From the NCBI GenBank assembly GCA_964036195.1, contig OZ038457.1, positions 10,939,147-11,003,146 of the forward strand: a stretch of DNA of 64,000 bases, in the 5' to 3' direction. The DNA comes from Sphaerolaimus hirsutus (taxonomy: Eukaryota > Nematoda > Chromadorea > Monhysterida > Sphaerolaimidae). Of the stretch, positions 1 through 64,000 are shown one piece after another. Position 1 is the stretch's first letter, and each line of letters begins with the position of its first letter. The position numbers were made by a program, and so were the translations under genes. Under the pieces are notes generated by a model. It was given only the letters and a program-made list of their open reading frames with translations, was not told the DNA's origin and searched no databases.

Positions 1-810
1 TCATAAGAAAATTTGCTTGGGGTGAATTTCGAATTGAAAAAATGACATCATTGCAGGAACAAAAATAAGTAAAATTTACAATTTTAAATTTACCCCAAGC
101 AAATTTTCTTATGAAGGCTTTTTGGAGCTGAGGTTTTTTACACAACTTAAAACCCTTAACCCTCCTCTATAAAATATTCTAAACCAACAGTTCAAGTGCC
201 TAATAAAAAAGTTGTAAAAAGTGATTTTTTGTCAGCCACTTTAGGGGATTGGTTCATGTGGTGGCCTGTTTTCGGTGGGATAAGATATTTATAGAGGATA
301 TTCAATGCTTATTTGACATTATCAATCACTTTAGTGTTAAAACAACACAAAAGTGTTTATTTTTTTAAATTCGATTGGCTGCTGGACCTGTGTGGGACAG
401 TAATGTTTTGATAAAGTTTGAATGCTGCACCCCACACTGTGGTGAGTTGCCAAAAACCGCCTGGCCAGTGTATAGTAGGGGATGGGTGTTGGCGACACAT
501 CCCCAAAATTGTAGATTAATATCCATCCCACAGCTGGAGGTACGGCACCCGCAGTGCAAGAAAGCAGTGGGGGCCGGACCTGTGCAGGACACTAAAAAAG
601 CCACGAAAATTTTTTGCACTTAGGGTGACCCACCCTGTAGGAGGTTGCCGCGACCCCTTCAATTCAAGCGAAGTAGAGGGGGGTTGCGCCAATATCTACA
701 CCAAGTTTCAGCTTCTGGCGCGGCCTAGAACTGGAGATAGGACGTCAGAAGTAAAAAAAACAAATGGGGGGCCGGACTTGATCGGGAAGGTGTTTATAAT
801 CAAATCTTCC
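1..810 (+). mobile_element. Palindromic element, right half, cut by window start
   Basis: This matches 5241-6040 in the same orientation: the central palindrome (tcataagaaaatttgct ... agcaaattttcttatga, 1-115), the region near 400-620, and the terminal part ending in ccggacttgatcgggaagg at about 805. The left half lies outside the window. Confidence 0.75.
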
Positions 811-1311
811 ATTTCTACTTTATAGCACATAAAAATAAGCTGTAATAAGATTTTATATGCTTGTGTATCTTGAAAAAATCCAGTTAATGTGCTTAATGAA
901 GTATGAAATGTCCCCCAATGTATTGAACTTATATTTTAAGCTTTTTTGACACCATTCCATGTCAAATACCCTAAAGGAAGTCCAAAAAACAAAAGTTGAT
1001 TTCTATGCATATTTTTTCACTTGCATGCAAAAATTACACAATGCTTGCATAAAATGGCACAACATAATTTACAAAAACAATTGTAAATAATAATTGTAAA
1101 ATACTCTCATTTTTACAAATTTTGCTTCTGATTTTTGAAAAAAATTTATTTGGCCACAGAACCAGCATATTTAACAGTATATAGAATTTTCTAATTTTTG
1201 TATATATTCATGTAGGCAGAAAATTTCAGAAATAAAGCATAAAAAGAATGTTTGTATGTTAAGATAAGGTGACATGAAATCAGTACCTAAGTAACCATTT
1301 TAAACTGTGAC
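811..1311. other. AT-rich stretch, nothing recognised
   Basis: No coding potential, clear repeat or RNA gene seen. Confidence 0.5.
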
Positions 1312-1640
1312 TAGGGTGTCAAATTTCTGTTTTCCGCAGGCCAATTTTTCCGTTTTCTGTTCCTTTTTCCGGCTGCTGAATTTTTTTCCCTGTTTTCCAG
1401 CCACTATTTGTTCCGTTTCCATTTTTCCAGCTCATTTTCCATTTTCCAGCTAAATTTTCAGTTTTTCTGCCTTTTCTGCAAATTTTATCCGTTTTCTGGC
1501 AAAATTTCAGCAAATTTTTCCATTTCCGTGCAAATTTCATTTTTCTGTTTCCATTTTTCCAGCTCCTTGTCCTGTTTTCCAGGCACTGAAATTTTTTTTT
1601 TCGTTTCCGTTTTCCGTAAACAATTTTTTTTGACACCCTA
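1312..1640. mobile_element. hAT-like MITE, TAGGGTGTCAAA termini
   Basis: It opens TAGGGTGTCAAATTT and closes TTTTTTTTGACACCCTA. The interior is a degenerate array of cattttcca/gttttctg motifs. The flanks (actgtgac and acttgtga) suggest a decayed 8-bp target duplication. A 97-bp relative at 57383 has a perfect one. The 147-residue Lys/Asn-rich reverse-strand frame here is simply translated repeat. Confidence 0.7.
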
Positions 1641-1989
1641 ACTTGTGACTGTATTGTGGCTTTATAAAGTTGCAAAACTGTATTAATTTTACTTGAAAAG
1701 TATGTATACTCATGACAAATGAGTGTTTTTTCTCCTGAAAAAGTACCAGTGCTCAGGTTCACATATACTCCAGAAAGTGCTTTTTTAATGCTAATTCACT
1801 GTATTTAATGTATGCATTTGAAAAAATGAATTCACATATCTTCACATATTTGGTGGACACCTTAAAAATGAATTATTCTAGAGCATAAGAATGTTATTTT
1901 CAGGGTGATTTTCTTGTTGCTTTCTTCTAATCAAAAGTTTTTCCACATTTACTTGAGAAAAAATTGTAAGCCCAAAGCAACTAAACAGG

Positions 1990-2235
1990 TCAACACCTAA
2001 GTCCAGCAGTCAGGGGGTTGTTTGCCACTAACTGCCAGCTCCAACTATGGTGGGGGAACATTCTGAAAAAAATAATTTTTGGGGGGAAGGCTACCCAACA
2101 CCACTCACAACACCTAAATTGCTTCTGACCCAAGTTCAGCACCAAAATAATTTTTTCCTGCAAAATGAGTAACTGCAGTAACTGGTGGAATATGAAGACA
2201 AAATTTGGAGGTGTAGCCCACACCCCCTAGGGCTC
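1990..2235. repeat. Degenerate fragment related to the palindromic element family
   Basis: Motifs such as gtcagggggttgtttgccactaac and ggtgtagcccacaccccc resemble internal parts of the elements at 380-560 and 3390-3600. It is too diverged to delimit. The preceding 1641-1989 is AT-rich with nothing recognised. Confidence 0.35.
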
Positions 2236-2249
2236 AGACAGGATTGACT

Positions 2250-2745
2250 TTTAAGGATCGGTTTTGGCTTTCTGAGACTTTGGGATTGGGGTCATGCGAT
2301 CGGGATTGGGATTGGTTTTTGAGATTTCTGGATCAGGATTGGGGCTATGGGATCGGGATCGAGATTACCAGTTTTTCAGGACTCGAATTTGGGTCTTTGG
2401 ATCAAGCTTTTGGCCAAAATTCTGGCATTCTCAGAAGTTGCTCAGAAAGGTCTATAAACACTCTTGAATGCCAGAAAAGTGGCATAAAATAAATGCTAGA
2501 GGTTTCTGTTCACATTATATAGTGCAAAAAAACATCATTTTTTCAGCTTTTCTTATTTCCACTGATTGATCTGGGATTAGCATTGGGATTGGGGTCATGG
2601 GCTTGGGATTTGAAAATTTTCAGGATCAGGGTTGGGATTGGCTTTTTGAGAATTCAGGATCGGGATCAGGATTGGACTTTTGGTATCGGGACCGCAAAAT
2701 CCTGAAAATCTTCGGGATTCCGGATCGGAATCCTGTTTAAACCCT
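2250..2745 (+). repeat. GGGATTGGG/GGGATCGGG imperfect minisatellite
   Basis: Two blocks (2250-2400 and 2565-2745) repeat short units around gggatcgggattggg and gggattggggtcatggg, separated by AT-rich sequence. Translated frames through it are repetitive and not credible. Confidence 0.7.
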
Positions 2746-3389
2746 ACACTCCCATACTATACACCAGCAGGGGGAGGGCTGTGGCAACTTATTATAGCGT
2801 GGGGTTGCTGAACATGAATCACGATCATTGCATCATGACATATCATGGGATTTTAACTTCCACATGTAAACATTGAGCAATGTCGTGTGTATTGAGTATC
2901 GAGTTTGCACAAGAATATACCCTAGTCTCATATAAAACTACGAGTATTTTAGGTAAATCCAGGGCCCTGGTACCATACGTGCTTTAGTTTTACTATTATA
3001 ATTATGCATATTTCAATGTATCTCAAACTCGAGACTGGTACTATATTAAAATTGTTTTTGTACCTCAGCTAAATATACCTACTGTATCGCAATTAAAGAT
3101 TCTGTTTACTCTGTTCATTCTGTTCACTTTATTGATAGGCCATACCCGTGAAGCATTTAGGTCGTGTTTTATATGCCGTTATTATTTCTTATTTCCTGTT
3201 CCATGTAATGTGTATGAAGTACTTGCGTATATTTACTGTTGGGTAACAGGTAAAACCTATTAATAATTTCAACTGTCAACACTGTCATCCTATATTTTCG
3301 CAACCGTTTTTCTATGTTATTATAATGCCCGTGACTTGTAGAGCCAGACGTGGTATGTGTGTTAAATAAAAAATAAATGAAAAGAATGT

Positions 3390-3655
3390 GCAATTTTTGC
3401 TGTCTGTGTCAAGTGTGGCACCAAGATGGTACCCTCCACTGTGGATGCCATATCTCCAGTTGTGGGGGGTATGGAAAAATGAAATTTTGGGGAGTGTAGC
3501 CAACACCCCACCTACTATACACCACTGGGTGGGTTGTGGTGACCCACTACAGTGTGGGTTGTCTAATATCAAATGTTTTTACCTGACACAGTCATTGTCT
3601 GTGTCAAGTTCAGCACCTAAATTTGTGCACATTTGCATCAAGTTTGGTATTATTT
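3390..3655. repeat. Diverged relative of the palindromic element
   Basis: Contains gtagccaacaccccacctactatacacca and ggtgacccactacagtgtgggt, shared in order with 4850-4930 and 5680-5740. The region 2746-3389 before it is AT-rich without recognisable features. A partial right arm of the introner-family MITE (gggcattttacagggtctg) lies at about 3785-3840. Confidence 0.5.
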
Positions 3656-4104
3656 AGTGATCTGGTACAGTACAGTACCATAAATACCATACCGTAAAGA
3701 AACCCCTTCCCACTGAACATGTCATGTCAATGAACATGTCAAACATCCAGTAAAAAAATGTAAGAAAATTTATAAAATTTGTAGGGCTTATTACATGACA
3801 TTTGACACTTCACAGGGCAGGGCATTTTACAGGGTCTGAGAGTAATCCCTGAAGTAGATATCTACAATTTGTAATGCTTTAGTGAGCTCTTTGTTGACCA
3901 GAAAGTGTAGTTCTTAGCTTGCAGCTAATGAATAGAATGTCAGATATAGTCTACTGACTACACACTGTACAATCAAATCCACCATCATCCACCTGAAAAA
4001 ACTTAGAAACTTAAAGAATATTTTTACTCATAATATTACATTGCTCTCACTAAAGATGAATTTGGAGTTTATGTTTTCATGTGACTATATAAAAAAATGG
4101 AAAA

Positions 4105-6040
4105 CACCTGCCCAATCAAGTCTGGCCCCCCATTTTTGATTTTACTTCTGACATCCTATCTCCAGTTCTAGGATGCGCCAGAAGCTTAAACTTGGTGGAG
4201 ACATTGGCGCGACTTCCTCGCTTCACATGAATTGGAGGGATCGCGGCGACCCCCTACAGGGTGAGTCACCCTAAGTGCAAGAATTTTTGCGTTTTTTTGG
4301 TGTCCCACACAGGTCCGGCCCCCACTGATTTCTTACACTGCAGGTGACATCAGGGACGTATCCAGGATTTTTGAGCGGGGGGGGGCTGCTTGTTTACGGG
4401 GGCCGGCGAACGGGGGGGGGGGGGCTCAGCCCCCCCCCCAATTTTTTTCCCTATATAGGGACGGAAAGGCGTTTTGGCGCTAGCGCCATACAAAGGCGCC
4501 ACGCCATGGCGCTATTGGCGTTGGCGCCAGCACCAGGAGCCGCTTTATATGTATGTAAAAATGCATACATATGCAGCAAAATGCGCAAAAATGTGTTTAT
4601 TTCCGAGGATATTGGTTCGCAGGGGCCGATCCGTTGAAAATACAATGCATGGGGAAGAAATTGCGCGCTTGCGCGCAAAATTTTTAAGAAACATTGGAAA
4701 ATATATAGGAAAATATGCATTTTCCGGGACTTTTTGGGTCTCACCCCGGGAAGGGGGGGGGGCTGCAGCCCCCCCCGCCCCCCCCTGGATACGTCCTTGG
4801 GTGACATACCTCTAGCTGTGGGAGGGGTATGAATCTAAAATGTTGTGGATGTGTCGCCAACACCCCTCCCCTACTCTACACTGGCCAGGCGGTTTTTGGC
4901 AACTCACCAGTGTGGGGTGCAGTGCCAAGTTTGTTAAAAAATTATGGTCCCACACAAGTCCAGCACCAAATTGCATTTCAAAAAAATTAACACTTTTGTG
5001 TTGTTTTAAAACTAAAGTTTTTGATAATGTTACATAAACATGAAATATCCTCTAAAAATATCTTATACCATTCAAAACCGCCCACCATATAAACCCCTCC
5101 CCCCAAGTGGCTGACAAAAAAATCACTTTTTACAACTTTTTTTATTAGACACTTGAACTGCTGGTTTACAATAATTTATAGGGGAGGGTTTAAGACTTTA
5201 AGGTCTCAAGTTGTGTAAAAAACCTTACCTCAAAAATGCCTTCATAAGAAAATTTGCTGGGGTGAATTTCAAATTGTAAAAATGACATCATTGCAGGAAC
5301 AAAAATAAGCAAAATTTACAATTTTAAATTTACCCCCAGCAATTTTTCTTATGAAGGCATTTTGGAGGTAAGGTTTTTACACAACTCGAAAGCTTTAACC
5401 CTCCCCTATAAATTATTGTAAACCAGCAGTTCAAGTGTCTAATAAAAAAGTTGTAAAAAGTGATTTTTGTCAGCCGCTTGGTGGGAGGGAGGGGTTCATG
5501 TGGTGGGCAGTTTAATGTTGGATAAGATATTTTTAGAGGATATTTCATGCTTATTTCACATTTTCAACCACATTAGTGTTCATTTTTTTCAACCACAAAA
5601 GTGTTCATTTTTTAAATTCAATTGGATGCTGGACTTGTGTGGGACAGTAACATTTAAATAAATTTTTAACGCTGCACCCCACACTGTGGTGAGTGGCCAA
5701 AAACCACCTGGCCAGTGTATAGTAGGGGAGGGGTGTTGGTGACACATCCCCAAAATTTAAGATTTATACACCCCCCACAGCTGGAGGTATGGCACCTGCA
5801 GTGCAAGAAATCAGTTGGGGCCAGACCTATGTGAGACACTAAAAAAGCTGCAAAAAATTTTGCACTCAGGGTGACCCATTCTGTAGGGGGTCGCCGCGAC
5901 CCCTCCCATTCATGCGAAGTAGTATGGGTTGCGCCAATATCTCCCCTAAGTTTCAGCTTCTGGCGCATCCTAGAACTGTAGATACGATGTCAAAGTAAAA
6001 TCAAAAATGGGCAGCCGGACTTGATCGGGCAGGTGCTTAG
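4105..6040. mobile_element. Large palindromic element with nested hAT-like insertion
   Basis: Ends CACCTGCCCAATCAAGTC and GACTTGATCGGGCAGGTG are inverted. Arms 4105-5240 and 5360-6040 are reverse complements around a central palindrome at 5241-5357. The left arm is longer because of a 457-bp insertion at 4351. A half copy is at 1-810 and a very short palindromic relative at 37653-37940. There is no coding capacity, so it must have been mobilised in trans if at all. Confidence 0.8.
4351..4799. mobile_element. 449-bp hAT-like MITE with 8-bp target duplication
   Basis: The element begins CAGGGACGTATCCAGG and ends CCTGGATACGTCCTTG. It is flanked by GGTGACAT on both sides (4343-4350 and 4800-4807). 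The uninterrupted arm of the host element near 5775-5810 gives the matching empty site (gcaggtgccatacctcc in complement). G- and C-tracts form subterminal inverted repeats, and GCGCC palindromes occupy the interior. Relatives: 22485-22874, 28754-30504, 27475-27570 and 62970-63035. Confidence 0.9.
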
Positions 6041-6169
6041 AATTTTTTTAACAAATGGTTCACTCAGATCAAACTACACTTCTTCCAAGGCTAATTTTGC
6101 TAGTTGTCTTGTCAAATACAGCATGAATGTGAAGGGAGTGAATGAACAGTGCAATTTCTTCAGTCATTT

Positions 6170-6423
6170 AGGCGCTCCACACGGTGGTTGACGCTACTTT
6201 TTAGAAGTCGATTGAGTCAACTCAGAGTCAACTGTTTTAAGTATAACTATTTTTAATTTTTTACCCGTGTTGATTAAGAAATATTGAGAAGTCGATTGAT
6301 GTAGAATGAAAGAAGGGGATTTTTTGGATACATATTGTAAATGGCTCAGAGTCAATTGAATTTTTGACCAGTTGACTCTGAGTTGACGCTAATTTTGGCG
6401 TCAACTAGCGTGTGTGGGACCTT
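6170..6423. mobile_element. Small MITE with GGCGCTCCACAC-type ends
   Basis: Opens ggcgctccacacggtgg and ends tagcgtgtgtgggacc. The interior has inverted motifs (gtcaactcagagtcaactg against cagttgactctgagttgac). Similar termini occur in elements near 46357-47430 and 61213-62080. Confidence 0.55.
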
Positions 6424-6770
6424 ACTGTAAAAAATAATATAGGTAGGTAATATTTAATGAAGACACGCCTTTTACAGTGGCAACCAACACCATATTTTAT
6501 GGATGGCACCTGGCACCTATCCCCCACAACTGGAGATAGGGCGCCAAAAGTAAAATCAAAAACTGACTGCCGAACTTGCGTGGGAAGGTGTTTAAAACGA
6601 GCGTTTTGAGAAAAACGGTTTTCAGACATCACGTCTTCACGGAGGAAAGATCAAGTAGAACCGTTCTTCGTAATTCGCGAAAAAACAACGCAACCGCGTG
6701 CTGGAAAGCACAGAAACTGTAGTTAAGGCAATGAGACATCACACTTTTCCATGTATACTGGGCAAACATC
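6424..6770. other. Short remnant of the palindromic element plus unassigned sequence
   Basis: Around 6480-6600, tcccccacaactggagataggg and gaaggtgtttaaaac recall the terminal part of the element family at 5960-6040. The rest is unassigned. Confidence 0.4.
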
Positions 6771-6773
6771 ACA

Positions 6774-6903
6774 CTTAGTATGGAAACCTACCATAACCCA
6801 TCTGAATAATGAACCAAAAATTATACAGTTTTTCATCATAACGTTTTTACTGTGGAATAATTAATTGCGAAATTTTATTACAATTATGGTAGGATGTCGC
6901 GCA
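6774..6903. mobile_element. Short palindromic MITE (CCTACCATAA family)
   Basis: Begins acttagtatggaaacctacc and contains the complement of motifs at 16560-16690 and 21408-21570 (catctgaataatgaacc, ttaattgcgaaattttattacaat). The right terminus is diverged. Confidence 0.6.
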
Positions 6904-7199
6904 TACTTTGCTTGCGTTCCGCCGAGTATACCCATTTGTAGCCGAAATGAACATGACATTGAGGATCATTTTGAATTTTTTATTTGAACCAAACACAATA
7001 AAGTAAATTTCCAAGCGGATAGAATACTAACAAATGAATCAGAGTAAAATACATTGAATTACATTGAGTCACTATTCATTGAATTACAGAGTGTGGTATC
7101 AAAATATCAGTGTATACTTATAGAAATATTTACTAAATAAAATACTTTACCAAATCGGCCGGGTTAAAAAGTATAATATAATATACCTATTTACAAAAA

Positions 7200-7690
7200 G
7201 GCGTGATAAACAAATAAAAGAAAAGCCGCACCCTTGTAAACACGTGATATTTTATTGAAGAAATGCGAGTAAAAAATAAAATCATGTGAAATGTAAAGCA
7301 CTGAAAAATGAAAAGAAAGCGATATAAAAGTTAAAAAAGCGGCACCCTTGTAAATACGTGATATGTAATAGAAGAAATGCGAGTAAAAAATAAAATCATG
7401 TAAAATGTAAAGCACTGAAAAACAAATAGAAAGCGATATAATAATTACTAAAAGCGGCACCCTTGTAAATATAAATGAATAAATAGCTGCGGAGAAAGTT
7501 TGAAATAAAGAAATCTAAATACCTATGATACATACCTACGGCGTAACTAAATAAAAATGCGGCACCCTAGTGAATGCAAATCGATGCCAATCTGACCCAC
7601 CACAAGTCAGCGTTGGCAACGAAAGCTAACATAAATACGGAAATGAAAAAAATTGCAAATAAAGTGAAAAAATGCGGCACCCTTGCGGCA
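7200..7690. repeat. Tandem repeat, ~120-bp unit headed GCGGCACCCTTG
   Basis: Two adjacent units (about 7208-7325 and 7326-7447) are near-identical through gaagaaatgcgagtaaaaaataaaatcatg. Further heads (gcggcacccttg or gcggcaccctag) occur at about 7455, 7560 and 7674 with diverged bodies. Confidence 0.75.
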
Positions 7691-7699
7691 GGAAATCGA

Positions 7700-8320
7700 T
7701 CTAGGCTAATCCACCAATCAGCTTTGAAACGATCCCTGCCAGTGAAAATATATGACAGTGAAATAAATTTAAAATAAAGAAAATCGACGACAGCACACAG
7801 CACAGCCCAATTAAAAGATACTACAGAAAATAACAAAGATTTCAACAATAATAAAAATCAACAATAACGACAACATATTTCAACAAAAACAACGCGCACA
7901 CAGCGCAGTAAAACCAGATAAAAATGTCCAAAATCGGCAAAAAGGTCCAAGTCAGAGCTGACATCCAAAAAAATGGAATGTGCAGCGGGCGCAGGATGCG
8001 AGCGAAGTGACTACTGCGCGATTAGTGGCACGAAAATAAAACAATAAAAATGTTCATGGGTCGATGTGTTTGCCACTGATGCGGCAAACAATCGACAGAG
8101 GAAACTTTACAATTGGAGGCTGGATGAATGCCAAAGTCATTCATCACTATTTAGCTGAGCATGGAAGAATTACCTAAAGATGAAGCTCAGGAAAGATCCG
8201 GAAATTCTTTGAATTCCTGGAAAAAGTCGCAAATTAATTAACTACGGTAATGATGCGTGAAATTCGTGAAATTTTGACTAGACTCGTAAAATTGTCCAAA
8301 CATTCCCGTTAGACCCGATT
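7700..8320. other. No feature recognised
   Basis: AT-rich sequence with short interrupted frames only. Confidence 0.4.
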
Positions 8321-8333
8321 CTGAAATGGAATT

Positions 8334-8381
8334 GACGCCTCACCCCTGTGGAGCGCTGAAACTCCACAGGGGTGAGGCGTC
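8334..8381. repeat. Perfect 20-bp stem hairpin
   Basis: Arms 8334-8353 and 8362-8381 are exact complements with an 8-base loop (cgctgaaa). No T-tract follows, and the loop does not match a histone 3' stem-loop. It stands alone in unassigned AT-rich sequence (8382-9480 shows nothing else). Confidence 0.7.
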
Positions 8382-9489
8382 AGAATAGAAAAACCGAACC
8401 TACAAACGTTTACGGTACTCTTTCTGTTCACGATAAATGAGTGAATGAAATCAGCCACGACGACATGCTACATCTGAGAAAATATTTCAGTATCGTATTC
8501 CCAGTGTAATTCATGCCCTCAAATTGAATTAGTATAAAAACGACATGAAGGTGGATTCCGCTGCAGAATACAGTACCCAGAAATAAATAGGTAATTTTGA
8601 AAATGCACTCAACTAAGTAACTCGCCTATAAATTCAACAAACAGAAGGGGTTCTGGTGTTGCGTGGATACACCCAGCAAAATGCAAGCACATTTAAAATA
8701 CTAGGAATAAGGATACTAACTACCTGGATTGTTTGATTCAGAGTTTTTGGGATCAAGCACAAAAACCATGATGGGCATTAACAATGACCTACTCAAAACC
8801 ATGTAGCTCAAGTAACCAAAAACGAAACTTTTTGCCAACATTCCAGCGATATAAATATAGACTTAAAACTTTCAGTGGTTACACAAACAATTGTGGGACA
8901 CATACCTAATCAAATTTATGGTCACGTTTCCAGTAGAATGCAGACATATGACTACAACTGTGACTTGGCAATGTTCTAAGGAAAGCAGGCTTGAAAAATC
9001 AATGGATTTTTCACAGATTGAACATAGCTCAGGAAGTATATCATGAAAATCCGAAAATCCTTTTAGCAAAATCCGAAAATCCTTTTAGCAAAATCCGAGC
9101 AGAATGCAGGCATAAAGAAAATATACAAATATATACGTATTTAGGGAATTAGGCAATTATGCAATTAGGGAACATCAAAAGCAAAAATCACAAGCGACAA
9201 CCAGCTGCTGCTTGTGTAGTAGTTGATTGAATTAAACTACTACACTTGTGATACTTTTTCATATTTTACTTTCAAATTGCCAAAATTCGAAATTCAAAAT
9301 TTCCGATAGCACGCACTTAGATTAATCAATCTAGAACCAAAATATAAATTTCGGTGCAAAAAATTATGAGCACACCAAAATGCTGAAAGCAGGCACAAGC
9401 CAAAACGAAGAACCATGGCTATGTGCCAGCAATGTTCAAACACGATGGAAGTTATGACGCATGTCTCAGGTAGCTGCACACATCAGAAC

Positions 9490-10135
9490 AGCAGTCAAGC
9501 AGCTCAAATGAACCACATCACATCACCCATGTATGTGTGGTAGGTACACAGACAACGTGACATTTGCCATTTGGGCTGGTGACCCACTGTGCCTATGCAC
9601 TCGCGGCTAGATGCACATGCATGCCGATGTCATCTAACAAGCTAACTTAGTACCAGGATGTTGACATCGTTTGACGTTTTTCAAGCTCCACTTGCGGCAG
9701 TGCAAGAAAACAGAATGCAGCAACACTAGAAATCAGAAAACACACTTTTTAAGTTTCAGAAATGTAAATATCGAAATGATAAATTGGCTGGGCGCCAGAA
9801 ACTCGCCACCTAGCGCCTGGCAAAAATTCTTATTTGAAATCATTGTGTGACATACAAATTACAAACGCAAACTTAAAGTGACCGAAACTGCAGCAAAAGT
9901 AACAAAAGCAACAAGTGCTCAGTTGATGCGCACATCAGAACAATGGAACAGGGATTGTATCGCCCATGTGTAGAGATATTTTTTGTGGTAAACACATAGA
10001 CAATCCAATATCCACCCCACTGTGCTCATGTGCTTGCAGTCAGCTTTGCACACATGCTACCTAGCCAGTTGACCCAGCAAAGTGTCGCAAAAGCGTTGTA
10101 CAGTTTGTCAGCGATGCGTGCAGAGGTATACAGTA
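9490..10135. repeat. Dispersed repeat with internal duplication
   Basis: Two related sub-units (about 9525-9720 and 9940-10130) share ccactgtgc, catgtgcttgca and cacatgc motifs. The same paired arrangement appears at 36830-37340 in the same orientation. No continuous reading frame spans it. Confidence 0.5.
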
Positions 10136-10540
10136 TTTAAGCGCACTTATGAATGCAGTGGAATTTGGGAGAAAAGACACCGCCGGCAAATGCAGCAAAT
10201 ATTTACGTGGCAGAATCGAATCCACCACACCTGACAGGCATCTCAATGACCCAACCAGCAGCGTAAAAAACAAAGACTGCCAAAATCCCCGTGCCCATAC
10301 TCACAGTACTCTGTACGTGCTGGTTCAACTGTCCCATCGCCGTACTGGGTTTGCAGTAAAAATATTGAACCTTGAATAGGTCCATAATCGGCGGATGGAG
10401 ACACGGCGTGACGGCGTAAACGGGTGCAATCGCGTAAAGCTGCAATTGGCGGGGTGCCAGATATATATGGAGTGAGGTATGTAAAAATAGATTTGCCTAA
10501 TTCGGAAGAACCACTGGGTTTATAAATGTAGCATCGTATT

Positions 10541-10965
10541 ACCTCGAAATACCCCCAGGGGGTTTATTATTTCGCCATCAAAATTTGAGGGGGGATAATT
10601 CGAGGGGGGGATAATTCGAGGGGGGTCTATTATTTCGCCAGAAATTTTTTGGAAATTCCCCATACTCAGACGTAGAAAAATCTAACAATTACATAGATGT
10701 ACATGTGTTTATAGGCATAAATACTGTAAATACTCATAAACCCTTCCCTACGTCACTCAATCATAGGTTTTAACGTGTGTTCTGCATTGTACAGATCACA
10801 AACTGCGGTATTTGTCATTTACGTTCTGTTTACACTCAATTTTAGGGGGGGGGGGTATTTCGAGGGGGGGGGGGTATTTCGAGGGGGGGGGGGTACTTCG
10901 AGGGGGGGGGGTTATTATTTCTTCAGGCAAATTTTAGGGGGGTTTACGTTTACGCGATAAATACG
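10541..10965. mobile_element. MITE of the CCTCGAAATACCCCC family
   Basis: The left terminus reads attacctcgaaataccccc. The interior has G-tracts (gaggggggggggtatttcga) and a segment also found in other copies (aatcataggttttaacgtgtgttctgcat). The right terminus is eroded. Copies: 14810, 15472, 30775, 59214 and 63587. Confidence 0.65.
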
Positions 10966-10969
10966 TATA

Positions 10970-11400
10970 CTAAACTAAAATACGTAAATACGTTTACGTT
11001 CCCCCCTTTAAAAATAACGGCACTCACTTACTCGCGTAATTTTTGAAAGTACGCAGTACAGAAAACGTAATTGAGAAACATTTTTGACTGTATAAAAAGC
11101 AAAAATCATTCAACCGAATTAAAACGGCTGCAAAAATGGCAATGGAAAATACGGAAGTTACGACGGGTAGGGAAAGCGACTACTCGCATTCACTTTTACT
11201 CTTTTACATCTACCTAGGTAGAAAATCGAATAAAAATTTTACGTTTTCCCTAGGTAAAAATACCGATATTTACGTTTACTCACCTTTGACAAAGCGTAAA
11301 AGTAAAAAAAAATTACTTAACGTTTTCTGTACTCAAGGGTGCGTAAAAATAGAATACTTTACGTTTACGTTTACTTTGAAAAATGTTCCGCACTTTCAAC
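10970..11400. repeat. TTTACG-rich degenerate repeat
   Basis: Many copies of tttacgtt, cgtaaa and ggtaaaaatac motifs. Related blocks are at 14620-14760, 16160-16280 and 22015-22470, several sharing ttttctgtactcaag and tactttgaaaaa. These look like remnants of one dispersed family rather than telomeric DNA. Confidence 0.5.
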
Positions 11401-11534
11401 AACTCTGCTGCCTGCACACACTGTTTTCAACAGAAATGTCGAAATCAAAAACTCAAAAATCAGCTTCCAACGCACTTGATTTCACCCGAACGAATTACTT
11501 TTTATCTCCATCATCAACAAAAGATAAGGAACAG

Positions 11535-11694
11535 CACCTTTGACGCATCCTGTAAAATGTCAAATGTGACGCAAACTATCAAAAGTAAAATAAAAATCCC
11601 TGTAAAATGGAAACCTTCGTTTGCTATTTTCCATGAATTTTGACACTTTGCAAGACATTTGACATTTTACAAGGTGCGTGAGTGCAAGTGGCAC
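11535..11694. mobile_element. Introner-family MITE flanked by CAG
   Basis: A palindrome with catcctgtaaaatgtcaaatg at the left and acatttgacattttacaagg at the right, ending GTGGCAC. CAG lies at 11532-11534 and at 11695-11697, the same 3-bp target as in the introns of the 27698 gene. No recognised coding sequence surrounds it. Confidence 0.7.
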
Positions 11695-11699
11695 CAGCA

Positions 11700-12425
11700 G
11701 CAGCCGACTGCCAAACTCATGAGAGACTAAGAGACACACGATAAGAAACTACAAACCTCTCTGTAAATGGTCCGTAATCCGTATTAGCAGTAGAATTCAA
11801 GGCAGTACGACAGCGGCATCTGGCAACAGAACGTGGAACGTCGACGGTCTCGTAATTGGCAGATGTCCAAAAGTGTCTAGAAACGGTCGACAGTCTCGCC
11901 CACGGCAGGCCTGAGTTGAAACGATATCTTTATGGCATATTTGCAAACAGTAGCACCAAAATGTTTGCCTTCCAACTTAGACTAGCAAAAAAAATAAAGC
12001 TTATCGAAATTGGAAGGTAGGTAGCACAAAGTCCCAAATTAATGGTTCACACCCGTAATGTAAATAGAGAATAAAGCAGCTATTATATGCGTATGTAGTA
12101 GATAGAGTAAAACAAAATTAAATATGTACTCACCTGAAGACAAATCCCATCAGCGAGTGACTCGGTAAAAATGACACATTTTCAATGTCAGCTCCCGTAT
12201 ATCAATTGAGATGACTTCACATTTAGACCCCTGCCAATCACAAATTTAGACGGCCATTATGCGGAAAATTTGTGAAAACTTGAGGCTGAAATTCATAGGA
12301 AGTTTCAGCTGGCCTAGAACCAGTTATATCAATCGATAATCCATCAATAATCGAGGCGAATGGATTTGGTTATTTGCCAGACAAATGTTCGCATGAATGT
12401 CAAGGGATTTTCACGAGCATCACCT
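11700..12425. other. Unassigned sequence
   Basis: No gene or repeat recognised; short frames only. Confidence 0.4.
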
Positions 12426-12429
12426 AGTG

Positions 12430-12625
12430 ATGGAATGGCTAAATGGCGCTGGCGCCATTTAAGGGCGCCAAAGGGCGCCGCGCCATGGCGCCATTGGCGC
12501 TTGACGCCCTTTTTCTGTGGCGCCTGGCGCCCACTTTCTGAAAAGCGCCATGGCGCCTTTGGCGCTTGGCGCCCTTTTTCCGTGGCGCCCTGCTTTAAAA
12601 GGGCACCAAAATGGCGCCAGCAGTG
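12430..12625. repeat. GCGCC-palindrome element, TAGTGATG end
   Basis: Starts tagtgatggaatgg and continues as overlapping ggcgcc, gcgccatggcgc and ggcgcttggcgccc words. A related block at 13832-14030 ends ggcgcttttccatcacta. Long frames on both strands are artefacts of the palindromic words. Confidence 0.6.
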
Positions 12626-12897
12626 TTTCAAGGTGAGCACTGTGAAAATGATTTAAAAAAGCGCATCCGTGGAGTCCTAATCGAAATTCGCTCGAAAAAT
12701 GCACGTGGTGCCAGTGGATTGAAATCGTTCGTCCAATGGTTTTCCAGACACCAAACCAATGGTTTTCAAACCTACAAACTCGTGAATCAACGGATTCAAA
12801 TCGTTTTAGTTCCGTTTTCGTCCACTTCAAAAAACATCAATTGGAAAAATTTATTTGAGATGGATCCATTGTTTTGTCAAATGACAATTTTCATTGT

Positions 12898-13677
12898 TGC
12901 ACGGCACACTCAAATTTTCAGTTGCAGTTCAAACACTTTTTCAAGGGTGGAATTCAAAAGGGCGGAATTAAAAACGGGGGCGGAATCCAAAAACGTTCGA
13001 ACTGCCCTCGATTTCAATTCCGCATATGAAACGTTCAAACACTTTGCATGATGGCGGAATTGCCCCGGATTGTGCATTGGTGGAATTATTTCAGACAGGT
13101 AGGAAAGTGCAAAATGTCTGAACCATCCTTGGAATTCCGCCTTGGCGGAACTCAAAAACGTCCGAACCGCCCTTGACAATTTTGAGTGTGCAGTGCGCCA
13201 TCTAGGCAAGAAAACATTGGGACACTTTCTAGAGGGTGGAATTCAGTTTCGGTTTACACAAATATGCCACACGGTGAACTTCAATATCTTTTAAACAAGT
13301 GGATATTATTAAAAAATTTCTCTATTCATTTTTGAAGACAAAGCCTACATCTACCTATAAAATTTTTTTCACAAATATATTTGGTAAGATAAATAAGATG
13401 TGCTTCTCATAACAACCTTCTCTAAAGGGCGTATCTATTAAATCAAGGGCGGAATTGAAAGTGTCCCAATGTTTTTGAAACGTTTTGTTATGATATGCAA
13501 ATGGACAAAAACTGTGTGAATTCATCCGGATTCGTGTGAATTTCATCCGAATGCCCTAAAAATGCCACATTTTTCCTAAATAAAAGTGTTCGAGCCGCCC
13601 TTGGAGTTCTGCCTTGGCGGAACTAAAAAACGTTCGAACCGCCCTTGAAAATTTTGAGTGTGCGGTGCGCCATAGAG
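12898..13677. mobile_element. ~780-bp fold-back MITE (GGCACACTC...GAGTGTGCGGTGCGCC)
   Basis: A near-identical copy lies at 25144-25918. The ends are inverted (ttgcacggcacactcaaatt and aattttgagtgtgcggtgcgcc). The interior contains repeated ggcggaat, cgttcgaac and gaaccgccctt words in both orientations. Confidence 0.8.
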
Positions 13678-13831
13678 TTGAAATTCACGTGTTAGTATGA
13701 TTTTATGCAAAATTTTTGTTGCTAGTTTCATTATTGTTGATTAGAGAATATTAATATGGAAGTGAATGTGTGCAATACAGTGTTGGAGAACCATTTTAGC
13801 ACACTCAGGGTATCATACACACTTATTTATG

Positions 13832-14033
13832 CTGGCGCCCTAAATTTCAAATGGCGCCCTTGGCGCTTGGCACCCTCTTTCCGTGGCGCCTGGCGCCCAC
13901 TTTCCGAATGGCGCCATGGCGCCTGGCGCCCTTTTACTGTGGTGCCCTTGGCGCTTGGCGCCCAGTTTCCAAATGGCGCCATGGAGCCCAATGGCGCCTG
14001 ACGCCATTTTTTCTGGCGCTTTTCCATCACTAC
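13832..14033. repeat. GCGCC-palindrome element
   Basis: An array of ggcgccctt, ggcgcttgg and ccatggcgcc units ending ggcgcttttccatcacta. Open on all frames through repetition; not coding. Nothing further was recognised in 14034-14620. Confidence 0.6.
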
Positions 14034-14809
14034 TGCCAATGTATTGTTTCATAAGCTTTTTTGGGGGGAGGGCAATGTAAATGAGCATGGCAATGTAAAT
14101 AGGTATACCTATTGCACATTGCGTTTTTCATGGTCTATTTTTTTCATTTGTGAAGTAAATATGTATGAGGAATAGACATGTATAATGAAAACTCCACTTT
14201 GCGTACATCATAATCTAGGTGAACTGCCCCAGCGGTAGGCGGCGGCAAAGCTTAGAGCGGCAATCATAAACGGATAAATTGGATAAAGCGACATCGATAT
14301 TTTCGTATGACAATGTTTTTGAAAATGGAAATGTATTTTTCGTATGCTCCACAGACCCACCGATGTGAACGAGCAAGCCAATGTGAATGAACACGTTATC
14401 AAATCAAAGAAATACGGTAATTCTCTCTGCTTTCGAATGGCCCATATCATATTTACGTTTTCTATTTATTTATGTGCGCTTTGTTATCATATTGTTATCA
14501 AGAAACATTTGAATTGAGATTACAGTTTATGTATTTACTTATCGCGCACTACAGTGAAATCTAGAATATCCCATCGAATGAAAAGCCACAAACGTCATCT
14601 TTCTCAGCAAAGTTGTTAAACGGTACGTACGTTTACTCGAAAAATACGCGTACGCGAGTACCCGCCGGTAAATACGTTTACATATACTTTTAAAAAAGTA
14701 ACGTACTCACATGTACGCGTACATTTTTGAAGCATACGCGTAAAGAAAATGTATTTCTGTGAATTCAATGTGGGACATATTATTAAGGTGACTACACTGC
14801 AATGTACTG

Positions 14810-15160
14810 TATTTTCTCGAAATACCCCTAAATAGTGTAAATTTTGAGGGGGGGTTAACAAGGGTGGGTATTTCAAGGGGGGGTATTTTTGCCAGAATTT
14901 TTTGGAACTCACAGTACTAATTTGTTGTTTGTAATGCACGCTGAAGTAGAAAAATGCAACAATAACCACCATGTATAAGATTATATTTATAGACTTATAT
15001 TTATATTTAAGTAAATATGTAAATAGATGGTATAAACCCTGTTCTAATGTGACTCAGCCATTGTTTTAACGTGTGTTCTGCATTTCACAGAACACAACCT
15101 GAAGTTTTTGATATTTACATTCTCTTTACATTCAATTTTGGGGGGGGGGGGTAGGGTGCT
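14810..15160. mobile_element. MITE of the CCTCGAAATACCCCC family
   Basis: The left end is tactgtattttctcgaaatacccc. The interior includes tataaaccctgttctaatgtgac and gtgtgttctgcatttcacag, shared with other copies, and a G-tract. It is followed at 15262 by an arm of a larger palindrome. Confidence 0.6.
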
Positions 15161-15261
15161 ACGAGGACTTTTAGGTAATTCATAGTGGCCATTTTGAGTG
15201 GGGTATTTCGTAACGTACCCAGTTCTACATATTCTTTGAAGAAAAGGAGTGTGTTCCATTT

Positions 15262-16115
15262 TTCATCCCTAACGGTTCACATGCTCACAGTTTTCATCTA
15301 AAATGCACTGTTTTACTTGCTAAAACATACGGTTTTCAAGCCCCAGACATGTTTTTACATGACAAATTAATGTTACACTTTTCATCCCAGAATATAGCAG
15401 TTTACGTGCTAAAGTATTATGGTTTACAAGCCACAGACATGCCAAATACTAAATTAGCATGTATGGTATTTCCTCGAAATACCCCCCGTGGGTGATTGTT
15501 TCATAGTGGTCCCAAGAGGGGGAGGGTTAAACGAGGGGGGGGTATTTCGAGGGGGGGGGGTTATTATTTCACAAGAAATTTTTTTAAATCCCAGTATGAA
15601 ATTGTCGTCTGAAACGTACGCAGACGTCAAAAAATACAACAAAAACTGCCATTTATAAAGTTTTGTAGACTAATATTAGTACGTAGATGGTATAAACACT
15701 GTTCTAACATGATTCCAACATTGTTTTAACATGTGTTCTGCACTACGCAGAACACAAACTGCAGTATTTGTCATGTACTTTCTCTTTACACTCAATCTGG
15801 GGGCGGGTATTTCGAGGGGGGGGGGGGTGATTGTTTCATAGTGGTCTCGAGAGGGGGGGGGGGGGTCAAACGAGGGGGGGTATTTTGAGGGGGGGTATTT
15901 CGAGGAAATACGGTAAACCATTGTACCTAGCAAATAAATTAGCAGAAAACACACAACTTTGGCTTGAAAAGTGGCATACTTCTAGCAAGTAAAGTGACAC
16001 AGTTTGGATGAAAAGTGGCACACTACAGCAGCAAGTAAAGTGACATACTTAGCTAGTAAAGTGGCATAGTTCAGCTTGAAAACCGTGAGCATGTAAACCG
16101 TAAGGGATGAAAAGT
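15262..16115. mobile_element. Palindrome carrying a central CCGTATTTCC MITE
   Basis: Arms 15262-15465 (ttttcatccctaacggtt...) and about 15920-16115 (...aaccgtaagggatgaaaa) are inverted. The centre (15472-15914) is a MITE running from ggtatttcctcgaaatacccc to gggtatttcgaggaaatacgg, followed by TA. The MITE appears to have inserted near the palindrome centre. Confidence 0.7.
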
Positions 16116-16554
16116 GGAAATCGCTCGGAGAAAAGTGCTCGCTTTTGCATTTTACTCGGAAAAAATTTTGTACTCACATTTACGCGTGCATACGAGTAAA
16201 AAAAAGTATTTTACGTTTTCTATACTTTGTGATGAGTAAAAAATAAATACTTTATGTTGACATATACTTTTAAAAAAGTTCAGTAATTCTAACAACTCTG
16301 TTTCTCAGCAGATAACGTTGGTTCAATTTCGGCCTTTTGATGCATAATTTATCTGTCTCAAAGTGTGGTGGAACCCTCTGTAAACCATGCGATCGGATAT
16401 ATAAATATTTGCGTAGTCACTTATTTCAATTAGTGCTGTCGTTTTCTCATCATTTACTTAGTTCTGGCTGTTTTTCCGTGTTAAATTGATTTCAAGGATA
16501 CGTAGGTAAACTCGGCGCTTCGCAAAGTTGCGCAGAATCCTACCGTAATTTAAT

Positions 16555-16690
16555 GAATAAAATCCAGTCATAAATTTTGCAATTTATTTTTCCATAGTAA
16601 AAACGAAATATTATGTTGCAGAAACTGTATAATTTTTGGTTCATTATTCAGATGGGTTATGGTAGGTTTCCATGTGTGATGAGCGCCAAA
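16555..16690. mobile_element. CCTACCATAA-family MITE, right part
   Basis: Shares gaataaaatc, gtaaaaacgaaatattatg and ttattcagatgggttatggtagg with 21420-21560. The left end is diverged. The 16691-17080 stretch holds a short gatcagtctgtgata repeat (16735-16800) and nothing else recognised. Confidence 0.6.
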
Positions 16691-17084
16691 TATACCTACC
16701 TAGTTTGGCTTACGGCGGAAATTTTGAAAACCGATAGATCAGTCTGTGATAGCCTGTGATACTGATAGTCTGTGATAGATCAGTCTTTGATCAGTCAGCT
16801 GAGCTGTACGCAGTCCGACGAACATAGAACATCGTCGATATCCGACAAGGTATTTCGCGATGGTTTATGTTCCCGTTGACGGCTACCGGCCGGTATGCAA
16901 ATGTATTCGATTTCGTCACATGCGGTCACATTTTTATGGAACATGTGTACATGCCGCGATTTCGTAATTAATTAAAATTATTCGCTGCCAATTCCGTGCG
17001 AATTTTCCCAAGCTGTCAACTTTGTCAATTTGCTAGTTTTTGCGTAAGCTTCTAGTAATTGTCAAGTGCTTGTTATTGGATCCC

Positions 17085-17250
17085 GATTTGTTATTGTTGA
17101 TTCCGGCTGTTATTTGTTACTCTACTTGTTATTTGTTGGTCAATTTACTTGTTATTTGTTGATCAATCTACTTGTTATTGTTGACCCGTTATTGTTGCTG
17201 CACCTGTTATTTGTTACCCGCTTGTTATTTGTTGAAGTGTGGTTGTTGGA
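17085..17250. repeat. CTTGTTATTTGTTG short tandem repeat
   Basis: About eight imperfect copies of ttgttatttgttg with spacers. Translated frames are low complexity. 17251-17680 is unassigned. Confidence 0.7.
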
Positions 17251-17679
17251 GTGATGGCTGAGCGTGGCAAGGTCAGTGTTTTGGTGGTTTTCTGTTTATC
17301 CTTAGTATAGAGCCGACCGAATATTTACTTGCTTTCGAAAATCATATTTCTCGAATTGGCAGCGGGCCATTCAACATCTAACTCGTTCATCGACGATTCG
17401 TCGTGACGTTCACTTTGAAAAATAGTTGTGCAAGTGACTGGACATCTCCACCTATACAATTGCGAAAGAACTGCACGCTAAGCATGCTTCAATGCAAAAG
17501 ATAGGAGGCACAATCACAGGCCTCATTGTGCCCGATTCGTGTGTGTTTTTGCACACAACGCAGTCACTATTTATTAGTACAAATGCCCTTTACAAACACG
17601 ATCCACAATCTTGACAAACAGGGTTAGTAGATGGCAAAGTTGCTTCCCAAGAATGCAATTGCACATGTATAGGGGGTTG

Positions 17680-17875
17680 ACTTGAGTTTTTAGGGGCTGA
17701 GTTTACAATTCAGGGTTGAGTTGATGGGTGTTGATAAATTAGGGTTGAGTTGACAGAAGTTTAAAGATAAGGGGCTGTTGACACAAGTTTAAAAATTAGA
17801 GGCTGAGTTTATGGGAGTTGAGTTGATGGGTGTTTGCCAAATTAGGGGCTGAGTTTATGGGAGTTAACAATAACA
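17680..17875. repeat. ~30-bp minisatellite, left block (GGGGCTGAGTTTATGGGAGTT)
   Basis: Imperfect copies of aattaggggctgagtttatgggagtt. The same unit resumes at about 20000-20340 after an intervening satellite. Confidence 0.8.
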
Positions 17876-19998
17876 TTACCATAATCCTTAAGTGAGGCCC
17901 CCAGGGCAAAAAAATATAAATTGTGATATAATGCATTTGTGGGTTACTGATTACAATGATTTGAAATATGCACTCCATTCTGACAGTACATTACGATAAC
18001 CCTGAAATTGAACCCAAAATGGGGCCAAAATTTTCAAATTGTGAGATGATGCATTGTGGGTTTCTAATTGCACTGATTTGATATATAATGCACTCCATTT
18101 TGACACTACATTACCATAACCCTGAAAATGAACCACTGGGGCCAAAAACTTTCAATTTGTGAAATGATGCATTTTTGGGTTTCTGGTTGCACTGATTTCA
18201 AATTTAGGTTTCTGATTGCACTGATTTGATATATGCACTCCATTGACACTACATTACCATAACCCGAAAAATGAACCCATGGGGCCAAATACTTTCAATT
18301 TGAGAAATGATGCATTTTCAGGTTTCTGATTGCACTCATTTGAAATATGCACTTCATTTTGACACTACATTACCATAACCCTGAAAATGAACCACTGGGG
18401 CCAAAAAATTTCAATTTGTGAAATGATGCATTTTTGGGTTTCTGATTGCACTGATTTCAAATTTGGGTTTCTGATTGCACTGATTTGATATATGCACTCC
18501 ATTTTGACACTACATTACCATAACCCTCAAAATGGACCCATGGGGTTAAATACTTTCAATTTGAGAAATGATGCATTTTCAGGTTTCTGATTGCACTCAT
18601 CTGAAATATGCACTTCATTTTGACACTACATTACCATAACCCTAAAATGAACCCCCTGGGCCAAAAACTTTCAAATCATAAAATGATGGATTTCTGAGTT
18701 TCTGAGTATAGTGATTTCAAATATGCCCAGGGCTTAAAAAATTAGAAATTGTGAAATGATTCAATGTATGTTTCTAATTGCACTGATTTGAAATATGCAC
18801 TCCGTTTTGACACTACATAACCCTGAAAACTACATAACCATAACCCTGAAAATGAACCTCTGGAGCCAAAAACTTTCAATTTGTGAAATCATTCATTTTT
18901 GGGTTTCTGATTGCACTGATTTCAAATTTGGGTCTATGATTGCACCAATTTGAAATATGCACTTCATTTTGACACTACATTACCATAACCCTAAAAATGA
19001 ACCCCCTGGGCCATAAACTATCAAACCATAAAATGATGGATTTGTGGGTTTCAGAGTGTAGCTATTTCAAATATGCCCAGGGCTTAAAAAATTAGAAATT
19101 GTGAAATGATTCGATGTGGGTTTCTAATTGCACTGATTTGAAATATGAAATCCATTTTGACACTACATAACCCTGAAAACTACATAACCATAACCCTGAA
19201 AATGAACCTCTGGAGCCAAAAACTTTCAATTTGTGAAATCATTCATTTTCAGGTTTCTGATTGCACTCATTTGAAATATGCACTTCATTTTGACACTACA
19301 TTACCATAACCATAAAAATGAACCCCCTAAGCCAAAAACTTTCAAATCATAAAATGATGCATTTGTGGGTTTCTGATTGTAGCGATTTCAAATATGCACT
19401 CCATTTTGACACTACATTACTAAAACTCTGAAATTGAACCCCTAGACCCAAAAATTTCTAATTGTAAAATGATGCATTTTGCAGGTTTCTTATTGCACTG
19501 ATTTGAAATGACTCAATTTCAACTCTACATTACTGTAAGCCTTTAATTGAACCCATGGGGCTAATAAATTAGAAATTGTGAAATGATGCATTTGTGGCTT
19601 TTTGATTGCCTTGATTTGAAATATGCACTTCATTTTGACACTACATTACCATAACCCTGAAAATGAACCCCCAGGGCCAAAAATTTTCAAATCATAAAAT
19701 GATGTGTTTGTGGGTTTCTGATTGTAGCGATTCCATTTTGACACCACATTACTAAAACCCTGATAATGAACCCCTGGGCACAAAAACTTTCAATTTGTGA
19801 AATGATGCATTTGTGGGTTTTTTATTGCAGTGATTTCAGATGTGCACTCCATTTCTACTCTACATTACCATAACCTTTTAAGTCTAACCCTTGGGGCTAA
19901 AAAATTGAAAATTGTGAATTGATGCATTTGTGGATTGATGATAGTGATTTTTTGAAATATTCATACCATTTTCACACTACATTACCATAAACCTGAAA
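17876..19998. repeat. ~115-120-bp satellite, about 17 units
   Basis: Tandem units share the order tgcactccattttgacactac, attaccataaccctgaaaatgaacc, caaaaactttcaatttgtgaaatgatgcat, tgggtttctgattgcactgattt. Some units are partly duplicated or deleted. The array is embedded within the 30-bp minisatellite. Confidence 0.9.
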
Positions 19999-19999
19999 A

Positions 20000-20340
20000 T
20001 GAGTTTACGGGAGTTTCCAAATTAGGGGCTGAGTTTATGGGAGTTTCTAAATTAGGGGCTGAGTTTATTGGAGTATCCAAATTAGGGCTGAGTTTACAGC
20101 AGTTTCCAAATTATGGGTTGAGTTTACAGGAGTTCCCAAAATTGGGGGCTGAGTTTATGGGAGTTTTCAAATTAGAGGCTGAGTTTATGGGAGCTTACAA
20201 ATAAGTGGCTGAGTTTATGGGAGTTTGCAAGTTAGGGGCTGAGTTTACGAGAGTTTGCAAGTTAGGGGCTGAGTTTATAGGAGTTTCCAAATTAGGGGCT
20301 GAGTTTACAGGAGTTTCCAAACTAGGGGCTGTGTTTACAG
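20000..20340. repeat. ~30-bp minisatellite, right block
   Basis: About eleven imperfect copies of the unit seen at 17680-17875 (tttccaaattaggggctgagtt). Confidence 0.85.
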
Positions 20341-20865
20341 GATTTAGAGGGGGTCCCCATGGGGTGCCATTTTTGGGGGGTCTCCAGGGGGTGCCATTTT
20401 CTGGAGGTACATATGGGGGTGCCATTTCAAGGGGGTCCACATAGGGTGCCATTTTTTGGGTGGTCCCCAGGGGTGCCATTTTTTGCTGGTCCTCAGGGGG
20501 GTGCTATATTTTTTTTTGCAGGGGGGTCCTAAGGGGGTGCCATTTTGGGGTGGTCCCCAGGGGGTTCCATTTTTGGAGAGTCCCCAGGGGGAGCCAACTT
20601 TGGGTGGGTCCCCAGGGGGTGCCATTTTTGTGGGGGTTCCTAGGGGGTGCCATGTTTGGGGGGTCCCCAGGGGGTGCTATTTTGGGGGGTCCCAAGGGGG
20701 TGCCATTTTTGGGGGGTCCCTAAGGGGTGCCATTTTTCGGTGGTCCTCAGGGGGTGCCATATTTGTGGGGCCCTAGGGGGTCTCATTTTTGGACAGTTCC
20801 CAGGGGGTGCCACTTTTGGGGGGTTCCCCGGGGGGTGCCATTTGGAGGGGGGTCCCCATTGGGGT
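20341..20865. repeat. ~35-bp GGGGTCCCCAGGGGGTGCCATTTT minisatellite
   Basis: About fifteen units of ggggtccccagggggtgcca followed by a T/G-rich spacer. The long Gly/Pro/Cys-rich frames on both strands are direct translations of the repeat and should not be annotated. Confidence 0.9.
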
Positions 20866-20901
20866 GTCAGTTTTTGCAAGCCTCTGAGTAGTGGGTACCT
20901 A

Positions 20902-21375
20902 TAGCAGGATGCTCTCCAACCTTCAGTTGGGTTTTGTGGTTCTCTACAATTAATACCACAAGGATTTACAAACACAAAAAGAACAGCAAAGCACAAATGT
21001 AACCAATTGAAGATTACAAAAAAGTTTGACACCTTGCAAAAACCACACTATCATATCACAAAACCTATACCACACAGAATGCACACTGCACACCATCATA
21101 CCAAATCGCAAACTGTCCACATTTTACTACCGAGTTTCATGCCCAACCATTTTACAGTTAACAGTTTTACATTTTACCAACCAAGTTTACAAAAATCCAT
21201 TCCAAAACATTGCATCTTTGGTATTGGTCTTGTTATTGTTGGTACATTACATACTGCATTTCAAAACACATGCCTAGCATGTGGGCAAACTTAACTAAAG
21301 TATCATATTTTCTCCAATGGTATTAATTGTAGAGAACCACAAAACCCGACCGAAGGTCGGAGAGAATCCTGCTAG
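20902..21375. mobile_element. Element with inverted Helitron-like 3' termini
   Basis: The right end has a perfect 6-bp stem (CCGACC-gaa-GGTCGG, 21346-21360), then 11 bases, then CTAG (21372-21375) followed by T, the arrangement of a Helitron 3' end. The left end is its reverse complement with changes (hairpin 20916-20930, then gagagcatcctgcta on the minus strand). The interior has caca-rich sequence and no rolling-circle replicase. It adjoins the minisatellites. Confidence 0.5.
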
Positions 21376-21403
21376 TTTTTTACATGTGGTATACTCGACG
21401 GAC

Positions 21404-21572
21404 AGCACACCTAGTATGAAAACCTACCATAATTTAATGAATAAAATCTTGTGATTAATTTCGCAATTAATTTGTCGACAGTAAAAACGAAATATTATGA
21501 TGAAGAATCTGTATGATTTTGGGTCCATTATTCAGATGGGTTATGGTAGGTTTTCATACTAAGTGTGATGTC
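21404..21572. mobile_element. Palindromic MITE (CTAGTATGAAAACCTACC...)
   Basis: Ends cacacctagtatgaaaacctacc and ggtaggttttcatactaagtgtg are inverted. The interior contains gtaaaaacgaaatattatga. Relatives are at 6774 and 16555. Confidence 0.75.
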
Positions 21573-21903
21573 CGCCGCGTACCTGTCCTGTTCAATGTAC
21601 CGCCGCGCCGGTATATTGAAAACGGAGGATGAAAAAATGTCGCAGAAATAAAATCCGCGGGAAAAACGTATCTGGGGGTGTCGGGGGGGGGGGGGTCCTG
21701 TGGTTCAATATTGAGACGTTGGACGGTCAAAAATTGAGTAAAATTGCATATTGCTATATAAATTTCTTATACAAAATCGCTTAAGTAATTATTTAGGTGC
21801 AAAATACTTCTGGGTCGGAATCTGAATTCTGCCAAAACGTCAGTATTCAGGAGTTTAGGGCCTGATTTGTCTGTTTTCAATCATAGTTGTAAAAACGTAC
21901 TTA

Positions 21904-22018
21904 CCGTATTTCTTCTAATACAAGGGCGCCCTCATTTTTTTTTTTCGTCAACTTTTTACCGCTCTTCTATTGGAGACGCCCTTCTATTGGAGACCTGCTC
22001 TTCTATTAGAAGAAATAT
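21904..22018. mobile_element. TA-inserting MITE (CCGTATTTCTTCTAATA family)
   Basis: Begins CCGTATTTCTTCTAATAC after TA and ends CTTCTATTAGAAGAAATATGG before TA. Same family as 32662, 47157 and 61892. Confidence 0.75.
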
Positions 22019-22484
22019 GGTATTTACTGTTACTCGATAAGTACGTGTAGTGTACTCGAGTACAGAGTAAATACTTTTACGTTTCCTCTGAAAAAAGTTC
22101 CTGTACTCGCTTTTGCGTATACTTTTTGAAAGTAATCGAGTGCGGACAACGTATTTCAGATGGCTTTTCTATCCATTTTTGAAGGCATAGAAGGGAAAAA
22201 TGGAGAGAATGTGCTAAAATAGCGGAAATATTTAGGTATACAAGCACATATAAAGCCAAAACTTGCTTAAAATAGGCAAAAGCTGAGAAAATTAGTGGTT
22301 TTGAGCGAAAATGGGGGGGGGGCATTTCTCAAAAATACCCTTATTTACGTTTTCCAGGTGAAAAGTACGTCTACTCACGTTTACTCGTGAGTAAAAGTAA
22401 AAAAAACTTACTTTACGTTTTCTGTACTCAAGAGGACGAATAAAAAATAAATAGTTTACGCTTACGTATACTTTGAAAAAAGTA

Positions 22485-22874
22485 GCCCCCCCCCCCCCCG
22501 TTCCCGGGGTGAGACGAAAAAAATCCCGGAAAATGCAGGTTTTCTTGTACATTTTTCATGGCAGGTGCACAAATTTTGCGCGCAAGCGCGCATTCCTCCC
22601 CTAGAACACTTAATTATTAGTGGATCGGTTCCCGCAGATACAAATCCCCGAAATAGCTATCTATCATGTGCCCGTCGCTGTATATGACGTGTATTTACAT
22701 GCATGGTATTGTGGTTTCTGGCGCTAGCGCCTATGGCGCCATGGCGTGGCACCTACGAATGGCGCATTCCGTCACTGTATAGGCAAAATTTTAGGGGGGC
22801 TGAGCCCCCCCCCCCGTTCGCCGGGCTCCGTAAACAAGCAGCCCCCCGCTCAAAAATCCTGGATACGTCCCTGC
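22485..22874. mobile_element. hAT-like CAGGGACGTATCCAGG element, reverse copy
   Basis: Contains the C-tract and cccggggtgag segment at the left, a GCGCC core near 22720 and ends aaaatcctggatacgtccctg. Part of the same family (ccccccgttcgccgggctccg) recurs at 27495-27570. The target duplication was not resolved. Confidence 0.65.
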
Positions 22875-22949
22875 TCGATACCCACTACAAATATACGCAT
22901 TTCCCACCCTATTTGACGGTTGTGTTAATTAAATTTTTCATCTACTCAG

Positions 22950-23012
22950 AGGAAGGTGCTTCGGGGGCAGAGGAGAGGCCCAGTGGACGGGGGACAGGAG
23001 GCGATGGAGGTG
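22950..23012 (+). CDS. Possible upstream exon of the GC-rich gene
   Basis: A short GC-rich island follows a good acceptor (catctactcag) and precedes two possible donors, GTGGTA at 23010 and GTATGT at 23013. One frame reads EGASGAEERPSGRGTGGDGG, close in composition to exons 1-3. Phase with the exon at 27698 works only for some frame and donor combinations, and a 3.6-kb palindrome lies between. This is a candidate only. Confidence 0.25.
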
Positions 23013-23156
23013 GTATGTTCTTTCCAGTGTGCAATTCCGCTACCACGGGAGTCAAATTTTAGGGGGGGGCATCCACCATTCGCCCGTGAAAAATTCGGGC
23101 TACGTCCCCGATCATTGTACTACACTTTGTGGCTTATGAATGACTATATGCTAGTA

Positions 23157-26100
23157 GGGATCGAAAAATTAAGACCCGCTTTGCCTAAGAGCCAAACATG
23201 GCCATTTCCTCCTTGGCACAAAATTTTTTTGCGTTTTTTTTCTCACGGATTTCGAATCTCCATATATAGAAACTTAAAATTTCCAACCATGCATATATCC
23301 GAAAATGTCATCTTCCTACTGAAAAAATTGATCAAAGTCAATTAATTCAATAGTCACCATTTTTCGGGCTGTTTTTTGGAAATTCATAACTTTTGCTTGA
23401 CTTTATTTATCAATATAATATTTTGTATTTTTTATTAAGAAAGTTGTGGTGATTAATTTGCCCATACAAACTAATTTCATCAAATGTTTTTTTTCTCACT
23501 GAAAATGATGGCTGAAATTTTGAAAATGGCGTGAAATTTTCAGTTTGTAATTGAGAGCTTAGCTTTTTTTGCAAAATCTGTACCTAATTGCATAGTTTAT
23601 TTTACAAAAATAAAATAGAAAAAGTAGGTCTGCCATTTTTTGCCACAACAGTTTGAAACAGCCTGACACCCGTCTCACCACCACAGACAAGCCCACTCTG
23701 AAGACTCAGATGAAGTTGTATGAAAAAAGTTTTCTTCATAAACTTTGGTTATTTTTACATGTTCTTTCATTTGTATATCTCCATTTTTTATTGAACATAC
23801 TTTGGATGGGTGCTGTTATACAAAAATGCACTTTTCACACTAAAAATTGTGACCCCCATTTTTATGGTGGATTTGGAATCTTCATACATAGAAACTAAAA
23901 ATTTCCTTCCATACATATATCTGGAAATGCCATCTTCCACTAAAAAGATTGATCAAAGTCAAAAATCATCTTTTTTTCTGGATGTTTCTTAGGAAATTCA
24001 AAACTTTTGCTTGACATCATGTATCAATTTGATATTTTGGATTTTTACTAAGATAGTTTTGGAGATTAATTGCCCCATACAAACAAACTCCATCAGACTT
24101 TTTTTTCTCACTGAAAATCGTGGCTGAAATTTTGAAATCAGCACCAAATTTTTTGTTCTGAATTGAGAGCTTAGCTTTTTTCACAAAAACTGTGCTCAAT
24201 TGCATAGTTTATGAAAAAAAAAAATCCAATAACTAGGTCTGCACTTTTCTACCACAGCAGTTTAAAATCATCAACAATGCAGATGTCATGATCACAGACA
24301 ATCCCACACTGAGGACTCAGATGAAGTTTTATGAAAAAAGTTTCCATTATATTCTTAGGTTATTTTATCATGCTCTTTCATTTGTATGTCTCCATTTTTT
24401 AGTAAACACACTTTGAAAGGGCGCTGTCATACAAAAGTGTACTTTTTTTTAGCAAATATCACAAGTGTGATCATGTAAAATCCAAAAATAATTCATTTTT
24501 ACCATTAGCTAACTGTTCTGACAGTAGCTTTTAGCTGGTTATTTGGTTATATTATGTTTCTGTTTGCCATCTAACTGCTATGAACTAGGGTTGGGATGTA
24601 ATATTTACATGTGATCATGCTTGTGATATTTATTTTTTATGCAAGTGCAATTTAGCAGAAACATAAAATAACCAAATGGCCAGCTAAAAGCTACTGTCAG
24701 AACAGTTAGCTACTAGTACAAATGAATTATTTTTGGATTTTACATGACCACACTTGTGATATGTGCTAAAAAGTAAACTTTTGTATGACAGCACCCTTTC
24801 AAAGTGTGTTTAATAAAAAATGGAAACATACAAATGAAAGAGCACGATAAAATAACCTAAGAATATGATGGAAACCTTTTTTCATAAAACTTCATCTGAG
24901 TCTTCAGAGTGGGATTGCCTGTGATCGTGACATCTGCGTTGTTCATCATTTCAAACTGCTGTGGTAAAAAAGTGCAGATCTAGTTTTTGGATTTTATTTT
25001 TTTATCATAAACTATGCAATTGAGCACAGTTTTTGTGAAAAAGCTAAGCTCTCAATTCAGAACAAAAAATTTGGTGCCATTTTCAAAATATCAGCCACAA
25101 TTTTCAGTGAGAAAAAAACGGCTGATGAAATTTGTTTGTATGTTGCACGGCACACTCAAATTTTCAGTTGATGTTCGAACACTTTTTCAAGGGCGGAATT
25201 CAAAAGGGTGGAATTAAAAACGGGGGCGGAATCCAAAAACGTTCGAACTGCCCTCGATTTCAATTCCGCACATGAAATGTTCGAACACTTTGCACGATGG
25301 TGGAATTGCCCCGGATTGTGCATGGGTGGAATTATTTCAGACAGGTAGGAAAGTGCAAAATGTCTGAACCGCCCTTGGAATTCCGCCTTGGTGGAACTCA
25401 AAAATGTCCGAACCGCCCTTGACAATTTTGAGTGTGCAGTGCACCATCTAGGCAAGAAAACATTGGGACACTTTCTTGAGGGTGGAATTCAGTTTAAGTT
25501 TACACAAATACGCCACACTTTGAACTTCGATATCTTATCAAACAAGTGGATATTACTAAAAAATTTCTCTATTCATTTTTGAAGACAAAGCCTGAATCTA
25601 CCTATAAAATTTTTTTCACAAATATGTTTGGTAAGATAAATAAAATGTGTTTCTCATAACAACCTTCTCTAAAGGGTGTATCTCGTAAGTCAAGGGCGGA
25701 ATTGAAAGTGTCCCAATGTTTTTGAAACGATTTGTTATGATATGCAAATGGACAAAAACTGTGTGAATTCATCCGGATTCCTGTGAATTTCATCCGAATG
25801 CCGTAAAAATGCCACATTTTTCCGAAATAAAAATGTTCGAACCGCCCTTGGAGTTCTGCCTTGGCGGAACTCAAAAACGTTCGAACCGCCCTTGAAAATT
25901 TTGAGTGTGCGGTGTGCCTATGTAATCTCCAAAACTATCTTAATAAAAATCCAAAATATTAAATTGATAGATAATGTCAAGCAAAAGTTTTGAATTTCCA
26001 AAGAAACATCCGGAAAAAAGATGATTTTTGACTTTGATCAATTTTTTGTGGGAAGATGGCATTTCCAGATATATGTATGAAAAGAAATTTTTAGTTTCTA

Positions 26101-26795
26101 TGTATGAAGATTCCAAATGCACCATAAAAATGGGGCTCTGAATTTTTTATGTGAAAAGTGAATTTTTGTATGGAAGCACCCTTCCAAATTATTTTTAATA
26201 AAAAATGGAGATATACAAATAAAAGAACATGTAAAAAAACCTAAGTTTATGATGAAAACTTTTTTCATAACTTCATCTGAGTCTTCAAAGTGGGCTTGTC
26301 TGCCGTGGTGAGACGGGTGTCAGGCTGTTTCAAACTGATGTGGCAAAAAATGGCAGACCTACTTTTTCTATTTTATTTTTGTAAAATAAACTATGCTTTT
26401 AGGCACAGGATTTGCAAAAAAAGCTAAGCTCTCAATTACAAACTGAAAATTTGATGCCATTTTCAAAATTTCAGCCATCATTTTCGCTGAGAAAAAACAT
26501 TTGATGAAATTAGTTTGTATGGGCTAATGAATCTCCACAACTTTTTTAATAAAAATGCAAAATATTATATTGATAAAGTCAAGCAAAAATTATGAATTTC
26601 CAAAAACCAGCCCGAAAAATGGTGACTTTTGATTTGATCAATTTTTTCAGTACGAAGATGACATTTCCGGATATATGCATGGAAGGAAATTTTAAGTTTC
26701 TATGTATGGAGATTCCAAATCCATGGAAAAAACGCAAAACAAATTTTTGTGCTAAGGGAGGTTTGGTCCTCAGGCAAAGCGAGTCTTAATATTTT
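23157..26795. mobile_element. 3.6-kb palindromic element
   Basis: The left arm 23157-24585 and right arm about 24650-26795 are reverse complements, from gatcgaaaaattaagacccgctttgcc to ggcaaagcgagtcttaatattttc. The central spacer is near 24590-24650. Each arm contains a tandem duplication of a ~630-bp unit (for example gatttcgaatctccatata at 23248 and ggatttggaatcttcatac at 23869). The right arm is longer because of the MITE at 25144. It has no coding capacity. Confidence 0.85.
25144..25918. mobile_element. 775-bp fold-back MITE nested in the palindrome
   Basis: Near-identical to 12898-13677. The opposite arm of the palindrome (24060-24095) continues without it, giving an empty site. The flanks contain TATG on both sides, a possible short target duplication. 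Confidence 0.8.
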
Positions 26796-27470
26796 CTAGC
26801 TGCTTGCTACTGAAGTATTTACGATACGACCCCGTACAAGAGTTGCGAAAGCGTATTCACGCTTACACAAAATACACGGGTAGGTGGGTATTAATGAGCC
26901 ACTTACGCTTACCTTTTCAAAAATACAACTCTTAAACTTTGTTACGCTTTCCTGGTGGAAACACCTGGGTACTTAAAAGTTGGAAAGTGTCAAATTTTTT
27001 GTGTGACTGTTTTACACTTTTGACAACAGGGTCGTGTATTTACAAAAAAATAACTGCACATGTGCAGTTATGAACGCAAAAATAGGGACATCAATTTTTC
27101 TCAAAATCCCCCCCTTGATAACCCCCCCTAAATATCCGTAGGTCTGAGCGAGAAATAATAATAATATCCCCTGTGAAATATCCCCAACCAAATTTCTGGC
27201 ATGACAATACCCCTCTGAAGCCCCCCCTCTCTAACCCCCCTTCTTTGCGGGCAAAATAATCAACTCTTTGCGCTTAAATTTTTTTTATACTTTCCTTGGT
27301 ATTCTAAAAAATATCTTACACTTTAGTATGAATACCTATAAAAAAAATTGACAGGTTTTTATGTTTACATTTTCCCAAAATACCAGTATTTTAACAACTC
27401 TGCCATGTACCTCTCTGAAAATAAACTCTCTCTGCAAGTATTGGTCCAAAGCGCCATTCCTTTACCGCTG
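26796..27470. other. Unassigned AT-rich stretch with C-rich MITE remnants
   Basis: A C-rich block at 27105-27245 (ccccttgataacccccccta) resembles interior sequence of the CCTCGAAATACCC family but lacks ends. Nothing else is recognised. Confidence 0.35.
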
Positions 27471-27697
27471 AGGTCAAAATATGGGGGGGTGACCCCCCCC
27501 CCCCCCCGTTCGCCGGGCTCCGTCTACAATCCGCCCCACCCGCTCAAAAATTCTGGCTACGTCCTTGAATCAGCTGGGTTTCACCCGGGGTCTATAAGCT
27601 GGAATTCACTATATTCGGAAATATATACCGTGAAAATGATTACGTAAAAGTGGACGCAGTAAAAAATTTCTCTCAAAAATGTTCAAAATGTGCCCAG

Positions 27698-27813
27698 GAC
27701 CCGCCCAATACGATCAGCGGCACGGCCACGGGCAGCGGCAGCGTCACCACCACGGGCGCGGCCGCCAGCCAGCAGAACACCGGCCCCAGCGCGAGGACCA
27801 GGAGCAAGACCAG
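27698..27813 (+). CDS. Exon 1 (first recognised) of the GC-rich gene
   Basis: The exon follows a CAG acceptor at 27695-27697 and reads from phase 0 (DPPNTISGTATGSGS...), rich in Ser, Thr, Gly and Ala and ending with basic residues. Two donors are possible: GT at 27814, exactly at the terminus of the inserted palindromic element, or GT at 27832, 18 bases inside it. Because they differ by 18 bases, both leave phase 2 and both join in frame to the exon at 28011. A different frame here reads His/Arg/Gln-rich but does not continue sensibly across the intron. Confidence 0.65.
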
Positions 27814-30800
27814 GTGGCAATCCCTGAGCCTGTGAAGCGCCCTGGAAGATGGAAAATGTCACGCAAAGCGTCAAAAGTCACGTAAAGTGCCCGGCAAAAT
27901 GGCAAACGTTATGGTTTGCCACTTTGCCGGGCATTTTACGTGACTTTTGACGCTTTGCGTGACATTTTCCATCTTCCCGGGCGTTTTACAGGGTCCGGGA
28001 CTGCCCCCAGGGCCACCACCGCCGCGCAGCAGCCCGCGCCCGACCACCACGACGAGGGCGAGCAGGCGGGCCCGTCGGGCGTCGCCGCGACCGCGCCGCT
28101 GCGCAAAAGGGCGTCGTCGGGGGGGCCGGCCGAGTGCAGTTCGGTACGTTGGCTGGGTTACGTAGGTATATTGTTTCTGTGTCAGTCTGGGGCCACTCCC
28201 GGACTCTGTAAAATGTTCTATGAAATGTGAAATGCCATGCAAAGTGTCAAGAGACATGTAAAATTCTCTGTAAAATGGCAAACGAAATTTTGTCATTTTA
28301 CACGGCACTTCACATGACCGTTGACACTTGACACATTTGACATTTGACCGGACATTTTACAGGGTCTGGTAGTCACACCTGGAGTCGCCAGTGACAAGTG
28401 AACCAATCGCCAGACCCTGTAAAATGCCCTGTAAAATGTCAAATGCCATGCAAAGTGTCAAAAGTCATGTCAAATGCCCAGTAAAATGGAAAACGTACGT
28501 TTTCCACTTTGCCGGGCATTTTACATGACTTTTGACACTTTGCATGACATTTGACATTTTACAGGGCATTTAACAGGGTCTGGGACTGGCACCAGGAAAC
28601 GAATGAGAGCCGTGAGAGCATTCATTTCATAAATATTAACGTAGATGTCGCCACAGTTTTGATATCCGGTGATTCATAAAAATTATAAATGGTTAAATCG
28701 CTCCTCCGAGGTGACAGAAATTTCTAAATATTTTTAAAGTTGGGCCAGGTTAGCAGGGACGTATCCAGGATTTTTGAGCGGGGGGCTGCTTGTTTACGGA
28801 ACCCCGGCGAACGGGGGGCTCAGCCCCCCCCCTAAAATTTTACCTGCATAGTGACGGAATGGCGCCATGGCGCTGGCGCCATTCGTAAAGACCCGGACGA
28901 AAAAAATGAGAAATATTTTTTTAAATTTTTGACGTTTTTTTCCGAGCCCCATGATAACTTTGTAGAGACGCCACCCGCATCAAAATGTAGCCCTAACATT
29001 TCTCTACAGGAACCCCCGGGGGGACCCCTGTAGCTGCTTTGACGCGGCCGCAGGGGCGCCTCCTGTAAAAATGTTTCATTTTTGGGTTGGTCAAAAAAAA
29101 TGAGAAATCCAAACCCATTTTTTTTGCGCTCTTTACACGCGATGTGTAAAGAGCGCAATCAGTTGCGATTTGGATATTCCTGTACAGAAATGCACGGGCT
29201 ATCGTTTGATATGGCTCGCGATGCTTGTATCATGAAATTTTTGGGGTAAATTTGACTTCTAAAATTTTCGTCATTTTCGGTCAGTTTTTCGCGATTTTGA
29301 CGCCATTTTGTCAAGTGCTAGCCTGAATCTGCATGGAGGGGAGCGAAAATTGAATGAAAGATGCACAAAAACATGGCGCATCTTTCTACACACTCCAAAT
29401 TCCACAAAACCCCCCTAGAAAAAAGTTGTATATGAACACAAAAAAACTTTTTGTTGTCCAAAAAGACATTCAGGTTCAGTTGGCCCTGGCAGTGCTCCGG
29501 CAGCAGCAGACGGGCCCACGCCATGCGCTCGCGGTTCTGGCGAGCCTTAAGAACAACTCTGCGTGGGCCACGAGGGATGGAAAGCCCCTCGTGGCCATGT
29601 AGCGCGCACGGACCTCAGACTGACGCGGCGCCGAAAAAGTTATTTTGAGTGTTCAAATAAAACTTTTTTTGAGGGTGGTTTTGGGGAATTTGGAGCGTGT
29701 AGAAAGATGCGCCATGTTTTTCTGCATCCTTCATTCAATTTTCGCTCCCCTCCATGCAGATTCAAGCTGGCACTTGACAAAATCGCGTCAAAATCGCTAA
29801 AAACCGACCAAAAATACATCAATCTTCACAGTCAAATTTACCCCAAAAAAATTAGGATACAAGTGTCGCCAGCCATCTCAAACGAAAGCCGGTGCATTTC
29901 TGTACAGGAATATCCAAACGACATCCTCTTGCGCTCTTTACACAACGCGTGTAAAGAGCGCAAAAAAATGGGTTTGGATTTCTCATTTTTTTTGACCACC
30001 CCAAAAATGAAAAATTTTTACGGGAGGCGCCCCTGCGGCCGCGTCAAAGCAGCTACAGGGGTCCCCCCAGGGATTCCTGTAGAGAAATGTTAGGGCTACA
30101 TTTTGATGCGGGTGGTCCCCCAAAAAATTACTCTGGGGGGGAATAAAAATTGATTGAAATTTAAAAAAACGATTTCTCATTTTTTTCGTCCGGGTCTTTA
30201 GGCGCCACGCTATGGTGCCATTGGCGCCAGCGCCAGAAAGCGTTGTAAATGTATGTAAATATACGTACATTCACTACGAAAGGTACATTATTGGGTGCAT
30301 TTCCTGGTATATGGGTCCACGGGGACCGACATGCTGAAAATACCATGTGTTTAGGGGGCAAATGCGCCCTTGCGCGCAAAATGTTTGCAAACACCATCGC
30401 AAAATTTGTACTAAAAGTTGCATTTTCGGGGTGTTTTAGGTGTTTCATGTCTCACCCCGGGAAGGGGGGGGGGCTGCAGCCCCCCGCCCCCCCTGGATAC
30501 GTCCAGTTCAGTACAAAATGTTCAGTTAGAGAGTTAAAAATAGGCAATAAGACTGGTCTTGAATGGGGAGAAGGTAAATACAAAAATCAGCGTTTGATTG
30601 TGGTAGCCCTAAAATGTGGCGAAATGTGGGAATGTGTAGCGATGGGATAGACCTATATGTGGCTTATATTCTGACAAAAGTTCCACGGTCGACTTTTACG
30701 TCGACTTGTTACATTTATCGTTTCTTCTAAGGTGTATGGCTTCTTTAAAAATATATACCTGTATACCGTATTTCCTCGAAATACCCCCCCGGGGGTTTAT

Positions 30801-33800
30801 TGTTTCAGAGTGAGAATTTTGAGAGAAAAACGTGAAAAATGCAACAATAACCACCATTTTTAAGTTTTTACAGCCTTATATAAGGATGTCGATGGTATAA
30901 ACGACGTTCTAACGTAACACAGTAAGTGTTTTGAACGTCTGTTATGCGTTTCCCGGACCACAAATCCATAGTGCCCATTTTGAGGGGGGGTATTTCGAGG
31001 GAGGGGTATTTCGAGGAAATACGGTATGTTGATTCATAACCATATTTGGGAGTTTTTTAACAAAACTTTGTTTTTAAAAAAACCCCGGGTCGTATAAAAA
31101 ACAACGTTTTCCATCTCTACTCAAACCCATATCTACTCATACTCATAAATATGTGGGAACTTGAGATTATATTTGGGATTTTTTGGGAATTTTTAAAAAC
31201 TTTTCATTTGAACTTTTAAAAACTTTGAGTCACAAAAAAAAGTTATCATCCCTGTTAAAGCGACAAATTCTCGTGAACCCTGAGTAGCGTTGACTCCTAC
31301 CTGCTTTTTTAATTAAACAAAATTTTTAATGCAAGAAACGAAGAGAACTCATGGAATGGAAGGGACTGACTAGAACGAACATTTTTCCGGCAGTTTCTCA
31401 TTTTATCCACGTACACGAACTCCTTGAATGTCCAAATCCTGGCGACCCGTTAGGGCACGCCCACTGAAAACCTCGCTCTCTCAACCGACCACAATACCTT
31501 TCAACCCGCAGAAGCGGCCCCGCCTCGCCGCGGGCGACCAGCCGGGCACGTCGGGCGCGCAGCCGCCGCCGCAGTCGCCGCCCTTCTCCGATCCGGGCGT
31601 GCCGGCGGCCGCGTCCACCCCGATCCTCGACCCCGGCGCGCCGGTCGCCGCGTCCACCCCGCTGCAGCAGGTGCCAGTCCCGGACCCGGTAAACGTACGT
31701 TTGCCATTTTCCAGGGCATATTACGTGACTTTTGACACTTCGCTTGACAATTCACATTTTACATGGTCTTTGACTGCCCCCAGGCGGTGCCGGCCTTCTT
31801 CGCGGACCTTTTCGGGCTCGAGGCGTCGGCTGCGGAGGCCAGCTCGCTCAGCGAGCCCAGCTCGGCGCCCGACGAGCCCGACGAGGACTCGGACGACCCG
31901 TTCGCCGAGCCGCCGCTGGAAGAGCAGATCCAGAACGACCAGGACCTGCGCCAGTGGCTGCTCGATGAAATGGCCGAGGTGGGTTGCTTGCAGGGTACGC
32001 GGTTGATTTTGAGAGTGCGTTGTTTTTTTTCATGGTGGATGTGTCGTAAAAATATGGCGTTTTTTATGTCGAGTGGTTAGGTTCTGGAAAAATAGCAAAA
32101 ATTGAATATAAATATGTATGTATGATATAGCGACGTGTTGTATCGTGTCAAATGTATGCGGGAATATCGATCTCACTTTGTCACATTGGAAAAACTGCAA
32201 TCTCATCTAACCCCCCCCCCCTCGGTGTATTTTTTCTTCACACTATCTTTCTCCTACTTTACTGGTGAATTTGATGCACGACTTTTATTTTACATGTGGC
32301 CATTACATTTAACAATATTTTGGTGCTTTTTACAGGGTGCGGAACTGCTTATTTACGGTACAGATTTTCAATAGCGAACTGGCGTCCTGGTCCGTCAGCA
32401 ATTAGGATTTTTATTGACTAATAGCCCGATAGCTCAATGGCGCTGTGATGCACCAAATCAATGTGAATTGTGCCCGTCGATGGTGATGGGATGACACTAT
32501 GGCGCTGGCGCCACTTGAGGGCGCCAAAAGTGGTTGTGAATTGCATGGGTACTGGGGCCAATTCTAAAAATGGCAACTGATAAGTAGAGTTATGTTGTGA
32601 GTCAAGGGACGAGTAAATTAGAATATACTGCCCATGCCTCTTACTTGTTATTTCACTGCCGTATTTCTACTAATAGAACGGCATAACTCCAATATAACGG
32701 CATATACAAAAGAGCGGAAGGTAAGAAAGCTGACGAAAAAATAGAACGGCGCTCTTTTATTAGAAGAAATACGGTAATCGTTTCACAAAAAAATAACTTT
32801 TCTCCACACTTTTCTGGCTACATCAGGGCGCCCTTTCTTACGTAACACGATTTTTCCGCGCGCGTCATACCATCACCAACACGTGTCCCACCCACTCACA
32901 GGCGACCATGGAGCTGCGGGACGCGCTGCGCGAGCACGACGGCCGCGCCAACGACGCGCAGGTGCGGGACGCGGTGGCCGACTGGTGCGCCGCCATGGCC
33001 GACTTGGTGCCGATGTCGGGCGGCTTCCTGCACCGCCTGATCGACCACGAGGGCTGGATGGAGCTCCACCGGGGCGTCTTCATCGTCGCGTTCGGCGTGA
33101 TGGTGAACGAAGCCTCGGGGGAGGTTAGTGAATGGGGGGGGGGGTTGATTGGGGGGATGGTGTAGGGAAGCGATCAGGGACTGTTCTAGACCCTGTAAAA
33201 ATGTCAAATGTCACCAAAATATCAAAAGCCATATAAAATTCCCGGTAAAATACTTTGTTATTTTACGGGGCATTTCACATGACTTTTGACACTTTGCATG
33301 ACATTCGACATTTTTACAAGGCGTTTTACAGGGTCTGGGACTGCCCACATAAATAGGTGAATTCCGCAAATGGAGAAAAAAGCATTTGAGAAGTGATAAG
33401 TATAATGAGAAGTGAGAAGTGAAATGGCAAATAAAACGTTCCAAGTAAAAATGTGAAGTGAAAAGAAGTCAAATGAGACATGAAAAGTGAAGCCAGATAA
33501 GAAGTGAAGAGCGCGAAGTCAAGTAAAGTGTTAAGTGAAGTAGAAGTAAAAGGTCAAAAGCGACGTATTTACAGTAATTTTAGACTTGAGAAAGTTTATA
33601 GAAAAGTCAAAATTTTACTTAACTTTGAACTTTTCATATATTAATTCAAATTTTATTTTACTAATCACTTCTCACATGTTTTTTTTTATTTCCACTTGCG
33701 GAATTGGCACCATGTTTGATCGATCCATGTGCGCCAGAAACGCCGAACAACTCCGCGAAGCACGGCTTGTTGCAACGGCTTGAAGTATGAAGTATATATT

Positions 33801-35583
33801 ATACCCAATGTAACTTTGATTCACGCCATTTTAATTAATGAGCTGTGATAAATTATTGATAAAATAGTTTAATGCCCGTTGACGCGAAATTGAAGATAAA
33901 TACGAAACGCAACGATAGCGCGAAAAGGACGGGGGCCTCGCCGTAATGAAAACCCGGCCGTAATGAAAGCCTGGACGTAATGTATGCCTACCCGGCCGTA
34001 ATGAAAGCCTGGCCGTAATGTAGCACCCCCTACATTACGGCCAGGCTTTCATTACGGCCGGGTAGGCATACATTACGTCCAGGCTTTCATTACGGCCGGG
34101 TTTTCATTACGGCCGCTACACCCTCCGCGAAAAGTGTGTGAGTAATGATGTGAAAAGCGCCAGGGTTTTAGCGTCAAGCGCCAAGAGCGCCATGGCGCTT
34201 TTCTGGATTGAAGCGCCAAGCGCCAATGGCGTCAGTGGATTATGGCGCAAAGCGCCAAAAGCGCCAGCGCCAAAAAATGTGTAAAATCTTGCTACATTGT
34301 GAAATGTACCTAAAACGGTAAAATCTACCAACTGCACACTTTGTATGGTAATTTAGCATCATGCATCTGACTGATTGATCAAAGTTTTTCACACAAAAAC
34401 GTGCCATATTTCCTAGAATTGAAATCTCCACCCCTTAAAACCATCCAATATGTAAGTGACACCCGCCCAGCAAAATACCTCCTAGAAATGCTGTACACAT
34501 CATATACACATGTTACATGATTTTATTATTCGCTTGCATTAAGTATGAACTTCCATGATAACACTAACGAAATGATAAAAATATAATACCAATAAAATTT
34601 AACCGCAGAATAATAGTCCCCTAGAATTTATGCCCTCAAATTTGGCTGGTGAAAAAATCAACAGGGGCATTTCAGGGAAATACGGTATTTACAATTTTTT
34701 AATCATTTTTCGTAAATCGTCAAAACTTACAATGGTTTGATTTGACAGTCATTTTTGATGGATGTCTTGAAGAAATTGATATTGCTTCTGTGGCGCTTTT
34801 TTGGCGCTTTTAAAATTGCTAGCGCCAAGCGCCAATGGCGCCACAACATTATAGCGCCAAGCGCCAAAAGCGCCATGGCGCTTTTCTAGATCACGGCACC
34901 AAGCGCCAATGGCGCCACGGCAAAAAGGCGCCAAGCGCCAAAAGCGCCATGGCGCTTTTTGCTTTGGCGCTAGTGCCAAGCGCCAGCGCCATGGCGCTTT
35001 TACATCACTATGCGTGTGTCGATTTTTTCATTCACTCACCCCCCCCCCCCCTACCTCGTAGATCGTCCAGTCCAGGATGGCGGTGCTGCGGCGCGCAGTC
35101 TACGAACAGTTCGGCGTGGCGGCCGCTTCGCGCCCCGTGCTCGGCCGCTGGGTCAACCAGAACGTCGCCGCGCTGCAGGCGGATTGGCACCCGCCCGCAC
35201 CGGTGCCCGACAACCCGCTGGCCGGGCCCGCCCCGCCCGCCGGCCCCTTCGTCGACATGGGCCCGTCGCCCCCGGCCACGCCGCCGCAGCCGCCCAACGA
35301 CTCGGCGGCGTCGGGCGACCCGTCGGGCTTGGACGGGTCGCCGGGGCCCGACGAAGTCTTCGCGCCGGTGGCCGGGCCGTTGGCGGTCGCCATCGCCAAC
35401 CACCTGGGGCAGATCCAGTTGGCGCCGCCGCCGCTGCCCGTCGCGCCCGCGCCCGGACTGGCGCCCGGCCGGCCGCTCACGAGGCTCATGATGCGCCGGC
35501 ACCCCGACCAAGCCTGGCAGCAGTTGAGCAAAGAGGATGTGTGGCGGCAGGCGGATGCGTACGTGCGCGCCCTGCGCATTTAG
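27698..35583 (+). CDS. Six-exon GC-rich gene, product unknown, 5' end missing
   Basis: Six GC-rich open segments on one strand join through GT/AG boundaries with compatible phases: 27698-27813 (or -27831), 28011-28143, 31512-31670 (or -31688), 31784-31978, 32902-33123 and 35062-35583, the last ending in TAG. The conceptual protein has about 450 residues. Its N-terminal half is Ala/Pro/Ser/Thr-rich and probably disordered. Two basic clusters (LRKRASS, KRPRL) could be nuclear localisation signals. An acidic stretch (DEPDEDSDD) follows, then a more folded-looking part rich in Trp, Met and His in exon 5, and a last exon with a Pro/Gly-rich linker between predicted helices. No signal peptide, membrane segment or familiar catalytic motif is visible. 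No ATG opens the first exon and a CAG acceptor precedes it, so upstream exons are missing or unrecognised. I see no AATAAA close after the stop. The exon chain is well supported; the function is unknown. Confidence 0.75.
27814..28010 (+). mobile_element. Intron 1 = complete palindromic introner-like MITE
   Basis: The whole intron is one palindrome. The left arm (to about 27909) and right arm (from about 27915) are reverse complements across a short centre at the sequence ttatgg. The element starts GTGGCAATCCC and ends GGGACTGCCCC; it is flanked by CAG at 27811-27813 and CAG at 28008-28010, which I read as a 3-bp target duplication. The left CAG|GT supplies a donor and the right duplicated CAG supplies the acceptor. 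Removing the element and one CAG restores a continuous reading frame between the flanking exons. An internal donor at 27832 is the alternative splice site. Confidence 0.8.
28011..28143 (+). CDS. Exon 2 of the GC-rich gene
   Basis: The exon begins directly after the CAG that closes the palindromic intron, needs two upstream bases to complete its first codon (matching exon 1), and ends TCG followed by a good GTACGT donor in phase 0. It encodes an Ala/Pro-rich stretch with an acidic and His-rich patch (PDHHDEGEQAGPSG) and a basic patch (LRKRASS). Base composition is strongly GC-rich against an AT-rich background. Confidence 0.7.
28190..28378. mobile_element. Introner-family MITE copy inside intron 2
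   Basis: The palindrome has termini GGGCCACTCCCGG and AGTCACAC and shares internal motifs with the intron 1 element (ctctgtaaaatg, cattttacagggtctg). It is flanked by CTG at 28187-28189 and CTG at 28379-28381. CTG is CAG on the other strand, so this copy fits the same target rule in reverse orientation. It lies within an existing intron and need not be spliced on its own. Confidence 0.75.
28390..28592. mobile_element. Second introner-family MITE copy inside intron 2
   Basis: A palindrome runs from about 28410 (agaccctgtaaaatg) to 28592, where it ends GGGACTGGCAC followed by CAG at 28593-28595. The centre is near 28497. The left terminus has diverged and its exact first base is uncertain; a CAG stands at 28389-28391. 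Arms match the 28190 copy and the intron 1 element. Confidence 0.65.
28754..30504. mobile_element. 1.75-kb fold-back element inside intron 2
   Basis: The outer ends are CAGGGACGTATCCAGG and CCTGGATACGTCC, the termini of the 449-bp hAT-like element at 4351, including its G-rich subterminal tracts. Inside lie long inverted arms: about 28900-29440 pairs with about 29640-30195, for instance the motif with a NotI-like gcggccgc near 29045 and again near 30037. Each arm holds a small hairpin in which gcgctctttacac is followed by its complement. The loop at 29440-29645 contains a GC-rich exon-like island. No clear target duplication is visible. Confidence 0.7.
29474..29602 (+). pseudogene. Exon-like GC-rich island in the fold-back loop
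   Basis: After a CAG acceptor at 29471-29473, a GC-rich frame of 42 codons ends in TAG (VQLALAVLRQQQTGPRHALA... to ...GKPLVAM). It is bounded on both sides by AT-rich inverted arms of the element. It looks like a terminal coding exon carried by the element. It could also be an alternative last exon of the surrounding gene, since exon 2 ends in phase 0 and this frame can follow it. I do not recognise the peptide. Confidence 0.4.
30775..31024. mobile_element. Complete CCGTATTTCCTCGAAATACC MITE in intron 2
   Basis: Runs from CCGTATTTCCTCGAAATACC to TTTCGAGGAAATACGG, flanked by TA on both sides. Its interior is nearly the same as the 59214 copy (tggtataaacga, taagtgttttgaacgtctgttatgc). 31025-31511 is AT-rich and unassigned. 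Confidence 0.85.
31512..31670 (+). CDS. Exon 3 of the GC-rich gene
   Basis: The exon follows an acceptor (caacccgcag) in phase 0 and encodes KRPRLAAGDQPGTSG and then a Pro/Ala-rich stretch with two similar blocks (SDPGVPAAASTP and LDPGAPVAASTP), an internal 14-codon duplication. Donor choices are GT at 31671, exactly at the element terminus, or GT at 31689, 18 bases inside it. Both keep phase 0. The second choice would add six residues (VPVPDP) encoded by the transposon terminus. Confidence 0.75.
31671..31783 (+). mobile_element. Intron 3 = internally deleted introner-like MITE
   Basis: The intron opens GTGCCAGTCCCGGACCC, the canonical left terminus of the family. It then jumps within a few bases to right-arm sequence (tttgccattttccagggc ... 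cttttgacacttcgc) and ends GACTGCCC followed by CAG. It is flanked by CAG at 31668-31670 and CAG at 31781-31783. The left arm has been deleted, so only about half of the palindrome remains. Excision restores an in-frame join (CTG CAG CAG, then GCG GTG). Confidence 0.8.
31784..31978 (+). CDS. Exon 4 of the GC-rich gene
   Basis: Exactly 65 codons in phase 0 at both ends, with a GAG|GTGGGT donor. It starts AVPAFFADLFGLEAS, passes through an acidic run (DEPDEDSDDPFAEPP), and ends with a probable helix (QDLRQWLLDEMAE). The acidic-hydrophobic make-up would suit an interaction or activation segment, but that is only inference. Confidence 0.8.
32662..32774. mobile_element. TA-inserting MITE (CCGTATTTCTNCTAATAG family) in intron 4
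   Basis: A short palindrome running from CCGTATTTCTACTAATAGAA to TATTAGAAGAAATACGG followed by TA. Copies at 21904, 47157 and 61892 share the same ends. The remainder of intron 4 (31979-32901) holds AT-rich unique sequence, a C-tract at 32212 and a small GCGCC remnant near 32500. Confidence 0.7.
32902..33123 (+). CDS. Exon 5 of the GC-rich gene
   Basis: 74 codons, phase 0 at both ends, after a cccactcacag acceptor and before GAG|GTTAGT. This is the most domain-like part of the protein: MELRDALREHDGRANDAQ, then VADWCAAMADLV, a Met/Gly turn, and GWMELHRGVFIVAFGVMVNE. It looks helical with conserved-type Trp and His. I do not recognise the fold. The opposite strand is also open but lacks splice continuity with the neighbouring segments. 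Confidence 0.8.
33178..33347. mobile_element. Introner-family MITE copy in intron 5
   Basis: A palindrome with the family motifs (ctagaccctgtaaaaatg at the left, cgttttacagggtctggg at the right, centre near 33255). A CAG stands at 33175-33177; the right flank reads ACA, so the target duplication has decayed. It abuts the second-family element at 33357. Confidence 0.6.
33357..33710. mobile_element. Second-family (GTGCC terminus) MITE in intron 5
   Basis: The termini are GTGAATTCCGCAAATGG and CCACTTGCGGAATTGGCAC, like the copies at 51492 and 60717. The interior is a run of short agtgaga/aagtg motifs with partial complements near the right end. The flanks are TAG and CAT, so a CAG duplication is not preserved. 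Confidence 0.55.
33941..34112. repeat. Perfect 83-bp inverted repeat with 6-base loop
   Basis: Arms 33941-34023 and 34030-34112 are exact reverse complements, separated by cacccc. Each arm contains four copies of a cgtaatg motif alternating with gaaagcctgg- and cccggc-type spacers. It lies in intron 5 of the GC-rich gene, so a transcript would contain an extremely stable hairpin. No target duplication is obvious. Confidence 0.9.
34139..35009. repeat. GCGCC-rich elements in intron 5
   Basis: Two blocks (about 34155-34275 and 34790-35000) are built of short palindromic words such as gcgccatggcgc, ggcgctt and aagcgcca. The first opens with taatgatgtgaaaagcgcc and the second closes with ggcgcttttacatcacta, resembling terminal repeats of the type TAGTGATG...CATCACTA. 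The AT-rich interval contains an old fragment of the CCGTATTTCC family near 34620-34686. Open frames here (repeated MAPLALGA-like peptides) are artefacts. Confidence 0.6.
35062..35583 (+). CDS. Last exon of the GC-rich gene
   Basis: The exon follows a long C-tract and a ctacctcgtag acceptor, in phase 0 with exon 5, and runs 173 codons to TAG. It starts with a helical basic segment (MAVLRRAVYEQFGVAAASRP), then has a long Pro/Gly/Ala/Asp linker, and ends with a second ordered segment (HPDQAWQQLSKEDVWRQADA and ALRI at the C-terminus). The reverse strand and the other frames are also open because of extreme GC content. I chose this frame because only it continues exon 5 and ends in a stop at the point where GC content falls. 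Confidence 0.75.
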   Translation: MVQSRMAVLRRAVYEQFGVAAASRPVLGRWVNQNVAALQADWHPPAPVPDNPLAGPAPPAGPFVDMGPSPPATPPQPPNDSAASGDPSGLDGSPGPDEVFAPVAGPLAVAIANHLGQIQLAPPPLPVAPAPGLAPGRPLTRLMMRRHPDQAWQQLSKEDVWRQADAYVRALRI

Positions 35584-35612
35584 TTGGTTTTGCCACACTA
35601 GAATTTGACTGA

Positions 35613-35818
35613 GGCATTTTGCTCGCTTTTATATTTGCGGAATGAGTTGTGTTTTCGGTGATTTTTTATGGACATTTTTAGACTTTTTTGCGAGCAAAAT
35701 GCCTCGGGCCAGGTGCGGGCGAGTGCGCGCTAGCGCGATTGTGGCACGTTTTGTCACTTGCGAATTCAACTCTTCGCAGAGTTGAATTCATGAATTTTGC
35801 ATTTGCAAAATTCATACG
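35613..35818. repeat. Hairpins downstream of the GC-rich gene
   Basis: gaggcattttgctcgc at 35612 pairs with gcgagcaaaatgcctc at 35690, about 95 bases overall. Two adjacent short hairpins follow at 35763-35790 (gaattcaactct and agagttgaattc) and 35792-35816 (atgaattttgc and gcaaaattcat). They lie in the expected 3' region of the gene. Confidence 0.7.
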
Positions 35819-36825
35819 GAATTTGGAGTAAAGTGAGAAAAGTGTTGTACAGCGATCATTTTTCAAATATATATTTTATTCATTACTTCACAAAGGCACG
35901 AGTTTCGAAATACCCATCCAGTCAATGGAAATATGTTGGTATTATTTTTGTGTTGCTGCGGCCTCATGTGAACTGTCTCGTAGATATACCGAATTACATT
36001 GAAATGCTACTCCAAAAAGAAATGAGTTTCTGAATACAAGTTATGTCTCACGCGTGTAAAATGTGTTTGCTACGGCAGATTAGTAGCTCATTACACTACA
36101 TTTTTGAGTGAATGTTTTCGGTGCCTAATTGCAGCAATTCTCAATTGACCCATTGGGTTTCCATTGCTCCTATTGATTCATTACTTTTTTCAACTTCATT
36201 ACTCTTTTCAACAACAAAAAGCTACAAAAGTTTGCCTACTTTCAATATCATTTAGCTAGCCCAACCATGGCAAAATGCAAGCAGGAATGATCATTTCACC
36301 TTTACTCCCTTTTATCATGAAAAATTGATTACAAGCAGGCCTACAAAATTTTGTCTACTCCCCTATTTTGTACATTACTGTGGAAAATTGTTTGGTCATT
36401 ATTGTATTATTGTTAAATGGGTCGCGCTCTGTGACTCATTTAACGGTGTGTCTCAAAGGTGTGTCTCAAAGTTGTAGACTAACAAGCACCAGCTGAATGC
36501 AGGCATTAATTTCACATAGGTAGTTCCACTGCTGACTAATTCAGAATGACAGTAATTTTTGCTTTCTTGTATCTGTAGAAATAGTAGAATGCAGGCATAT
36601 TTGTAAAATACTTATTTAGTTTATCCAGCTATCAAAGCTAACTGCATCAAATTGTATCCAATTTTCTTCCCAAATTGAATAATTTAGTCGCTGCAATTTC
36701 AATCTACGTTATTTTTTGTGTGTTAGTGTATAATTCAAAGCCTATAGTTCACTGCATGCAAGATACCCACCATGTAAATTTATAGCATCACTCTCCCTTA
36801 CAGTGCACACCATCACAGTGGTCCG
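35819..36825. other. Unassigned AT-rich stretch
   Basis: No repeat or coding region recognised beyond short interrupted frames. Confidence 0.4.
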
Positions 36826-36829
36826 CTTT

Positions 36830-37340
36830 ATGAGACAGGTGCCACATCAACTGCATGTCGTGGTAGGTGTGCAGTCTGTGACACCTGTCCACATGGGTTG
36901 GACCCCACTGTGTTGTTGTGTTTTGAATCTACCTAGTTTGCTGACCATGTGCGCGGTTGTTGTTTGATTTGACTGGGTTCAGCTCCACTTGTGGTTGTGC
37001 ATGCGCATTCTGTTCTATTTTACCTTAGCGGTGACTAAATTTTTATTTATTGGCGCAAAAGTGTGTAAATTTTACACTAGCATAAATTTTTTAAATCCGA
37101 TTCCAAGCAACTACATGCGCAGTGGTTCACTTGACATATGTGTGTTACATTCCTGTGTGTTGTGGTAGGCACGCAGTCGGTGCAACACTCATTCAATCGA
37201 GTTGGACCCCACTGTGCTCATGTGCTTGCAGTGGGCTGTGTACACATGCTGCCTAGCCACTTGGCCTTGCATCGAGTTGCACTAGTGTTGTACAGTTTGT
37301 CTGTGTTGCTTGCAGTAGGACAGTAGATTAGCGGTGTTTG
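36830..37340. repeat. Dispersed repeat with internal duplication, second copy
   Basis: Sub-units at 36840-37010 and 37140-37320 share gttggaccccactgtg and a gcttgcagt-type tract, and match 9540-10130. Confidence 0.5.
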
Positions 37341-37652
37341 GAAGTGTTGTAATTGTGAATGTGTAAATTGCGGCACAGTGCACACGACATTTATTTGAGC
37401 GTAGCCGCAGCGGCGCGCACTCTAGTATTATAGCTCTCATAGTTTCCTATGCCATCCGTGTTTTTTACATGCACGTTGAGATGATCTCATGTAGTGCCCT
37501 CATATCTGCACCCTAGTGCCGTGCACACGTCTGTCTAAGACAAAGTATTAGGTGTCTCGCTTAGTTGTATTGTTATTATGCTCCCCAGTTTTTCTATGAT
37601 AGGTGTACTCACTGTGTAGACACTCTACACGCGCAAATCTCCCTTCTAAACA

Positions 37653-37940
37653 CCTTCCCGGTCACGTCCGGCACCCATTTTTTGATTTTACTTCTCACAT
37701 CCTATACCCAGTTCTAGGGTGCCGCAGAAGCTGAAACTTGGGGGAGATATTGGCGCAACCTCCCTCTACCTCGCATGAATTAGAGGGGTCGCCGCGACCC
37801 CCCTAATGCATGCGAGGTAGAGGGGGGTTGCGCCAATATCTCCCCCAAGTTTCAGCTTCTGGAGCGCCCTAGAACTGGAGATATGGTGTCACAAGTACGA
37901 TCAAAAATAGGGTGCCGGACGTGACCGGGAAGGTGTTTAT
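37653..37940. mobile_element. Short palindromic MITE (ACACCTTCCCGGTCACG ends)
   Basis: Ends aacaccttcccggtcacgtcc and ggacgtgaccgggaaggtgtt are inverted. The arms meet at about 37797 around a gtcgccgcgacc palindrome. It is a deletion derivative of the 4105-6040 family and retains the gttctaggg and tcagcttctgg segments. Confidence 0.85.
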
Positions 37941-38070
37941 TTTTACTGATTTCAGTTGACGGCTGATGATGCCATGTACGCATTTGAAACATTTTCAGCG
38001 TCCCTGCTAATTTCACTACTTGGCAAAGGGCCAACAATCACTTTGCATTAATTAACCTTCTCTTTTCTAG

Positions 38071-38215
38071 CACGAACAGTATTCAGATTTCTATGGCGGA
38101 TGCACACTGAGTGCATCAATGCTTTTATGCGATTGTTACTGCTGATTTGAATATGGCTTATGCGACAAGGAGAGCGATGCTTATCAGAGACACTCGGTTA
38201 GTGCAGTCGTAGTTT
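38071..38215 (+). pseudogene. Gene-family array, unit A: first exon remnant
   Basis: After a pyrimidine-rich tcttttctag acceptor the sequence encodes HEQYSDFYGGC, then goes out of frame through a small insertion. It matches the open copy at 49115-49257. Upstream, 37560-37650 and 37945-38070 match 48830-49110 and 57530-57690, so the conserved unit extends into flanking non-coding sequence. Confidence 0.5.
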
Positions 38216-38245
38216 GAGACTTGGATCAATCTTTTTTAACGCATC

Positions 38246-38512
38246 GGCGCACTGCACACTGAAATTTTGCGTTCAGCGTTCGAACGTTTTTGCATGCTGA
38301 ACTACAGACGCTGAAATCAATATCTAAAGAACACAATGTTTTTGAAGCGTAAAAATTTTGATAGCATGCTAATTGTGCGAAATACTGCTAATAACGAAAT
38401 TTTTACGCTTCAAAACGTTGTGTTCTTTAGATTTTGATTTCAGCGTTTGTAGTTCAGCGTGCAAAAACGTTTGAACGCTGAACGCAAAATTTGCGGTGTG
38501 CGGTGCGGCGAC
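38246..38512. mobile_element. Fold-back MITE (CGCACACTGCACACTGAAATTTTGCG...)
   Basis: The left arm (ctgaaattttgcgttcagcgttcgaacg) pairs with the right arm (cgtttgaacgctgaacgcaaaatttgcgg), centre near 38375. It interrupts a conserved spacer of the gene-family unit (tttgagacttggatcaa ... tagttcatcc). Confidence 0.8.
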
Positions 38513-38668
38513 TAGTTCATCCTTAAAAAATGTTAGAACTTTGTGATGACCATCACTATGGATGGAAAAAATGTTGTTTTTTTTAACAACCGTGTTTAAA
38601 AAACAAAAATAAAAAAATAAAACTTTTAAAAAATCCCAAATATGGTTATGAGTCAGGTATGTCAGACT

Positions 38669-39370
38669 TAGGGATGGCCAGCGCTTTTTTCAAGCGCTTT
38701 TTTTTTAAAACGCCGCTTTTTTATAAAAAAAGCACAAGGGTCCCAGCGCTTTTAAAAAAAAAAGAGCGCTGGCAAAAAAAATTGTACCTACGCAATAGGT
38801 ATTTTGTATTTTTTTGCGCGCAAGCATGCAATTTCACATGCGAATTACCACCGGTGGTTGTTTTCATTGGTTTTGTGTATTTTTTATCTCATTGCTTCTA
38901 TTCCTGCATGTTATCATAAAATAATAAGCCGTGATATGTTAGTGTAGTATATAATATCCAGCCAATGTGCTCCCACATACTTCTACAGTGGGAAACATCA
39001 GTCTCAATGTATTAGCCTTCTCTTACAACATTATTTAAGCACTATTTCATGTCTAACTTCACTTGAACTCACGACCATTTGACAAGTAGCAATTTACATA
39101 ACGAGTCAACATAAAAAAGATTTTTTTGCATAAAACCACATTTATAATGCTATCCCATGGCTCCACAGCCATTCCATGGCTATATATCATCACAAATACT
39201 GCCACTTGCATGATAAACCACTATATATTGACTCAGAACCATATTTGGGAGCTTTCTAGTAAATGTCTTGACATAGTTTTAAAAAACGAAAAAAGCGTGT
39301 GTTTTTTTAAAAGAGCGCTTTTTTTCAAAAAAAGCGGGGCCGTTAAAAAAGCGCTTTTTATCCATCCCTA
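38669..39370. mobile_element. 702-bp TAGGGATGG element, reverse relative to its host
   Basis: Begins TAGGGATGGCCAGCGC and ends AAGCGCTTTTTATCCATCCCTA. The ends carry A/T homopolymer stem-loops and the interior the conserved family sequence (tgcaatttcacatgcgaatta). The flanking 8-mers do not match, so the duplication is not verified. Confidence 0.7.
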
Positions 39371-39828
39371 GTTGTAAAATATAGCTAAAGAATGGTTGTG
39401 GAGCCATGGGATAGCATTATAAGTGGTGATTCCTGTCAAAAACATCCATTTTTTGTTGACTTGTTATGTATATTGCTTTTAGGCAAATGTTAGTGGCTTC
39501 AAGCCAAGTTTTTCATGGAATAGTGCTTACATAATGTTATAAGAGAAGGCTAATACGTTAACAGTATTGTTTCGTACTGTATATGTATATGGGGACACAT
39601 TGGCTGGATATTATATACTACACTAACATATCACAGCTTAAAATTACATGATAGTATGAACAAATGGAAGGTTTTACACTCAAAATGCTTCAAAACCAAT
39701 AAAACCACCACCAGTAGTAATGTGCATGTGAAATTGCTTGCTTGTACACAAAAAAATGCCTGCAAAATACCCAGTATGTACATAAGTACTAAAAATATTT
39801 GGCTGGTGTTAAAAAACAGTTTCAATAC

Positions 39829-40519
39829 TAGGGATGGAAAAAAGCGCTTTTTTTAACAGCCCCACTTTTTAAAAAAAATTGATTTTTAAAAAACGCGCTT
39901 TTTTCTCTTTTTTCAAAAAATGTTGAGACGTTCCCTAAAAAGCTCCCAAATATAGTTCTGTATCCATATATACGAGTATATCAGACAAGTGGCAGTATGT
40001 GATGATATATGGCCATAGAATGACTGTGTTGATAAAGTCATGAGATAACAAGATAAGTGGTGATTTCTGCCAAAAAATTACGTTTTCTGTTGACTCATTA
40101 TGTATATCGCTGTTTGTGAATGTTTCGTGATTTAAGTGAAGTTAGGCATGGAATAGTGCTTATAAATCAGGCTATAAGAGAAGGCTTATACATTGAGACT
40201 AGGTAATGTTCCCCACTGTATAAGTATGTGGGAGCACATTGGCTGAATATTCTATACTACACTAACATATCACAACTTTTTATTACATGATAGCATGCAG
40301 GAATAAAGCAATGACACTCAAAATGCCACAAAACAGCCACCAGTGGTAATTTGCATGTGAAATTTCGCGCTTGCGCACAAAAAATAGCAAAATGCCTAGT
40401 GCATAAGTACAAAAATTTTTGTCAGTGCTTTTAAAAAAAAAGCAGTGGGATCCTAACACTTTTTTTTTAAAGCAGCGTTTTTATAAAAAAGCTCTTGAAA
40501 AAAGCACTGGCCATCCCTA
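39829..40519. mobile_element. 691-bp hAT-like TAGGGATGG element, perfect 8-bp duplication
   Basis: Runs from TAGGGATGGAAAAAAGCGC to GCACTGGCCATCCCTA, flanked by TTCAATAC at 39821-39828 and 40520-40527. It contains no transposase. Confidence 0.9.
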
Positions 40520-40617
40520 TTCAATACCCTTGTTTAAAAATAAAATAAAATAAAACCATTAAAAAACCTTGGTAATCCGTAACTATCACATCCAATATTA
40601 CCCCCTTCCATTTTTCA

Positions 40618-40790
40618 GCATGTGGGTGCATCGAGCCATACTCTGGTGCTGTGACAGTGTCTACAGTTGGCAAAACTTGTCACATGTGATCCAGCCCACA
40701 TGTCTGGTGAATGTGACACTGCACTCTCTGCCTTTGTCATACATGAGTGTCTCACTGTTTGAAGTTAGTCACACCCAGAAATTAAATTAA
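40618..40790 (+). pseudogene. Gene-family array, unit A: second exon copy
   Basis: After tttttcag the frame reads VHRAILWCCDSVYSW...HVIQPTCLVNVTLHSLPL. Equivalent frames are at 44395, 51946 (best) and, damaged, 61099. It begins one base into a codon, which fits the phase-2 end predicted for the preceding exon at 49257. Confidence 0.5.
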
Positions 40791-40849
40791 AATGTATACA
40801 ACAGACTTTTTTTAAATTTCAATGCTTGTGTGCAGAAATATGTATGCAT

Positions 40850-41912
40850 TAGGGATGGCACAAAATTTGTTTGATTATAAATAAGTGGCAATTTTGAGCC
40901 TGTGCCTCAGTGCACGTAAACTCCCAGTGCATGTGGGCTCCCAGTGCATGTAGGTCTACTCTCAGTGCACATTGACTCCCAGTGCACATAAACTCCCAGT
41001 GCATGTAAACTCATAGTACACAAACTCCCAGTGCATGTATGCACCCTGTTTGCAGTGCAGCATGACCGCAAATTTGCCCCCCCCTGCAGTTGTGTGAAAT
41101 TTGGTATTTGAAATTTTGGTCCACATTTTGACATTTTGACATTTTTCCAACACTGGTTCGGAATTACCAACTAGTGTTCACATTTTTTAAATATATTTTT
41201 TTGTATTTGTATGCAAATGAAATTTTTTGGTTTTCAATGTTCAAAATTTTCATTTTACAGAAATAAAAAAATATTTACAAATGCATGCAGCCCATGGGTG
41301 GGGGAAGGTGCGGCTGCATTGCACAGCGAACAGGGTGCATACATGCACTGGGAGTTTATGTGCACTGGGGGTTTACGTGCACTGGGGGTTTACATGCACT
41401 GGAAGTCAATGTGCTGGAAGTAGACTTATGTCTACTGGGAGTCTACATGCACTGGGAGTTTGCGTGCACTGAGAGTTTCAGCTGTGATTTCTGCCAAAAA
41501 TATTCGTTATTTGTCGACTTGTTATGTATATCACCTTTTGTCGAATGTTTGTGACTTCAAGTCTTCAAGTTTTGCATGGAATAGTGCTTAAATAAAGTTA
41601 TAAGAAAAGGCTAATACATTGATAGTGATGTTTCACACTGTAGAAGTAAGTGGGAGCACATTGGCTGGATATTTTATGCTACACTAACATATCACGGCTA
41701 TTATTGCACAATAGCATGGACAAATGGAAGCTTTCACACTAAAAATGCCTCAAAACCAATGAAAACAACCACCAATGGTAATGTGTTTATGAAATTGCGC
41801 GCTTGCACGCAAAAAATTACAAAGTACCTAGTTTTGGCTGATGTTTGTAAAAAAACCGGTTTCGATGACTGTTTTTTTAAAGACGGTTCAAAAAACACAC
41901 GTGCCATCCCTA
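40850..41912. mobile_element. 1063-bp hAT-like element with minisatellite fold-back inside
   Basis: TAGGGATGGCAC...GTGCCATCCCTA is flanked by GTATGCAT (40842-40849) and GTATGCAC (41913-41920), 7/8 identical. Inside lies a fold-back at about 40905-41475. Confidence 0.85.
40905..41475. repeat. Inverted pair of CCCAGTGCATGTAAACT minisatellites
   Basis: The left block (40905-41040) has about seven units of cccagtgca plus gtaaactc-type sequence. The right block (41340-41475) has the complementary units (tgcactgggagtttacg). An AT-rich spacer of about 300 bases with inverted subterminal motifs separates them. Confidence 0.8.
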
Positions 41913-42015
41913 GTATGCACGATTGTTTTTCTATCGTAGTTAGGATCCGAGATACAAATTTTCTTCCCCGCTTGCTGACATCAATTATCATGAACAGATT
42001 TCCTTTACCGCGCAG

Positions 42016-42230
42016 ATTTGACGTGCCACGCGTTCGCTGTTGTCCGTAACGTCTACAATAATTTTTGGCATGCTGCCAAGTCTTGATTGCACTCAATTCG
42101 TTCACACTGAGAGAGGGCTACCAATGTGGTGCGACAAGGAGAGCGATGCTTATCAAAGTTGAGAGACTCGCGGTGAGTGCAGTCATAGTTTGAGACTTGG
42201 ATCCAAGTTTTTTATTGGCCCCACACAAGC
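42016..42230 (+). pseudogene. Gene-family array: chimeric exon remnant
   Basis: Third-exon sequence (gttgtccgtaacgtctacaa, tggcatgctgccaagtc) is joined at about 42110 to the end of the first exon (ctaccaatgtggtgcgacaagg) with its GTGAGT donor at 42172. This order is opposite to the other units, which indicates recombination between copies. Confidence 0.5.
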
Positions 42231-43670
42231 TGGTTTTCAAGGTTCCCTCTGTGAAAACCCATTATTTTGTTTTCAAATTCATTTAAACAGTCTGTGTAAT
42301 GAGCCAAACGGCCGCCATCTTTGTTTTTTTTCTATTTTTCCTCCGGAAGAACACATATTTGAAAACTCTGGTAAAATGCTGCAGACAAAATATTTTTTTG
42401 TAGAATAAGTACAAATTTGTAGGACAAGCTGTAAGCGGCATGTGATGCAGAAAATTATGCTTGATTTTTGGGACTGTATTGTGTATTTTTAGCGCTGTTA
42501 TACATATTTTTAAAAATTAATTCATTTTATAACTATAAATATTTTTAAAAATTTGGTTTTACATTGTATATGATATCCGTCTCAGATATATGTCCAGTTT
42601 TTTTTTCTCTTTCATTTGATACCATGTTTCATGATAGAAGTTCAAAGATGATGGAGAAATTGTTGTGATGCTCAAAACATTAAATAATTTTTTTAAATTA
42701 CATCCCTGTATCTGTAATTATCACATTATCACAGTAAAAAGCCCTTATTTTTTCACATCAAACAAAAAAAACTGAATTCAATAACATTTCTGCAAAACAA
42801 GTAATGATATTTTTATACAATCCACTTTATAATTTTTTTAAAAATCACAAGTGCAATTCAAACAGCTGATTTTGTATGTAAATGAAAGCCAAAAAAATGA
42901 ACAACAAGTGAACACTGACTGCGACGATGTCACATTCAAGACACTAGCACAAAAAAATAAAAACAATTTTATTGTATTGTTTTCAGAAATGTTTTCATTT
43001 AATATTACAATCTGTCACGAAATTTAACATAAACATGAACCTTTTTGAAAACTCAAAAGTTATCTAGATCTATCCATGGAATTGAGGAATTGAGTGAAAG
43101 TCTTGTAAAAGAAAAGTAAAGATGCAAAAAAAGGCTTGGAAAACATCACATAGTCTTTTTATGTTTCCAGAGATTTTTTCAAAATTATTTACTGTATGTG
43201 CACAACTTCCAAGTGTCAGTGCAAAAGGTATAAATTAACTACCAAGCACTCAGTGGCGGCCATTACAACACTCCAGCCTGCAGCAAAAACACCAAAAACT
43301 CCAGTCCAGCTGAGCCAAGCAGTGCAGCTGTGAAGCAGTGCAATGAAGCAAGAAAATCTAGAGCTGCACAGGAAAACTCAGCTTAGTAAATGTGATGCAA
43401 GGTGGAAGTGCACAAAATAAGACATATGTAATATGCAGAAAATCAGGTTTGGCACCTGGCCAGATACTGTTTAGTTGTTTAGTCACTGTGGAGTGTTGAT
43501 GCTGGTATCAACCTCACGTTGCAACAACATAAATACCATAAATATGACATCAACCCCACATAAATATGACATAATCAATATAATAAAACTCCCACTTCAC
43601 AACATCATAAATCTAAAACTTTTCAAAATTGGTAATAACTTATGGAAACAGGTGACATATGCAGTTGTCA
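42231..43670. other. AT-rich stretch, nothing recognised
   Basis: Long A/T runs and short frames only. Confidence 0.4.
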
Positions 43671-43671
43671 C

Positions 43672-44280
43672 CTGAAACGTCGCCACAGCGACGTTTTTTT
43701 AAAAAAAAATTATTTTATTTTATATAAATCCCAAGTTTTCTACGACCCTATCATCAGATGCAGCAAAAAATACTGCATCTACAGTGTCAATTTTACATAA
43801 ACCCATTCATCCAGTGGTTTTTAAAGGATTTTGAAGTAAGTTGGCGAAATTTTGTAAACTGGTGATGCTGGGCGACGATTTTCCTACTTTTGATGTGTGA
43901 GGCGACGCATTTTCACATTTGTTCCACAGATATTGAAAACTGGCGCGTACAGCGACGTACAGCGACGTCGCCGTACGTCGCTCTACATCTCTACATTCAC
44001 AAATGTTCTGCAAATTTGAAAACTGTAATGTACATTTTTGAAAACTAATTTATTCAATTTTAAGTTTTCAAAATTGTCTTCAGAGTATTATAGTGGCGAC
44101 GCGTCGCCGCTACAGAGGCGACGCGTCGCCCTACGGTTTTCAAAAATGTTCTGCAAATGTGAACTTTGAACGGCAAATGTGACTTGCCGAAACCAATATT
44201 CACATATGCTGTCACTTATTGAAAAATAAAAGTGCAAATTGCACACTTTTGAATTCCATACAGCGACGCGTCGCCTAGGA
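43672..44280. repeat. GCGACG/CGACGCGTCGC-containing repeat
   Basis: At least seven cgtcgc or gcgacg clusters occur at 43678, 43870, 43908, 43950-43985, 44095, 44118 and 44263, several palindromic (gcgacgcgtcgc). They alternate with AT-rich sequence sharing caaatgttctgcaaa. Possibly a fold-back element; ends not resolved. Confidence 0.5.
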
Positions 44281-44394
44281 GAGTTTTCAAAAAGGAACAT
44301 TGAAAACCAGCTTGTGTGGCCACATTGCATCTAGTTCAACCTTAAAAATGTGAGAGCCTTGTGATGCGCTATCATTACCCCCTCCATTTTTCAG

Positions 44395-44560
44395 CGTGTG
44401 GGTGCATCAGCCACACTCTGGTGCCGTGACAGTGTCTACAGTCGGCAAAACTTGCCACATGTGATCCAGCCCACATTTCTGGTGAAAGCGACAATCCACG
44501 CTGTTCCTTTGTCATACTTGGCTGTCTTGCAGTTTGAAGTTAGTCACACCGATAAAATTT
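44395..44560 (+). pseudogene. Gene-family array, unit B: second exon, frameshifted
   Basis: Matches 51946-52110 after ccatttttcag but lacks one base near gcatcag, and so is out of frame. The upstream intron (ttgcatctagttcaaccttaaaaatgtgag) is conserved with the other units. Confidence 0.5.
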
Positions 44561-44586
44561 AATAAAAATATACAAAATACTTTTTG

Positions 44587-45470
44587 GCCCACCGCACACT
44601 GCAAAGTGTAACAGGAAGTTCGGACGATTTTTGCATGGTCGGAATTCAAAGGCGGAAATAAAAGGATGGGTGGAATTCAAAATCGTCCGAACTAGGGTTC
44701 GAAAAAACGTTTTTTTCACACGATCTTTTTTTAAAAAACAACGTTTTTTTATTATTAAAAAAACGTTTTTTTAAAGCTCCCAGATATGACCTAGTGTCAA
44801 CATATATAGGTATATCAGACAGTGGCAATACTCTGTGATGTTAAATATGACCATATAATGGCTGTGGAGCCATGGGATAGCATAATAAGTGGTGATTTTT
44901 GTCAAAAATATCCATTTTTTTGTCGACATGTTTGTTTATCGGCTTATACTTGAATGTTCGTGACTTCAAGTGAAGTTTGGCATGGAATACTCATCAAACA
45001 AGGTTATAAAAGGAGGTTGTTACTTTGGGAGTGATGTTACACACTGTGGAGGTACATGGAAGCACATGACCTCAATATTATATACTACAGCAACATATGA
45101 CGGCTTATTAACCCATGGTAGCACATAGAAATGCATGATTTGATACTAAAAATGCTACAAAACCAATGAAAACTACCACTAATGTCAATTTGTGTGTGAA
45201 ATTGCGCTCTTGCGCGCAAAAATTTTCCAAAATACCTAGTGCTTAGTACTGAAAAATTTCAGCCGATGTTTTTTTAAAAAAAAAAACAACATTTCGGACG
45301 TCATGTTTTTTTTAAAAGTTTTTTTTATTTATAAAAAACGTTTAAAAAAAACATCGGGCAACCCTAGTCCGAACCGACCCCCATTTCAATTCCACCTTCA
45401 CAAAGTCCGGACTTTTTGCGCGCGGGCGGAATTGTTCGCATGCGGGCGGAAGTCTTCCGGATGATCCGAA
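44587..45470. mobile_element. CCGCACACTG-type MITE split by an hAT-like element
   Basis: The left part (44587-44692: caccgcacactgcaaagtg, gtcggaattcaaa) and right part (45375-45470) flank the insertion at 44693. The GGCGGAATTC words resemble the 12898 family. The right terminus is unclear. Confidence 0.5.
44693..45366. mobile_element. 674-bp hAT-like element, perfect 8-bp duplication
   Basis: TAGGGTTCGAAAAAACG...GGGCAACCCTA is flanked by GTCCGAAC at 44685-44692 and 45367-45374. Its interior matches the other members. Confidence 0.9.
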
Positions 45471-45533
45471 ATACAAATTTTCTTCCCTCTTTCTGACATC
45501 AATTATCATAAACACTATTCCTTTTCCACACAG

Positions 45534-46305
45534 ATTCGACGTGCATTACGCGATCGCTGTTGTCCGTAACGTCTACAACAATTTTTGGCTTGCAGCCAAG
45601 TCTTTATTGCACTCAATTTGTTCACACTGAGGGAAGATTACGTTTATCCCCGGAGAAACGACCCAAAAGTTTTGATGAATTTGGTTAGTTGCTGTAAATC
45701 GTGTTCGTTGTTCGACTGCCGGAGATTGTAAATATGAGATACATTTTATTGGTTCGATTGATTCAGGCAGCCAGGTGTTAAGGGATATAAATATAAAAAG
45801 CTCCAGTGAGAGTTTACAATTAGGGTGTTTACAGGAATCTTGTAGATTTGTAAGACCTCTGCGGGTGTTTAAATAGATAGTAAATTCCTCCAAAGGTAAA
45901 ATTTGGCAAAAACTAATGAAAATCAGCGATTTTGTGCGAAAATTGAGGCAAAACTACATAAAAATTACCCCATATCTGATCGATGGAATTTGTACGCGAT
46001 TTAGCCAAAATTTGTCACTTGGCAGGGTACAGGGGGGCAAACTGTCAATTATCGTGGTGTTGAATTCTAATCGCATCACAATTCGCAAATGTTTGATATC
46101 GTCGCAAATAATCCCAAATCAATACTGTTCCATCTCAGGGTCCGGGGTATTTCATGATAGACCCAAATTGGCGCCGGGCGTCCAGCTCGGGGTTCGCCGA
46201 CATCGCCCTGTTCAATTTGGCCAGCGCTGCGATCCAAGATTAAACTCGCTTAAAACAATATTTGGTTCAATGGTGACATGGCGGCAAGGGTCTGGATATG
46301 AGTAG
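45534..46305 (+). pseudogene. Gene-family array, unit B: third and fourth exon-like segments
   Basis: The third exon (45534-about 45693) follows ccacacag and ends near a GTTAGT donor. The fourth (46139-46305) follows catctcag and ends TAG|GTAAGT. In the fourth, one frame reads GPGYFMIDPNWRRASSSGFA then hits a stop after AIQD because of a small deletion relative to 54977; another frame stays open to the donor. The intron between them is conserved in the other units. Confidence 0.5.
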
Positions 46306-46356
46306 GTAAGTCGCTGACCCGCAATTCCACTGGTCTGCTCCTCCTGACTATTGTAA

Positions 46357-47430
46357 TGGCGCTCCGCACACAGAAATTTCAAAAAACTGTTCGAACACTT
46401 CGTTTTCAAGGTAGGAACCCTAAAAAATTTTCGAAAAAGTTTGTATGGCTTCCCATTTTGATAAATTTTGAGTTCGTACTTTACACAGTTCATGCTCAGC
46501 ACCTACTCAAATCGTCATCTGAGTAAGTGCTGAGCATGAACTGTGTAAAGTGCGAACTGTAAACATGAACTCAAAATTTTTCGTAAGTGGAACCTATACA
46601 AATTGGCGCTCCACACACAGCTATTTTAAAAATAAGTTTGAAAGTTTTTTGCCAAAGTATGAATCAGGGGTCTTGTAGATTTGGACCCCCGCGGGGGTTC
46701 AGATAGATAGTAAATCGCTCCTCCGGAGGGATAGATAGCTGAAAAAAATTTTTTCGGGGGGGGGGCGGGGGTTGGGGGGTTCAATATATAGGCTATTTTG
46801 AGGTTTAGAAGCTAAAAAGGGGAAAAAATCGCTAAAAATAGGTGAAACATAGCTAAAAATAGGTTAAGAGTAGGTACAAATAGCTACACAAGCACATAAA
46901 TAGCCAACAATAGCTGAAAATGTGCGATAAGACATACACATTGATGATTTTGATGGTGAAAATATATGAATAGGTATGAAAAGTAGCGATTTTGAGTGAA
47001 AATTATGGGGGGGGGGGGTTCAGGGGATGTAGCCAAAAATTGCGCCTTGAAATAGATAGATAGCTGAGCGGCCTCCGGGACAGATAGATAGCTGGAGCGT
47101 TTGGGGGGTAACCCCCCCCCCCCCCAACCCCCCTACCAGACTACTGGTATGAATTCCGTATTTCTTCTAATAGAAGAGCACCGTTCTATTCACATTTCGT
47201 CAACTTGTTTACCTGCTGTTCTATTGGAGGTTGACGAAAAAATAGAACAACATTCTTCTATTAGAAGAAATACAGTATGCAGACTTTGCCAAAAAACGTT
47301 CGAACTTTTTTTAAAAATGGCTGTGTGTGGAGCGGCATTTTCTAATTTTATTAGGGTTCTGACTTTGAAAAAAAGCGTTCGAACTTATTTTTGTAAAATT
47401 GCTGTGTGTGGAACCGCAATTTTTACACCA
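46357..47430. mobile_element. GCGCTCCACACACAG-type elements with nested repeats
   Basis: Terminus-like ggcgctccgcacacag (46359) and ggcgctccacacacag (46604), and the complement tgtgtgtggagcggc (47322), suggest two or three overlapping copies. A near-perfect palindrome at 46465-46560 (actttacacagttcatgctcagcac) sits in the first. The TA-MITE at 47157 and the block with gatagatagctg motifs lie in the second. Confidence 0.5.
47157..47276. mobile_element. TA-inserting MITE (CCGTATTTCTTCTAATAG family)
   Basis: CCGTATTTCTTCTAATAGAA to TTCTATTAGAAGAAATACAG, followed by TA. Confidence 0.75.
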
Positions 47431-47744
47431 ATATTTTAAGCGACTGCTTCAAAGTGAATTTTTCTGACAACCTAAACTTCTAAAAATCTTTTTTTCTAAA
47501 ACGTTTCGTATATCTGTTTTGAACACATTCACCAAATTGAATCATTTTTGATATCAACGACAGTCAACAGTGTTTGTAAGAGTCCTAATTATGGTAAACT
47601 CCAATGTGTTCAAAACTGATATTTTTATATCAATTTTGGGAAATTCGGTTGTCAGCTTGTGTATCTGGCCAAAAGCAAATAACATTGAAGACTGAATTGT
47701 CAGTTCATGTTTCTGATCGGCACACAATTAATTTCGCGCCACAG

Positions 47745-47930
47745 CCAACTGCGCGGTGACGAGCGTCAACCAACCCCACAACTTCGAGTATGCTCAGGGC
47801 AACCTCCAGCCGATTTATTGTCGCTGCGGCCGATTTTCCGATTTGACGATTTTCCCGGGAGAGAAGTACATTTTCAAAAGGTGTTACGGCAATCTGGATT
47901 TAAAATGGCGAATAGGAATTGTGCGTGGGG
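47745..47930 (+). pseudogene. Gene-family array, unit B: fifth exon, open copy
   Basis: After gcgccacag the frame reads NCAVTSVNQPHNFEYAQGNL, then PIYCRCGRFSDLTIFPGEK and YIFKRCYGNLDLKWRIGIV, about 60 residues without a stop. It starts two bases into a codon, matching the phase-1 end of the fourth exon. Other copies at 53393, 55526 and 62364 have indels. The four Cys residues may be structural; I do not recognise the family. Confidence 0.55.
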
Positions 47931-47995
47931 GGGGGGGGTGGCGACGGCTGTCAGTGTTGTAGTTATTAGACGCGACGTATTTACACCATCACAAC

Positions 47996-48695
47996 TAGGG
48001 ATGGCTAAGGTTTTTTTCAAAGGTTTTTTAAATAAAAAACGTTTTATTTAAAAAAACCCGACCATCGAAACCGTTGTTAAAAAAAACCTTAGCCGAAATT
48101 TTTAGTACTAAGCACTAGGTATTTAGCAATTTTTTGGTGCGCAAGCGCGCAATTTCCCATACCCATAACCTTTGGTGGTTGTTTTCATTGGTTTTGAATC
48201 ATTATTAGTGTGAAAGCTTCCATTTGTTCATGCTATTGTGTCCTAATAAGCCGTGATATGTTAGTGTAGTGTATAATACTTGGTCAAGGTGCCTCCATAT
48301 ACTTGTACAGTGTGCAAAATCACTGCTAATAGATTAGCCTTCTATTGTAACTTACTTTAAACACTATTCAATAGTCTACTTCACTTTAAGTCATGAATGT
48401 TCGACAAAAGCCATATGTGATAAGTCGACATAAAACGGATATTTTTGACAGAAATCACTACTTATAATGATATCCCATGGCTCCACAGCCATTCTATGGC
48501 TATATATAACATCACAAAGCACTGTCACCTGTCTGATTTACCTGTATATGTTGACTCATGACCATATCTGGGAGCTTTTGAAAAAAACGGTTTTATATAA
48601 ACGGTTTTATTAAAATAATACCCTGTTTTTGAAAAAAACGGGTTTTATTTTTAAAAAAACCTTGCGTTGAAAAAAAATTTTTTCAGCCATCCCTG
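47996..48695. mobile_element. 700-bp hAT-like element, perfect 8-bp duplication
   Basis: TAGGGATGGCTAAGG...TTCAGCCATCCCTG, flanked by ATCACAAC at 47988-47995 and 48696-48703. It is inserted in the conserved 3' flank of the gene-family unit; 62560-62600 shows the uninterrupted sequence. Confidence 0.9.
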
Positions 48696-48864
48696 ATCAC
48701 AACAAATAAAAGGTGGAACGGCAAATTAGGAGTTGCCGAAACCTTCATTATTTGCATCTTTCCAAGCTTTTTATTAAAAATTCATGTTCAAAACTCAATT
48801 TTCAGAAAAGTACCAACCCGCACCACCTACAAACTCCTGGTAGGCAAATACTCACCTGGTAAAT

Positions 48865-48965
48865 ATCACGTGTCATGTAGAAGACCCTGCAAAACGTCAG
48901 CTGTCATGTAACAAACCCTGTAAAGTGTCAAATGTCATGAAAACCTCTGTAAAGTGTCATGATAT
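48865..48965. repeat. Degenerate introner-family fragments
   Basis: Three direct motifs (gaccctgcaaaacgtcag, aaccctgtaaagtgtcaaatg, cctctgtaaagtgtcatg) resemble the left arm of the family. No right arm is present. Confidence 0.45.
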
Positions 48966-49114
48966 CCAAGTCTTACTGCACAGTATCCAAATGTTATGTC
49001 CAAAAGTAAGATTATGTACAAAAACATAAGGTTTGGATACGCATTTGAAACACTTTCACTACTTAGCAATAGGTCAATGATCACATTTCATTTGAATCCT
49101 CTTTCCTATTCTAG

Positions 49115-49257
49115 CACGAACAGTATTCAGATTTCTATGGCGGATGCGCACTATGCATCAATGCTTTTATGCGACTGTTAATACTGCTGATATTGAATAT
49201 GGCTACCAATGTGGTGCGACAAGGAGAGCAATGCTTATCACAGTTCAGAGACTCGCG
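49115..49257 (+). pseudogene. Gene-family array, unit C: first exon, open copy
   Basis: After ttcctattctag the frame is open for 47 codons (HEQYSDFYGGCALCINAFMR, then a hydrophobic LLILLILNMATNVV run) to a GTTAGT donor. The same point in the 42172 copy is GTGAGT. The phase-2 end fits the start of the exon at 51946. The hydrophobic run could be a membrane or signal segment. Confidence 0.5.
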
Positions 49258-49457
49258 GTTAGTGCAGTCATAGTTGGGGACGGGGGTCTCCAAGATTTTG
49301 GCCTTCGCGGGGGCTGACTAGATAGCAAATCGCTCCTCCGGAGGGATAGATAGCTGGCAAATTTTTCTGGGGGGGGGGGCGCGGGGGCAAAATATATAGG
49401 CTTTTCAGTGCATAGAAGGCAGAAAGGAGGAAAAATCGCTAAAAAACAGGTTAAAAG

Positions 49458-51341
49458 TAGGGTTGGCCAATGTTTTTTTTAAACATTTTTTATTTTAAAA
49501 AAAACGTTGTTTTTTTTAAAAAACATGACGTCCGAAATGTTTTTTTTAAAAAAAAACATCGACCAAAATTTTTAGTACTAAGCACTAGGTATTTTGCAAA
49601 ATTTTTGCGCGCTTACTAAAAATTTTGGTCGATGTTTTTTTTTAAAAAAAACATTTCGGACGTCATGTTTTTTAAAAAAAACAACGTTTTTTAAAAAATA
49701 AAAAATGTTTTAAAAAAACATTGGCCAACCCTACTTTTAACCTGTTTTTTAGCGATTTTTCCTCCTTTCTGCCTTCTATGCACTGAAAAGCCTATAGATG
49801 GTATAAACGATGTTCTAACGTAACAGAGTAAGTGTTTTGAACGTCTGTTATGCATTTCCCAGACCACAAATCCATGTGCCCATTTTGAGGGGGGGTATTT
49901 CGAGGAAATACGGTATACACAATTTTGTATCGACTATTTGACTTCAGAAATGAACTTTCCAAGCATTTGTCATCATTTTAAAAGTGAAATTACTAAAATC
50001 GGCACAGAAAGAGTCGAGTTATTGATGTCCAAACTTTGCATTTTCTGAAACACACCCAAAAATTTCGAAAATTACCGTCTTTTTATAGACCCACCCTATC
50101 TCCGGTCAGGGGGCTCGTAGGAAAGTTTCGTCGAAATTGTGCGTAGCCCCAACCTGAAACGATATCATATCCAAATTTCAACATTTTTCGCCAAGCGGTT
50201 CCCGAGTTATAAGCACGTGCCGGCAGGTTGACCCCCCCCCCTCAAAATGCTAACCCCAAAATCCCCTATGCCTGTATACTCGGCAGACACGATACTCTAC
50301 AAACAGATAGGAGTTATGTCTTCGGCTGGCAGACGGCCAGCCGAGCACTTATGGAAGGCGTGATGAAGACGACGTGATGGCGAGAGATGATGATGAGAAC
50401 GAAAGTGATCACGTCATGCTGGAGTGTTTCCATCGGAAAAATGTACGGTGTAATGTCATCCGAGTATACGCCCGGCGAATCATTCGGACATTCCGCGCCA
50501 AGCCTCTGCCCAACGCGCTGCGACCAAGCACGATGCTGGGCAGCGCCGCCACGCCGTCCACCAACACCACGCCCGGCGCCACGGAATCCACCGCCACCGC
50601 CGCCATTCCAGTTGCCGCCACAGCCTCTGGGTGGTATTCATACCTAGGAATTCTAAATGGAACCACGGTGCTGTGGAAAAGACTACATAGAATAACGAAC
50701 TTTGGAGTATCTTCATGGCGATCCATACTCTCTTTCTATGAATGCCCACTCGCCTCTGATAAACGTTGCTTCAATTCGTCACAGCGAAAGGCTAGTCGAC
50801 TCGTGTCACAAAACTGCGTTGCGTCTGAATTTCACACACAAATTGACATTGGTGGTTGTTTTCATTGGTTTTGTGGCATTTTTAGTATCAAAGTATCCAT
50901 TTATATGTGCTACCATGGGTTAATAAGCTGTCATATGTCGGTGTAGTATATAATATTGAGGTAATGTGCTTCCATGTAACTCCACAGTGTGTAACTTCAC
51001 TCCCAAAGTAACAACCTCCTTTTATAACTGTGTTTCATCACTATTCCGTGCCAAACTTCACCAGAAGTCACGAACATTTGACTATAAGTCAATATACGAA
51101 CGTATCGACAGAAAAATGGATATTTTTGACACAAATCACCACTTATAATGCTATCCCATGGCTCAACAGCCATTATATGGTCATATATAACATCACAGAG
51201 TATTACCACTGTCTGATATTCCTATATATGTTGACACAAGGTCATATCTGGGAGCTTTTTAAAAAAAACCTTTTTTTAATAAAAAAACGTTGTTTTTAAA
51301 AAAAACATTGAGTTAAAAAAAAACGTTTTTTTCCAACCCTA
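49458..51341. mobile_element. hAT-like element carrying a captured ORF segment
   Basis: TAGGGTTGGCCAATG...TCCAACCCTA is flanked by a perfect GTTAAAAG duplication (49450-49457 and 51342-51349). Family sequence is present at 49458-49612 and 50831-51341 only. Between them lie an inverted copy of the left end plus its host flank (49613-49796), a half-MITE (49797-49914), part of a palindromic element (49915-50270) and an ORF (50374 on). The last three match 58300-59350 in reverse. Confidence 0.8.
50374..50830 (+). CDS. Hypothetical GC-rich ORF, captured copy
   Basis: The frame begins MMARDDDENESDHVMLECFH and stays open past a Thr/Ala-rich centre (NTTPGATESTATAAIP) to VSQNCVASE, where it crosses into hAT sequence and continues artificially to 50946. 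The reverse-complement copy at 58290-58752 shares the same frame to the same residue. Other frames on both strands are also open, so the coding frame is not certain. No family recognised. Confidence 0.4.
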
Positions 51342-51491
51342 GTTAAAAGTACCCAAAATAGACTAAAAATAGGTATATAAACATGTGTATAGGTGAAAGT
51401 CGCTATTTTGAAGGTGACAAACTATAAAATGGTGGGAAAATTAGCGATTTTGAGCGAAAATTTGGGCAAATTTTTTCAAAAATCGCTCCAG

Positions 51492-51697
51492 GTGCCGGTT
51501 CCGCAAGTGGAAAAGTTAAGAGTTGAGTAAAATGATAAATGATAAGTTCAGAGTAAAGTTTAAAGTTAAGAGTTGAGTAAAATCATTTGTCATTTTACTC
51601 AATTCTTAACTCTTAACTTTACTCATAACTTGTCATTTGTCATTTTACTCAACTCTTAACTTTTAACTCTTAACTTTTCCACTTGCGGAACTGGCCC
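51492..51697. mobile_element. Second-family introner-type MITE with proven empty site
   Basis: Termini GTGCCGGTTCCGCAAGTGG and CCACTTGCGGAACTGGCCC; the arms contain aagagttgagtaaaat and complements. CAG stands at 51489-51491 and 51698-51700. At 57976-58005 the same host sequence (atcgctccagataggtagat) is uninterrupted with a single CAG. Confidence 0.9.
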
Positions 51698-51945
51698 CAG
51701 ATAGGTAGATAGCTGGCCGATTTTGGGGATAGATAGCGAACAATTTTGCCTCCGGGATAGATAGATAGCTGTGCGGCCTCCGGGATAGACAGATTGCTGG
51801 CGGATTTTTTTTGGGGAGGGGACAGCCCCCCCCCCTCGGAGACCCCTGGTTATGGACTTAGATCCAAGTTTTTAATTGCATCTAGTTCAGCTTTAAAAAT
51901 GTTATAACTTTGTGATGCACTATCATTACCCCCTCCATTTTTCAG

Positions 51946-52110
51946 CGTGTGGGTGCATCGAGCCACACTCTGGTGCCTTGGCACTGTGTCTGCATTCGGC
52001 TGGCAATCCGTGTCACATGTGATCGAGCCCACATGTCTGGTGAAAGTGACAATGCACTCTCTGCCTTTGTCATACATGAGTGTCTTGCAGTTTGAAGTTA
52101 GTCACATTTA
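51946..52110 (+). pseudogene. Gene-family array, unit C: second exon, best copy
   Basis: After ccatttttcag the frame reads VWVHRATLWCLGTVSAFGWQ, then SVSHVIEPTCLVKVTMHSLP and ends near FEVSH. Candidate donors are GTTAGT at 52096 or later. Three other copies confirm the segment. Confidence 0.5.
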
Positions 52111-52270
52111 CAAAATTTTAAGGAAAAATGTACAAAAGACTTTTTTATTATAATTCTTGCGTGCAGAAATATGCACGATTGTTTTTATATCTAGTGATGA
52201 TCTGAGATACAAATTTTCTTCCCTGATTTCTGACATCAATTATCATAAACAGTTTTCCTTTACCGCGCAG

Positions 52271-53019
52271 ATTCGACGTGCATTACGCGCTTGCTGTTAT
52301 CCGTAACGTCTACAACAATTTTTGGCATGCTGCCAAATCTTAATTGCACTCAATTTGTACACCATAAGGGAAGATTATGCCTATCCATACTCCCGGAGAA
52401 ACAACCCAAAAGTTTTCACGAATTTGGCGAGTTGTTTGGCGTTGTTTGACGACCGGAGATGTAGATACTAGGTACGTTTTATTAGCTCGATTGATTCGGG
52501 CTGCCAGGTTTTCAGGGATATAAAAATTTAAACGCTGCAGTGACAGTTTACAATCAGGGTGTTTACAGAAATCTTGTAGATTTGTAAGATCTCTGTGGGG
52601 TTCAGGTAGATAGTAAATCGCTTCAAAGGTGAAAGTGGGCAAAAACGTCTGAAAATCAGCGATTTTGTGCGAAAATTGACCCGAAACTACTCAAAAATTG
52701 CCACAAAACTGATCGATGGCATTTGTACGCGATTTGGCCAAAATTTCCGGGCAATTTGTCAATTATCGTGGTGTTGAATTCCAATCACTCCACAATTCGC
52801 AAATGTTTTATATCGTCGCAAATAATCCCAAATCAATACTGTTCCATCTCAGGGTCCGGGGTATTTCATGATAGACCCAAATTGGCACCGGACGTCCAGC
52901 TCGGGGTTCACCGACATCGTCCTGTTCAATTTGGCCAGCGCTGCAATCCAAGATTCAACTCGTTTATAACAATATTTGGTTCAATGGTGACATGGCGGCA
53001 AGGGTCTGGATATGAGTAG
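52271..53019 (+). pseudogene. Gene-family array, unit C: third and fourth exon-like segments
   Basis: The third exon follows ttaccgcgcag. One frame opens FDVHYALAVIRNVYNNFWHA and stops soon after; another stays open further. The fourth exon (52853-53019) follows catctcag and ends before GTAGGT; its GPGYFMIDPNW frame is cut short near AIQDSTRL. Decay differs from that in unit B. Confidence 0.5.
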
Positions 53020-53392
53020 GTAGGTTACTGACCCGCAATTTCATAGTTCCGCTCCTCCCGACTACCATAATTTTTACACCAATATTTCAAGCGACTGCTT
53101 TTAAGTGAATTTCTTAGCGAAATCAACCGTAACTTCCCAAAAATGTTTTCTAAAATTTTATAAGTTTCATAAATCTGTTTTGAACACATTCACCAACTTT
53201 AATCATTTTTGATGTCAACGGCCATCAACAGTATTTGTCAGAGTCCTCATTCTGGTAAACTCAAATGTGTTCAAAACTGATAATTTTCTATCAATTTTGT
53301 AAAATTTGGTTGTCAACTAGTGTATCCGGACCAAAAGCAAATAACATTGAAGACTGAATTCGGATCGGCACACAATTAATTTCGCGCCACAG

Positions 53393-53540
53393 CCGACCGC
53401 GCAGCCGAGTGCGTCAACCAGCCCGACAACTTCGAGTACGCGCAAGCAACCTCCAGCCGATTTATTGCGCCGTGTGGGAGGGAACATTTTTTCAAGAGGT
53501 GTTTTGTTTCAGCTATCGATGAATAGGTATTGTGCGTTAT
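53393..53540 (+). pseudogene. Gene-family array, unit C: fifth exon remnant
   Basis: Matches 47745-47930 (caaccagcccgacaacttcgagtacgc) but carries deletions that remove the CRCGRF segment and shift the frame. Downstream 53541-54050 is AT-rich and shares flank sequence with 55740-55990 and 62580-62760. Confidence 0.5.
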
Positions 53541-54057
53541 TGGGGGGGGGGGTGGGGTGCGGTGGTGAATAAAAGGTGAAACGGAAAATTGAAAGTCCCG
53601 AAACCTTTATTGCATGTTTTCAAGCTTCTATATAAAATTCAGCTTCAAAACTAAATTTTTCCAAAAGTTTATCATGAGGTTTTCTTTTCAAATAGCAATT
53701 AAAAACACATGATTGAAGATGGTCCGACGACAAATTAATTTGACGTTGAGGCTATAAAATAAATTGTCGATGGGTCATTGCATGCAAATTGATTTTATGG
53801 CCTCAACGTTAAATCGGCCTATTTTTGATCAAGTTCGATCAAAATCTGGTTCTTCATTCCAATTTGAAAATAACATATCACAAATTTTTTTTGCAAAAAA
53901 TTGTGTTTTGAACATGAATTTTGAATAAAAAGCCTGAAAACATGAAATAATGAATATTTCGGTGACGTTTAATTTGTTGTATTACGTTTTATTGTTCAGT
54001 ATGCTGTAAGCCCCACCAAGGATGTACGCAAGGGAATGTCAGTTTTGTATGTATGCC

Positions 54058-54165
54058 CATGTGCCAGTCTCAGACCCTGTAAAATGTCAAATGTCATGTA
54101 AAATGTCATGCAAAGTGTCAAAAGTCATGTAAAATACCATGTAAAATTGTAAACGAAATTGTGAA
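54058..54165. mobile_element. Introner-family left arm, truncated
   Basis: Begins GTGCCAGTCTCAGACCCTG and ends about the centre of the palindrome (ccatgtaaaattgtaaacgaa). The right arm is missing. Confidence 0.6.
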
Positions 54166-54179
54166 ATCGAACATCAACG

Positions 54180-55150
54180 CCGTTCCTTAAGTCTACACAG
54201 CTATCTTGTAGGTTGAAGTGAGTAACTTCCAAAAATTTGATCAAAATTAAATAAAATTTAATCAATTAATAGAAATTTATCTTTTATATCGTGTGAGGAG
54301 TAATATGCACGGTTACAGATATTCTTTACAGATTATTCATAAATACTTTTATTAAATTTTCCTTTACCGCTCGGCTAGATTGGAGGCGCATTACGCCTAG
54401 CTGTTGTTCGTTACGTCTACAACAACTTTTGGCATGCTGCCAAGACTCAGTTGAAATCTATTCGCACAGACTGTGAGAAGGGTACGCTTATCCATACTTC
54501 CGGACAAAGAACCCAAAAGTGTTCATCAGTTTTGTGAGTTGCTGCAAACTTTGTTATTTGTTAGACTGACGGGGATTGTGAGTACAAGCTGAATTTTATT
54601 GGCTCGATTGATTCTGGCAGCAAATTTTTCCGGATATAAATATTTTAGTGCTGCACTGAGAGTTAGGTTGTTAAAAGGAATCTTGTAGATCTGTAAGACC
54701 TCTGCGGGGGTTCAGGTAGTTAGTAAATCGCTGCAAAAGTTGGGCAAAAACGTATGAAAATCAGTGTATTTGTGCAAAAATTGATCCAAAACTACTAAAA
54801 AATTGCCCCAAAACTGATCGATATCATTTGTACGCGATTTGGCCAAAATTTGTCACTTGGCAGGATTCAGGCGGGCAATTTGTCAATTTTCGTGGTGTTG
54901 AATTTTAATCACACCACAATTCACAAATGTTTGAAATCGTCGCAAATAATCCCAAATCAATACTGTAACATCTCAGGGCCGGGATATTTCATGGTAGACC
55001 CAAATTGGCGCCGGACGTCCAGCTCGGGGTTCGCCGACATCGTCCTGTTCAATTTGGCCAGCGCTGCGATTCAAGATTCAACTCGTTTGGTAACAGATAA
55101 CAATATTTGGTTCAATGGTGACATGGCGGCAAGAGTCTGGATAAGAATAG
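54180..55150 (+). pseudogene. Gene-family array, unit D: exons two (partial) to four
   Basis: Contains a truncated second exon (54180-54205, GTGAGT donor at 54206), a third exon from about 54376 to a GTGAGT donor near 54535, and a fourth exon 54977-55150 before GTAAGT. The fourth is open in one frame throughout (YFMVDPNWRRTSSSGFADIV, LFNLASAAIQDSTRLVTDNN, GDMAARVWIRI) and is the only intact copy. It ends in phase 1, consistent with the fifth exon. Confidence 0.55.
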
Positions 55151-55525
55151 GTAAGTTACTGACCCGCAATTCCACTGGTCGCTTGCTCCTGACTATTGTA
55201 ATTTTTTACCCCTATATTTGAAACGACTGACTCAAAGTGAATTTTATTGACAACCAAAACTTCCTAAATATTTTATTCTAGAATTTCATGTGTTTCATAA
55301 ATCTGTATTGAACACATTCACCAAATTGTATCATTTTTTATGTCAACGGCCGTGAACAGTATTTCCCTCATTTTGGTAAACTCAAATCTGTTCAATACTG
55401 TTATTTTTTTAATTTTGGAAAATTCAGTTGTCAACTAGTGTATCTGGACCAAAAGCAAATAACATTGAAGACTGAATTGTCAGCACATAATTCTGATCGG
55501 GCACGCAATTGATTTCGCGCCACAG

Positions 55526-55660
55526 CTGACTGCGCGGCCACGTGGGTTGACCAGCCCGACAACTCCGAGTACGCGCAAGCAACCTCCAGCCGATTTATTG
55601 CGCCGCATGAGAGAGAGGCAATTTTCAAGAGGTGTTACGCTAATCGGCGAATAGGAATCG
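55526..55660 (+). pseudogene. Gene-family array, unit D: fifth exon remnant
   Basis: After gcgccacag it reads DCAATWVDQPDNSEYAQATS and then follows a shortened version ending KRCYANR. The Cys-containing CRCGRF segment is missing. 55661-56000 is AT-rich flank. Confidence 0.5.
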
Positions 55661-56008
55661 TTCGTTGTGAGGGGTGGGGGGCAATAGCCGTTGTAGTTAT
55701 TAGGCGCGACTAATTTACAGCATAACGACAAAAAAACGGTGAAATAGCAAATTTAAATGCATCGAAACGTTCATTATTTGCATTTCCAAAGCTTTTTACT
55801 AAAAATTTGTGTTCAAAACTTAATTTTTCGCAAACATTTATCATGTGAGAGATGTTATTTTAAATATGAAAAATGTATGATCGGAAATGGTCCGACGACA
55901 AATCACTTTTTCACTTATCGTCATCGATTGTGGTGAAACAACTCATCGCGTGACGACCATGTTGTTTCACCTTTTATTTGTTGTATTGCTGAAAGTCCCG
56001 CCTAAGAC

Positions 56009-57355
56009 TAGGGTTGGCACTTCATTTTTTTAAACTGATTTTTTTTTATCTGATTTTTTTTTATCAAAGGGGGTAAACTGATTTTAATTTTTTTAAATCA
56101 AAAGGAAAAATTTCTGGTAGACTTGCACTAGGTATTTTGCAATTTTATTGCGCGCAAGTGCGCAATTTCTCATGCATATTACCACTGGTAGTGTTTTCAT
56201 GGGTTTTGTAACATTTTGAGGGTAAATGCTTCCATTTATTCATGCTACCGCATAATAATAAGCCGTGATATGCTAGTGTAGTATATTATATGCAGCCAAT
56301 GTGCTCCCACATACTTCTACAGTGTGAAACATCACTGTCAATATATTAGCCTTCTATTACAACATCATTTAAGCACTATTCCGTGCTGAACTTCACTTGA
56401 AGTCATGAACGTCCGACAAAGGGCAATATACATAATAATTCGACATAAAAATGGATATTTTTGAATGAAATCACTGCTTATAATGCTATCCCATGACACC
56501 ACAGTCATAATATGACCACAATAGACATAACAATACATTGTCTGACTAGGGTTGGCCGATGTTTTTTTTAAACGTTTTTTTTATTTAAAAAAACGTTTTT
56601 TTTTAAAACATGACGTCCGAAATGTTTTTTTTTTTTTAAACATTGACCGAAATTTTTAGTACTAAGCACTAGGTATTTTGCAAAATTTTTGCGCGCAAGC
56701 CCGCAATAATCACACACAAATTGACATTGGTGGTTGTTTTCATTTGTTTTGTGGCATTTTTAGTATCAAAGCATCCATTTCTATGTGCTACCATGGGTAA
56801 AAAAGCCGTCATATGTTGCTGTAGTATATAATATTGAGGTAATGTGCTTCCATGTACTTCCACAGTGTGTAACTTCACTCCCAAAGTAACAACCTCGTTT
56901 TATAACCTTGTTTGATCAGTATTCCGTGCCAAACTTTACCTGAAGTCACGAACATTCGACTATAAGGCGATATACCAACATGTTGACAAAAAATGGATAT
57001 TTTTGACACAAATCACCACTTATAATGCTATCCCATGGCTCCACAGACATTATATGGTCATATATAACATCACAGAGTATTGCCACTGTCTGATATACCT
57101 ATATATGTTGACACAAGGTTATATCTGGGAGCTTTTAAAAAAAAACGTTTTTTTTAATATAAAAAAAACGTTTTTTTTATTTAAAACATTTTTTTCCAAC
57201 CCTATGTCTGACACTTAACATACACATATTGTTTCTCTATACCCTCATTTTGGACGATTTAAAAAAAAATCTTATTTTAATTTTAAAAAATCAATTAAAA
57301 AAATTGATTTAAAAAAATCAGGGCGTTTTAAAAAATTAATTTTTTTCCAACCCTA
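56009..57355. mobile_element. hAT-like TAGGGTTGG element split by a sibling
   Basis: TAGGGTTGGCACTTC...TTCCAACCCTA with flanks CCTAAGAC and CCTAAAAT (6/8). Interior motifs match the family. The inner element at 56547-57204 interrupts it. Confidence 0.8.
56547..57204. mobile_element. 658-bp hAT-like element, perfect 8-bp duplication
   Basis: TAGGGTTGGCCGATG...TTTCCAACCCTA, flanked by TGTCTGAC at 56539-56546 and 57205-57212. It is the best uninterrupted reference for the family interior. Confidence 0.92.
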
Positions 57356-57382
57356 CCTAAAATGCATTCTGTATGTCGTGAC

Positions 57383-57479
57383 TAGGGTGTCAAAAAAAAT
57401 TTTTTACGGAAAACTGAAAGGTAAAAAATTTTCCTGCGAAAACGGAAATGGAAAACGGAAACGGAAATTTGACACCCTA
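57383..57479. mobile_element. 97-bp hAT-like MITE, perfect 8-bp duplication
   Basis: TAGGGTGTCAAAAAAAATTT...GGAAATTTGACACCCTA, flanked by GTCGTGAC at 57375-57382 and 57480-57487. It interrupts the conserved 5' flank of a gene-family unit. Confidence 0.92.
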
Positions 57480-57699
57480 GTCGTGACGCCTATTGTATTG
57501 TTATTGTTGTTTTGATTATTTCTGTGATAGGTGTACCTAAGCAAATACTCACCAGGGAGACACTTGTGTCTACAAGCGTAAACAAACATCCCTTCTTTTT
57601 TACTTGTTTCCGTTCACTTCTAATGATGCCATCTATGATCTACGCATTTGAACTTTTCAGCGTCCCTGCTAATTTCAATACTTAGCGATTGGGGCAGGG

Positions 57700-58115
57700 G
57701 TCTCCTAGATTTTGATCCTCCTGGGGGGTGGGAAGAAAGCTGAGCGGCCTCCGGAATAGGAATGGATAGGTAGCTGGAAAAAATGGGGGGGGGTTGCGGG
57801 GGTTCGAAATATAGGCTTTTTCAGGGTGTAGAAGAAAGAAAAGGGAGAAAACGCTAGGTAGCTGTAAAATTGTTCAAAATGGGTATACAAGAACATATAG
57901 TACAAAAAATAACTGAAGGTAGGTAAACAGGAACACGGAGTAGTGATTTTGAGCGAAAATTGGGGTAATGTTTCTCAAAAATCGCTCCAGATAGGTAGAT
58001 AGCTGAACGATTGGGGGGGGGGGTGGCCCAAAATTTGTCCTCTGTGATAGATAGATAAATAGATGAGCGGCCTCTGGGATAGATAGAAAGCTGGGCGGTT
58101 TGGGGGGGGGCAAGT
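57700..58115. repeat. CCTCCGGGATAGATAGATAGCTG repeat block
   Basis: Repeated gatagatagctg, gcggcctccgg and G-tract motifs. Similar blocks are at 46675-47120, 49300-49390 and 51700-51840. It includes the empty site for the 51492 insertion. Confidence 0.6.
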
Positions 58116-58289
58116 TTTAATTAGAAACTTGGATCAAACTTTTTTTATTGCATCTAGTTCAGCCTCACTGAAAGAATACACTAATATTAACTGAAAAATT
58201 TTACTGAACTGATTACGTGGTCAATCACGTAAATTGGCTTTTATCAGATATTCGAAAGTTCAAGGGCGGTATTTAAAAGCGACGCACTT

Positions 58290-58752
58290 GCACACATTCA
58301 GACGCAACGCAGTTTTGTGACACGAGTCGACTAGCCTTTCGCTGTGACGAATTGAAGCAACGTTTATCAGAGGCGAGTGGGCATTCATAGAAAGAGAGTA
58401 TGGATCGCCATGAAGATACTCCAAAGTTCGTTATTCTATGTAGTCTTTTCCACAGCACCGTGGTTCCATTTAGAATTCCTAGGTATGAATACCACCCAGA
58501 GGCTGTGGCGGCAACTGGAATGGCGGCGGTGGCGGTGGATTCCGTGGCGCCGGGCGTGGTGTTGGTGGACGGCGTGGCGGCGCGGCCCAGCATCGTGCTT
58601 GGTCGCAGCGCGTTGGGCAGAGGCTTGGCGCGGAATGTCCGAATGATTCGCCGGGCGTATACTCGGATGACATTACACCGTACATTTTTCCGATGGAAAC
58701 ACTCCAGCATGACGTGATCACTTTCGTTCTCATCATCATCTCTCGCCATCAC
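58290..58752 (-). CDS. Hypothetical GC-rich ORF, putative source copy
   Basis: On the minus strand the frame begins MMARDDDENESDHVMLECFH and ends shortly after VSQNCVASE. Within the ORF it differs from the 50374 copy at very few bases (for example Ser to Arg in the MLGSA/MLGRA motif). It extends beyond the shared endpoint with unrelated sequence, which suggests that this locus is closer to the original arrangement. No start-proximal promoter or splice signal is obvious. No family recognised. Confidence 0.4.
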
Positions 58753-58855
58753 GTCGTCTTCATCACGCCTTCCATAAGTGCTCGGCTGGCCGTCTGCCAG
58801 CCGAAGACATAACTCCTATCTGTTTGTAGAGTATCGTGTCTGCCGAGTATACAGG

Positions 58856-60641
58856 CATAGGGGATTTTGGGGTTAGCATTTTGAGGGGGGGGGGGTCAAC
58901 CTGCCGGCACGTGCTTATAACTCGGGAACCGCTTGGCGAAAAATGTTGAAATTTGGATATGATATCGTTTCAGGTTGGGGCTACGCACAATTTCGACGAA
59001 ACTTTCCTACGAGCCCCCTGACCGGAGATAGGGTGGGTCTATAAAAAGACGGTAATTTTCGAAATTTTTGGGTGTGTTTCAGAAAATGCAAAGTTTGGAC
59101 ATCAATAACTCGACTCTTTCTGTGCCGATTTTAGTAATTTCACTTTTAAAATGATGACAAATGCTTGGAAAGTTCATTTCTGAAGTCAAATAGGCGATAC
59201 AAAATTGTGTATACCGTATTTCCTCGAAATACCCCCCCCCTCGAAATACCCCCCCTCAAAATGGGCACATGGATTTGTGGTCTGGGAAATGCATAACAGA
59301 CGTTCAAAACACTTACTCTGTTACGTTAGAACATCGTTTATACCATCTACATTCTTATATAAGGCTGTAAAAACTTGTGGTTATTGTTGCATTTTTCACG
59401 TTTTACTCTCAAAATTCTCACTCTGAAACAATAAACCCCCGGGGGGTATTTCGAGGAAATACGGTATATCGATTTGGCCGGATTTTGAAATGCAAAATTT
59501 ACAGAAAATTTCTATTTTTAAACATGCTATCTTATACTCCTGATCGAGAGAAACACAATACCGAAAGAATGAGATCGATATCTCCCTCCGATCAAAAGTT
59601 ATAACACTTCAAACTTTCGCCTCCCATCCATGTATATAACCGCATGAAGGTCAATGCGTTCAAATTCAAAACTCCATATCTCGACCATTTCTCAACCGAT
59701 TTTTACCAATGAACACTTCAAATGATCAGAATAACCTGAATAGTCCAGTTGTACGTTCAAATTGTCAATATGCTTTTTCATAATGATAATTTAATACAAG
59801 AGTTTGCATTATTTTCTTGTGTGGGAAATTTGAGTTAGGATACAGATAAGCTGAGCATACAAATGGAATCTTCAGGTTATTCTGATTATTTTTAAGTTTT
59901 CATTGGTACAAATCGACTGAGAAATGGTCGATATATGGAGTTTCGAATTTGAACGCATTGACCTTCATGCGATTGACTGTATTTTCCGTCCGGCCTAGGC
60001 TTGGCTTGGGTTGCACGCGGGAAGTTTTTTATAAAGAGTCGCGTCTGCTGACCAAATTGCACGCATGTGGTTGACTTCTAATGAAAAACGTGGATGGAAG
60101 GCGGTTATTTACGTGGATGGAAGGCGAAAGTTTGAAGTGCTAAAACTTTTGATCGGAGAGAGATATCGATCTCATTCTTTCGGTATGGTGTTTCTCTCGA
60201 TCAGGAGTATAAAATAGCATGTTCAAAAAGCGAAATTTTCTGTAAATTTTGCATTTAGAAATCCGGCCAAATCGATATATACACAATTTTGTATTATCAA
60301 TTATTTGACCTCAGAAATGAACTCTCCAAGCATTTGTCATCATTTTAAAAGTGAAATTACTAAAATCGGCCCAGAAATAGTCGAGTTGTTGATGTTCAAA
60401 TTTTTCATTTTCTGAGCAACACCCAACAATTTCGAAAATTACCATCTTTTTTAGACCCACCGTATCTCCGGTCAGGGGGCTCGTAGGAAAATTTCGTCGA
60501 AATTGTGCATAGCCCCAACCTGAAACCATATCATATCCAAATTTCAACATTTTTCGCCAAGCGGTTCCCGAGTTATAAGCACGTGCCGGCAGGTTGACCC
60601 CCCCCCCCCCCCTCAAAATGCTAACCCCAAAATCCCCTATG
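58856..60641. mobile_element. 1.8-kb palindromic element
   Basis: Left arm 58856-59740 (cataggggattttggggttag...) and right arm 59871-60641 are inverted; the spacer is about 130 bases. The left arm has a TA-MITE at 59214 absent from the right. The right arm has about 130 extra bases near 59985-60115. Half of the same element, in the right-arm orientation, is at 49915-50270. Confidence 0.85.
59214..59464. mobile_element. 251-bp TA-inserting MITE with paralogous empty site
   Basis: CCGTATTTCCTCGAAATACC...CGAGGAAATACGG with TA on both sides. The opposite arm of the palindrome (60269-60284) reads aatcgatatatacaca with a single TA and no insertion. Confidence 0.9.
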
Positions 60642-60716
60642 CGTACAGGGCGGCGCAACAGGCGCAAACAATCTAATCAACAGGTATTGGTTAGCATTTT
60701 TTTAGGTTTATACTTG

Positions 60717-60911
60717 GGGCCAGTTCGGCAAGTGGAAAAGTTAAAACTTAAGAGTTTAGTAAAATGACAAATAATTAGTTATGAGTAAAGTTAGTTAAGA
60801 AAACGACAAATGATTTTACTCAACTCTTAACTTTAAATGTTACTCTTCACTTATCATTTATCATTTTACTCAACTCTTTACTCTTAACTTTTCCACTTGC
60901 GGAACCGGCAC
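60717..60911. mobile_element. Second-family introner-type MITE, reverse target
   Basis: Termini GGGCCAGTTCGGCAAGTGG and CCACTTGCGGAACCGGCAC. The flanks are TTG (60714-60716) and CTG (60912-60914), a near-match to the CAG rule on the other strand. Confidence 0.75.
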
Positions 60912-61098
60912 CTGTTGTGGAGCTGTGATAGGTAGGTGTTTCCGAAAGAGATGGAAACGTTTTGGTTAGATAAGTTTTACTTGTTGTGTGACTGATTTTA
61001 TGCTAGTCTCACACCAAGCGTCGAAACCAGCTACTTCTTACCCAAAAAATAATTTGTGATGCACTATCACAGCCAACATTTCCCCCTCTATTTTTCAG

Positions 61099-61720
61099 CG
61101 TGTGGGTGCATGCAGCTGTCAATTGTGATCGGTGAAGTCGATAATTGACGCCGTTCCTTCACTTTTCTCTGCTGTCTTGCAGATTGAAGAGAGTCACTTC
61201 CGTAAGACTTTTGGCGCACCACACACAATTTGTATGAGTTACACTTTTGAGTACCGATTTTAAGTTCCGCTTGAGTACCCTTGTGAGTACCAAAGATACT
61301 TTTATTAACTCAAGAGTCAGAGCTGTGTAAAACCTGAACTCATATAACTTTTTTGAATTTTATTTGAGTTCTAAAAAACAGCATTCACACAATTTTTTTA
61401 TTTAAATTCTGTGTGTGATGCGAATAATTGTATCTCATGTGAGCAGAAATATGCAGGGGTGATGTTTCATAATCTATCGTAGTGATGAATCGAGTTACCA
61501 ATATTCTTAAAGATCTGTCATCAATACTTCCATACTACATCAATACAGTCCCTTACCTCACAGATTCGAGGCACATGATGTGATCGCTGTTGTCCGTAGC
61601 ATCCAGAGCAAGTCTACTACAAGTTTTGGCATGCTGCCAAGTTTCAATTGAACTCAATTCACACACACTGGGGGAAGATTACACTTATCCACACTCCCGG
61701 AGAAACCGCCCAAAAGTTTT
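61099..61720 (+). pseudogene. Gene-family array, unit E: second and third exon remnants
   Basis: The second exon (61099-about 61185) is heavily deleted after gtgtgggtgcatgca. The third begins at 61564 after cctcacag with a duplicated segment (catccagagcaagtctac). A CACACACA-type MITE (61213-61423) lies between. The fourth exon is absent. Confidence 0.45.
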
Positions 61721-61891
61721 GATGAATCTGGTTAGTTGTTGTGAAGTGTGTTCTTTGTTCGACTGCCGGGGATTCTATAAGCTAAATTTTGGCTTGATTG
61801 ATGTAAGCCGCCAGGTTTGCAGGGCTATACGTTGCTACACACACAGCGATTTTTTAAATAAGTTTGAACGTTTTTTGGCAACGTATGAATA

Positions 61892-62012
61892 AATACCATA
61901 TTTCTTCTAATAGAAGAGCACCATTCGATTTTTTTGCCAACCACCAATAGAACGGCAGGTAAACAAGTTGACGAAAAAAATAGAATGGTGCACTTCTATT
62001 AGAAGAAACACG
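61892..62012. mobile_element. TA-inserting MITE nested in a GCGCTCCACACAC-type element
   Basis: CCATATTTCTTCTAATAGAA...TTCTATTAGAAGAAACACGG with TA on both sides. The host element (about 61836-62073) has inverted ends cacacacagcgatttt and aaaatcgctgtgtg. Confidence 0.8.
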
Positions 62013-62363
62013 GTAAGAAATACTTTGCGAAAAAACATTTGAACTTACTTTCAAAATCGCTGTGTGAAGCGCCTATTTGAGTGCTGCATTTGCAGTCAAT
62101 TTGGTTTACAGGGTTACATTGAAAAGTAAACAGTAAAGTACTTTGCCACATTGCGGAATAGGCCCCTTTTCTCTAAAATTCCATAAGTTTTATCAATCTA
62201 TTTTGAACACATTTGAGGTCACCGAAATGAATCATTTTTCATATCAAAAGCAGTCAACAGCAGTTGACAGAGTCCTCATTCTGGTAAACTTAAATGTGGT
62301 CAAACCTAATATGTTGTCAGTTCAGCTGTCAACTGATCGAGCACATTTGATTTCACACCACAG

Positions 62364-62530
62364 CCGACTGCGCGGCCGAGTACGTCAACCAGCCCGACAA
62401 CTTTGAGTACGCGCAGGCAACCTCCAGCCCAGCTGGTTTATTGCGACATTGCAGCCGATTTACCGATTTTCTAGGGGGAGAAGCCGATTTTCAAGAGTTG
62501 TTACGGCAATCGGCAAATGGGAATTGTGCA
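62364..62530 (+). pseudogene. Gene-family array, unit E: fifth exon remnant
   Basis: After caccacag it reads DCAAEYVNQPDNFEYAQATS and then shifts frame through an insertion. Flanking G-tract and 3' sequence match the other units. Confidence 0.5.
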
Positions 62531-62969
62531 TTAGGGGGGGGGGGGCGATGGCAGTTATTATTGTAGTTATTAGACGCGACTTACAGCATAACAACAAATA
62601 ATTAATTTGTCGCCGGGCCATTGCATGCAACGTTTCATTGATTTTGTGACCCCAGCGTCAAATCGGACCATTTTCAATCATTCAAATTTGAAAATACCCT
62701 ATCGCAAATGATAATTTTTTTCCGAAAATGTGTGCACCTTTTATTTGTCGTTATGCTGTAATTCTCACCAAGTAAGTAGCCGGGGTGGGGAGCCCCTCCC
62801 CCATTGGCGCAGAAGCCAAAGTGCCATTATTTTACCACAGGGGTAGAATTTTAGGGGGGTAGCCCCGTTCTTAGGGCTCCGTATACAATCCACTCCCCCT
62901 CAAAAATCCTGGCTATGTCCCGGAGTCCCACCTAATATAAGTACACTGATCGGAATAAATGCAATCAGA

Positions 62970-63035
62970 GACGTATCCAGGATTTTTGAGCGGGGCTGCT
63001 TGTTTACGGAGCCCGACGAACGGGGGGGGGGCTAA
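62970..63035. mobile_element. hAT-like CAGGGACGTATCC element, left-end fragment
   Basis: agagacgtatccaggatttttgagcggggctgc followed by a G-tract. Only the left subterminal part is present. Confidence 0.6.
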
Positions 63036-63073
63036 AGAACCAAAGATACTTTTAGTAGCTCAAAAGTCAGGAC

Positions 63074-63285
63074 TAGTGATGTAAAAAGCGCCAGACTTTT
63101 GGCGCCAAGCGCCAAAAGCGCCATGGCGCTTTTCCGGAACTAGCGCCAAGCGCCAATGGCGCCAGAGCAAAATGGCGCCAAGCGCCAAAAGCGCCATGGC
63201 GCTTTTCCGGACCTTAGCGCCAAGCGCCAAAGGCGCCAGGGGGCCATGGCGCCAAGCGCCAATGGCGCCACCGCCAAAATGATAT
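63074..63285. repeat. GCGCC-palindrome element, TAGTGATG end
   Basis: tagtgatgtaaaaagcgcc followed by repeated aagcgcca, gcgccatggcgc and ggcgccaagcgcc. Translated frames are artefacts. The right end was not found. Confidence 0.65.
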
Positions 63286-63586
63286 TGCCTTTTATGATAC
63301 AGGTGAGACAAAGTACTATTTTCTTCACTTTCAAAAACTTGTATTGCCTCCAAAAAGACAAAAATGGTCAAATAATGGTAATCAATAAGTTTTCTTGCTC
63401 AACACACAAGTGTAACTAAGACTGGTTCAAATAGATAGCAAATTGTCTCTCTGAAGTGGTAGAAGCTGAAAGATTGTCTGGGGGTTGGGGGTTGCAGCGT
63501 TTCAATCTATTGGATATTTCAAGATTTAAAGATTTAAAGTGCAAACTGTGAGATAACAGGGTAGAAATAGCTAAATTACATACTGT

Positions 63587-64000
63587 ATTTCCTCGAAATA
63601 CCCCCCCCTCCCCCGGGGGGTGATTGTTTCAGAGTGAGAATTTTGAGGGGGGTAAAACGTGGGGGGGGGGGGGTATTTCGAGGGGGGCTTATTATTTCGC
63701 CAGAAATTTTTTGAAATTCCAGTACTAAATTTTCGTACGCAGACGTACAAAAATACAACAATAACCGCTATATATAACAGTCTATTGACTTATTTAAGTG
63801 TGTCACACTGTTCTAACGTAACAATTCATTGTTTGAAACGTGTGTTTTGAATTGCCCGAATCACAAACTGAAGTTTTGTCATGTATGTTCTCTGTACACT
63901 CAATTGGGGGGGGGGTATTTCGAGGGGATGGGTAATTATTTCATAGTGTCCATTTTGAGGGGGGGTATTTCGAGGGGGGGGGGTTTCGAGGAAATACAGT
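63587..64000. mobile_element. CCTCGAAATACCCC MITE reaching the window end
   Basis: Starts tgtatttcctcgaaatacccc at about 63584. Inverted sequence (tttcgaggaaatacagt) reaches the last base, so this copy is essentially complete. Confidence 0.75.

Follow-up and report, generated by a model that had tools for sequence, protein, structure and literature searches.

Is an intron ever born whole, as a copy of a transposon, and would such an element supply introns to more than one gene? The window (the whole stretch of 64,000 nucleotides analysed) raises this question, as introns 1 (27814-28010) and 3 (31671-31783) of one gene in it are copies of a single palindromic element flanked by CAG repeats. 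The origin of introns is an old question, and animals were nearly without introners in a 2022 survey, which in the part cited here reports them from only two animal groups (PMC9860276). According to the same part, introners carry terminal inverted repeats (TIR) and target-site duplications (TSD), derive one splice site from their own sequence and the other from the TSD, and form families of 5 to more than 2000 copies.

Two introns of the window gene

All exons given here lie on the forward strand. The first of those seen (27698-27813, its start placed at CAG|GAC) ends with the left CAG (27811-27813). This is followed by introner copy 1, GTGGCAATCCC...GGGACTGCCCC (27814-28007), and by the right CAG (28008-28010), the target-site copy that would give the AG of the 3' splice site. 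Exon 2 (28011-28143) joins exon 1 in phase 2. The third exon (31512-31670) likewise ends with a CAG (31668-31670), after which introner copy 2, GTGCCAGTCCC...TTTGACTGCCCC (31671-31780), and its right CAG (31781-31783), again the presumptive source of the AG, precede exon 4 (31784-31978) with a join in phase 0. Both joins were checked by hand and the frame is open, so that the sequence-only reading, two whole palindromic miniature transposons (MITEs) between CAGs whose removal keeps the reading frame, holds for this gene. Its termini stand for the left ends (GTGGC in copy 1, GTGCC in copy 2) and for GCCCC at the right; GGCAC is the end of a different copy, at 28592 in intron 2. That larger intron contains two relatives of the element, one at 28190-28378, flanked by CTG on both sides and away from the splice sites, and one at 28401-28592 with the right end GGCAC|CAG. 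Further exons are placed at 32902-33138 (exon 5, end inferred) and 35065-35580 (probable last exon, start inferred).

Copy 2 is internally deleted, with 110 bp compared to 189 bp in the genome-wide consensus. The window copies match this consensus at 83% over 194 bp and at 88-91% in three pieces. The computed hairpin of intron 1 is near-perfect (-171 kcal/mol, z -22). We do not regard these copies as chance resemblances, because they match the consensus and because the genome has 1706 instances of the 14-base word CAG+GTGCCAGTCCC, the one found at intron 3, compared to 3 of its reversed control.

The gene looks coding from its differences to paralogue copies, which fall 85:71:149 on codon positions 1:2:3. 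A comparison with Pfam gave no fitting family for it (best E 0.21). The element of intron 1 is found in all five paralogue stretches (L040-L044, 10 kb each) and that of intron 3 in all four stretches that span it. As every stretch read carries the elements, no empty site at the DNA level was found in these five stretches; judged from this sharing, the two introns are not recent within the gene. At the protein level, a BCKDHA-like gene elsewhere (L076) has a paralogue of 44% identity on C2 that is contiguous across the point where the element lies.

The element and its target site

Positions 5-185 of the 189-bp consensus are 99.4% identical to their own reverse complement. The outer four bases are asymmetric, the donor end reading GTGC and the acceptor end CCCC. 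Genome-wide, CTG|GTGCCAGTCCC occurs 1494 times (reversed control 0), nearly as often as the CAG form. Counts allowing two mismatches (3250 and 5236) are unusable as element counts, since the other end type, GGGGC, is two mismatches away.

As a sample we took the first 100 exact 28-mers among the matches listed, 96 of which have a right end. The left/right triplets of these 96 are CAG/CAG in 39, CTG/CTG in 20, CTG/CAG in 9, CAG/CTG in 2 and others in 26; where CWG stands on both sides, the triplets are equal at 59 of 70 sites. A census of exact ends on C1:1-10.46 Mb paired 37 of 131 left ends, 32 of them with equal triplets, and found no exact right end within range for the other 94. The palindromic consensus and the equal flanking triplets together form a transposon signature (TIR and TSD). 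The target had been read as a 3-bp CAG that was not yet described. It is rather CWG, with a 3-bp duplication, and CWG duplications are a described mark of the NuwaI group of the PHIS superfamily, which in the cited part of PMC4482050 is recorded from 16 animal genomes, with inverted ends usually starting GGG.

The element is probably a NuwaI-type MITE in which one end has changed from GGGG to GTGC, an assignment based on the CWG duplications, seen in both the sample and the census, and on a GGG start at one end. Read inwards, the acceptor end (GGGGCAGTCCC) has this start, and the donor end (GTGCCAGTCCC, itself the search word) lacks it. The genome has at least 163 matches to the transposase domain DDE_Tnp_4. 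Four of these lie on C1 below 12 Mb, and none was found closer than 5 kb to any listed exact end, a comparison made by eye with right-end lists that extend to 10.46 and 11.28 Mb. Compared to NuwaI as presented in the cited part of PMC4482050, the CWG duplication is shared; here one end is GTGC and no transposase could be tied to these ends. NuwaI transposons are not described as introns in that part.

Coding context of rejoined sites

When the element and one triplet were removed from the 96 sample sites, 53 had coding potential across the junction in the orientation of the element's GT (sense), and thus a restored reading frame, 9 on the opposite strand and 34 on neither (p = 1e-8). Longer flanks gave 56, 8 and 32. 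A baseline of 649 random nearby CWG sites, drawn from 65 loci with 3-kb flanks, gave 69 sense, 34 antisense and 546 without signal (103 coding), corresponding to an odds ratio of 9.7. Some copies are therefore not introns of coding exons, namely among the 34 sites without coding signal and the 9 coding on the opposite strand.

Known proteins were used to examine the inferred junctions. At 12 of 89 loci a known protein, from different families, is continuous over the junction. The best sense open reading frame has a Pfam family running through it at ten loci: homeodomain (L019), Piwi (L045), kinase (L054), urocanase (L057), SSF (L060), tetraspanin (L070), Oscp1 (L073), E1_dh (L076), calpain III (L077) and zinc finger (L106). 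Six of the ten passed the curated Pfam cut-off in the run of 89 loci; L054, L076, L077 and L106 passed only when run singly. The packed runs (89 loci sense, 83 antisense) constitute the unselected test, and packing lowers scores. The loci run singly were picked by eye, 30 of them plus 10 more, of which 2 passed a cut-off. Alignments to solved proteins are gap-free across the junction for GRK2 (L048) and IFT70 (L092), and for BCKDHA (L076) the junction is ungapped with one residue gapped elsewhere. An Ig match at L067 crosses the junction just under the cut-off (21.7 vs 21.8 bits), and at L030, L066 and L086/L087 the protein match ends beside it.

For the best antisense frame of 83 loci, the single match above cut-off is Kelch at L029, a duplicate of L031. 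It extends over the junction by only three residues, and the element there has GTGCC at both ends. Four weak sense matches under their cut-offs (BKACE, NDK, DUF6077, others of the Kelch group) were set aside, and so was DUF5970 at L020 from the antisense run.

By its ends, copy number, sense-biased coding sites and twelve protein-continuous junctions, the element is, as far as genomic sequence can tell, an animal introner family, as the sequence-only reading had proposed from the one gene. That the copies are spliced is deduced from the continuity of the proteins. Having entered the coding parts of many genes, mostly in the orientation readable as an intron, a single mobile element seems to have given the genome many new introns.

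Proposed mechanism and alternatives

The explanation that we consider highly probable is a 189-bp palindromic transposon, probably of NuwaI/PHIS type, that inserts in coding exons and is spliced out as an intron. A non-autonomous, almost perfectly palindromic DNA transposon would enter coding exons at CWG and duplicate 3 bp. Its left end, GTGC, would provide the GT of the 5' splice site, while the duplicated CAG at the right would provide the AG, preceded by the C-rich right end GACTGCCCC. Splicing would then take out the element together with one CAG and give back the original coding sequence. In the pre-mRNA, the hairpin may draw both splice sites together, and the same element at CTG targets would yield GT..TG introns. 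Of 26 U1 gene matches, the 3 that were read have the canonical end AAACTTACCTG; by reckoning, only about six bases of pairing with it are expected for the donor CAG|GTGCCA, which counts against the proposal.

Two other origins were weighed. Introns 1 and 3 could have been ordinary introns in which MITEs later inserted and replaced most of the sequence, and relatives of the element do occupy the larger intron 2. This predicts leftover old intron sequence outside the element, whereas both ends of the element match the inferred splice junctions to the nucleotide, in this gene as well as at the twelve protein-confirmed sites; we give it the least credence of all. Elements might instead be excised from somatic DNA, as in ciliates, and precise removal between CWG repeats would indeed restore genes without needing an AG. 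DNA excision should ignore the strand of the gene, and we rejected it as highly improbable because of the strand bias of coding sites (53 against 9), to which the three-residue crossing of the sole antisense match adds no real exception.

The copies flanked by CTG are where the insertion model can be read in different ways. Since the target is either CAG or CTG, between about a fifth and a third of copies would have TG as their only 3' splice site, and the spliceosome would accept C-W-G after a C-rich tract. On this reading, which we hold to be quite possible if short of probable, two base changes (GGGG to GTGC) turned the end of a NuwaI-type MITE into that of an introner, giving one animal new introns numbering about a thousand or more, one of them inside an Abd-B-like homeobox. 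Rather unlikely, in our estimate, is that only CAG copies are introns and CTG-flanked ones are unspliced, being young, unfixed or gene-breaking insertions. CAG is commoner at right ends (3584/6165) than at left ends (1706/3200; p = 9e-6), as if AG were favoured, and CTG/CAG exceeds CAG/CTG in the sample (p = 0.065). In the exact-end census, however, these stand at 3 vs 2, and all three CTG/CAG pairs are unusually long; selection turning an acceptor CTG into CAG is thus suggestive in the sample and the end counts and not seen in the census. Moreover, CTG/CTG copies are sense-coding at 12 of 20 sites compared to 28 of 39 for CAG/CAG (p = 0.39), are themselves sense-biased (12 vs 2, p = 0.013) and are not detectably younger (median consensus identity 0.928 vs 0.911, p = 0.21). 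Five of them (L073, L076, L077, L092, L106) lie inside conserved proteins and would need GT..TG introns; for IFT70 (L092) the genome has no other match at E 0.001. Less likely still is splicing at another AG, within the element or downstream, with the protein altered by some residues. An AG lies 19 nt before the rejoined exon in 10 of the 12 CTG-flanked copies listed, L092 also has an AG whose use would add 30 nt in frame, and in L073 an in-frame AG stands 18 nt downstream. The common AG would leave 19 nt and hence a frameshift, and L076, ungapped in its protein alignment at the site, has no in-frame AG either in the element's final 40 nt or in the 60 nt that follow.

Relation to known systems

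The family resembles the introners of PMC9860276, in the part cited, in that similar introns occur in unrelated genes, restore the frame and are enriched in genes. It differs from the picture given there in its CWG target and probable NuwaI-type origin, and it could figure in the family tables of that survey. No introner with a CWG target or a NuwaI-type MITE origin was found in the literature searched on introners. In an alga, the Micromonas introners IE-B and IE-D (25 and 6 members) have GT-TG splice sites, according to the cited part of PMC3879977; here one element would give GT..AG or GT..TG depending on the CWG target. The excerpt cited of PMC13326754 describes an animal, Fritillaria borealis, with 95% of its introns non-canonical (outside GT/AG) and a duplicated U2AF, and S. 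hirsutus would likewise have many introns outside GT/AG were the CTG copies spliced as GT..TG.

The DNA target, the probable parent transposon and the step giving spliceability can all be read from sequence, which makes intron birth testable here, and the CAG/CTG split is a natural experiment on the 3' splice sites that an animal accepts. As a separate observation, cox1 (Pfam) reads with the invertebrate mitochondrial code, and nad1 and atp6 adjoin it as judged by eye.

Introns of the window gene

The sequence-only reading had placed two transposon-made introns in the window gene, and direct reading of the sequence bears this out: intron 1 (27814-28010, forward strand) and intron 3 (31671-31783, forward strand) each consist of a copy of the palindromic element followed by CAG, and each is preceded by CAG. 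The frame is kept when the exons are joined by hand, remaining open in phase 2 at intron 1 and phase 0 at intron 3. The gene looks real, because exon differences to its paralogue copies (L040-L044) fall mostly on third codon positions (85:71:149 on codon positions 1:2:3); a Pfam scan of the gene gave no fitting family. The intron-1 element was found in all five paralogue stretches and the intron-3 element in all four reaching through intron 3, and the insertions therefore predate the duplications of the gene.

Inside intron 2, a large inverted repeat at 28886-30200, whose arms measure 239, 210 and 173 nt with 76-90% complementarity, is probably another mobile element, unrelated to the introner. 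More relatives of the element, with decayed or missing ends, lie outside introns 1 and 3 at 33177-33347 and 54061-54155.

Element family and target site

Copies were counted throughout the 348 Mb genome as exact 14-base words of target triplet plus element end, with reversed words as controls. Left-end (donor side) words occurred 1706 times with CAG and 1494 times with CTG (controls 3 and 0), and right-end (acceptor side) words 3584 and 2581 times (controls 0 and 0). The first 100 exact 28-base matches among those listed, 58 with AG before the element and 42 without, were used as a sample; all 100 loci were retrieved, the last 35 as shorter stretches, and 96 copies had a recognisable right end.

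The consensus of 86 sampled copies, with its left end set by the search word and its right end free, is 189 bp long. Positions 5-185 are 99.4% identical to their own reverse complement; the outermost four bases are unequal, reading GTGC on the left side and CCCC on the right. The element is therefore near-symmetric except where splice sites are needed.

Left/right triplets in the 96 copies were CAG/CAG 39, CTG/CTG 20, CTG/CAG 9, CAG/CTG 2 and others 26. Pairing of exact ends on contig C1:1-10.46 Mb gave 18, 14, 3 and 2 for the same four combinations, while 94 of 131 left ends had no exact partner. The equal triplets on either side represent a duplicated CWG (CAG or CTG) target, so that the 3-bp duplication proposed earlier stands and its restriction to CAG does not. 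According to Han et al. (PMC4482050), it is by CWG duplications that the NuwaI group among PHIS transposons is defined; its ends usually begin with GGG, and it is present in 16 animal genomes. The right end of the element read inwards, GGGGCAGTCCC, fits such ends, whereas the donor end deviates by two bases, which create GT. We infer that GGGG was the ancestral form of this terminus.

DDE_Tnp_4 transposase matches occur on many contigs. Judged by eye, most of those listed have a frame of ~300 aa with 3-5 in-frame TGA, mostly four, and a second group among the listed matches has a 257-aa frame with no in-frame TGA. The TGA-bearing family may be defective and amplified, or else recoded.

Insertion into exons

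Codon usage was scored across the rejoined site, i.e. the flanks joined after in-silico removal of the element and one triplet copy, by a model first trained with five seed genes and then tuned to 81 of these same loci. With 100-bp flanks, 53 of the 96 sites were coding in sense (the GT orientation of the element), 9 in antisense and 34 in neither; longer flanks gave 56, 8 and 32. The baseline of 649 random CWG sites, from 65 loci with 3-kb stretches, was 69, 34 and 546. Element sites are more often coding at all than these (Fisher, p 2e-22) and have a larger sense share (p 0.010), with the caveat that a model tuned to the loci it scores could be biased towards coding calls at elements and that the seeds were all sense. 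Scaling 53/96 to 3200 exact left ends suggests ~1770 introns from this family, a figure that is only rough because the sample consists of the best-preserved copies.

A Pfam test of the junction is independent of this training except for frame choice. It was run in packed form, using the best sense and best antisense reading per locus with an ORF of at least 25 residues. In sense (89 loci) a family spans the junction at ten, six above the curated cut-off in the packed scan and four only when run singly. Two more loci align without gaps to the solved proteins GRK2 and IFT70, and one of the ten (L076) aligns to BCKDHA with no gap at the junction. The clearest case is a homeodomain (L019), presumably Abd-B-like, in which positions 1-57 are all present and the element separates residues KYQ from TLELEKEF. 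An Ig match spanning the junction at L067 is just under its cut-off, and LDL-receptor, PDE and Kelch matches at L030, L066 and L086/L087 end beside the junction, not across it. In antisense (83 loci) the cut-off was passed only by Kelch at L029, a duplicate of L031, reaching three residues across the junction. This copy has a Kelch exon next to it and belongs to a duplicated part of C1, and its orientation is undefined because GTGCC stands at both ends.

CTG-flanked copies

Five of the 12 confirmed junctions are CTG/CTG, namely OSCP1 (L073), BCKDHA (L076), calpain (L077), IFT70 (L092) and a zinc finger (L106). Sense coding was called for 12 of 20 CTG/CTG copies versus 28 of 39 CAG/CAG copies (p 0.39), and for 12 CTG/CTG copies versus 2 in antisense. 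A genome search for IFT70 returned nothing beyond the two exons flanking the element; for the BCKDHA-like gene there is a single diverged paralogue, with no interruption at the element's place.

Judged from sequence, frame-keeping removal of CTG/CTG copies would need GT..TG or another unusual pair. There is no nearby AG in frame at L076, and such an AG would cost 10 extra residues at L092 and 6 missing residues at L073. TG acceptors are described in human as alternatives in 36 genes, never alone (PMC2374985), and Micromonas introner classes IE-B and IE-D, with 25 and 6 members, use GT-TG (PMC3879977). We put the odds that CTG-flanked copies are removed as predicted GT..TG introns at about even.

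Proposed mechanism

The observed basis comprises the ends, the target duplication, the copy number, the orientation bias and protein continuity across the site. The element would be transposed by a PHIS transposase acting in trans, the GTGC end would serve as donor and the duplicated triplet, CAG or CTG, would supply the acceptor, and the hairpin may help splicing; that of intron 1 is very stable (-171 kcal/mol). Of 26 U1 matches, the three genes that were read have a canonical 5' end and therefore give no explanation for the weak donor. A cluster of U1 snRNA genes lies at C1:15.44-15.54 Mb, on both strands.

Introners as a kind are already known. A 2022 survey of 3325 genomes records them in only two animal groups, with family sizes between 5 and over 2000 copies (PMC9860276). 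Among the papers listed in the literature search, no introner came up that targets CWG or belongs to the NuwaI type. There is reportedly a later, larger survey (2025), which may include this species.

Mitochondrial contig

ARAGORN with the bacterial code found no tRNA in the 4.3 kb read of C762 (L039), the mitochondrial contig, which uses the invertebrate code. On this contig, what we take to be nad1 lies on one strand beside cox1, and what we take to be atp6 directly follows cox1.
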